Origin: Bacteroidales bacterium
Lineage (GTDB): Bacteria > Bacteroidota > Bacteroidia > Bacteroidales > UBA932
Assembly (NCBI GenBank): GCA_017458265.1
Contig: JAFTFV010000049.1
Span: forward strand, 1-36,544
Direction of reading: 5' to 3'
DNA length: 36,544 bases
A program made the translations under genes and the position numbers. The notes beneath the pieces are model-generated. The model was not told the origin of the DNA. It ran no database searches and saw nothing but the letters and a program-made list of their open reading frames with translations. Of the stretch, positions 1 through 36,544 are shown piece after piece; within the stretch, counting starts at the first letter, position 1, and each line of letters begins with the position of its first letter.

Positions 1-110
1 AAGAGGTCGTCGATCTCGTCCGTGTCCTTCGAGAACATGTAGCACACCGAGTAGATGGTGCTCTTGTGCTCCCGGACCAATTGGGTGAATACTTGTTCCT
101 TGTTATCCAT
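1..110 (-). CDS. ECF-type RNA polymerase sigma factor, N-terminal fragment
   Basis: Only the first 36 codons are present; the gene continues past the left edge. The residues after the ATG at 110 (FTQLVREHKSTIYSVCYMF, then DTDEIDDL) match the start of sigma region 2 in Bacteroidota ECF sigma factors, where region 2 binds the core enzyme and the -10 element. No Shine-Dalgarno precedes the ATG, as is usual in this phylum. The leader contains GTCTAA on the minus strand (132-137 as TTAGAC), which resembles ECF -10 elements and would fit self-activation, but no matching -35 was established. Such genes are commonly followed by a small membrane regulator or anti-sigma gene, which would lie outside the window. 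Family assignment is fairly safe; its regulon cannot be seen. Confidence 0.75.
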   Translation of the reverse strand, partial: MDNKEQVFTQLVREHKSTIYSVCYMFSKDTDEIDDL

Positions 111-234
111 TTTCAATCGAATCTACACCCGTTAGACAACAAAACTTGCGAAAAACTATATGTTTTAGTAGATCAAGCACTCCGAATCTCTAACCTATCA
201 TTCTTTGAGAGACTGGCACTGATTCAGTCTTTTA

Positions 235-1116
235 TCAGTACTTAACTTTAAAATAGTCCAGAAGTGCCTTGTAGTTGTCCTGGGCCGTGAGGCAAGTGTC
301 AGTCAGATAACCGTTGATGTGTCCCCATTCACGAAGGCCACGATAGTAGAAATACTTGAGGTCGTCCGTAATGATAAACGGAACGATACCGTTGGCCAGG
401 CATTCCTTGAACATCACCAGACGCCCGACTCGTCCGTTTCCGTCCTGAAAAGGATGGATGAGTTCGAACCTATGATGAAGGTCAATGATGTCCTCCAGTG
501 ATTTCTCTTTCTTGGCGTTGTAGGCGGCAAGAAGTGCTTTCATTCTCTGATGGACCTGTTCAGGAGGGCAGGTAGCTTTCCCTCCTACCTCGTTGGGAAG
601 CTTCTTATAGTCACCGACATTAAACCAATCCTTCCTGCTATCGGATGTCCCGGTTTTCAGGGTGAGGTGCAGCTCTTTTATGAAAGATTCCGAGAGCCTT
701 TCCTCTGCTCGGTCTATGATAAGGTCGATGCAACGGAAGTGGTTGGTTGTTTCTACGATATCATCGACATTCACGCTTTCGTCCGTTATGCCGATGGTGT
801 TGGTTTCAAAAATGTAGCGCGTCTGCTCATGGGTAAGCCTGCTGCCCTCGATGTGGTTGGAATTGTAAGTGAGGTCAATCTGCGTTCTATGGTAGATTCC
901 TCCGCTCATTTTTCCTGCTTTTTCTTCCCTGAGGCGCTTCATAAGTGGACTGATCCTGCGTTTCCCCTTTCTGGGCAGCGGGATGTCGGCAGGAATGATC
1001 CAGGTCTTTCCAGAAAGAAAAGCCCCGTCCATTTTCCCTTCGCTGCACCAGTTTCGCACAGTGCGTTCAGAAAGGTCATGCAATTCTGCATATTGACTGA
1101 CGGTAATGAATTCCAT
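235..1116 (-). CDS. Fic-domain protein AMP-transferase (class II) with N-terminal DNA-binding domain
   Basis: The 293-residue protein has the full Fic active-site motif HPFQDGNGRVGR at 221-232, with catalytic His221. Fic enzymes move AMP (sometimes another phosphate-linked group) from a nucleotide to a hydroxyl on a target protein. The sequence SNHIEG at 86-91 fits the class II inhibitory helix [S/T]xxxE[G/N] that blocks the ATP site, so the enzyme is probably auto-inhibited. Residues 4-45 look like a MerR/excisionase-type winged helix (ITVSQYAELHDLSERTVRNW), so this protein may also bind DNA. Its promoter lies under a 24-bp palindrome with extra half-sites, consistent with self-repression. 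It stands alone between the sigma factor gene and tRNA-Met; no antitoxin-like partner gene is adjacent. The family is certain; the target protein and the autoregulation are inferred. Confidence 0.93.
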   Translation of the reverse strand: MEFITVSQYAELHDLSERTVRNWCSEGKMDGAFLSGKTWIIPADIPLPRKGKRRISPLMKRLREEKAGKMSGGIYHRTQIDLTYNSNHIEGSRLTHEQTRYIFETNTIGITDESVNVDDIVETTNHFRCIDLIIDRAEERLSESFIKELHLTLKTGTSDSRKDWFNVGDYKKLPNEVGGKATCPPEQVHQRMKALLAAYNAKKEKSLEDIIDLHHRFELIHPFQDGNGRVGRLVMFKECLANGIVPFIITDDLKYFYYRGLREWGHINGYLTDTCLTAQDNYKALLDYFKVKY

Positions 1117-1121
1117 AATTT

Positions 1122-1184
1122 ATCGGCAATTAATGCTTCTATGCCGATACAAATATAATAATTCTTGCCGATATCGGCAAGAAT
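1122..1184 (-). promoter_or_regulatory. fic promoter with palindromic operator
   Basis: A perfect 24-bp palindrome spans 1161-1184, each arm being ATTCTTGCCGAT or its complement. Two further half-sites of the same motif lie at 1142-1148 (TGCCGAT) and 1122-1129 (ATCGGCAA), the last one 5 nt before the start codon. On the minus strand TATATTTG (1150-1157) is a -7 box, and a TTG (1178-1180) lies 20 nt upstream of it inside the palindrome. A protein bound here would cover the -33 box, the spacer and the transcription start. Confidence 0.8.
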
Positions 1185-1199
1185 AAACTGGCTATTTAG

Positions 1200-1230
1200 A
1201 AAAAAAAAGCACCTGCAATGCAAGTGCTTT
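1200..1230 (-). terminator. Rho-independent terminator after tRNA-Met
   Basis: On the minus strand an 11-bp stem (1220-1230 with 1206-1216, one G-U pair) with a 3-nt loop is followed by a run of nine T. It lies 5 nt after the tRNA 3' end and insulates fic from it. Confidence 0.85.
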
Positions 1231-1235
1231 CTAAG

Positions 1236-1308
<73 letters not shown>

Positions 1309-1319
1309 GTTTGGGAATG

Positions 1320-1350
1320 CAAAGGTAGGGACTTTTCTCGAAAAAACCAA
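1320..1350 (-). promoter_or_regulatory. Promoter of tRNA-fMet
   Basis: The minus strand has TACCTTTG (1320-1327), a clear Bacteroidota -7 box, with TTG (1348-1350) exactly 20 nt upstream. The -7 box ends 11 nt before the mature tRNA 5' end. Confidence 0.8.
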
Positions 1351-1383
1351 ATTTTCTCCGGCTTTTTCTGTTTTACATATCTC

Positions 1384-3768
1384 TTAGAAATCGAAACCGA
1401 CTGAGAAAAACGCACTTACGCCGCTTACGATATTGCACCACTGCACGGCAAACTTTAGCGGTCCGGCAATACTCTGCCTGGAATATTCGACGCCAAAAGC
1501 ATATACAGGGTCTGAGCGGAAGAAATCGCCAAGATTATAATCGTCATTGAAGAGCCCTCCCCTCAGCGTCAGAAAATCCACTCGGCCGAACCGGTACCTT
1601 AAATCGAGCTGTGCGACACCGCTGATTGGACGGCACTCCCTATAACCTGTGGCAAATCCGAAGAACGGGAGCTGGTTTTCCACGTATCTTCCGGGCAAGA
1701 AACCGCCCACTCCCACTATGTGTCTAGGATTCATGAGGCTGCGGTCATCCTGTGAATACCAGCCGGCCCTCAGCGTAGGTCTGACTGTAAAACGGCTGTA
1801 GGGACTCCATGCGCCCTCAATTCCCACAGAAGATGTGAAATAAGGATGCGACTCAGAGTTGGCGTCACTGAAAACATACCGTCCGTCAACTGAGACCCTC
1901 AAGCCCTTGAATGGGAAATAACCGTCATCGAAAGTGTCGTGTTTGAGGGATGCAAAGGCCGACATCCAGTAACTCTTCCAGTCGGCGCCCATTCTGACAT
2001 CTTCGTATGCGATATAGCGCTTGTAGGGATTCATCTCGAACGACAGGCCGGCTTTCATCGAGCCGAATCTCATCCTGGAGTCCTTCACGGACAGGTTGAG
2101 GGACGATGAGACCAGTTCCGTCTCCGATGAGGACATATACCCGGAGGAGGTCTTCACCCTTCTCGTAGTGAAATCGAGCGCCATGATTGGGAGGCCGATC
2201 CTTGGCTTGAGGGCGACCTCGGCACACAGCATTGCGTTGATACCCACCTTGGCGTCAAGCGTGAAGCGCGGACCGGAAAGACGGCGTGTCCCAAGACCCA
2301 GGTGGACGACTCCGAACATGGATTCGTCGTTGTCGGCATGGAGATTTATGGCGAACTCGTTCACCGGGCCCTTCTGGCAGTCGAAAACGAGAGTGTAGGG
2401 CTCGCTGCTGCCTTCGAGCCGATAGGTAACGGCCTCGAAGGCGCCGGTTCCGTATATGACGTGAAGGAACTGCTCAATGGACTCCTTGTTGTAGTATCCG
2501 TCAGCCGGGAAGTCCCTCCAGTAGATGATATCGTCAAGTTCATCTATGTTTATTCCCGTAAATACGAAGTTGGCTATCTTTATCCTCTTGTCGGAAAGGA
2601 TAACGGCCGGAGCGGGGTGCGAGACCTCAGGCACTGGCTTTCCTGCCACAAGGGCGGAAAGTTTGTCAAAATCGGCCTTGTGTGCCTGTGCATTGGCGTA
2701 TCCGTCCTTTATGATGGCGTCTACGCTGGCGGCGTCGAAGGAAAGGTTGGTGAAGCCTTCGAGAGGGTGGTTGATATAGATGTCGGAAATCTTCCTGGAC
2801 TTGGCCGAGGGGCCCTCGGACATGAGGGAAAGGCCCTGGAAGATGAAATCGGCCGGGGTGTTCAGCTCATCGAGTTCGGCAGGGTCTTCCATTTCGGAGC
2901 CGATGATGATGTCGGCCCCCATGGCCTTTGCGACGTCTGCGGGGAAGTTGTTCTGCATGAAGCCGTCGACGAGTACGGCACCGTCTGTGCGGACGGCCCT
3001 GAAATAGAACGGAATGGCCATTGAGGAGCGCATAGCCGTGATGATATTGCCGCTGGTCCAGTACTTGGGTCCCATCGTGTAGATGTCAGTGGCAACGCAT
3101 GCGAAAGGAATGGGAAGATCGGCAAAACTGATGCTGTCCTGGTATCCTACTGTGTTGGAGCTCAGGAGATTGCGCACGTTGATACCGTAAAGGAAGCCGT
3201 CCGGCATGCCAAGGCTCATCTTGGATATGGACTCCTGAAGCATGTCCGTGGTGCTGATTCCGGCCTCATCGGACATTTTTTCCGTTATCTTCTCGTTCCT
3301 GATTCTTTTTGCAAGGTCTTCGTTGTCATAGTGGAAAGGAATCCTTATCAGGAATCTCTCCTTAAATTTCCTGGTATTGTATGAAACGAATTTGTCGGGA
3401 ACCTTGTCCGACATCATCACCGGCCAGTTTATTGAACGCACTATGGAATCCAGCTGCTTCCAGTCGTATCCCATGGTATAGAGACCGCCAACAAGGGCGC
3501 CCATGCTGGTTCCGGTTATGACATCTACCGGAATATCATGTTCCTCTATATATCTGATGACGCCAAGATGGGCCATTCCTCGGGCTCCTCCTCCGGCAAG
3601 GGCCAGACCGACAGTGGGACGATACTGCCGTATCGAATCCATGCGCGCACGCACCTTTGCGAAGGCTATTGAATCGGCAACGGGGTTTGCACTGGGGATG
3701 GTCTGTGCCATCGCTTCCGACGCCATTGACAGCATCAGAAGCACGGGGAGGAAGAGTCGTTTAATCAT
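1384..3768 (-). CDS. Patatin-like phospholipase with POTRA and outer-membrane beta-barrel (PlpD / type Vd-like)
   Basis: The 794-residue protein starts with a signal peptide (cleavage near residue 21, after AMA). Its patatin domain has the oxyanion loop GGGARG at 59-64, the nucleophile elbow GTSMG (Ser88) and the catalytic Asp268 in VDGF, a complete Ser-Asp dyad for lipid acyl hydrolysis. A POTRA-like segment follows (about 395-475), and the rest has alternating beta-barrel patterning that ends in Phe (FDF), as outer-membrane barrels do. This order is that of patatin/BamA fusions such as Pseudomonas PlpD, in which the barrel anchors or releases the lipase. Its ATG overlaps the hisS stop by 4 nt, so the two are probably translationally coupled; no terminator was found between its stop and the tRNA-Met promoter. 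Activity is well supported; secretion is inferred. Confidence 0.92.
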
Positions 3769-5138
3769 TTGAGGAAGCCTGCGATTGCGTTTACATCGGC
3801 AAGGCCGAATACCTTCTGCTCCCCGCTTTCAAGGTTCTTGACATTGACTGAGGAGGCTTCGATTTCGGAAGAACCGTTGATTGAGATGAATGGAATGCCG
3901 CGCTTCTGGGCATATTCAAACTGCTTGCGGAGCTTCGTGGGTTCAGGATAAATCTCTACGGAAATGCCCTTTGAACGCAGTGCAGCCGCAACCGGGATGA
4001 CGTAACGGAGTTCATCGGCCCCCATCACGGCGAAAAGAAGAGCTGTGCTCTGCTCCAGGGATGCCGGGAAGAGTTCAAGGCCGGTGAGGACGTCGTAGAT
4101 GCGGTCGGCGCCGAAGGAAATACCCACGCCGGAAAGGCCCGGAAGGCCGAAAATACCCGTAAGGTTGTCATACCGCCCTCCACCGCAGATACTGCCGATT
4201 TCCCAGTCCAGCGCCTTCACCTCGAAGATTGCACCGGTATAATAATTAAGGCCTCGGGCAAGTGAAAGGTCCAGTTCCACCGGGGCCGATATTCCCGCGA
4301 CACCGATGAGGCCGAAAAGCTCCTGCAGTTCCTCCAGGCCCTTGAGGCCGGTCTCTGAAACGATGCCGGAGGCACTTCCGCCCTGGAAAAGCGCTTTCAT
4401 GGCCTCTACCTTGCGGGTAAAATCCCCCTCAAGGGACAGGATTTCCTCGATGACGGCAATTCCGCCCTCGCCTATGCCCTTTTCGGCCATTTCTTCCTTT
4501 ACCTTCTCAAGGCCGATTTTCTCCAGTTTGTCGATGGCAACGGTGATGTCTACGACCTTGTCCGGAGCGCCGGCGATTTCGGCAAAACCGGTAAGGACCT
4601 TCCTGTTGTTGATCTTCACGGCAACGCGCACGCCCAGCTTTCCGAACACGGCATCCACCATCTGGACGAGTTCAAGCTCATTCAGGAGGCTGGTTGAGCC
4701 GATGACGTCAACGTCGCACTGGTAGAACTCCCTGTAGCGGCCTTTCTGGGGACGGTCCGCCCTCCAGACCGGCTGAATCTGGAAACGTTTGAAGGGAAGG
4801 GATATCTCGCTCTGGTGCTGTACGACAAACCTCGCAAAAGGAACGGTAAGGTCATACCTCAGGCCCTTCTCGCATACCTGCGGAGTGAGCGGCTTGTCAA
4901 AGTCTGCATTTGCGAAGGCATCTCCGGAGTTGAGGATACGGAAGAGGAGCTTATCACCTTCTTCTCCATACTTTCCGAGCAGCGTGGAAAGGTTCTCCTG
5001 GGCAGGAGTCTGGATTTCCGAATAGCCATATGTAGCGAATACACTGCGGATTGTATCGAAAATATAATTGCGCCTCGCCATCTCTTTCTGGCCGAAGTCT
5101 CTGGTTCCCTTTGGGATTGACGGTTTCTGTACTGCCAT
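3765..5138 (-). CDS. hisS: Histidyl-tRNA synthetase
   Basis: This 457-residue class II synthetase charges tRNA-His with histidine in the cytoplasm. The N-terminal PKGTRDF (9-15), RYDLT (94-98), the motif 2 region with [19 protein letters not shown] (124-142) and the histidine-specific [10 protein letters not shown] (around 300) are all present, followed by a C-terminal anticodon-binding domain. The length is normal for the family. It is the first gene of a two-gene unit with the patatin gene. A -7 box (TATCTTTG) lies 17-24 nt upstream of the ATG, back to back with the tRNA-Gly promoter. Nothing appears damaged. Confidence 0.97.
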
Positions 5139-5154
5139 TGATTTCTAATTTTTA

Positions 5155-5162
5155 CAAAGATA
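5155..5162 (-). promoter_or_regulatory. -7 box of hisS promoter
   Basis: TATCTTTG on the minus strand fits TAnnTTTG. It lies 17 nt from the hisS ATG. No clear TTG is found at the -33 position. Confidence 0.6.
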
Positions 5163-5186
5163 GCTATTTTATCTAAAAAAATGTCT

Positions 5187-5194
5187 TATATTTG
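5187..5194 (+). promoter_or_regulatory. -7 box of tRNA-Gly / glutamine synthetase promoter
   Basis: TATATTTG fits TAnnTTTG and ends 11 nt before the tRNA-Gly 5' end. It is the only recognisable promoter ahead of the glutamine synthetase gene. Confidence 0.65.
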
Positions 5195-5205
5195 TGTCCG
5201 AAAAT

Positions 5206-5281
5206 GCGAGATTAGCTCAGTTGGTAGAGCGTTGGCTTCCCAAGCCGAAGGTCGCGAGTTCGAGACTCGTATCTCGCTCCA
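5206..5281 (+). tRNA. tRNA-Gly (anticodon CCC)
   Basis: The acceptor stem pairs GCGAGAT with ATCTCGC, and the D arm, variable loop and T arm (GCGAG/CTCGT) fold normally. The anticodon loop TTCCCAA gives CCC, which reads GGG. The 3' CCA is encoded (5279-5281). Only 8 nt separate it from the ATG of the next gene, so both probably lie on one transcript. Confidence 0.95.
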
Positions 5282-5289
5282 CTAAAACT

Positions 5290-6801
5290 ATGGACAAGAC
5301 TATTGCACTCAGCCCCAACAAAGTTGTGGCTTTTCTCGGCAAACGCCCCGAGACTTTCACCCGCGAAGACATCCTTCGCTTCATCGTAGAAAACGGCATC
5401 CGCATGGTGGACTTCATGTACCCCGCAGAAGACGGACGCATCAAAACCCTGAATTTTACGGTAAACAGCCTGGACTACATTGAAACCGTACTCACCGAAG
5501 GCGAGCGCGTAGACGGTTCCAGCCTGTTCCCTTCATTCATAGAGGCCGGTAATTCCGACCTGTACGTCATCCCCCGTTACAGGACGGCATTCGTAGACCC
5601 CTTCCAGGAGGTCCCCACCCTGTGCCTCCTCTGCAGCTACTATGACAAGAGCGGAAACGCATTCGACTGCTCCCCCCACGCAACCCTCATGAGGGCCGAG
5701 GCCGCCTTTGAAGCCTCTACAGGAATGCAGTTCGAAGCAATGGGTGAGCTCGAGTACTACGTCATCCGTGACGAAGACCCTCTCTTCCCCGCCACAGACC
5801 AGAAGGGCTATCATGAATCAGAGCCCTTTGCAAAGCTCAACGACTTCCGCCGCCAGTGCATGCTCTATGTAGCGGCAACCGGCGGCCAGATCAAGTACGG
5901 GCACAGCGAGGTGGGCAACTTCACCCTTGACGGAAAAATCTGGGAGCAGAACGAAATCGAGTTCCTTCCCTGCCCCGTAGAAACGGCAGCTGACCAGCTT
6001 GTACTGGCAAAATGGGTTATCCGCAACCTCGCATACAAGAACGGTCTTGACGTGAGCTTCGCTCCTAAAATCACTACAGGCAAGGCTGGAAGCGGCATGC
6101 ATATCCACATGCGCCTCATGAAGAACGGCAAGAACGCCACTCTGGGCAAGGACGGAAAGCTTTCAGAAGAAGCTCTCCGCGCAATTGCAGGCCTCATGGA
6201 GATGGCTCCTTCCATCACCGCTTTCGGCAACAAGAATCCTACTTCATACTTCCGCCTGGTTCCTCACCAGGAGGCTCCCACCAACGTATGCTGGGGAGAC
6301 TGCAACCGCAGCGCCCTGGTACGCGTACCCCTTGGCTGGAGCGCCGGCGTAGACATGTGCGCCAAGACAAATCCTGCCGAACCTGCCTCCACGCGTGACA
6401 CCACCGCAAAGCAGACCTTCGAAATGCGCTCACCGGACTGCTCTGCAGACACATACCAGCTCATGGCCGGCCTTTGCGTAGCATGCCGCATCGGCCTTGA
6501 AATGCCCAAGGAAAAAGCTCTTGAAATTGCCCGCGAGAAGTATGTTGACATGGACATCCACCGTGCCGAAAGCGCTGCAAAGCTCGCAACGCTCAAGCAG
6601 CTACCCACCTGCTGTGCAGAATCTGCCGATGCCCTTGAAACCACAAGGAGCGTCTACGAATCATGTGACGTATTCCGTCCCAAGATGATTGACGGCATCG
6701 TCCGTGCCCTCCGCAGTTTCGACGACTCGAATCTCCACGAAGCCGCCCGCAACGATAAAGACCTGATGAAAAAGCTCGTAGACCGCTTCTACGATTGTTA
6801 A
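5290..6801 (+). CDS. glnA: Glutamine synthetase (type I-like)
   Basis: This 503-residue protein belongs to the glutamine synthetase family, which makes glutamine from glutamate, ammonia and ATP. Metal- and substrate-site motifs are visible: GELEYY (152-157), HSEV (205-208), QNEIEF (220-225), GSGMHIHM (267-274), the arginine-containing SYFRLVPHQEAP (319-330), NRSALVRVP (339-347) and FEMRSPD. The segment between HSEV and QNEI is longer than in classical GSI, and the C-terminal region has no NLYDLP-like adenylylation site, so control by GlnE-type adenylylation is unlikely. The start at 5290 is chosen because the earlier in-frame codons lie inside tRNA-Gly. Its leader is only 8 nt beyond the tRNA CCA. 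A hydrolase gene follows after 28 nt. An alternative is a related gamma-glutamyl ligase, but the length and motifs favour GS. Confidence 0.88.
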   Translation: MDKTIALSPNKVVAFLGKRPETFTREDILRFIVENGIRMVDFMYPAEDGRIKTLNFTVNSLDYIETVLTEGERVDGSSLFPSFIEAGNSDLYVIPRYRTAFVDPFQEVPTLCLLCSYYDKSGNAFDCSPHATLMRAEAAFEASTGMQFEAMGELEYYVIRDEDPLFPATDQKGYHESEPFAKLNDFRRQCMLYVAATGGQIKYGHSEVGNFTLDGKIWEQNEIEFLPCPVETAADQLVLAKWVIRNLAYKNGLDVSFAPKITTGKAGSGMHIHMRLMKNGKNATLGKDGKLSEEALRAIAGLMEMAPSITAFGNKNPTSYFRLVPHQEAPTNVCWGDCNRSALVRVPLGWSAGVDMCAKTNPAEPASTRDTTAKQTFEMRSPDCSADTYQLMAGLCVACRIGLEMPKEKALEIAREKYVDMDIHRAESAAKLATLKQLPTCCAESADALETTRSVYESCDVFRPKMIDGIVRALRSFDDSNLHEAARNDKDLMKKLVDRFYDC

Positions 6802-6829
6802 TACAAAGAATTAACAGCACAAAAACAAT

Positions 6830-7792
6830 ATGAAAAGATTATTCCACGCTGCGGCGTTGGCCCTGATGGCTGTTGCCGCATCTTCCTGCTTTGCCGGAAA
6901 GTTCATGGCGAATTATGCCCTGAATTTCGAACCGCACGGCGTAGCTGACATTGAACGCACACGCCATAAGGCAGACTCCCTCATGCCCGGCAGCACCGCC
7001 TGGTATGACAGCCTCAAGACAATCGGAGTTCTCAAGGACACATTCATGCTTGGCTACAACAGTGTGAAGATCCACTCCTGCTATGTTCCCGCCAAGGAAC
7101 CCGCAAAAGCACAGGGAACCGCAGTGGTAGTCCACGGCTACGGTGACAACCACTATGTATTCCTCTATCTTGTACGCATGTACAGGGACCGCATGAACTA
7201 CAACGTAGTATTCCCTGACCTCCAGTACCACGGCTACTCAGAAGGCGACCACTGCCAGATGGGCTGGTTCGACCGCTACGACGTAGAGAAGTGGGCAGAG
7301 ATGGGCCACAACATTTTCAAGAACGATTTCATGGTACTCCATGGCGTATCCATGGGTGGCGCAACCGTCATGATGGCCAGCGGCGACGAACTTCCCCCTT
7401 ATATCAGGGCTATCGTTGAGGACTGCGGTTATTCCCAGGTGAGCACTCAGTTCTATGGCAACTTGAGGGACAGCTTCCCCATGGTTCCCGGTGACGTTAT
7501 CCTCAGCGCAAGCTTTGTGACCAAACAGAAACATGGCTGGTCATTCATCGAGGCTTCATCAGTGAAGCAGCTCAAGAAAGCCACGCTGCCTATGCTCTTC
7601 ATCCACGGAGATGCTGACGACTTTGTTCCGCTGAAACACTTCCGCAGAAACTACAAGGCAAAGAAACAGGGATACAAGGAATTCTGGATTGCCCCCGGTG
7701 CAGTTCATGCAAACTCATACCAGAAGTATCCTTACCTCTATGAGGCCCATGTCGCAACCTTCCTGGACAGGGTTAAGACACAAAACCTTTAA
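6830..7792 (+). CDS. Alpha/beta hydrolase, exported, possible lipoprotein
   Basis: The 320-residue protein has an N-terminal export signal ending in AASSC (Cys20), a weak lipobox, so it may be lipid-anchored in the cell envelope. The alpha/beta-hydrolase catalytic triad can be traced: nucleophile Ser174 in GVSMGG, Asp264 in HGDADDFVP and His293 in GAVHAN. The oxyanion region HGYGDN lies at 102-107. It resembles the cell-envelope hydrolases related to BAAT/dienelactone-type and YqkD-like proteins; the substrate cannot be told from the sequence. It sits 28 nt after the glutamine synthetase gene with no promoter of its own seen, so the two are probably co-transcribed. Its stop codon overlaps the convergent helicase gene within TTAA. 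Confidence 0.85.
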   Translation: MKRLFHAAALALMAVAASSCFAGKFMANYALNFEPHGVADIERTRHKADSLMPGSTAWYDSLKTIGVLKDTFMLGYNSVKIHSCYVPAKEPAKAQGTAVVVHGYGDNHYVFLYLVRMYRDRMNYNVVFPDLQYHGYSEGDHCQMGWFDRYDVEKWAEMGHNIFKNDFMVLHGVSMGGATVMMASGDELPPYIRAIVEDCGYSQVSTQFYGNLRDSFPMVPGDVILSASFVTKQKHGWSFIEASSVKQLKKATLPMLFIHGDADDFVPLKHFRRNYKAKKQGYKEFWIAPGAVHANSYQKYPYLYEAHVATFLDRVKTQNL

Positions 7793-10185
7793 AGGTGCCT
7801 TAGCTTCGCGAATTTAAGAAGCAAGAGCTTTTCCCCGAACTGATCAAAGCGGATCCTCGCTTTCAGTTCGGGGATTTTTCCTGTTATTTCCAGGATTGTC
7901 CCGGCGCCGAAGCGGTTATGCTCCACCCTGTCCCCAACCTTGAAGGAGGACATTGGATCAGGGACGAAGTTTTCGTCGATAACCGGCGGCCTGGATATCT
8001 CCGAGGCCGATTTCAGAGGCCTCGAGGCCGAGAATGACGGCTTGGGCTCCGGCTTTGGCTGGGCAGGCCTGGGAGTGAAAACGGGACGCTGACTGAAGGC
8101 TGGTTTCTGGACCGGACGCACATCGTCGAAATGGGATGAGAACGATGAGAAACTGCCGCTTGTGAGCGGAGCATCCAGATACTGCGGAGCAATCTCCTTG
8201 AGGAAACGGGAAGGAGAGTTGCTTTCATGCTTTCCGTTTCTCATGCGCGTGGTTGCAAATGTGAGTTCCACGGCCTTCTCTGCACGTGTAAGGGCCACAT
8301 AGAAAAGACGCCTTTCCTCTTCAAGGTCTTTCGGCGATGCCATCCAGCCACCCGCCGGGAAGAGATTCTCCTCGAGGCCGGTGATATAGACATATGGAAA
8401 TTCAAGACCTTTGGCGGAATGGACAGTCATAAGAGCCACACGGTTTGCCATCTCATCATCGGAAACGTCCACGTTTGAAAGGAGTGAAACGTTCTCCAGA
8501 TATGCTCCAAGTGTGATTTTGGGGAGGGCATCGGCAGGTACTTCAGAGGCATCCTGCACGGCTCCGTCCTCAATGAGGGTGTTCACGAAATTGCCCTGCT
8601 CCTCTTCTTTGTATGAAGCAACGCTGTCCAGCAGTTCCTGGATGTTGGCAAAGCGGGACTGCCCCTCGACGGAAGTGTCCGACTTATAGAAAAGGAAGAG
8701 ACCGGATTCACGGGAAAGTGTCAGGGACACGTCCACGGCATCACCGTCTGCCGCTGCTGCCGATGCAATCATGTCGCAGAAAGCCTTAATCTTGGCCGAT
8801 GCCGCCGCCCTGAGGCCGAAGGTCTCAAGATTCGGAAGGTATGCGGATTCAAACAGGGAAAGGCCGTTAACACGTGCGGCTTCTGCAAGGGCCGCAACCG
8901 ATGTATCACCTATCCCCCTCGCAGGCTTGTTGACAATGCGCCTGAAGGCTTCATCATCCTTGTTATTCACTGCGAGTTTGAAATATGCCATGAGGTCTTT
9001 GACCTCTGCCCTTTCAAAGAAGGAGTTTCCGGAATATATCATGTAAGGTATATTCCTTCTTCTTAGCTGCTCTTCAAGAGCACGGGACTGGGCGTTTGTG
9101 CGGTAGAGAATGGCGAAATCCTGATACTGGGCCTGGTCTTTCCTCATTCTTGTCAGGATTGAAGATGCTACCTGCATTGCTTCTTCCTGTTCAGTGTATG
9201 AGCGTACCAGGTGAATCTTTTCTCCGTTGTCCCCCATGGATACGCAGTTCTTTGGAATGCGGCCTTCGTTGCGGGCAATGACGGTATTGGCTGCATTTAC
9301 GATGGTCTGGGTAGAACGGTAGTTGCGTTCCAGACGGAATATCTTAGCTTCCGGGAAATCGGTCGTAAAACTGAGTATATTCTGGATTTCAGCGCCGCGG
9401 AAACCGTAAATTGACTGGGAATCGTCACCAACGACACAGAGGTTGTGATGGCCGGATGCAAGGCTTTGCAGTATCTTGTACTGGGCCATGTTGGTATCCT
9501 GATACTCGTCTACCAGGATATGCTCGAAACGGGAAGAGATTGATGCGGCAGCTTCCGGATTGCCCTTGAGCAGGATATAAGTATAAAGAAGAATGTCATC
9601 AAAGTCCATAACTCCGCTCTTGCGGCAGGCTTTGCAGTATTCTGAATATATCCTGTAGATTTCAGGCTTCTTATGGAGAGTATCGTTCTCCTTGAGGCCG
9701 CCTTCTCCTGCGGCATAAGGCTTTGGGGTGATCAGGGCGTTCTTTGCCCATGAAATGCGGGATAGCACTTCCCTGGGCTTGTAGATCTTGTCATCCAGGC
9801 CAAGCTGCTTGATTACATTCTTGATTGCGCCCTGGGAATCCTGCGTGTCATATATTGTGAAATCGTGAGGGAAGCCGAGCCAGTCGGCCCATTCCCTGAG
9901 GAAGCGGATGAAGATGGAGTGGAAGGTGCCCATCCAGATGCTGCGGGCTTTGCGGGCACCGATCATGAGCGCAATCCTGTCCTTCATCTCCCCTGCCGCC
10001 TTCTTGGTGAAGGTGAGGGCGAGAATCCTCTCCGGAGGAACCCCGTTCTCAATAAGATATGCAATCCTGGATGTAAGAACCCTGGTCTTGCCGCTGCCGG
10101 CGCCAGCTACTATGAGCATGGGGCCGTTAAGGCATGTTACGGCTTTCAACTGTTCCGGGTTCAGATCTCTCAAAATCTCGCTCAT
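7789..10185 (-). CDS. pcrA: ATP-dependent DNA helicase PcrA/UvrD (superfamily 1A)
   Basis: This 798-residue protein is a 3'-5' DNA helicase used in nucleotide-excision and mismatch repair and in clearing RecA or stalled polymerases. All SF1A motifs are present: Walker A GAGSGKT (28-34), LTFTKKAA (57-64), VDEYQDT (225-231), GDDSQSIYGFRGA (253-265), LERNYRS, TVHSAKGLEFPYV and EERRLFYVALTRA. A linker rich in Pro and Ser leads to a C-terminal module starting KVGDRVEHNRFGAGTI, typical of PcrA. A -7 box (TAAATTTG) lies only 8 nt before the ATG, so the leader must be very short. It is a single gene here; its 3' end overlaps the convergent hydrolase gene. The name uvrD would be equally acceptable. 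Confidence 0.95.
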   Translation of the reverse strand: MSEILRDLNPEQLKAVTCLNGPMLIVAGAGSGKTRVLTSRIAYLIENGVPPERILALTFTKKAAGEMKDRIALMIGARKARSIWMGTFHSIFIRFLREWADWLGFPHDFTIYDTQDSQGAIKNVIKQLGLDDKIYKPREVLSRISWAKNALITPKPYAAGEGGLKENDTLHKKPEIYRIYSEYCKACRKSGVMDFDDILLYTYILLKGNPEAAASISSRFEHILVDEYQDTNMAQYKILQSLASGHHNLCVVGDDSQSIYGFRGAEIQNILSFTTDFPEAKIFRLERNYRSTQTIVNAANTVIARNEGRIPKNCVSMGDNGEKIHLVRSYTEQEEAMQVASSILTRMRKDQAQYQDFAILYRTNAQSRALEEQLRRRNIPYMIYSGNSFFERAEVKDLMAYFKLAVNNKDDEAFRRIVNKPARGIGDTSVAALAEAARVNGLSLFESAYLPNLETFGLRAAASAKIKAFCDMIASAAAADGDAVDVSLTLSRESGLFLFYKSDTSVEGQSRFANIQELLDSVASYKEEEQGNFVNTLIEDGAVQDASEVPADALPKITLGAYLENVSLLSNVDVSDDEMANRVALMTVHSAKGLEFPYVYITGLEENLFPAGGWMASPKDLEEERRLFYVALTRAEKAVELTFATTRMRNGKHESNSPSRFLKEIAPQYLDAPLTSGSFSSFSSHFDDVRPVQKPAFSQRPVFTPRPAQPKPEPKPSFSASRPLKSASEISRPPVIDENFVPDPMSSFKVGDRVEHNRFGAGTILEITGKIPELKARIRFDQFGEKLLLLKFAKLRHL

Positions 10186-10192
10186 GGCCCAA

Positions 10193-10200
10193 CAAATTTA
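10193..10200 (-). promoter_or_regulatory. -7 box of pcrA promoter
   Basis: TAAATTTG on the minus strand fits TAnnTTTG and lies 8 nt from the pcrA start codon, implying an almost leaderless mRNA. No good -33 TTG is seen. Confidence 0.5.
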
Positions 10201-10217
10201 TACTTTGCGAAAATAGC

Positions 10218-10250
10218 AAAAAAAAACGGCCCGCGCAATGCCGGGCCGTT
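10218..10250 (-). terminator. Rho-independent terminator after the Omp85 barrel gene
   Basis: On the minus strand a 9-bp GC-rich stem (AACGGCCCG with CGGGCCGTT, 8-nt loop) runs into nine or more T. It sits between the stop at 10269 and the start of pcrA. Confidence 0.9.
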
Positions 10251-10268
10251 CACTCTTTCCACAAATTT

Positions 10269-11669
10269 TTAGAACTGGTAGTTGATACCTATACCGATCC
10301 AGAGACCTGCGTCCATGCCCTCGGTGAAGCACTTTGCAAAGTCGGCGGAAACGATGAAGTTCTGGTTCATTGCAATCTTGAGACCTGCACCGCCGCTGTA
10401 CACAAGGGCATTGACCTTGGTAGGATCGTAGATGGCAGTTGTATCACCGGTAAGAGCGTTGAATGCGGGGTCGTAAACCTTTCCGTCAGGAGCGGCAATC
10501 TTTGCGAGGGCATCGGCCTTGTAGGGCTTGGTGATGATACCTGCATCGAAGAACGGGTTCACTGCAATGTAGAAGTACTGGTTTGCAAGGGTGAACTTGA
10601 CGAGCTTGACGCGGAGTTCTGCATTAACCCAGGCCATGCCTTCTGCAAGGATTCTGTTCTCGCGGAGACCACGGATGGTGTTGCTGGAGCCGAAGCCCTC
10701 GGAAATCATGTTGCGCTGAACAAGGAGAGGGTTGTTCTGGATCATGTAGAACGGGGTTTCACCGGCGATGGTCTGCTGCCATGCAAGACGGTATGCGAAT
10801 ACGGGACGGCCTGCAGGGATGAAGTCAATAGGAATGGAAATGTAGTGACGGAAGTATGCGCAGGCCTTGAGGTATGCGTTGTTCAGGACGTTGCCGTTGA
10901 GGTATGCCTCTGCCCAGATACCCTTGTTAGGTGCAGCTTCCATGTCACGGGTGTCATATACGAGACCGGCATTGAGCTCGAGTGCGGTGCCGCCGTCCTT
11001 CTCTGCATCAGTGATGACGTTGTTGTTTACCAGGAACCTGTACAGGGTGGAATTGGTATTGTAGTAACGGGTCTGGTCATCGACTTTCACACCGTTGTCC
11101 TTCATGTCTCCAAGCTTCCAGTTCCAGAAGTTGACACCGGCTGCCCAGTTGAGGTTATCCGTGATACGTCCCTGGAAGTTGGCGAGGATACGGAGCATGT
11201 TGCGGCTCATGCCGTAGTAATTCACATTTGTAGGCTGGGTAGGGTTCAATGCCGATTCGGGAATGGTCATCTCCCTGTTGCCCCATACATCGTAATTCTG
11301 CGCTGCTGCAGCACCGTTGAAGCCCCACATGCTGTAAAGAGGGTCTGTCATGTATGTGACGGATGCGTTCACACGCATGTTGGGAATCAGATACTTGGAG
11401 TCATATGCGAGGTAAAGGCGCATACGGTGGCTGTGCGTAAAGTAGGAACCTTCCCAGCTGATCTTGTGGAGGGGATCGGGATAGGTCTTGCCGTCACCGT
11501 AATAATAAACGTCACCGAATGCTCCGGCCTGGAAACCATTGTCAACGGAATATGTTGCTGTAGGGAGGACACCGAAACTCCATCCGGTTTTCATTTCTTT
11601 TTCTTCCTGAGCGGAAAGGCTCATACCCATCGCAAGGATGGCAATTGCAGTTAGTAATAGTTTTTTCAT
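10269..11669 (-). CDS. Omp85-superfamily outer-membrane beta-barrel protein without POTRA domains
   Basis: The 466-residue protein has a signal peptide (MKKLLLTAIAILAMGMSLSA, then Q) and ends in Phe (NYQF). The sequence LVYDTRDMEAAPNKG (about 231-245) is the D15/BamA-type barrel signature, and NTIRGLREN (about 335) matches the conserved RGY/RGF loop of Omp85 barrels. The barrel begins almost directly after the signal peptide, so no POTRA domains fit; BamA itself is much longer. POTRA-less D15 barrels occur widely in Bacteroidota and have no settled function, so assembly or transport activity is only possible. It is a single gene with its own terminator, divergent from nqrA. Confidence 0.82.
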   Translation of the reverse strand: MKKLLLTAIAILAMGMSLSAQEEKEMKTGWSFGVLPTATYSVDNGFQAGAFGDVYYYGDGKTYPDPLHKISWEGSYFTHSHRMRLYLAYDSKYLIPNMRVNASVTYMTDPLYSMWGFNGAAAAQNYDVWGNREMTIPESALNPTQPTNVNYYGMSRNMLRILANFQGRITDNLNWAAGVNFWNWKLGDMKDNGVKVDDQTRYYNTNSTLYRFLVNNNVITDAEKDGGTALELNAGLVYDTRDMEAAPNKGIWAEAYLNGNVLNNAYLKACAYFRHYISIPIDFIPAGRPVFAYRLAWQQTIAGETPFYMIQNNPLLVQRNMISEGFGSSNTIRGLRENRILAEGMAWVNAELRVKLVKFTLANQYFYIAVNPFFDAGIITKPYKADALAKIAAPDGKVYDPAFNALTGDTTAIYDPTKVNALVYSGGAGLKIAMNQNFIVSADFAKCFTEGMDAGLWIGIGINYQF

Positions 11670-11701
11670 ATAAGTTTTAGTATGTGTTCCAATATGGAAT
11701 G

Positions 11702-11709
11702 CAAATCTA
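11702..11709 (-). promoter_or_regulatory. -7 box of Omp85 barrel gene
   Basis: TAGATTTG on the minus strand fits TAnnTTTG and lies 33 nt from the ATG. The -33 region is not recognisable. Confidence 0.55.
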
Positions 11710-11723
11710 CGAAAAAAATTTCG

Positions 11724-11731
11724 TAACTTCG
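11724..11731 (+). promoter_or_regulatory. Possible -7 box of the nqr operon
   Basis: TAACTTCG differs by one base from TAnnTTTG and lies 36 nt before the nqrA ATG. TATTTTG at 11737-11743 is a second, poorer candidate. Some promoter must lie in this 98-nt divergent gap; its exact place is unsure. Confidence 0.3.
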
Positions 11732-11767
11732 CGTCGTATTTTGAAATACTAACAAACCTATACTATA

Positions 11768-13102
11768 ATGTCTGACAATCTCGATCTTAAAAAGGGCCTG
11801 AACATTCCCATTGAGGGTGCTCCCGCCCGCGAGGTCATGGCAACCATAGTACCGGACACCATCGCAGTCAAGCCTACAGACTTCAAGGGCCTTGTTCCAA
11901 GGCTCCTGGTGAAGGAAGGCGACGCGGTCCTGGCCGGTTCTCCCGTCATGGCCGACAAACAACGTCCCGGGATTCTGCTTACTTCTCCCGTCAGCGGTAC
12001 GGTACAGCAGGTTCTGAGGGGTGAAAAGAGAAAGCTTCTGGCAGTTGTGGTAAAAGCCTCCGACAAACAGGAGTACGTCAACTTCGGTGCAAAGGCCCCT
12101 CAATCGGCCGATGAGACCAAGGACCTCCTCCTCAAGTCAGGCCTCTGGGGCGCCATCATCGAGCGTCCCTACGGCGTAATGGCCAGCCTCGAAACCGCCC
12201 CCAAGGCTATTTTCATCTCATCCTTCTCTACCGCTCCCCTCGCCGCGGACACGGACTTCACCCTTGCCGATTCCCTCCAGGACATCCAGGCGGGCATAAA
12301 CGCCCTTGCCAAAATTGCACCCGTTCACCTGAGCGTGCGCAAAGACGTGTACTCAAGCACCATTTTCCACAAGGTAGAAAACGTAGTGGAGCATCTCGTA
12401 AGCGGTCCACACCCGGCCGGTAACGTAGGTGTCCAGATCAGCCACATCAGCCCCATCATGAAGGGCGAAACCGTCTGGACAATCTCACCGGTCCTCCTGG
12501 CTGCATTCGGAAAGCTCATCAATACAGGAAAGCTCGACCTCACCCGCAAGGTCGCCGTCACCGGCCCTGCCGCACAGAAGGCCGCATATGTAACCGCCCT
12601 CCCCGGAACACCCGTCAAGGACATCGTCAAGGCAGAAGGCGACGTACGTATCATCGGTGGTAACGTCCTCACCGGCGAAAACCTCGGTCAGGAAGGCTTC
12701 CTTGGCTTTTTCGACGACCAGATCACCCTTCTTCCCGAAGGCCGTGAAAGAGAGTGGTTCGGCTGGGCAAAGCCCTTCCGTCCCAAGGTACACTCCTCTT
12801 CCTGGTGCTACTTCTCATGGCTCACTCCTTCCAAGAAGTACAAGATGGACACCAACCTCCACGGCGGCCCCCGCGCTTTCGTTCAGACCAAGTGCTTCGA
12901 GGATGTGACTCCCATGGAAATCTTCCCTATCTACCTCATCAAGGCCTGCCTTGCCGGTGATATCGAGAAGATGGAAAAATTCGGCATTTACGAAGTCCTT
13001 CCCGAGGACCTTGCCCTCTGCGACTACGTAGATCCTTCCAAGAACGAAATCCAGGCCATTATCCAGAAGGGGATAGACCTGATGATCAAAGAAATGGCAT
13101 AA
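11768..13102 (+). CDS. nqrA: Na+-translocating NADH:quinone reductase subunit A
   Basis: NqrA (444 residues) is the peripheral cytoplasmic subunit of the sodium pump that couples NADH oxidation and quinone reduction to Na+ export. The N-terminal KKGLNIPIEG and the barrel-sandwich-like stretch with LVKEGDAVLAG and SPVSGTV (about 46-78) are characteristic of NqrA and related RnfC proteins. It lacks the 4Fe-4S cysteine motifs expected of RnfC, which separates Nqr from Rnf. It is the first gene of a complete operon in the standard order A-F, with nqrB starting 3 nt after its stop. Length is normal. Confidence 0.95.
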   Translation: MSDNLDLKKGLNIPIEGAPAREVMATIVPDTIAVKPTDFKGLVPRLLVKEGDAVLAGSPVMADKQRPGILLTSPVSGTVQQVLRGEKRKLLAVVVKASDKQEYVNFGAKAPQSADETKDLLLKSGLWGAIIERPYGVMASLETAPKAIFISSFSTAPLAADTDFTLADSLQDIQAGINALAKIAPVHLSVRKDVYSSTIFHKVENVVEHLVSGPHPAGNVGVQISHISPIMKGETVWTISPVLLAAFGKLINTGKLDLTRKVAVTGPAAQKAAYVTALPGTPVKDIVKAEGDVRIIGGNVLTGENLGQEGFLGFFDDQITLLPEGREREWFGWAKPFRPKVHSSSWCYFSWLTPSKKYKMDTNLHGGPRAFVQTKCFEDVTPMEIFPIYLIKACLAGDIEKMEKFGIYEVLPEDLALCDYVDPSKNEIQAIIQKGIDLMIKEMA

Positions 13103-13105
13103 GTT

Positions 13106-14260
13106 ATGGCAGAGAATACAAAACCCGGACTTTTTGAAAAAGGCGGAAAGCTCTACTGGCTCCACTCTACCATAGATGCTTTCGACACCTTCCTCCGCGT
13201 TCCCGGCACCGTCACGGCAAAGGGCGCACATGTGAGGGACGGTATAGACCTCAAGAGGGTCATGATCATGGTGGTCATCGCCCTTGTTCCCGCCGCACTC
13301 TTCGGCATGTACAACGTAGGTCTCCAGACTTCCACCCTCTACGGGCTGGACTGGGGCTTCTGGCACATGTTCTGGTACGGCCTTCTCAGGATGCTTCCCC
13401 TGTTCGTAGTTTCCTACGCAGTGGGTCTCATCATCGAATTCGCTTCATCCCAGATCCGTGGCGAAGAAGTGAATGAGGGTTACCTCGTTACCGGTTTCCT
13501 CATTCCCCTCATCGTCCCTGTGGACGTTCCGCTGTGGATGCTGGCTCTCGCAGTAGCATTCTCCGTAATCTTCGTCAAGGAAGTGTTCGGCGGCACCGGA
13601 ATGAACATCTGGAACCCCGCACTGGTTGCACGTGCCTTCCTCTTCTTCTCATACCCTTCATCCATGTCAGGATCTGACGTATGGGTATCCAAGACCTGGG
13701 TTGGCGCACTCAAGGACGTGGATGCTATCTCTGCAGCCACTCCCCTTGCAATCGCACATGACGGCGCATACGATGCCGTTACAGGTGCCGTCGGCCAGTA
13801 CTCTTTCATGGATATGTTCTGGGGCTTCATTCCCGGATCTACCGGTGAAACCAGCGTGGTAGCCATCCTCATCGGCGCACTCATCCTCGTCTGGACCGGT
13901 GTCGCTTCCTGGAAGATCATGGTCTCCAGCGTTGCCGGCGGCCTACTGGTTGGCTGGCTCGGACAGCTTGCAGGCGCAACTGCAGTTCCCTGCTGGTATC
14001 AGCTCGTGATGGGCGGCTTCCTCTTCGGTTCCGTCTTCATGGCAACTGACCCCGTTACCGCAGCACAGACAGAAACCGGCAAATGGATCTACGGCTTCCT
14101 CATCGGCGCACTGGCCGTTGTGGTACGTCTCTGGAACCCCGGTTACATGGAGGGCATGATGCTCGCCATACTTCTCATGAACACCTTCGCACCGCTCATT
14201 GACCACTGCGTAGTTACCGCCAAGGTCAACCGCCGTGCAAAGAAAGCTCTAAACGCCTAA
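13106..14260 (+). CDS. nqrB: Na+-translocating NADH:quinone reductase subunit B
   Basis: NqrB (384 residues) is the largest membrane subunit, holding a covalent FMN and riboflavin and contributing to the Na+ path. Many hydrophobic helices are seen from about residue 52 on. The flavin attachment threonine is probably Thr212 in SAATPLA (209-215), matching the S-x-A-T consensus. The block GTGMNIWNPALVARAFLF (163-180) is strongly conserved in this family. The gene sits 3 nt after nqrA and 12 nt before nqrC. Confidence 0.95.
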   Translation: MAENTKPGLFEKGGKLYWLHSTIDAFDTFLRVPGTVTAKGAHVRDGIDLKRVMIMVVIALVPAALFGMYNVGLQTSTLYGLDWGFWHMFWYGLLRMLPLFVVSYAVGLIIEFASSQIRGEEVNEGYLVTGFLIPLIVPVDVPLWMLALAVAFSVIFVKEVFGGTGMNIWNPALVARAFLFFSYPSSMSGSDVWVSKTWVGALKDVDAISAATPLAIAHDGAYDAVTGAVGQYSFMDMFWGFIPGSTGETSVVAILIGALILVWTGVASWKIMVSSVAGGLLVGWLGQLAGATAVPCWYQLVMGGFLFGSVFMATDPVTAAQTETGKWIYGFLIGALAVVVRLWNPGYMEGMMLAILLMNTFAPLIDHCVVTAKVNRRAKKALNA

Positions 14261-14272
14261 AGGATACGCGCC

Positions 14273-15097
14273 ATGAATACAAACAACAATCTTTACACAG
14301 TCATTTACACGAGCGTAATCGTGATTGTGGTGGCAGCGCTCCTTGCATTTGTCTCCCAGAGCCTCAAGAGCCGTCAGGATGCAAATGAAAAGGCAGATAC
14401 CATCTCCCAGATGCTCACGGCAGCCGGTTATGCCACCAAGGCAGAACTTGGCAAGCTTGGCAACACTGCAGTCCTTGACAAGTACGCAGAGGAAATCGAA
14501 AAGGCATTCGTAATCGACCTCGAAGGAAACGAGCTCCGCACTCTCGGAATCGAGCGCGACGGCATCGAGGTTTACAGCCCCAAGCAGCTCAAGCGTCAGA
14601 ACTACAACATCAAGGGCGGTCCCAACAAGACCGGAGAACCCGAACTTCCCGTTTTCCTGTTCAAGAACGGACGCACTGTCGTTCCTATCTACGGTGCAGG
14701 ACTCTGGGGCCCTATCTGGGGTTACATCTCTTTCGAGAATGACCTCGGCACAATCGGCGGAGCATATTTTGACCACGAGTCAGAAACTGCCGGCCTCGGT
14801 GCAAAGATCAAGGACGACCCTTCCTTCCAGGCAGAATTCACAGGCGAAAAGGCAAACTTCCAGGATGCCAACGTCTTTGACATCATCAAGGGCGGCGCCC
14901 CCAAGGATGCCGATGGAAAATCCGTAATAGACAACAAGATCGACGCCATCACCGGTGCAACCATGACCTCCAACGGCCTTGATGCTGCAATCGACACCTG
15001 GCTCGCAGCTTACAGCGCCTGGTTCAACGCAAACGCGCCCAAGGCATGCGACAAGCCCTGCTGCAGCGGCGAAGATCATAAATGTGAGGAGGAATAA
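14273..15097 (+). CDS. nqrC: Na+-translocating NADH:quinone reductase subunit C
   Basis: NqrC (274 residues) carries one N-terminal membrane helix (about 9-30) and an exported FMN-binding domain. The covalent FMN site is Thr230 in TGATMTSNG (227-235), followed by the usual helix. Electrons pass through this FMN between the membrane iron-sulfur centre and NqrB. The protein ends with a Cys-rich tail (Cys259, Cys263, Cys264, Cys271, then three Glu) beyond the FMN domain that I do not recognise from typical NqrC. nqrD follows after 3 nt. Confidence 0.95.
   Translation: MNTNNNLYTVIYTSVIVIVVAALLAFVSQSLKSRQDANEKADTISQMLTAAGYATKAELGKLGNTAVLDKYAEEIEKAFVIDLEGNELRTLGIERDGIEVYSPKQLKRQNYNIKGGPNKTGEPELPVFLFKNGRTVVPIYGAGLWGPIWGYISFENDLGTIGGAYFDHESETAGLGAKIKDDPSFQAEFTGEKANFQDANVFDIIKGGAPKDADGKSVIDNKIDAITGATMTSNGLDAAIDTWLAAYSAWFNANAPKACDKPCCSGEDHKCEEE
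15087..15092 (+). promoter_or_regulatory. Shine-Dalgarno of nqrD
   Basis: AGGAGG lies 8 nt before the nqrD ATG, inside the end of nqrC. Strong Shine-Dalgarno sites are unusual in this window. Confidence 0.6.
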
Positions 15098-15100
15098 GCC

Positions 15101-15715
15101 ATGAATGCAAAACTGAAAGAAACCATCCTCAACCCCCTGTTCAAGGGCAACCCCATCACCGTCCTGGTGCTTGGTATCTGCTCTTCCCTGGCGGTTACTG
15201 TAACAATGAAAGGCGCCCTGGTAATGGCCCTTTCCGTAATTGTGGTTACAGGCATTTCCAGCCTTATCCTCTCGCTCCTCAGAAAGACCATTCCCGGCCG
15301 CGTACGTATTATCGTCCAGCTGGTGGTAGTTGCCATGATGGTTATCCTGGTAGACCAGATTCTCAAATCATTTGAAGCTACCTATGCCATCGACAAGCAG
15401 CTTTCCGTCTACATCGGCCTCATCATCACCAACTGTATCGTGATGGGCCGCATCGAGGCTTTCGCCCTTGGAAACAAGCCCTGGCCCAGTTTCCTTGACG
15501 GCGTTGCAAACGGTGCCGGTTACGGTCTCATCCTCCTTATCGTAGCTTTCTTCCGTGAGCTTCTCGGAAGCGGAACCCTCTTTGGGATTGACATCCTGAA
15601 CCGTTTCGGCTATGTTCCCAACAACCTGGTAATCCTGCCTCCTTTCGCACTCATCCTCCTGGGATGCATCGTCTGGGTGCAGCGTTCAATCCAGAAAGAT
15701 CTTCAGGAAAAATAA
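15101..15715 (+). CDS. nqrD: Na+-translocating NADH:quinone reductase subunit D
   Basis: NqrD (204 residues) is an integral membrane protein with about six helices, related to RnfE. With NqrE it holds the intramembrane 2Fe-2S centre; the likely ligands are Cys27 in GICSSLAVT and the Cys in ITNCIVMGR (about 111). The latter motif is a family signature. It is spaced 3 nt from nqrC and 13 nt from nqrE. Confidence 0.95.
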   Translation: MNAKLKETILNPLFKGNPITVLVLGICSSLAVTVTMKGALVMALSVIVVTGISSLILSLLRKTIPGRVRIIVQLVVVAMMVILVDQILKSFEATYAIDKQLSVYIGLIITNCIVMGRIEAFALGNKPWPSFLDGVANGAGYGLILLIVAFFRELLGSGTLFGIDILNRFGYVPNNLVILPPFALILLGCIVWVQRSIQKDLQEK

Positions 15716-15728
15716 ACTCTGACGCCTT

Positions 15729-16325
15729 ATGGAATACCTTAGCTTATTCGTAAAGTCCATCTTCGTGGACAACATGATATTCGCTTACTTCCTGGGAATG
15801 TGCTCATTCCTGGCGGTATCCAAGAATGTCAAAACAGCTGCCGGGCTGGGCGTCGCAGTTATTTTCGTCCTGCTCATCACACTTCCCGTGAACTATCTGC
15901 TCAACACCTATGTCCTTGCCCCCGATGCCCTCATCGAAGGCGTAGACCTGAGCTTCCTCAGCTTCATCATCTTCATCGCAGTTATCGCTGCAATAGTGCA
16001 GATTGTTGAAATGGTCGTTGAGAAATATGCTCCGGAACTCTATTCTCAGCTGGGAATCTTCCTGCCACTTATCGCTGTGAACTGCGCCATTCTCGGCGGC
16101 AGCCTCTTCATGCAGCAGAGAGACTTCCTCAATATCGGAGAAGCAACAGTCTATGCACTTGGTTCCGGCCTTGGCTGGTTCCTCGCCATCGTCTCCCTTG
16201 CAGCTATCCGTGAGAAGATGAGTTACTCCAATGTTCCCGCCGCCCTCAAGGGCCTTGGCATCACTTTCATCACCGTAGGTCTCATGGGCATCGCCTTCAT
16301 GACCTTCATGGGTATAGCGCTGTAG
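15729..16325 (+). CDS. nqrE: Na+-translocating NADH:quinone reductase subunit E
   Basis: NqrE (198 residues) is the paralogous partner of NqrD, inverted in the membrane and related to RnfA. Cys25 in [13 protein letters not shown] and the Cys in AVNCAILGG (about 120) match the expected iron-sulfur ligands. About six hydrophobic helices are visible. The start at 15729 fits the family N-terminus ([16 protein letters not shown]). nqrF follows after 12 nt. Confidence 0.95.
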
Positions 16326-16330
16326 GAGGA
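16324..16330 (+). promoter_or_regulatory. Shine-Dalgarno of nqrF
   Basis: AGGAGGA directly follows the nqrE stop region and lies 7 nt before the nqrF ATG, a near-ideal ribosome site. Confidence 0.6.
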
Positions 16331-16337
16331 AGTAATC

Positions 16338-17612
16338 ATGGGAAATACAATTCTGTTATCCATCGTTATCATCACCGTAGTAACCCTCATCCTGGTTGCA
16401 CTGCTCCTTATCATCAAGGCAGCCGTAACCCCCAAGGGCCAGGTGAAAATCTCCATCAACGGCGGTTCCAAGGAACTTGAAGTAACCCCCGGCGGCGACG
16501 TCATGCACACCCTTGCCGACCACGGCATCTTCCTGCCCTCGGCCTGCGGCGGCAAAGCCAACTGCGGCCAGTGCAAACTCCGCGTCCTGGAAGGCGGCGG
16601 AACCATCCTTCCCACAGAGGAAGGCTTCTTCTCCCGCAAACAGATCAAGGAAGGATGGCGTCTGGGCTGCCAGGTAAAGGTCAAGGACAACATCTCCATC
16701 GCAGTTCCCGAAAGCGCCCTCAGCGTGAAGAAACTCGAATGTGAGGTCATCTCCAACGAGAACGTCGCAACCTTCATCAAGGAGTTCACCGTCCGTCTTC
16801 CCGAAGGCGAACACATCGACTTCAAGAGCGGTGAATATATCCAGATCGACATCCCCGAATATGAGGCAGACTTTGCCGATATGGGCGTTGCCGACATCTA
16901 CAAGGGTGACTGGGAGAAATACGGCATCACATCCCTGAAGTTCAAGAATACCGTTCCCACCATCAGGGCTTACTCCATGGCCTCGTATCCTGCAGAAAAG
17001 GACGTGATCAAACTGAACGTGCGTATTGCAACTCCTCCGTTTGACCGCACCCAGCCCAAGGGCGTGTTCAAGTTTGTCCCCGGTGTTCCTCCGGGAATCG
17101 CTTCCACCTATGTATTCTCCCGCAAACCGGGCGACAAGGTGATGATTTCCGGTCCTTACGGAGAATTCCTCCTCCCCAAGGACGACCCTGACACCCAGGA
17201 ATACATCTTCGTGGGCGGCGGCGCCGGTATGGCACCTCTCCGCAGCCACATCATGCACCTGTTCAAGACACTCAAGACCAAAAAGCCCGTGCGCTTCTTC
17301 TACGGAGCACGCGCCCTTGTGGAAGCCTTCTATCTCGAAGACTTCGCTGAAATCGAGAAAGAATTCCCGAACTTCCACTTCACCCTGGCCCTGGACCGTC
17401 CGGATCCCGCAGCAGACGCTGCAGGCGTAAAGTACACACCCGGATTTGTCCACAATGTGATGTACGAGACATACCTCAAGAACCACGAGGCTCCCGAGGA
17501 TATCAAGTACTTCATGTGCGGCCCGCCCATGATGGTCAAGTGCGTGAACGAACTTCTTGACTCCCTTGGAGTTGCTCCCGAGAGCATCCTCTACGACAAC
17601 TTCGGAGGTTAA
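16338..17612 (+). CDS. nqrF: Na+-translocating NADH:quinone reductase subunit F (NADH dehydrogenase module)
   Basis: NqrF (424 residues) is the electron entry subunit. It has an N-terminal membrane helix (about 4-28), a ferredoxin domain with 2Fe-2S ligands Cys70, Cys76, Cys79 and Cys111, an FAD site RAYSMASYP (210-218), and an NADH-binding domain with VGGGAGMAPLRS (292-303) and a C-terminal MCGPPMM motif. Hydride from NADH goes to FAD and then to the 2Fe-2S cluster. It is the last gene of the operon; its TAA shares the sequence TTAA with the stop of the convergent lipoprotein gene, and no terminator hairpin is seen there. Confidence 0.96.
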   Translation: MGNTILLSIVIITVVTLILVALLLIIKAAVTPKGQVKISINGGSKELEVTPGGDVMHTLADHGIFLPSACGGKANCGQCKLRVLEGGGTILPTEEGFFSRKQIKEGWRLGCQVKVKDNISIAVPESALSVKKLECEVISNENVATFIKEFTVRLPEGEHIDFKSGEYIQIDIPEYEADFADMGVADIYKGDWEKYGITSLKFKNTVPTIRAYSMASYPAEKDVIKLNVRIATPPFDRTQPKGVFKFVPGVPPGIASTYVFSRKPGDKVMISGPYGEFLLPKDDPDTQEYIFVGGGAGMAPLRSHIMHLFKTLKTKKPVRFFYGARALVEAFYLEDFAEIEKEFPNFHFTLALDRPDPAADAAGVKYTPGFVHNVMYETYLKNHEAPEDIKYFMCGPPMMVKCVNELLDSLGVAPESILYDNFGG

Positions 17613-18751
17613 GGAAGTATCACAAGCATAGCAAGAGTATCTCTTACGAGCGGCTCCCCGGCAGAAAAATAAAGCACGGCGGAGCCGCTTTTTCGTGGGT
17701 GCACGGTAACCCCGCAGCCGTCCGGGTCTACCGTGTAGTCGAATATGTCGGCAACCCTTTCATCCTCTTCGTAGGCCAGGGCTTCAATGCTGACCTTCGT
17801 CCCACGTGGAAGGACATCACACCATATATGGTACTCATCTTCCACCCTGCATTCATTATATGCGGCAGGATGAAGTTCAAAACGCTTGTGGGCCTCGAGC
17901 CCGCTTCTGTCTATCCTCCATCCGTCAGATCCGTCTCCAAGACCATCTCCACGAGGTTTCAGGGTTATCGGATAAGAGGAATTGCGTTCCACAGGCCCAA
18001 GTTTCATCCTATATACAAGATACTTTCCAGCCATGGAATGCCAGCTTTCGGAATGATACGATATCCTGGCTTCCAGATATGAATCGGCTGCCGGGTTCTC
18101 AAGCATATAGAGGCTCACGCTCTCCCCTCTTTCAAGCGGATATGTCCCGTTCCCGGACTTGACAAAACCCTCAGGGAAATAAGTTGCGTCGGACACAGGC
18201 TTGAAAAGCCCGGCAGATGACGGGCAGTTTCCGATCCTTAGTTCACTCACCACAAAACTGACATCCTCATCAAGCATGCTCCTGTCAAGACCGACATCGA
18301 TCCTGCCCATCAACCGCTCCAGAAGTATGGTTTCAGACTCATTGTCAACTGTAATCTCCCTGACTGCGGCCATTGGAATCCCATGGGAGTACTCGTCCGG
18401 ATATGCAAGATGGAACCTGTAGGAAAGGACATCATCCATGCTCATTTCCGGCAGTTCATATCCAAGATTCGCAGCGATAAGCACCGTGTATGTTTCTCCT
18501 CTGATAAGCCTTGCCGGATAAGATGCTCTGAACGAGCGCTCCGGCACATAAGCCTTCTCCTCCAAAACCCCGAAAGAATTGTATATCAGGATATTGTAGT
18601 TTGAAATAAGCACCGGGTCCGGATCTGCAGATTTAAACAAAATTGAATATGCATGAAAACAAACGCTCTGCAGATCCGGCATGCCGGTGCAAGAAAAACA
18701 AAACAAAACACAAAAAGTGCTAAAATATCTCAGTATGAGGCTCTTTTTCAT
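17609..18751 (-). CDS. Putative fimbrial-type lipoprotein (FimB/Mfa2-like), distal gene of pair
   Basis: The 380-residue protein starts with a lipoprotein signal peptide ending FCFSC (Cys21), so it is probably anchored in the outer membrane. The body is predicted beta-rich. Segments such as NILIYNSFG (about 53-61), ETYTVLIAANLGYE (about 86-99) and VSELRIGN are typical of the Bacteroidales fimbrillin/Mfa2 fold, in which lipoproteins anchor or cap fimbriae or form their subunits. A C-terminal Ig-like stretch (about 320-380) is also plausible. It overlaps the upstream gene by 32 nt in another frame, suggesting coupled expression. The exact family cannot be fixed by eye; a surface lipoprotein role is likely, fimbrial function is inferred. 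Confidence 0.6.
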   Translation of the reverse strand: MKKSLILRYFSTFCVLFCFSCTGMPDLQSVCFHAYSILFKSADPDPVLISNYNILIYNSFGVLEEKAYVPERSFRASYPARLIRGETYTVLIAANLGYELPEMSMDDVLSYRFHLAYPDEYSHGIPMAAVREITVDNESETILLERLMGRIDVGLDRSMLDEDVSFVVSELRIGNCPSSAGLFKPVSDATYFPEGFVKSGNGTYPLERGESVSLYMLENPAADSYLEARISYHSESWHSMAGKYLVYRMKLGPVERNSSYPITLKPRGDGLGDGSDGWRIDRSGLEAHKRFELHPAAYNECRVEDEYHIWCDVLPRGTKVSIEALAYEEDERVADIFDYTVDPDGCGVTVHPRKSGSAVLYFSAGEPLVRDTLAMLVILP

Positions 18752-19721
18752 TCCAGGGAACAGTTGAGTATTCGGTGATTATCTGCCCGGTCACTGCGGG
18801 AAGGTCTGGATCCGACGTTCCTATCCTGAGCAGGGTAATATCCAGGTCATAAGCCTTCCCGGGCATCATTCCTTCAAGGTTTATGGGGTAATAGCAATGC
18901 ACAGCCCCAACGTTCCCTTCTACTACCAGCCTTGTGAAAGGACTTCCCGGAGTTTCATCATCTACCGGATTGGGGTAACAGTAGAGCGAAACATCCGGGT
19001 ATATCCTTTCTATCCCCACTGTGCCGATTCCGTCCTGACAGAGAAGCGGACTGTCCGACCCAAGACATCCGTAATTCTCCCAGGAAACGGGCCTTCCCTC
19101 CGCCCCATCCGCAGGAGCGAATTCAGAAACTGCGTTAACCAACCAAAGTTTGACATTTTCAAGGCTTTTCCCGAGATATGGACGCTCCCTGAAATTGCAG
19201 CAGAGGGATCTGACCCTTATACAGCACAGCGCGGGTTTGAGTTGAAGCGTGACGGTCCTTGTCCTGCCTTCCTCCAGATATACGCTTCCAAAAAGAAGCG
19301 GATTTACAGGACGCTCTCTACTTAGCGAGAAAATATCGGAAGAAAGGTCTCCAAGAGCCCTCACGTAACTCCTGTCATATATATCCTCTCCCCTTGCCGA
19401 TATTGCCACCGCCAGCTTTCTCCCCGCCCCGGACAATCCGTACACGGGCGAAGCATCAGGCGTTATCCTCTGGTATGAATCCAGGAAGAAAGGTTCAGAG
19501 GCATCGAAAAAGAAAAGGTCCAGAAGCCCGTCTGCCGATGACTTTGTCGTCACTATTATCTCTCGGGCGGCGCTTTCAGGATAAATGTCCACGCAGGAAG
19601 AAAGCAAGGCCGGAAACTGTATGAGTACAGATAGTGCCACAGACCTGCGGCGGGAGATATTCCCAAAGAAATCGATGGTAGCGTGTAGAATTATCCGGCC
19701 TTGTATACTTCCTTTTTTCAT
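18720..19721 (-). CDS. Putative fimbrial-type lipoprotein (fimbrillin/Mfa2-like), proximal gene of pair
   Basis: This 333-residue protein has a hydrophobic segment after RRR (24-26) ending LLSSC (Cys43), a likely lipobox, so export and lipidation are expected. About 23 extra residues precede the signal; no closer ATG exists, so the start at 19721 is the best available, though the true start could be non-ATG. The C-terminal half has YCYPNPV, PFTRLVVEG and the YYPINL-to-YDLDITLLRIG stretch (about 276-309), a pattern seen in Bacteroidales fimbrillin-family proteins. It lies 26-33 nt downstream of a -7 box (TAGTTTTG). No major fimbrillin or Mfa-type accessory operon is present. Fimbrial function is inferred from fold-like motifs only. 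Confidence 0.58.
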   Translation of the reverse strand: MKKGSIQGRIILHATIDFFGNISRRRSVALSVLIQFPALLSSCVDIYPESAAREIIVTTKSSADGLLDLFFFDASEPFFLDSYQRITPDASPVYGLSGAGRKLAVAISARGEDIYDRSYVRALGDLSSDIFSLSRERPVNPLLFGSVYLEEGRTRTVTLQLKPALCCIRVRSLCCNFRERPYLGKSLENVKLWLVNAVSEFAPADGAEGRPVSWENYGCLGSDSPLLCQDGIGTVGIERIYPDVSLYCYPNPVDDETPGSPFTRLVVEGNVGAVHCYYPINLEGMMPGKAYDLDITLLRIGTSDPDLPAVTGQIITEYSTVPWNEKEPHTEIF

Positions 19722-19747
19722 GGCTTACGTTGGGTTTAGTCCCACTG

Positions 19748-19755
19748 CAAAACTA
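19748..19755 (-). promoter_or_regulatory. -7 box ahead of the lipoprotein pair
   Basis: TAGTTTTG on the minus strand fits TAnnTTTG, 26 nt before the ATG at 19721. No -33 TTG at the right spacing. The rest of the 124-nt gap 19722-19845 holds the rfbD 3' flank and no convincing terminator. Confidence 0.5.
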
Positions 19756-19845
19756 TGACAAGGAGGCCGGAAAACGATGAATCGTAAGGAAAAAAGTGCG
19801 GTTTCACAACTTTTTCCCTTTTTCAGACTGTTTTGCTATGCTTTT

Positions 19846-20739
19846 TTACTGAATTTTTTCAGTTTCCGAATGTCCGTTCCCGAGGTTTTTCAAGCATTTT
19901 TTCAGCGATTCCGTCCAATGCGGGAGAGAAATGCCATAGGTACTCTTGAACAGGGACTTGTCCAAAACCGAGTATGCCGGACGCACAACCTTGGTAGGGA
20001 ATTCCGAACTGTGGCAGGGACGCACGTCGCAGGCAGTATTGCCGGAATACTCCGCTATGGCCTTGGTGAAATCGTACCAGGAACACACGCCTTCGTCCGA
20101 GAAATTGAATAGCCCGGGAACCGGAGAATCCAGCACGCGGAAGATGGCGTCGGCAAGGTCTCCGGCATAGGTCGGAGTGCCCACCTGGTCAAACACAACT
20201 TGAAGGGAGGGCTTTTCCGAAGTAAGGCGAAGCATGGTCCTTACGAAATTCTTACCGTATTCGCTATAAAGCCAGGCTGTCCTAAGAATGACGTACTTCG
20301 CACCGGAAGACTTTAGGATCTGTTCTGCCTGAGCTTTGGAGGATCCATATACGCCAAGTGGAGAAAGCGGGGAATCTTCCCCTATCGGCACGTTGTGCGA
20401 ATCGTTGCCAAAGACATAGTCCGATGAAATCTGGACCATGAGCCCGCCCGTTTCCTTCATGATTCCGGCCAGGATGGCGACGGCATCGGCATTGAGCATG
20501 TTGCAAAGAGCGGCATTGTCTTCTGCGCCTTCCACATTTGTGTATGCAGCACAGTTTACGATGGCCTGAATCCCCTCTGATACCACCAGGGAACGGATTT
20601 CGTCCCTTGAAGTGATGTCAAGGTGAAGGCAGTCTCCGGTTATGTCGCTTAGAATAAGCTCATGCGAAGGATGCTCCGACGCCCTCACGGACAGTGAGCG
20701 GCCAAGCTGTCCCATGGCTCCTGTTACAAGTACTTTCAC
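19846..20739 (-). CDS. rfbD: dTDP-4-dehydrorhamnose reductase
   Basis: RfbD/RmlD (297 residues) performs the last step of dTDP-L-rhamnose synthesis, reducing the 4-keto group with NAD(P)H. The nucleotide-binding GAMGQLG (7-13), SSDYVF (105-110) and the catalytic pair Tyr131 and Lys135 in VYGSSKAQAE are present, as is the later FDQVGTPTY block. The gene starts with GTG at 20739, overlapping the rfbC stop as GTGA. Only the last two genes of the four-gene rhamnose pathway are here; rfbA and rfbB must lie elsewhere. Confidence 0.93.
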   Translation of the reverse strand: MKVLVTGAMGQLGRSLSVRASEHPSHELILSDITGDCLHLDITSRDEIRSLVVSEGIQAIVNCAAYTNVEGAEDNAALCNMLNADAVAILAGIMKETGGLMVQISSDYVFGNDSHNVPIGEDSPLSPLGVYGSSKAQAEQILKSSGAKYVILRTAWLYSEYGKNFVRTMLRLTSEKPSLQVVFDQVGTPTYAGDLADAIFRVLDSPVPGLFNFSDEGVCSWYDFTKAIAEYSGNTACDVRPCHSSEFPTKVVRPAYSVLDKSLFKSTYGISLPHWTESLKKCLKNLGNGHSETEKIQ

Positions 20740-21314
20740 TGTGCGTAATAATCTATGTTGTAGTCAAACAGTTCGGGAGCATCGGCAAGGAGAGGGTTGT
20801 GCCTGTCCTTTTCGGAGAGGAGGATATCGGCCTCCGGAAGCTTCCAGTCAATTTCCAGGGAGGGGTCATTCCAGAGGATGGCACCTTCGCACCCGGGGGC
20901 GTAGTAATTGTCGCACTTATACTGAAAAACGGCCTGGGCCGACAATACGGAGAAGCCGTGTGCAAACCCTCTTGGGATGAACAGCTGCCGATGATTCTCT
21001 CCGGACAGTTCAACGGCGACATGCTTTCCGAAAGTCGGGGAACCGCGGCGGATATCCACGGCAACGTCAAGCACCCTGCCGCTGACAACTCTCACAAGCT
21101 TGCTCTGCGAGTATTTCCCTTTCTGGAAATGAAGTCCCCGAAGAACTCCATAGCTGCTCATGCTCTCGTTGTCCTGCACAAAATGCACGGGGTGCACCAG
21201 CGAGCCGAAATCACTCTCCCTCCAACTCTCCAGAAAGTATCCCCTGGCATCGCCAAACACTGCCGGCTCTATTATAAGAACGCCGGGTATTTCTGTCTCC
21301 GTAATATTAATCAT
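20736..21314 (-). CDS. rfbC: dTDP-4-dehydrorhamnose 3,5-epimerase
   Basis: RfbC/RmlC (192 residues from the chosen start) epimerises dTDP-4-keto-6-deoxy-D-glucose at C3 and C5. The cupin fold carries the active-site RGLHFQ (His62), FVQDNESMS (45-53), IPRGFAHGF (113-121) and the Tyr-containing YKCDNYYAP (132-140). I chose the ATG at 21314 (MINITETE) because the family begins there and the upstream ATG at 21332 would precede the -7 box TATCTTTG (21321-21328). It is first in a two-gene unit with rfbD. Confidence 0.95.
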   Translation of the reverse strand: MINITETEIPGVLIIEPAVFGDARGYFLESWRESDFGSLVHPVHFVQDNESMSSYGVLRGLHFQKGKYSQSKLVRVVSGRVLDVAVDIRRGSPTFGKHVAVELSGENHRQLFIPRGFAHGFSVLSAQAVFQYKCDNYYAPGCEGAILWNDPSLEIDWKLPEADILLSEKDRHNPLLADAPELFDYNIDYYAQ

Positions 21315-21320
21315 AGATTG

Positions 21321-21328
21321 CAAAGATA
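21321..21328 (-). promoter_or_regulatory. -7 box of rfbCD
   Basis: TATCTTTG on the minus strand lies 7 nt before the rfbC ATG at 21314, implying a leader of a few nt at most. Confidence 0.6.
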
Positions 21329-21340
21329 ACAAAAAAAGCG

Positions 21341-21348
21341 TAAATTAG
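21341..21348 (+). promoter_or_regulatory. Possible -7 box of the ATP-grasp operon
   Basis: TAAATTAG is one base from TAnnTTTG and lies 7 nt before the ATG at 21356. It is divergent from and 12 nt away from the rfbC box. Confidence 0.35.
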
Positions 21349-21355
21349 CACCCGC

Positions 21356-22483
21356 ATGAACAGAACCAGAAAGCTTGCCATAATAGGAGGCAGTTATTTG
21401 CAGCTTCCAGCAGTCCTTAAAGCACAGGACGCCGGCTTCGAAGTACACTGCTTCGCCTGGGCCGACGGAGCCGTCTGCAAGGATGTCGCCAACTTTTTCT
21501 ATCCAATATCCATTCGCGAAAAGGATGATATACTCGAGGTATGCAGGAAAGTCGGCATAGATGGCGTTTTCACAATAGCCTCAGACCTTGCCGTCCCAAC
21601 GGTTAACTATATCGCAGAAAAGCTTGGCCTTCCCGGGAACGAGTATTCGTGGAGCGGAACCATGACAAACAAATACCTCATGAGGGAAGCTTTTCTCAAG
21701 GCCGATATCCCCTCTCCCCGCTTCTTCAAGGTCAAGGCCGGCGATACCCTTCCGGATATTGACGGCCGCACAGTGATAGTAAAGCCTACAGACCGTTCAG
21801 GGAGCCGTGGAGTTGAAAAGGTAACTGCTGCCGATGAACTTGAAAAAGCCGTCGGTTTTGCCATCGGCCAATCCCTCGAAGGCTGCGCAATCATTGAAGA
21901 TTTCATCGAAGGACGGGAAATAAGCGTCGAGAGCATTTCCTTCGAAGGAAAACACCATGTGCTCCAGATAACAGACAAAGTCACCACCGGAGAGCCCTAT
22001 TTCATAGAACTTGCCCACCATCAGCCGTCGAATCTTCCTGAAGAGATTCAGCAAAAGGTACGCATGCTTGTTCCAAAGGTCCTGGACGCACTTCACATAA
22101 GAATCGGAGCCTCCCATACAGAGATCAAGATCACTCCTTCCGGAGAGCTCATGGTCGTGGAAACAGGCGCCCGCATGGGCGGAGACTTCATAGGCTCACA
22201 CCTTGTCCGGCTATCCACTGGATATGACTTCCTCAAAGCAACGGTAATGGCGGCGACAGGAGTGTTCGAAGCGCCTCAAATAACAGCATCGGCATACTCC
22301 GGAGTATATTTCCTGTCAAAGGAGAATGAGCACCTGAAACAGTATTTTCTGCACCCGGAAATGGTTCCGGAAACGGTTGAATCAGAAATAACCAGCCCCA
22401 CACTCAAGGAAATCCGTTCAAGCGCCGACCGCAGCGGATACCTTATTTACAGGTCGGAAACAGGGAGGCTTGAACTGAAATGA
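21356..22483 (+). CDS. ATP-grasp ligase (carbamoyl-phosphate-synthase-like fold)
   Basis: The 375-residue protein has an N-terminal pre-ATP-grasp domain (IIGGSYLQLPAV, 9-20), then the ATP-grasp core: nucleotide-loop VKPTDRSGSRGV (142-153), Glu-rich FIEGREISVES (183-193) and the metal-binding VETGARMGGDF (268-278). ATP-grasp enzymes join a carboxylate to an amine or thiol through an acyl-phosphate. The gene overlaps the following epimerase gene by 4 nt (ATGA) and is the first of four genes for sugar modification and transfer. With a sugar aminotransferase downstream, acylation of the amino sugar by an amino acid or other acid is an attractive but unproven role. It is not PurK/PurD by context. 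Confidence 0.85.
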   Translation: MNRTRKLAIIGGSYLQLPAVLKAQDAGFEVHCFAWADGAVCKDVANFFYPISIREKDDILEVCRKVGIDGVFTIASDLAVPTVNYIAEKLGLPGNEYSWSGTMTNKYLMREAFLKADIPSPRFFKVKAGDTLPDIDGRTVIVKPTDRSGSRGVEKVTAADELEKAVGFAIGQSLEGCAIIEDFIEGREISVESISFEGKHHVLQITDKVTTGEPYFIELAHHQPSNLPEEIQQKVRMLVPKVLDALHIRIGASHTEIKITPSGELMVVETGARMGGDFIGSHLVRLSTGYDFLKATVMAATGVFEAPQITASAYSGVYFLSKENEHLKQYFLHPEMVPETVESEITSPTLKEIRSSADRSGYLIYRSETGRLELK

Positions 22484-23490
22484 AAAGAGTCATCGTATTC
22501 GGCGCCACAGGTACAGTAGGCGCTTATACAGCACTCCGCCTCAAGGAGGACGGGATCGAAGTCATCGGCACCGGAAGCCGCTTCACAGACGGCGGTTTCT
22601 TTGCCGCCAATGGCATCGAATACGTCAGCATAGACATAACCCAGGCAGGCCAGTTCATGCAGAAACTCCCCTCCTCCGGTATTGACGCCATCGTGAATCT
22701 TGCCGGAATGCTACCTGCAAGGATGCAAGGGTACTTTCCCCAAGCATATATAGACATCAACATGTCTGGAATGCTCAACATCCTCGAGTATGCTGCAAAA
22801 ACCGGCGTTTCAAGGCTTGTCTATTCCCAGTCCATCTCAGACGTCGACTACCTGATGGGCACAACCGTCCCCGTACCTGAAGACAGCGCCTCCTCATTTC
22901 CAAGGGACAACGACCACAGCGTCTACTCAATTATCAAAAACGCCGCCGCAGACCTTCTGCGCCACTACAGCGCCCATTTCGGCTTCGGACACTTCATCCT
23001 CCGTTTCCCCAACATTTACCTGTACCATCCCAATCCCTGGTACTTCGTGAACGGAGAAAAGCGCATACAAGGATACAGGGCCATGATTTACAAGGCGATG
23101 AAAGGAGAGGACCTTACCGTCTGGGGCAATCCGTCAAGGGTAAGGGACATGGTCTACGTGAAAGACTGCACAAAGCTCATAAGCCTGTGTCTGAGCGCAG
23201 ATAATGCTCCCTCCGGCGTATACAACGCAGGTACAGGCATAGGCACATCCCTCGAAGAGCAGATCCGCGGCATTGCGGAAGTGTTCTCGCCAAAGGACCA
23301 TCCTTCAAGAGTATTATACGCACCCGAAAAACCGGATGCACCTCAATACATATTTGACATTTCAAAGGGAAGGAAATATCTTGGATACTCCCCTTCCTAT
23401 TCATATTTGGACTATCTGAGAGACTTCAGGAAAGAAATGGAAGCAAACCGCTTTGAAGCGCTCTGGGGTCCGGAAATCATACCGCAATGA
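22480..23490 (+). CDS. NAD-dependent epimerase/dehydratase (extended SDR)
   Basis: This 336-residue protein is an extended short-chain dehydrogenase of the nucleotide-sugar type. NAD binding is shown by GATGTVG (8-14), and the catalytic pair is Tyr149 and Lys153 in SVYSIIKNAAAD. The region LRFPNIYLYHP (about 180) and VRDMVYVKDC (about 221) are the usual substrate-binding elements. It acts in the cytoplasm on a sugar nucleotide; whether it is a 4-epimerase, dehydratase or reductase cannot be judged. It overlaps both neighbours by 4 nt (ATGA), a strong sign of coupled translation. Confidence 0.85.
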   Translation: MKRVIVFGATGTVGAYTALRLKEDGIEVIGTGSRFTDGGFFAANGIEYVSIDITQAGQFMQKLPSSGIDAIVNLAGMLPARMQGYFPQAYIDINMSGMLNILEYAAKTGVSRLVYSQSISDVDYLMGTTVPVPEDSASSFPRDNDHSVYSIIKNAAADLLRHYSAHFGFGHFILRFPNIYLYHPNPWYFVNGEKRIQGYRAMIYKAMKGEDLTVWGNPSRVRDMVYVKDCTKLISLCLSADNAPSGVYNAGTGIGTSLEEQIRGIAEVFSPKDHPSRVLYAPEKPDAPQYIFDISKGRKYLGYSPSYSYLDYLRDFRKEMEANRFEALWGPEIIPQ

Positions 23491-24620
23491 GAATAGACTT
23501 CAACAGACCGTATCTCACGGGGAAGGAACTGCAGTACATGCAGGAAGCCGTCAATTCATACAAACTTTCCGGCAACGGAAGTTTCACAAAGCGCTGCCAG
23601 GAGTTCTTCGAGAAGCGTTACGGCTTCGGTAAATGCCTTCTGACGACATCCGGTACCGACGCCCTTGAGATGGCCGCACTCCTTACCGGCGTCGGCCCCG
23701 GAGACGAGGTCATCGTCCCTTCCTATACTTTCGTTTCGTCGGCCCTGGCTTTTGTGAGGCAGGGTGCGAAGATAGTCTGGGCCGACAGCACCCCCTCCCA
23801 CCCCAATATCGACGCATCTCGGCTTGAGGAGCTCATCGGCCCAAGGACAAAGGCAATCGTCGTGGTGCACTATGCCGGCATGGCCTGTGACATGGACAGG
23901 ATTATGGAAATTGCTCGCAGGCACTCCGTGACGGTGGTTGAAGATGCCGCTCAGGCAATTGACTCATACTACAAAGGGAAAGCTCTCGGGAGCATCGGCC
24001 AGATAGGCTGCTTCTCTTTCCACGAGACAAAAAACGTAACCGCCGGTGGTGAAGGAGGTCTCCTTGTGATCAATGACCCTGCAATGGTTTCCCGCGCAGA
24101 GATTCTATGGGAAAAAGGCACCAACAGGGCCGAATTCTTCCGTGGCATGGTGAACAAATACGGATGGGTGGATACCGGCTCGTCATTCCTTCCGGCAGAA
24201 ATAAATGCCGCCTTCCTTCTTGCCCAGCTTGAGAACCTGGACAGGATACAGGAGCGCCGCAAAGATATCTGGAACATGTATTATAACGGGCTCAAGTCCC
24301 TTGAAGACAGAGGACTTGCAGAACTGCCAAAGTTGCCGGAAGGGGCCACCAACAACGCCCACATGTTCTATATGGTATGCCGGAACATTGAAGAGCGCAC
24401 CGCTCTGATTGACAGCCTCAAGAAAAGCGATATCTGCGCCGTATTCCACTACCTGAGCCTTCACAGCAGTACCTATGCCAAGGCTAACTGCCCTTGCGAA
24501 AGGGAACTCCCCTGCTGCGACCGCTTTGCCGACTGCCTTGTCCGCCTTCCCATGTATTACCAGCTCAAGGACGAGGATGTTAAAGAAGTTATAGAACGCA
24601 TCAACGAGTTCTATGCATAG
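23487..24620 (+). CDS. wecE: dTDP-4-amino-4,6-dideoxygalactose transaminase (WecE/RffA-like)
   Basis: The 377-residue PLP enzyme belongs to the DegT/DnrJ/EryC1/StrS aminotransferases. It matches E. coli WecE along most of its length: FNRPYLTGKELQYMQ at the start, PGDEVIVPSYTFVSSA (71-86), HYAGMACDMD (128-137), VEDAAQ (151-156) and the PLP lysine Lys182 in SFHETKNVTAGGEGG, then EKGTNRAEFFRG. WecE transfers an amino group from glutamate to dTDP-4-keto-6-deoxy-glucose, giving dTDP-Fuc4N. The keto-sugar substrate is also an intermediate of the neighbouring rhamnose pathway. It overlaps the upstream epimerase gene by 4 nt and the downstream glycosyltransferase gene by 8 nt. Confidence 0.88.
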   Translation: MRIDFNRPYLTGKELQYMQEAVNSYKLSGNGSFTKRCQEFFEKRYGFGKCLLTTSGTDALEMAALLTGVGPGDEVIVPSYTFVSSALAFVRQGAKIVWADSTPSHPNIDASRLEELIGPRTKAIVVVHYAGMACDMDRIMEIARRHSVTVVEDAAQAIDSYYKGKALGSIGQIGCFSFHETKNVTAGGEGGLLVINDPAMVSRAEILWEKGTNRAEFFRGMVNKYGWVDTGSSFLPAEINAAFLLAQLENLDRIQERRKDIWNMYYNGLKSLEDRGLAELPKLPEGATNNAHMFYMVCRNIEERTALIDSLKKSDICAVFHYLSLHSSTYAKANCPCERELPCCDRFADCLVRLPMYYQLKDEDVKEVIERINEFYA

Positions 24621-25893
24621 TCCAAGGATACTGATTATCTCCTCCGTAGACCCCACAACCGGAGGCGGCACCGTTGCAATGAATTTCTACAATGCCCTCA
24701 AACGTGAAGGCATTGAAACGGACTTCCTTACCAAATACCCTGTAAAAGGGCATCCGGAATTCCTTCACGTCTTCCCGGAAAAGAAGAAGATGTCCCTTCT
24801 TCAGCGCTGGGCAGACCACCGCTCCAGGCAGGTGGGAAGGAATGTTCCCCAGCAGGGAGACCATTTCTTCGACAACGGCCCGGAGACCGAATCTCCGGTT
24901 TCTCCGGAACGCATTCTCAAACAGATAAAGAAGCCATACGACGTAGTATTCATCGTATTCTGGCACCAGATGCTCACATACTATACCATATTCAGGATAT
25001 GGGAGAAGCTCCGCTGCCAGATTCACCTGCGCTGCCCTGACAATCAGGCTACCGGAGGCGGATGCCATTTCAACGGCACGTGTCAGAGGCTGAGCGAAGG
25101 CTGCGGCTTCTGCCCCGGACTCAAAAACGGCAGTCAGAACGACTTCACGGCAGCCAACATCCGCTACAGAAAGGAGATAATCCGGAAAATGCGCCCCATC
25201 GTATACGGAAATACCCACATGCAGAATATAAACCGCCGATCCTTTCTGCTAAGGGATTATGACCGCCTGGAAACAGTCTACCCCATGGTAGACAACGACT
25301 TCTTCAGGCCGATGGACATCGGCTCTGCAAAAAAAGAAGCCGGCGTTCCCGAAGGCAAGGACTTCGTGCTTTTCTTCGGATCAAGCGTGCTTGACGAGGA
25401 AAGGAAAGGCATGAAATACCTGATGGAGGCTCTCCGTATCTTTTCCGGAAAACTCAGCAGCGCGGAAAGGGAGAGAGTCTATCTTCTCGTCGCAGGCACC
25501 AACGCTTCTGCGATAATGTCCGGTTCTCCGTTCGAATACCGCGACCTTGGCTATATTCCTTTTGCACAGCTGCCAGTTATCTACAATGCCGCCGATGCCT
25601 TCCTGTGCCCGTCAATAGACGACGCCGGTCCTTCAATGGTGAACCAGTCCCTCTCCTGCGGGACTCCGGTAGTATCCTTCGAGTCCGGAACCGCCCTGGA
25701 CATGGTAAAAGGCCACCACACCGGCTACTGCGCCAAACTCAGGGATGCCGATGATTTTGCTGCCGGGATAATGACAATCTACTCAGAAGGGAAAACCGCC
25801 TTCACGGATGAATGCCGCGGCATCGCCATTGAAAGGACAACAGGAGAAGCCTTCGTGAAGCGCCTCCTGGAAATAATAGAGAAGTACTCCTGA
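24613..25893 (+). CDS. Glycosyltransferase, GT4-type, with Cys-rich segment
   Basis: The 426-residue protein has an N-terminal sugar-acceptor domain (ILIISSVDPTTGGGT, 6-20) and a GT-B C-terminal domain with FAQLPVIYNAADAFLCPS and GTPVVSFESG, the usual donor-binding glutamate and loop region of GT4. A four-cysteine segment (Cys151, Cys157, Cys164, Cys167 in GGGCHF...C...GCGFC) is shared by a subgroup of polysaccharide GT4 enzymes. It most likely transfers the sugar made by the three upstream genes, and is the last gene of that operon. Its stop lies 12 nt from the end of the convergent GT4 gene. Donor and acceptor are unknown. Confidence 0.88.
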   Translation: MHSPRILIISSVDPTTGGGTVAMNFYNALKREGIETDFLTKYPVKGHPEFLHVFPEKKKMSLLQRWADHRSRQVGRNVPQQGDHFFDNGPETESPVSPERILKQIKKPYDVVFIVFWHQMLTYYTIFRIWEKLRCQIHLRCPDNQATGGGCHFNGTCQRLSEGCGFCPGLKNGSQNDFTAANIRYRKEIIRKMRPIVYGNTHMQNINRRSFLLRDYDRLETVYPMVDNDFFRPMDIGSAKKEAGVPEGKDFVLFFGSSVLDEERKGMKYLMEALRIFSGKLSSAERERVYLLVAGTNASAIMSGSPFEYRDLGYIPFAQLPVIYNAADAFLCPSIDDAGPSMVNQSLSCGTPVVSFESGTALDMVKGHHTGYCAKLRDADDFAAGIMTIYSEGKTAFTDECRGIAIERTTGEAFVKRLLEIIEKYS

Positions 25894-25905
25894 GTTCCCT
25901 TCAGG

Positions 25906-26982
25906 CTATTTCCGGAGAGTACGCAGCAGTGTATCCCACTGCTTCATTATGCCGGAAACCGTGAATCCTGAAGCCTTCTGCCTGCTGCCAAGCCGCATTT
26001 CAGCCAGGGCGGACGGGTTCTCAATGCATTCGCAGATATGCTCTGCCATTGCCTTTACGTCACCCACATCCACGGTATATCCATTCCTGCCATTCTCTAT
26101 GAACTCACCGGGGCCGCAGGGACAGCGGTAAGAAATGCACGGAAGGCCAAGCGATGCGGCTTCCACCATTACCAGCGGGAAGCCTTCATAGATGGATGTC
26201 ATAAGAAGCAGCGCACTGGCTCGCATCTCGTGGGCAATCTGTCTCGTTGCAGGCAAGATATGCACGGAACCTACAAGTCCAAGTTCTGCAATCCTTTTTT
26301 CCAGACGCTTTTTCTGCCTGCCGTTACCATAGATGTCAAGAGTCCATTCCGGATGCCTGACATGCACTAAGGACCATACATCCAGAAGATCCCCAAAATT
26401 CTTCTGCTTCTCAAGCCTGCCCACTGCAATGCATCTTTTTGGGATATCGGCAAGTATCTCTGATCCGGTGTCAGCAGCGAAGGAAGGATTGTAAATATGC
26501 TCTACACGGCGGCATTTTGACTGCCACCTGCCTGCATCTTCTTCGGTAAGGACAACGAAACAATCCAGCCCCGAGACAGCTTTGTCCATAGCCTTGAGCC
26601 TGGATTCCTGCCCCTTGATACGGTACATGTCCCGGCAGAAATGGAATTCTGCCATCTTTATGCATGTGTCCGGAAGCCTGTCCAGATAGGGCAGTTCCTT
26701 TCCGCACATGGAAATGAGCACATCCGGTTTCTCTTCATCCATGACGCGGGCCAGTTTTTTCAGGTACCGCCGCATGAGCCATGGCATACGGTAATTGACA
26801 TCTATATCTATATGCCTTACGCTACTCTCCAGCGGGAAAAACAGTTTCCTTCCCCTCTGGTGATTGGTTACTATAAGCACATCATAGCCATAATCACGGG
26901 AAAGGGAATTTGCCTTTTCCGTAAGAATCCGCTCCATCCCTCCGGCCTTGTACAAAGTATCTATCAGGTATATAAGTTTCAT
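25906..26982 (-). CDS. Glycosyltransferase, GT4 family
   Basis: This 358-residue GT-B enzyme shows IDTLYKAGGMERILTE (7-22), AVGRLEKQKNF (about 190-200) with the donor-binding Arg and Lys, and the C-terminal MTSIYEGFPLVMVEAASLG with the nucleotide-binding glutamates. It acts at the cytoplasmic side of the inner membrane in glycan assembly. It is the last gene of the run that starts with uvrA; its ATG overlaps the preceding stop by one base (TGATG). Confidence 0.9.
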   Translation of the reverse strand: MKLIYLIDTLYKAGGMERILTEKANSLSRDYGYDVLIVTNHQRGRKLFFPLESSVRHIDIDVNYRMPWLMRRYLKKLARVMDEEKPDVLISMCGKELPYLDRLPDTCIKMAEFHFCRDMYRIKGQESRLKAMDKAVSGLDCFVVLTEEDAGRWQSKCRRVEHIYNPSFAADTGSEILADIPKRCIAVGRLEKQKNFGDLLDVWSLVHVRHPEWTLDIYGNGRQKKRLEKRIAELGLVGSVHILPATRQIAHEMRASALLLMTSIYEGFPLVMVEAASLGLPCISYRCPCGPGEFIENGRNGYTVDVGDVKAMAEHICECIENPSALAEMRLGSRQKASGFTVSGIMKQWDTLLRTLRK

Positions 26983-27833
26983 CAGTGGGAAAGTTTAAAC
27001 TTCAGACCGAAAACCGTCAGGTACTTCTCCTGGCTGGGATTCAGATGGTCTATGGAAAAGATCCAGTTCAGGGCCTTCTGGATATGTTCCTTGCGCCAGA
27101 GCATGCGTCTGTATGCCTCGTCTTCCCCGAATGTGAGGACCGTGTAGCCCTGAGATGGGGCGAGGAGGTTCAGGATACGCTCATAGACATGGGACATGGA
27201 GCCGCCGGAATCTGTCTTGACGGCGCCGGCGAAATAAGAAGGAGTGAAATGCTCATCGGCAAGGACTTTGAGCACGGCGGGGCGGAAGGCCATCATGGTT
27301 CCGGCGCAGAATCGGCGCTCTTCCGTGTGAAGGTTCAGCCGCTTCATCTCCTCATCAAGCAATTCCTTGTCCTCAGGGAAGTAGAGCCTGGTATACAGCT
27401 TTCCGGAACATGCCATTCCGGCTTCAGGATGACTCTCAAACGAACGCAGGACATCATCCAGACGATCCTCGCTGCCGATAAGCGAATTAACCAGCTCGTC
27501 ACGCCACTTTGCGCCGGTGTAATGTACATGGTTCAGGTGAACGGTCTTCTTTCCGTCGATATGCTTTGTGTGGAACTTGAAAAGGACGTCATAACCGGTA
27601 TAGTCTGTCTCGTCAAGAAGCTTAAGGAAAGGCCAGATGTCATAACCCACATTTTCAACCTGCATGAAGTGTGCGTCATTCTTGAAAGCAAGGACCTTGC
27701 TTCGCGTGAGAGGATTATCTTCGGAATATGACACCACCAGATCCCAGTCCCGCCCGTTGAAGCTGGTGAACTTGTTCAGGAACCAGTCAATCTGGTCGTG
27801 ATAATAGACGTGCAGATGTACCAGGATTCTCAT
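26982..27833 (-). CDS. RgpF-like rhamnan synthesis family protein
   Basis: The protein of 283 residues resembles the rhamnan synthesis F (RgpF) family, found in genes for rhamnose-rich polysaccharides. The diagnostic stretch NVGYDIWPFL (61-70) followed by FKFHTKHIDGK (85-95) is clear, as are W-RDELVNSLIGS and the later RFCAGTMMAFRP. RgpF proteins are glycosyltransferase-like. I chose the ATG at 27833 because it overlaps the upstream stop as ATGA; an in-frame TTG at 27839 is less likely. The nearby rfbCD pair supports a rhamnose-containing product. Confidence 0.8.
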   Translation of the reverse strand: MRILVHLHVYYHDQIDWFLNKFTSFNGRDWDLVVSYSEDNPLTRSKVLAFKNDAHFMQVENVGYDIWPFLKLLDETDYTGYDVLFKFHTKHIDGKKTVHLNHVHYTGAKWRDELVNSLIGSEDRLDDVLRSFESHPEAGMACSGKLYTRLYFPEDKELLDEEMKRLNLHTEERRFCAGTMMAFRPAVLKVLADEHFTPSYFAGAVKTDSGGSMSHVYERILNLLAPSQGYTVLTFGEDEAYRRMLWRKEHIQKALNWIFSIDHLNPSQEKYLTVFGLKFKLSH

Positions 27834-28753
27834 CGGCAATACTTTTTAAGCAGAATCTTCATCAGGATCTGTGCCGGTACGGACACAAAGCGGCCGCCCT
27901 TGACTTTGTACGATAGCGCAAGCGGGGCCAGGTCGGGATAATCGGCAAAGAGAGTCTTGTCCATTGTAATACCAACCCACGCGGCACGGAGAATGAGTTC
28001 ATCATCTATCCCGGAGACAGGGGAATCGTGCTGCCCTTCAAAGGCATGGTAGAAGTCCATCATGTTCCTGGCGCTGCGGCTTCTGCGAACCTTTCTTGGG
28101 GCGCTTGAAGAACTTGAGGAATTTGAGCAGTCATAGTGATAGAGCGCTTCCTTGAGATGGACTATCTTCCGTGCCCTGTAAATAATCTGAGTGCTGAAAA
28201 TCAGGTCTTCATGCATGGAATGGCGCGGGAAAAACAGGTCCTCACAGAGGGAACGCCGGCATAATTTGTTGCAGATATAACCGTATGCCCTGTAAGTATA
28301 GAGATTCTTACGGTAGCGGTTCCTGTCTGCAATATTACAGTCCCTCTCGGAATCGATCTTGCGCCTTGAGCCGTACTCCTTCCAGAAATCGTAAACAACT
28401 ATGTCTGCATCGGTTTCACGGGCGCAGCCGACAAGTTTCTCAACCGTATCCGGATCAATCCAGTCATCTGAATCCACAAACATTACGTAATCCCCTTTCG
28501 CCATTGCAATTCCGTCCCTTCGGGCATAGGACTGTCCCTCATTGTTCTTTGAGATAACAGTCACACGGGATGCCCGGGAAGGATAATCGGCCAGAACACC
28601 TTTCAGGATATCCACAGAACGGTCTTTGGAGCCGTCATCGATGAAGATGAACTCAGCGTCCGGGCTGGTCTGCCCAAAAAGGCTGCGGGCACAACGTTCA
28701 ATGTATGCCTCAACCCCGTAGACAGGAATAATTACGGAAACGGCCGGCTGCAT
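27830..28753 (-). CDS. Glycosyltransferase family 2
   Basis: The 307-residue GT-A enzyme has the family N-terminus SVIIPVYGVEAYIERC (6-21), the nucleotide-binding DDGS (39-42) and the metal-binding DSDD (94-97 in MFVDSDDWID). A later HEDLIF motif is typical of GT2 enzymes in capsule and O-antigen loci. An odd serine run (SNSSSSSSA, about residue 219) is followed by a basic stretch. It starts directly on the stop of the upstream gene (TAATG) and ends in ATGA with the RgpF-like gene. Confidence 0.92.
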   Translation of the reverse strand: MQPAVSVIIPVYGVEAYIERCARSLFGQTSPDAEFIFIDDGSKDRSVDILKGVLADYPSRASRVTVISKNNEGQSYARRDGIAMAKGDYVMFVDSDDWIDPDTVEKLVGCARETDADIVVYDFWKEYGSRRKIDSERDCNIADRNRYRKNLYTYRAYGYICNKLCRRSLCEDLFFPRHSMHEDLIFSTQIIYRARKIVHLKEALYHYDCSNSSSSSSAPRKVRRSRSARNMMDFYHAFEGQHDSPVSGIDDELILRAAWVGITMDKTLFADYPDLAPLALSYKVKGGRFVSVPAQILMKILLKKYCR

Positions 28754-29592
28754 TACACAATATCTTTGAATCTGTCCGGAATGCGGACAATTATCTTGAG
28801 GCCGAACATGGCCGGTTTATTGAGCGCATATGGAGGACGGACCAGAGTCTGACAAATGCGGGCGAACTTTGTCCAACGCTCAAAATTCCTGGCCTTCAGA
28901 TTGGTAGCAAGCCTGATGGTGCGCGAACGCTTTTTCATGTGCTTTCCCCAGCCCTGGGCAAGGCGGTCCTTATCATTGAAGCGGTCCTCCAGCCTTTTCA
29001 TGTCAAAATAGCCGAAATGCAGAAGATAAAGATCCTTTACGATATGGAAATTGTGCCCCTTGATCCTGTGGAAACCGCTTCCCCAGCGAAGAGGTTCGGC
29101 AAGGATGGAAGGCTTTGTATACCGCGTGCCGATCTGCGCATAATGCCTCTGCTGCAGGAACGGCCTGTCCTCCGTAATACTGTCCTCTTCTCCCAGTTTC
29201 TGGCCGAAATCCAGCCCCAGACCTGACGCAGAGCCCTTTATCTTGAGACCGCTGAGGTACTCTGCGAGGGTTTTCCCAAGTTTCGGGTCCACCACGATAA
29301 TCTCATCGGCATCCACGCCGATAACAAGGTCATAGCCGTCGGAAAGGAGATGTGCGGCCTTCTCAGAGAGAAACTTGAGCCTTCCCTTCTCTGCCGACAC
29401 AACCTGCGTGCCGATTTTGGGCACCAACTCTGTATGTGTCCCGTCACAGAACGGGGCTATAACCTGGTCGGTTCCATCAAAGTAGATGAACAGATTCTCC
29501 TTCCCTCCAAGCTGTGCGCCGTAATACTCCACCCATTTTTTCAGGTAGAAGTCGTCATTGCGGACCATGGTGATGGCTGCTATCTTTTTCAT
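28753..29592 (-). CDS. Glycosyltransferase, GT2-like (Glyco_tranf_2_4 type)
   Basis: The 279-residue protein begins ITMVRNDDFYLKKWVEYY (7-24), the classic start of this GT-A subgroup, and has the metal-binding DADEI (94-98) after YDLVIGV. The C-terminal third is basic, which may help it associate with the membrane. Its ATG overlaps the uvrA stop as ATGA, so it seems to depend on uvrA transcription. Donor sugar and linkage are not predictable. No promoter was found just upstream. Confidence 0.85.
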   Translation of the reverse strand: MKKIAAITMVRNDDFYLKKWVEYYGAQLGGKENLFIYFDGTDQVIAPFCDGTHTELVPKIGTQVVSAEKGRLKFLSEKAAHLLSDGYDLVIGVDADEIIVVDPKLGKTLAEYLSGLKIKGSASGLGLDFGQKLGEEDSITEDRPFLQQRHYAQIGTRYTKPSILAEPLRWGSGFHRIKGHNFHIVKDLYLLHFGYFDMKRLEDRFNDKDRLAQGWGKHMKKRSRTIRLATNLKARNFERWTKFARICQTLVRPPYALNKPAMFGLKIIVRIPDRFKDIV

Positions 29593-32459
29593 AGGTATTG
29601 GGCTGTAAAGGTTTTTCCTTGTTTTTTAAGTTCTTCCGGGGTGCCGGCAAAGACAACTTCTCCGCCGCGGTCTCCGGCATCGGGGCCAAGGTCGATAATC
29701 CAGTCTGCGCTGCGGATCACATCCAGGTTGTGCTCTACTACAACCACGGTATGTCCGCTGCGTATGAGTGCGTCAAAAGCCTTCAGAAGCTTTTCCACGT
29801 CGTAGAAATGAAGGCCGGTAGTGGGCTCGTCGAAGATGAAGAGTATCTTCTCCTTCCTGGAGGCATTGCCGCTCATGGAGAGGAAACTTGCAAGCTTTAT
29901 TCGCTGGCTCTCTCCTCCGGAAAGTGTACTGGAACTCTGTCCAAGCTTGATATAGCCAAGGCCTACGTCAACCAATGGACCAAGTTTGCGGGCAATCTCC
30001 TTCGCCTCCGGTTCGCTCTGGGAAGCGAAGAATTCGATAGCCTCGTCAACGCTCATGTTCAGGATGTCGTCAACGTTCTTTCCCTTGTAGCGCACCTCCA
30101 GGATCTCAGGCTTGAAGCGCTTTCCGCCGCAGGAGTCGCAGACCATGGTGACATCTGCCATGAACTGCATGCCGATCTTCACGACACCGTCTCCCTGGCA
30201 TTCCGGGCAGCGGCCGCCCTCCTGGTTGAAGGAGAAATACTGAGGCGTGAAACCGTTGATCTTTGCGTACTGCTGCTCCGAGAGAAGCTTTCTTATATCG
30301 TCATAGACCTTGAGATAGGTTACGGCATTTGAACGGGTGCTCTTGCCGATGGGATTCTGGTCTACATACTCCACCCTCGTAATGCGGGAGAGGTCTCCCT
30401 CCAGGCCTTTGAACGTGCCGGGAAGGTCTCCGGTTTCATTCAGGCGCCTGTGCATTGCGGGATAGAGGATATCCCCCACAAGGGACGATTTGCCGCTTCC
30501 TGAAACGCCGCTCACAACTGTAAGGGCATTCAGCGGGAAACGCACGTCTATGTCCTTGAGGTTGTTCTGCATTGCTCCCTTTACGGTAATGGAATACTGC
30601 CAGGGATTCTTTTCACGCATGTATTGCCGCCTTACCCCTGTAAGGTACTGCAGTGTAATTGATTTGTCAACCTCCTTTGCCGATGCCTTCCCTGCAACAC
30701 CCTGGAATACCACCTCTCCTCCGTCCACGCCTGCATAGGGGCCAAGGTCTATGAGGCAGTCGGCCGCCTTGATGATTTCGCTGTCATGCTCAACCACGAC
30801 AACAGTATTGCCGATGTCCCTGAGGCGCCTCAGCACCTCGATGAGCCTGTCGGTATCCCTTGGATGCAGGCCGATGGACGGTTCATCCAAAATGTACATG
30901 GAACCCACCAGGGAACTGCCAAGGGCCGTCACCAGGTTCACCCTCTGGCTTTCACCGCCGGAGAGAGTGTTCATGGTTCTTGACAGCGACAGGTAGCCAA
31001 GGCCAACATCCTCGATGCAGCGGAGACGGTATACAATCTCATCTATAGCCTTCCCTGCAATTTCCCTCTCTGTCATTCCGAGCGAAGTCGAGGAATCTCC
31101 TGTCAGATTCTCGAAGAACTTCAGCAGCTGCTCCACCGTCATGGAGAGCAGTTCGTGTATGGTTTTCCCGCCCACGCGCACGTACAGGGCCTCTTTCCTG
31201 AGGCGGCTGCCGCCGCAGGAGTGGCATGTGGTACGGCCGCTGTAGCGGTTGAGCATATACTTGTACTGTATCTTGTAGCGGTTTTGCTCCACCCACTCGA
31301 AGAACTCGTTTATGCCACAGATTGTGGATTCATCAGGCCAGTTCGCCCTGGAATCCCAGAGGATGCGTTTCTGCTTATCGGTAAGCTTGCAGTAGGGTTC
31401 GAAGATGGGAATGCCGTATTTCTCTGAGTTCTTGATTACCAGATCCTTGAAATAACTCATCTTCTCCCCTCTCCAGCATGCGATGGCGCCGTCATAGATG
31501 CTCTTTGTCTTGTCCGGGACAACCAGGTCTTCACTGATGCCGACTATCTTTCCAAGGCCGCCGCATACAGGACATGCCCCCAGCGGGCTGTTGAAGCTGA
31601 AAAGGTATTCATCCGGCTGCCGGAACGTTATCCCGTCCTTCTCGAACCTGGAACAGAAATGCTTCATCGCCCTGTCTGTCATTCCGAGCGAAGCGCCCTC
31701 TGTCATTCCGAGCGAAGTCGAGGAATCTCCTACCTCATAAACATACATATCCCCCGCCCCCTTTCCAAATGCATCAGTCACTGATGTCCTAAGGCGCATG
31801 AGAAGGTCATCGTCCGGTTTCTCCGGGACCTTGAGGCGGTCAATGAGAAGGAGCAGCCCTTCCGGGTATTTCCCATCCATCTGTAGAACTTCCTCAATAG
31901 TATAGATGGTTCCATCGGCAAAAAGACGGCTGTAACCTTCTTCCTTGAGTGAAAGGAGGTATTCGACCTTGTCCTTGCGTGAGTTCCAGGAGATATCGGC
32001 AAGGATGTAAACCGCGTGCGGTGTGCCGTCCGTAAGGGTTTTCACCACGTCCTGGACGGTGTCGGCATGGACTTCCTCACCGCTCACGGGAGAGTAAGTT
32101 CTGCCGATGCGCGCAAAAAGGAGGCGCAGGAAATCATATATTTCCGTGGTGGTGGCAACGGTCGAACGGGGGTTCCTGACGTTGACTTTCTGTTCTATGG
32201 CTATTGCAGGAGGAATGCCTTCGATTGTCTCCACGTCCGGCTTGACCATCCTGCCCAGAAACTGCCGGGCATAGGAGGAGAGGCTTTCGGCAAAACGGCG
32301 CTGGCCCTCGGCAAAAAGGGTATCGAATACAAGTGAGGATTTGCCGCTTCCGGATATGCCTGTCACAACAACCAGTTTGTTACGGGGAATCTCCACCGTA
32401 ATGTTTTTGAGGTTGTTTACCTTCGCTTTCTTAATTATGATATTTCCTTCTGCGGGCAT
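29589..32459 (-). CDS. uvrA: Excinuclease ABC subunit A with two repeat-derived insertions
   Basis: UvrA (956 residues from the ATG at 32459) is the damage-recognition ATPase of nucleotide excision repair. Both ABC modules are intact: Walker [10 protein letters not shown] (34-42) and a second GVSGSGKSS, signatures LSGGESQR in both halves, zinc ligands CPVC (296-299), CHSC (412-415) and the C-terminal CPEC and CDSC pairs. The first half-finger normally near 269 has only one Cys (FCSRF), so that zinc site looks incomplete. Two extra peptides are seen: about 244-262 ([12 protein letters not shown] then ASLGMTD) and 454-464 ([11 protein letters not shown]), both encoded by a palindromic DNA repeat read in one frame. 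The earlier TTG at 32510 is rejected because it lies at the -33 box. It is the first gene of a run of glycosyltransferase genes. Confidence 0.96.
31068..31101 (-). repeat. Palindromic repeat inside uvrA, copy B
   Basis: The plus strand reads CTCTGTCATTCCGAGCG then AAGTCGAGGAATCTCCT; the 34 bp are identical to part of copy A. The ends ATTCC and GGAAT form an imperfect inverted repeat around a 12-nt centre. In the uvrA frame it encodes [11 protein letters not shown] (residues 454-464). Confidence 0.9.
31677..31731 (-). repeat. Palindromic repeat inside uvrA, copy A (full unit plus partial unit)
   Basis: A full unit at 31698-31731 is identical to copy B, and an 18-nt partial unit (TGTCATTCCGAGCGAAGC, 31677-31694) is placed directly beside it in the same orientation. 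In the uvrA frame they encode [11 protein letters not shown] and SLGMTD (residues 244-262). The reading frame is kept across both units. Confidence 0.9.
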
Positions 32460-32479
32460 CTCTAACAATATAAATCTTT

Positions 32480-32510
32480 CAAATATACAAAAAAAGAGTG
32501 ACTCACACAA
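32480..32510 (-). promoter_or_regulatory. Promoter of uvrA and the glycosyltransferase run
   Basis: On the minus strand TATATTTG (32480-32487) is preceded by TTG (32508-32510) with a 20-nt spacer. The -33 TTG sits in the loop of the terminator of the upstream gene. The -7 box lies 20 nt from the chosen ATG. Confidence 0.75.
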
Positions 32511-32523
32511 AGTGAATCACTCT
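32489..32523 (-). terminator. Rho-independent terminator of the outer-membrane barrel gene
   Basis: On the minus strand a 12-bp stem (32512-32523 with 32495-32506, one G-U pair), a 5-nt loop and seven T. It follows the stop at 32544 by about 20 nt. Confidence 0.88.
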
Positions 32524-32543
32524 ATTGTATCTATGTGCTTCGA

Positions 32544-33197
32544 TTAGAAAGCGTAGCCAACGCCAAGCTTAAGCTGGAAACGGCTTGCAACGGTGTTCTT
32601 TGCAGTGCTGTAGTTCAGGAGGGACTGGTCTACACCAAGGACAACGCGGATGCCTGCAACCTGTGCGCCGATACCACCGCCGATGAGGAGGTTGAAACGG
32701 TTGCGTGCAGGATCGTCACCACCGAAGTTGTCAGTAGTAGTGCTGTTGGAGCTGTTGCTGTCAGGGGTGAAGGTGGTCTTGTTTACGAGGCCGAACTGGA
32801 AGGTGGGGCCTGCGTATGCGAACACGTTGGTGTCACCGGAGAGATCGAAACCGAAAGTGGCGTTGATAGGAACATTGACAGTGATGTCAGTAGCCTTGTT
32901 GGTACCTGCACCAAAGCCAAGAAGACCGTCATAGTGCTTGCTGCCGAAGAGGAAGTTTGCATATACACCGGCGTTTACGCCAAGGCCGCTCACTGCGGGG
33001 ATGGGCATGTCATACTGTGCACCTACATAGAAACCATTGAGAGGAGTCTCAGTGGTAGTCTTGGTGTCGTCAGAAGCTGTGTAAACAGACTTTTCGTTTG
33101 CGTTGATGTAGCCAGCGCCTGCGCTGAGCTGTGCATTTGCATTGAATGCAACGAGCATCATGGATGCTGCGAGGAGGGATGCAAAAATCTTTTTCAT
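32544..33197 (-). CDS. Outer-membrane beta-barrel protein (porin-type, PF13568-like)
   Basis: The 217-residue protein has a signal peptide ([22 protein letters not shown], cut before Gln) and alternating beta-strand patterns ending in Phe (GYAF), the barrel end signal. Motifs such as [24 protein letters not shown] and [12 protein letters not shown] resemble the small 8-stranded barrels common in Bacteroidota. A low-complexity Asn/Ser/Thr stretch near 148-158 (SNSSNSTTT) is probably a surface loop. It is a single gene with a good promoter and terminator, which suggests strong expression. Substrate, if any, is unknown. Confidence 0.82.
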
Positions 33198-33238
33198 AAT
33201 ACTTTATTAAGTTGTAAAAAAGTTTACTTTTCAGCCTG

Positions 33239-33269
33239 CAAAATTACAAAACTCTGCATTTAAATGCAA
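33239..33269 (-). promoter_or_regulatory. Promoter of the outer-membrane barrel gene
   Basis: TAATTTTG (33239-33246, minus strand) is the -7 box and TTG (33267-33269) lies 20 nt upstream. The -33 box overlaps the palindrome TGCATTTAAATGCA (33255-33268). The -7 box lies 41 nt before the ATG. Confidence 0.75.
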
Positions 33270-33274
33270 GTTTT
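33248..33274 (-). terminator. AT-rich palindrome, possible terminator of the aldo/keto reductase gene
   Basis: A perfect 14-bp palindrome TGCATTTAAATGCA is extended by AAAAC and GTTTT arms with small mismatches. On the minus strand it begins just after the reductase stop and is followed by a T-rich stretch. It could instead be an operator for the barrel promoter it overlaps. Confidence 0.4.
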
Positions 33275-34294
33275 CTATAATTTATGCATTTGAACTGCGG
33301 CAGAATACTGTTCTATAAGTTGGAGTTCGTCTGCTGCAAATGACATATTATCAATTGCTTTGAGATTATCCTCTATCTGCTTTACGGAACTTGCTCCGAT
33401 AATGACGGAGACCACCCTCCCGTCATGAATCAGCCAACTCAGGGCCATCTCGGCAAGGGTCTGGCCCCTCTCCCCTGCAAGGGAGTTCAGGCTGGTTATT
33501 GCCTTCATCATTTCCGGGGTAAGCATATCGGGCTTCAGGAATTTGGCCTGGGCCATGCGGGAATCGGCAGGGATACCGTTGAGGTAGCGGTTGGTAAGGA
33601 GACCCTGCTGGAGCGGGGAAAAGGAGATGAAGCCTGTGCCCTTCTCCTCGCATAGGTCGATGAGGCCGGTGCTTTGGGGTGTGCGGTCAATGATGTTGTA
33701 GCGGTCCTGGTAAAGGAGGCACGGGACATCCCTTTCGGCAAGGTAGTCGAAGGCCTCGCGGGCTTTATCGGCAGGATACCTTGAGAGGCCTACATAGAGG
33801 GCTTTCCCCTGCTTCACGATATCCACAAGGGCCTGCATAGTTTCCTCGACGGGAGTTTCGGGGTCATACCTGTGGGAGTAAAAGACGTCCACATAGTCCA
33901 GTTTCATGCGCCTCAGGCTCTGGTCAAGGCTTGCCATAAGGTACTTGCGGGAGCCGAAGTTACCATAGGGACCGGGCCACATGTCCCAGCCGGCCTTGGT
34001 GCTTATCAGGAGTTCATCCCTGTAAGGGCGGAAGGAGTTCTCCATGAGCCTGCCGAAGTTTTCCTCTGCCGTGCCGTATTCCGGTCCGTAATTGTTGGCA
34101 AGGTCAAAATGGCATATACCGTTGTCAAAGGCATAATGGGCCATCGCCTTGACGTTTTCCATGGTGCTGTGGGAGCCGAAGTTGTGCCACAGGCCAAGGG
34201 CAATTACGGGAATCCGAACTCCTGAACGGCCGCAGCGGCGGTACAGCATGGAATCATATCGGCCTTCATTGGCGGAATAAACTGGAGCTATCAT
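33275..34294 (-). CDS. gpr: Aldo/keto reductase, YghZ/Gpr type (L-glyceraldehyde 3-phosphate reductase-like)
   Basis: The 339-residue TIM-barrel enzyme uses NADPH to reduce aldehydes. The tetrad is complete: Asp64 and Tyr69 in FDLANNYGP, Lys100 in STKAGWDMWPGPYG and His141 in FYSHRYD. The match to E. coli YghZ, which reduces L-glyceraldehyde 3-phosphate and methylglyoxal, is high in several blocks (YRRCGRSGVRIP, LGLWHNFG, SRKYLMASLDQSL, IIGASS). The role is probably aldehyde detoxification. It is a single gene divergent from the DUF486 gene, with a -7 box (TATATTTG) 22-29 nt upstream. Confidence 0.92.
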   Translation of the reverse strand: MIAPVYSANEGRYDSMLYRRCGRSGVRIPVIALGLWHNFGSHSTMENVKAMAHYAFDNGICHFDLANNYGPEYGTAEENFGRLMENSFRPYRDELLISTKAGWDMWPGPYGNFGSRKYLMASLDQSLRRMKLDYVDVFYSHRYDPETPVEETMQALVDIVKQGKALYVGLSRYPADKAREAFDYLAERDVPCLLYQDRYNIIDRTPQSTGLIDLCEEKGTGFISFSPLQQGLLTNRYLNGIPADSRMAQAKFLKPDMLTPEMMKAITSLNSLAGERGQTLAEMALSWLIHDGRVVSVIIGASSVKQIEDNLKAIDNMSFAADELQLIEQYSAAVQMHKL

Positions 34295-34315
34295 GGTTCA
34301 AGTGTTTAATATCGG

Positions 34316-34323
34316 CAAATATA
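34316..34323 (-). promoter_or_regulatory. -7 box of the aldo/keto reductase gene
   Basis: TATATTTG on the minus strand, 22 nt from the ATG at 34294. The -33 element is not clear. Confidence 0.6.
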
Positions 34324-34335
34324 GCAAAAAACTTA

Positions 34336-34365
34336 TTGCCGGTAAGGAAATTATTCGCATCTTTG
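34336..34365 (+). promoter_or_regulatory. Probable promoter of the DUF486 gene
   Basis: TTG (34336-34338) and CATCTTTG (34358-34365, one mismatch to TAnnTTTG) are 19 nt apart and 27 nt from the ATG at 34392. Confidence 0.45.
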
Positions 34366-34391
34366 CGGGCATTTTTTGAAATCTTGGCATT

Positions 34392-34760
34392 ATGCAAGGA
34401 ATATGGACTGTTCTGATGCTGGTTCTGTCCAACATCTTCATGACTTTCGCCTGGTACGGGCATCTAAAACTGAGCGAGATGAAAATCTCGGACGGGTGGC
34501 CTCTCATCGTCGTCATCCTGTTCTCATGGGGCATCGCTTTCTTCGAGTACTGCCTCACCGTTCCTGCAAACAGGATTGGTTTCTCCGGCAACGGCGGTCC
34601 TTTCAACCTTCTGCAACTCAAGGTAATCCAGGAGGTGATTTCACTCACCGTATTCACAATCATCGTGATGTTCGTTTTCAAGGGCCAGACTATCCAGTGG
34701 AACCACATCGCGGCTTTCGCCTGCCTGGTGCTTGCAGTGTTCTTCGTTTTCCTCAAATAG
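34392..34760 (+). CDS. DUF486 family small membrane protein (DMT superfamily)
   Basis: The 122-residue protein has four hydrophobic helices (about 4-20, 36-54, 78-97 and 104-121). SNIFMTFAWYGHLK (13-26), SWGIAFFEYCLTVPANRIG (45-63) and LLQLKVIQEVISL (73-85) are the conserved blocks of the DUF486 family, which is placed in the drug/metabolite transporter superfamily. Four-helix members may work as dimers. Substrate is unknown. It is 51 nt ahead of the peptidase gene, which has its own -7 box. Confidence 0.88.
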   Translation: MQGIWTVLMLVLSNIFMTFAWYGHLKLSEMKISDGWPLIVVILFSWGIAFFEYCLTVPANRIGFSGNGGPFNLLQLKVIQEVISLTVFTIIVMFVFKGQTIQWNHIAAFACLVLAVFFVFLK

Positions 34761-34785
34761 TTTCTTCCCTTATGGTTTTTTTCGT

Positions 34786-34793
34786 ATATTTGG
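34786..34793 (+). promoter_or_regulatory. -7 box of the C1 peptidase gene
   Basis: TATATTTG lies 18 nt before the ATG at 34812. No TTG is found at -33. Confidence 0.6.
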
Positions 34794-34811
34794 AAAAACT
34801 AATATTCCGAT

Positions 34812-36203
34812 ATGAAGAAAACCATCTGTTTTGCAGCAGCTCTGTTGCTGATTATTCCGGCACTTGCACAGAAACCTGCCGGAGACCCCAAGGGCGGCAT
34901 TTCCGCAAGCCTTCTGAGTGAAATCAGTTCGGCTTACGAAGGTTCGGCAAGCGACAAGGCTCTCCGCAATGCGCTGAATACCACTCCAATCAACGTGCTG
35001 GCGGCATCGGCAGAAAAGACTGCAATGATCGACACCCACTTCAGCAACGAGGTCACCACGAAGGGCCGCACCAACCAGCTTTCTTCGGGCCGCTGCTGGC
35101 TTTTCACCGGCCTCAACGTCCTCCGTTCCCGCATGATTGAAAAACACGACCTGGGCGCCTTCACCTTCTCACAGAACTACCTCTTCTTCTATGACCAGTT
35201 GGAGAAGGCGAATCTGTTCCTGCAGGCGGTCATCGACACTAGGAGCCTGCCCCTTGACGACCGCAAGGTAGACTGGCTGTTCTCCAACCCGATCGGCGAC
35301 GGAGGCCAGTTCACGGGCGTTTCAAACCTTATAATGAAGTATGGTGTAGTACCGTCAGAGGTCATGCCGGAGACCTATTCGGCAAACAACACCTCGCAGA
35401 TGAGTTCCCAGATAAAGAACAAGCTCCGCGAGGACGGCCTTGCCCTTCGCGCAGGCAAACCCAAGGAACTTCAGGCAATGAAGGTTTCCATGCTCAAGGA
35501 GATCTATAGGATGCTCGCCCTCTGTCTTGGCGTCCCTCCCACAGAGTTCACCTGGAGCCGCTACAACTCAAAGGGCGAGTTCGTGAGTTCAAAGACCTAT
35601 ACTCCCAAGGGTTTCTATGACGAATTCATCGGCCAGGACCTTGAGAACAACTACATCATGGTCATGAACAACCCTGCAGTTGAATATAACAAGGTATACG
35701 AAATCGAGTATGACAGGCATGTCTACGACGGCCAGAACTGGGTATACGTCAACCTTCCCATCGAAAAAATAAAGGAAATGGCCATCGCCTCCATCAAGGA
35801 CAACACCGCCCTCTACTTCTCCTGCGACGTGGGCAAGTTCCTTGACCGCAAGCGCGGCATCGCCGACCTTGACAACTTCGACTACGAATCTCTCATGGGA
35901 GTCACCTTCGGGATGGACAAGAAACAGCGCATCCAGACACACGCCAGCGGCTCCACCCACGCCATGACACTCATCGCCGTGGACCTCAAGGACGGCCAGG
36001 CCCAGAAATGGATGGTAGAAAACAGCTGGGGTGCCGACAGCGGCTACAAAGGCAACATCATCATGACCGATGAGTGGTTCAACGAATACATGTTCCGCCT
36101 CGTCGTGGAGAAGAAGTACGTCCCTGCCGATGTCCTCTCCCTCCTCCAGCAGAAACCCGTCATGCTCCCCTCCTGGGACCCCATGTTCTCCATGGAGGAA
36201 TAA
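34812..36203 (+). CDS. C1-family cysteine aminopeptidase, bleomycin hydrolase/PepC-like, with signal peptide
   Basis: The 463-residue papain-like enzyme has oxyanion Gln89 and nucleophile Cys95 in NQLSSGRCWLF, His383 in SGSTHAMTLIAV and Asn404 in VENSWGADSGYKG, a full catalytic set. Bleomycin hydrolase and PepC remove N-terminal residues from peptides and normally form cytoplasmic hexamers whose C-terminus blocks the cleft. Here an N-terminal signal (MKKTICFAAALLLIIPALAQ) directs export, as in related Bacteroidales enzymes. The end (MFSMEE) differs from the usual PepC tail, so self-trimming is uncertain. It is probably a single-gene transcript with no clear terminator. Confidence 0.92.
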   Translation: MKKTICFAAALLLIIPALAQKPAGDPKGGISASLLSEISSAYEGSASDKALRNALNTTPINVLAASAEKTAMIDTHFSNEVTTKGRTNQLSSGRCWLFTGLNVLRSRMIEKHDLGAFTFSQNYLFFYDQLEKANLFLQAVIDTRSLPLDDRKVDWLFSNPIGDGGQFTGVSNLIMKYGVVPSEVMPETYSANNTSQMSSQIKNKLREDGLALRAGKPKELQAMKVSMLKEIYRMLALCLGVPPTEFTWSRYNSKGEFVSSKTYTPKGFYDEFIGQDLENNYIMVMNNPAVEYNKVYEIEYDRHVYDGQNWVYVNLPIEKIKEMAIASIKDNTALYFSCDVGKFLDRKRGIADLDNFDYESLMGVTFGMDKKQRIQTHASGSTHAMTLIAVDLKDGQAQKWMVENSWGADSGYKGNIIMTDEWFNEYMFRLVVEKKYVPADVLSLLQQKPVMLPSWDPMFSMEE

Positions 36204-36262
36204 TGATTCCCGGCAGCCATGCATCCAGTTTTTGAAATTGCATGAAAATGGATTGAAAAAAG

Positions 36263-36293
36263 TTTGCAAAGTCCAAAAAAGTCCTTATCTTTG
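36263..36293 (+). promoter_or_regulatory. Promoter of tRNA-Phe
   Basis: TTTG (36263-36266) and TATCTTTG (36286-36293) are 19 nt apart, both matching the Bacteroidota consensus. The -7 box ends 15 nt before the tRNA. Confidence 0.85.
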
Positions 36294-36308
36294 CATTCCC
36301 AAAACGAT

Positions 36309-36381
36309 GGTGCTGTAGCTCAGATGGTAGAGCAATGGACTGAAAATCCATGTGTCGGCAGTTCGATTCTTCCCAGCACCA
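36309..36381 (+). tRNA. tRNA-Phe (anticodon GAA)
   Basis: A 73-nt cloverleaf with acceptor GGTGCTG/CAGCACC, anticodon stem ATGGA/TCCAT and loop CTGAAAA gives anticodon GAA. CCA is not encoded (CAA follows). It has its own promoter and terminator. Confidence 0.96.
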
Positions 36382-36387
36382 CAAAAT

Positions 36388-36431
36388 AAACGCCCTATTT
36401 CGCTAATTATCAACGATTTAGGGCGTTTTTT
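36388..36431 (+). terminator. Rho-independent terminator of tRNA-Phe
   Basis: A 10-bp stem AAACGCCCTA (36388-36397) with TAGGGCGTTT (36419-36428), 21-nt loop, and a run of six T up to 36431. Confidence 0.8.
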
Positions 36432-36480
36432 GTTACTCTTTTTGTCAACCGTTCGTCAACGAAACCCGGAATTAACGAAA

Positions 36481-36515
36481 TCGAGGCCGTCCCAAACGCA
36501 CCGGGACGACCTCGA
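36481..36515. repeat. GC-rich hairpin near the right edge
   Basis: A 13-bp inverted repeat (36481-36493 with 36503-36515, one mismatch that becomes G-U on the minus strand) with a 9-nt loop. A T-poor flank argues against a normal terminator. No gene could be assigned to 36432-36544. Confidence 0.6.
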
Positions 36516-36544
36516 ACGCACATTCAATTTTCATTATTGAACGG

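Follow-up and report, generated by a model that had tools for sequence, protein, structure and literature searches.

REPs tagged with CGTC or TGTC have been reported from five phyla, Bacteroidetes among them, and the parts of that survey on which we draw describe intragenic units (Di Nocera et al. 2013, PMC3733652). By that account, CGTC REPs, whose terminal tag may also read TGTC or CCTC, have a stem of 8–9 bp, a loop of 4–5 nt and an unpaired tail that is mostly CCA, occur predominantly as head-to-head pairs and have no dedicated transposase. In-frame REPs in uvrA are already known from other phyla through the examples given there, in Opitutus terrae and Thioalkalivibrio, with a further in-frame unit in uvrB of Rickettsia conorii; the same paper put forward a mutator hypothesis and the idea that REPs favour repair genes. 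It also describes GTAG REPs, short tagged palindromes that occur singly or in pairs and sometimes within genes. A separate precedent is provided by the Rickettsia palindromic elements, which, in the portions of the literature used here, are about 105–150 bp long and lie in frame in unrelated conserved genes, with Gmk carrying such an element reported to be active (PMC2229807, PMC10969869). No report of such elements in Cryptobacteroides was apparent among open-access full texts.

We analysed a DNA stretch of 36,544 nucleotides (the window) from a host that we infer to belong to Candidatus Cryptobacteroides, and found that its uvrA gene carries two identical copies of a 34-bp unit. This unit is very probably a member of a dispersed TGTC-tagged, dyad-symmetric, REP-like repeat of that genus which often lies in frame inside genes, its survivors having been concentrated by the loss of harmful copies. 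The relevant features of the window are as follows.

29589..32459, minus strand: uvrA, 956 aa, intact frame (by translation, Pfam UvrA_inter and UvrA_DNA-bind, and phmmer matches to solved UvrAs)
31698..31731, plus strand: 34-bp unit at site 1, encoding SSTSLGMT as UvrA residues 246–253; missing in the nearest relative found, G057
31068..31101, plus strand: 34-bp unit at site 2, encoding SSTSLGMT as UvrA residues 456–463; common to this genome (G000) and G057
31677..31694, plus strand: half-unit TGTCATTCCGAGCGAAGC, at a distance of 21 nt from the complete site-1 unit, encoding ASLGMT as residues 256–261
31673..31726, minus strand: 54-nt stretch (18 codons), the extent of the site-1 insertion, a gap in the G057 uvrA alignment
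30660..30692 (approximate), minus strand: site 3 loop, about residues 590–600, empty in G000; 14 of the 99 distinct uvrA genes of congeners have tagged elements here
31800..31815 (approximate), minus strand: site 0 loop, at about residue 216, empty in G000; tagged matches in 3 of 99 congeneric uvrA genes, one of them weak (5-bp stem)

The gene opens with an ATG at 32459 and reads without internal stops to its stop codon, the last position of which is 29589. A first-pass annotation of the window had placed the two identical units and the partial one at exactly these positions and in one shared uvrA frame; its residue ranges of 244–262 and 454–464 enclose the SSTSLGMT peptides that we obtained by translation. 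It had further located both insertions in variable loops, and our alignments agree with it. Residue 246 follows the UvrA interaction domain (Pfam 137–241) and precedes the DNA-binding domain (310–369), residue 456 falls at a 6-residue gap in the phmmer alignments to the solved structures 3pih and 2r6f, and both inserts coincide with gaps relative to these two proteins. Sites 1 and 2 are thus variable loops. The motifs that we take to be the P-loop and LSGGE are intact in the same alignments. Because the reading frame is preserved, we infer that UvrA is made with these peptides in it and that the insert-bearing protein probably stays active.

The repeat is not confined to uvrA. Searching the 2.13-Mb genome to which the window belongs (G000) with the 26-bp core, TGTCATTYCGAGCGAAGTCGAGRAATCT, returned 57 sites at no more than three mismatches, divided 25 to 32 between the two strands; the reversed control pattern returned none, which excludes chance and bears out the earlier suggestion of a dispersed repeat. 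The core is preceded by TGTC at both uvrA sites, as it is in all 29 exact matches to the 28-mer in G000. The core finishes in CT or CC and the sequence beyond is variable, and alignments of loci shared with G057 delimit a conserved core of 28 bp with sharp edges. Left halves, TGTCATTTCGAGC, recur upstream of copies roughly every 21 nt, in numbers that differ between G000 and G057.

The first-pass annotation had called the unit palindromic, which holds for its symmetry although the hairpin itself is weak: the uvrA element has a perfect stem of only 5 bp around a centre of 12 nt. The symmetry is established by co-variation among copies and not by folding energy. The first two stem positions are a complementary A and T in 57 of 57 copies. 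Of the inner pairs, 5–22 is T-A in 55, C-G in one and unpaired in one, 6–21 is C-G in 17 and T-A in 40, and 7–20 is C-G in 54 and T-A in three, the latter two never being unpaired, so that the G000 copies form subtypes differing simultaneously on both arms. The search did not produce this co-variation, since a single uncompensated change costs less there than a double one. A stable hairpin as the basis of the repeat was rejected: the single-strand hairpin energy of the repeat was no better than that of shuffled sequences, and random uvrA windows often contain stems longer than its 5 bp. A protein-binding dyad would account for the symmetry no less well than a hairpin.

The closest described group, which the first-pass annotation did not name, is that of the CGTC/TGTC-tagged REPs. 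Set beside the elements described in PMC3733652, insofar as that account is drawn on here, the repeat shares the TGTC tag, a stem opening with paired A and T, intragenic units and the lack of a tied transposase. Head-to-head pairs were seen at the MurB copy and in the uvrA of another congener (G051). In contrast, the 5-bp stem and 12-nt centre of the uvrA element differ from the 8–9 bp and 4–5 nt of CGTC REPs, and its tail is not CCA. As these stem, loop and tail features of the CGTC-tagged superfamily are lacking, the uvrA element is a variant and not a member of it; other tagged families in the UvrA loops of congeners do have the 8-bp stem length described for CGTC REPs. The parallel with Rickettsia palindromic elements drawn in the first-pass annotation is valid in kind, both being in-frame palindromic repeats within unrelated conserved genes, and fails at the level of family, the unit here measuring 28–34 bp against the roughly 105–150 bp given for the Rickettsia elements in the portions of those papers used.

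To gauge the spread of the repeat, we searched 61 genomes, G000 itself and 60 congeners taken from a larger group, with a Y/R pattern at up to two mismatches. As far as their titles tell, the genomes used are metagenome assemblies, many of them incomplete. At least one site was found in 27 of the 61, with 62 in G057, 57 in G000, 35 in G051, 22 in G026, 18 in G005, 17 in G006, 11 in G037 and at most eight in each of the remainder; the pattern was absent from the other 34, many of which are incomplete.

One candidate for the source of the copies is a host RAYT (Y1, HUH) transposase moving the element in trans as a non-autonomous REP, the mechanism proposed for GTAG REPs in PMC3733652. Y1_Tnp matches are present in 46 of 61 genomes, including one in G000 with an open frame of 314 aa, and the start of the Y1 gene in G000 and G057 is overlapped by a palindrome with a 5-bp stem and the same GTCAT-to-AT layout as the element. 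However, no further copy of this start-codon palindrome occurs among the fetched loci, two of the three G057 Y1 loci have no palindrome, and the copy of the window's own type (class A) nearest to the G000 Y1 gene lies about 1.1 kb from it, within the adjacent GH3 gene. Among the Y1 loci of 12 congeners, one (L071) has an 8-bp tagged palindrome of another family in its flanks, whereas the matches at L066 and L067 have stems of only 5 bp and look like chance, and the remaining nine have none. Across the Y1 loci of G000 (one), G057 (three) and the congeners (12), no clear link emerged. Nor do the numbers track each other, G044 having seven Y1 matches and zero elements, and unlike in the GTAG REP/RAYT systems the tag here is TGTC and no RAYT gene is clearly flanked by the element. 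We therefore regard mobilization by a RAYT as doubtful.

The first-pass annotation had associated the repeat mainly with intergenic DNA. Copies do lie between genes, but 24 of the 57 in G000 are in frame within 22 Pfam-recognised genes, as determined with a codon model trained on the long open frames of the window followed by Pfam on 26 candidate frames plus UvrA, a procedure able to detect open copies only. Two copies each are found in uvrA and in a beta-galactosidase gene, one of the latter being divergent. The genes with one copy encode MurB, DapF, MetG, TruA, prephenate dehydrogenase, PBP1C, peptidases M3 and M20, PolyA polymerase, a SpoU methylase, an amidohydrolase (presumably HutI-like), GT2, GH43 and GH3 enzymes, as well as MATE, MFS, MBOAT, TMEM260-like, NTP transferase and HU-domain proteins. 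Counted outside the 24 are a copy towards the C-terminal end of a Peripla_BP_2 gene, one just upstream of the likely start of a Cons_hypoth95 gene and four in long frames with no Pfam match. The genes for a tRNA synthetase and a pseudouridine synthase are targets both here and in the part of PMC3733652 considered, and the presence of two insertions in a nucleotide-excision gene likewise resembles the uvrA and uvrB cases described there.

The in-gene copies use the open frames unevenly: 15 are read in one frame (VISSEVEKS) and 5, 2, 1 and 1 in the others (chi-square against even use, p 7e-6), the sixth frame of the core containing a stop. Within 100 nt of 16 in-gene copies shared by G000 and G057, length differences were seen in nine cases (21, 27, 42 or 48 nt), all nine being multiples of 3; beside 15 other shared copies ten differ, and only five of those ten differences are multiples of 3. 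The pattern beside in-gene copies supports the view that ribosomes read through the inserts there. The same numbers bear on the idea that the inserts are removed from the RNA or bypassed by the ribosome, leaving a protein without them. High DNA identity would be expected of such a self-acting signal, although direct support for it is nil. The in-gene copies are open and in frame (in a search that could detect only open copies), and neither this nor the multiples of 3 (9/9 against 5/10) would be needed if the inserts were removed, which makes such a process hardly credible.

Some sites are empty in relatives. The first-pass annotation had proposed aligning UvrA orthologues to see whether relatives lack exactly these residues, and they do. 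The UvrA of G057, 96% identical to that of G000, keeps the copy at residue 456 and lacks that at residue 246 as an exact 54-nt gap, and neither G000 copy is present in the other 28 congeners aligned, some of which have different inserts there. The copy in peptidase M3 is absent from all ten other orthologues aligned, including that of G057, and one element of G005 is absent from G037. When the 57 G000 copies were compared with fetched stretches of G057, 32 aligned across the copy, three by a single flank and 22 not at all; among the 32 spanning alignments, uvrA site 1 was the sole clean absence in G057. At C27_60646, C34_9339, C60_13161 and other loci, the full element is present in G057 with a different number of half-units.

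The same UvrA loops have been used by several element families. We aligned 110 uvrA sequences (107 different), 30 returned as loci and 80 from named genomes, further matches, several of them fragments, falling outside this set; by title, 77 of the 80 are from Bacteroidales or Bacteroidia and three from Candidatus Cryptobacteroides, and many name the ruminant rumen or gut. No internal stop was present in any of the 110. After removal of three identical sequences and eight at core distance 0 (second copies of the same genome), 99 distinct genes remained. Many length variants at site 1 may be ordinary loop variation, and for this reason only tagged elements, defined as a GTCAT tag plus a stem of at least 5 bp, were counted. 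They occurred three times at site 0, four at site 1, eight at site 2 and 14 at site 3, making 29 occupancies in 22 genomes, compared with 8 of 1,834 control windows; matches outside the four loops were seen in 8 of the 99 genes, with stems of 5–6 bp only. The families represented are class A and 8-bp-stem types beginning GTCATTCCCGG, GTCATTGCCGG and GTCATGGCCG. A test of the longest stem alone gave a modest excess at site 1, where 8 of 32 inserts reached 7 bp or more compared with 70 of 640 windows; the excess was clear at site 2 (5/12 against 11/240) and at site 3 (7/10 against 11/200). Chance or native loop variation was rejected as the origin of the tagged elements, given the 57 copies against none for the reversed core, the exact 54-nt gap and the 29 occupancies against 8 in 1,834.

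On a FastTree phylogeny of uvrA built with the insert columns removed and with gains and losses pooled, the minimum numbers of changes at sites 0–3 were 3, 3, 5 and 10, and 16 for the 22 rows together. Loops in MurB and TruA are likewise reused (11 aligned genomes each), the tree and the MurB, M3 and TruA alignments being based on sets that leave out some listed loci, for example one truA fragment and a second M3 copy. In the portion of PMC3733652 used here, genes of one functional category are hit at different sites, recB of two Xanthomonas being hit at separate places; here, in contrast, the same UvrA, MurB and TruA loops are reused by several families and relatives have the sites empty.

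We then asked how uvrA compares with other genes, using the best 30 loci per gene (those above 3.4 kb trimmed to about the match, shorter ones used whole). Under a strict criterion, a class A match or an 8-bp stem, elements were found in 8 of 30 uvrA loci, 1 of 30 uvrD loci and none of 30 for either hisS or C1 peptidase (uvrA against the pooled control genes, Fisher p 5e-5). The contrast depends on this criterion, since the control genes are not clean under a lax one (5-bp stem), which gave 11/30 for uvrA, 8/30 for uvrD, 3/30 for hisS and 3/30 for C1 peptidase. Of the 24 in-gene copies in G000, 22 lie outside uvrA, and Pfam marks none of the genes holding them as DNA repair. UvrA is therefore a frequent target, and a preference for repair genes as a class is not supported beyond it.

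Copies shared by G000 and G057 are nearly frozen in sequence. At 23 shared loci we counted 3 changes in 598 core positions, compared with 2,339 in 21,539 flanking positions (10.9%), and random 26-bp windows drawn 5,000 times from the same alignments gave a mean of 66 changes and a minimum of 35. Copies inside genes account for 2 changes in 338 positions and other copies for 1 in 260, and divergence is again at 7–10% some 5–10 bp beyond the element edges. Realigning eight gapped cases added seven shared loci with one change, the eighth being uvrA site 1, which is absent, for a total of 4 changes in 780 bp at 30 loci; C29_118922 was excluded from this set as a divergent variant, and with it the figures are 5 changes in 806 bp at 31 loci. 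So low a count is not explained by neutral junk. With so few substitutions, what has been kept would seem to be the DNA sequence itself rather than the peptide, perhaps as a binding site for a putative dimeric protein.

These data also favour a rival reading, a functional DNA dyad for such a protein, selected site by site at the nucleotide level and tolerated in genes when in frame. In keeping with this, conservation drops sharply at the element edges, changes are few both inside genes (2/338) and elsewhere (1/260), stem pairs co-vary, and locus-specific variants (GCGGAG, GCAAAG, GCGCAG, GCGTAG and AATCC) are maintained in both G000 and G057. Decayed copies are also few within three mismatches: sites of the TTTC type, other subtypes being set aside, number 29, 10, 2 and 1 in G000 and 35, 11, 1 and 1 in G057 at 0, 1, 2 and 3 mismatches, respectively. 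However, the shared copies were chosen by their similarity to the consensus (at most three mismatches), which lowers the observed divergence, although by our own arithmetic an estimated 40 or so changes would still be expected in the 23 loci. Single sites are moreover dispensable, being absent from UvrA and peptidase M3 of relatives, 34 of the 61 genomes searched (many of them incomplete) yielded no copy at all, and another family, in L098 and L100, changed at about 4 of 75 positions (counted by eye), close to the 7.3% of the gene itself. Site-by-site selection of this kind is thus somewhat unlikely as the explanation. Its broader form, in which the repeat would be a genome-wide putative protein-binding dyad whose nucleotide-level selection dictates amino acids of unrelated enzymes including UvrA, with the arrays of half-units at about 21 nt serving as tuning, is in our judgement unlikely.

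Gene conversion among copies could instead keep the elements alike by concerted evolution. Copies within one genome are nearly identical, and at greater distance the subtype differs between species through paired changes at MurB, an MFS gene and TruA, which indicates that replacement or compensatory change does apparently occur over larger distances. Against this, the 30 loci shared by G000 and G057 keep their own subtypes and single-base private variants, and conversion that erased new changes should have erased these variants as well, so that we consider it quite improbable.

The reading that we prefer remains that of a dispersed, REP-like repeat sorted by loss. Insertion would show little preference for place, and any copy disrupting a frame or a fold would be lost. 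Surface loops and reading frames encoding polar peptides would then be where the survivors accumulate, and the peptides inserted in UvrA would be translated within a protein that retains its activity.

What is new here is that the same protein loops are targeted repeatedly in related species, and that the repeat is nearly unchanged while its surroundings diverge. The near-frozen shared copies raise the question of what a repeat supposed to be junk is being preserved for. The proposal of 2013 that repair genes are preferred by REPs becomes testable, with UvrA over-targeted yet UvrD at 1 of 30 under the strict criterion. A repeat that becomes part of proteins offers a natural experiment on where proteins tolerate new residues, and related Cryptobacteroides with filled and empty loops in UvrA, MurB and TruA make tolerance, gain and loss measurable.

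At site 3 of UvrA (around residues 590–600), the orthologous elements of the congeneric loci L098 and L100 differ by a paired change from GA..TC to GG..CC, which preserves the stem. Site 1, the loop near residue 246, holds 67–71 additional residues in L105, L106 and L107, which consist of repeated GGACCAGGTCC-type palindromes; these constitute a repeat class distinct from the tagged element, housed in the same loop. Unlike the palindromic inserts, the 32-residue insertion downstream of about residue 148 in the UvrA of L124 is a His/Asp/Gly-rich tandem peptide (THDGTHAHDG...).

Elsewhere, the congeneric genomes G005 and G037 share 98.8% identity over 2.7 kb surrounding their common element (loci L387 and L370) despite a uvrA divergence of about 12%, possibly reflecting a recent exchange of this stretch. 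In the G000 assembly, contigs C12 and C20 are each listed at 36544 bases, perhaps through coincidence or bookkeeping.

In both G000 and G057, its nearest relative found, a palindrome in the GTCAT-to-AT layout of the tagged elements covers the start codon of the gene for the Y1 transposase, a possible REP-moving enzyme:

L172 (G000), 1866-1905: palindrome in this layout, over the Y1 transposase start codon
L182 (G057), 1739-1778: palindrome in this layout, over the Y1 transposase start codon

This placement may link the palindrome to regulation of the Y1 gene itself or to REP recognition.
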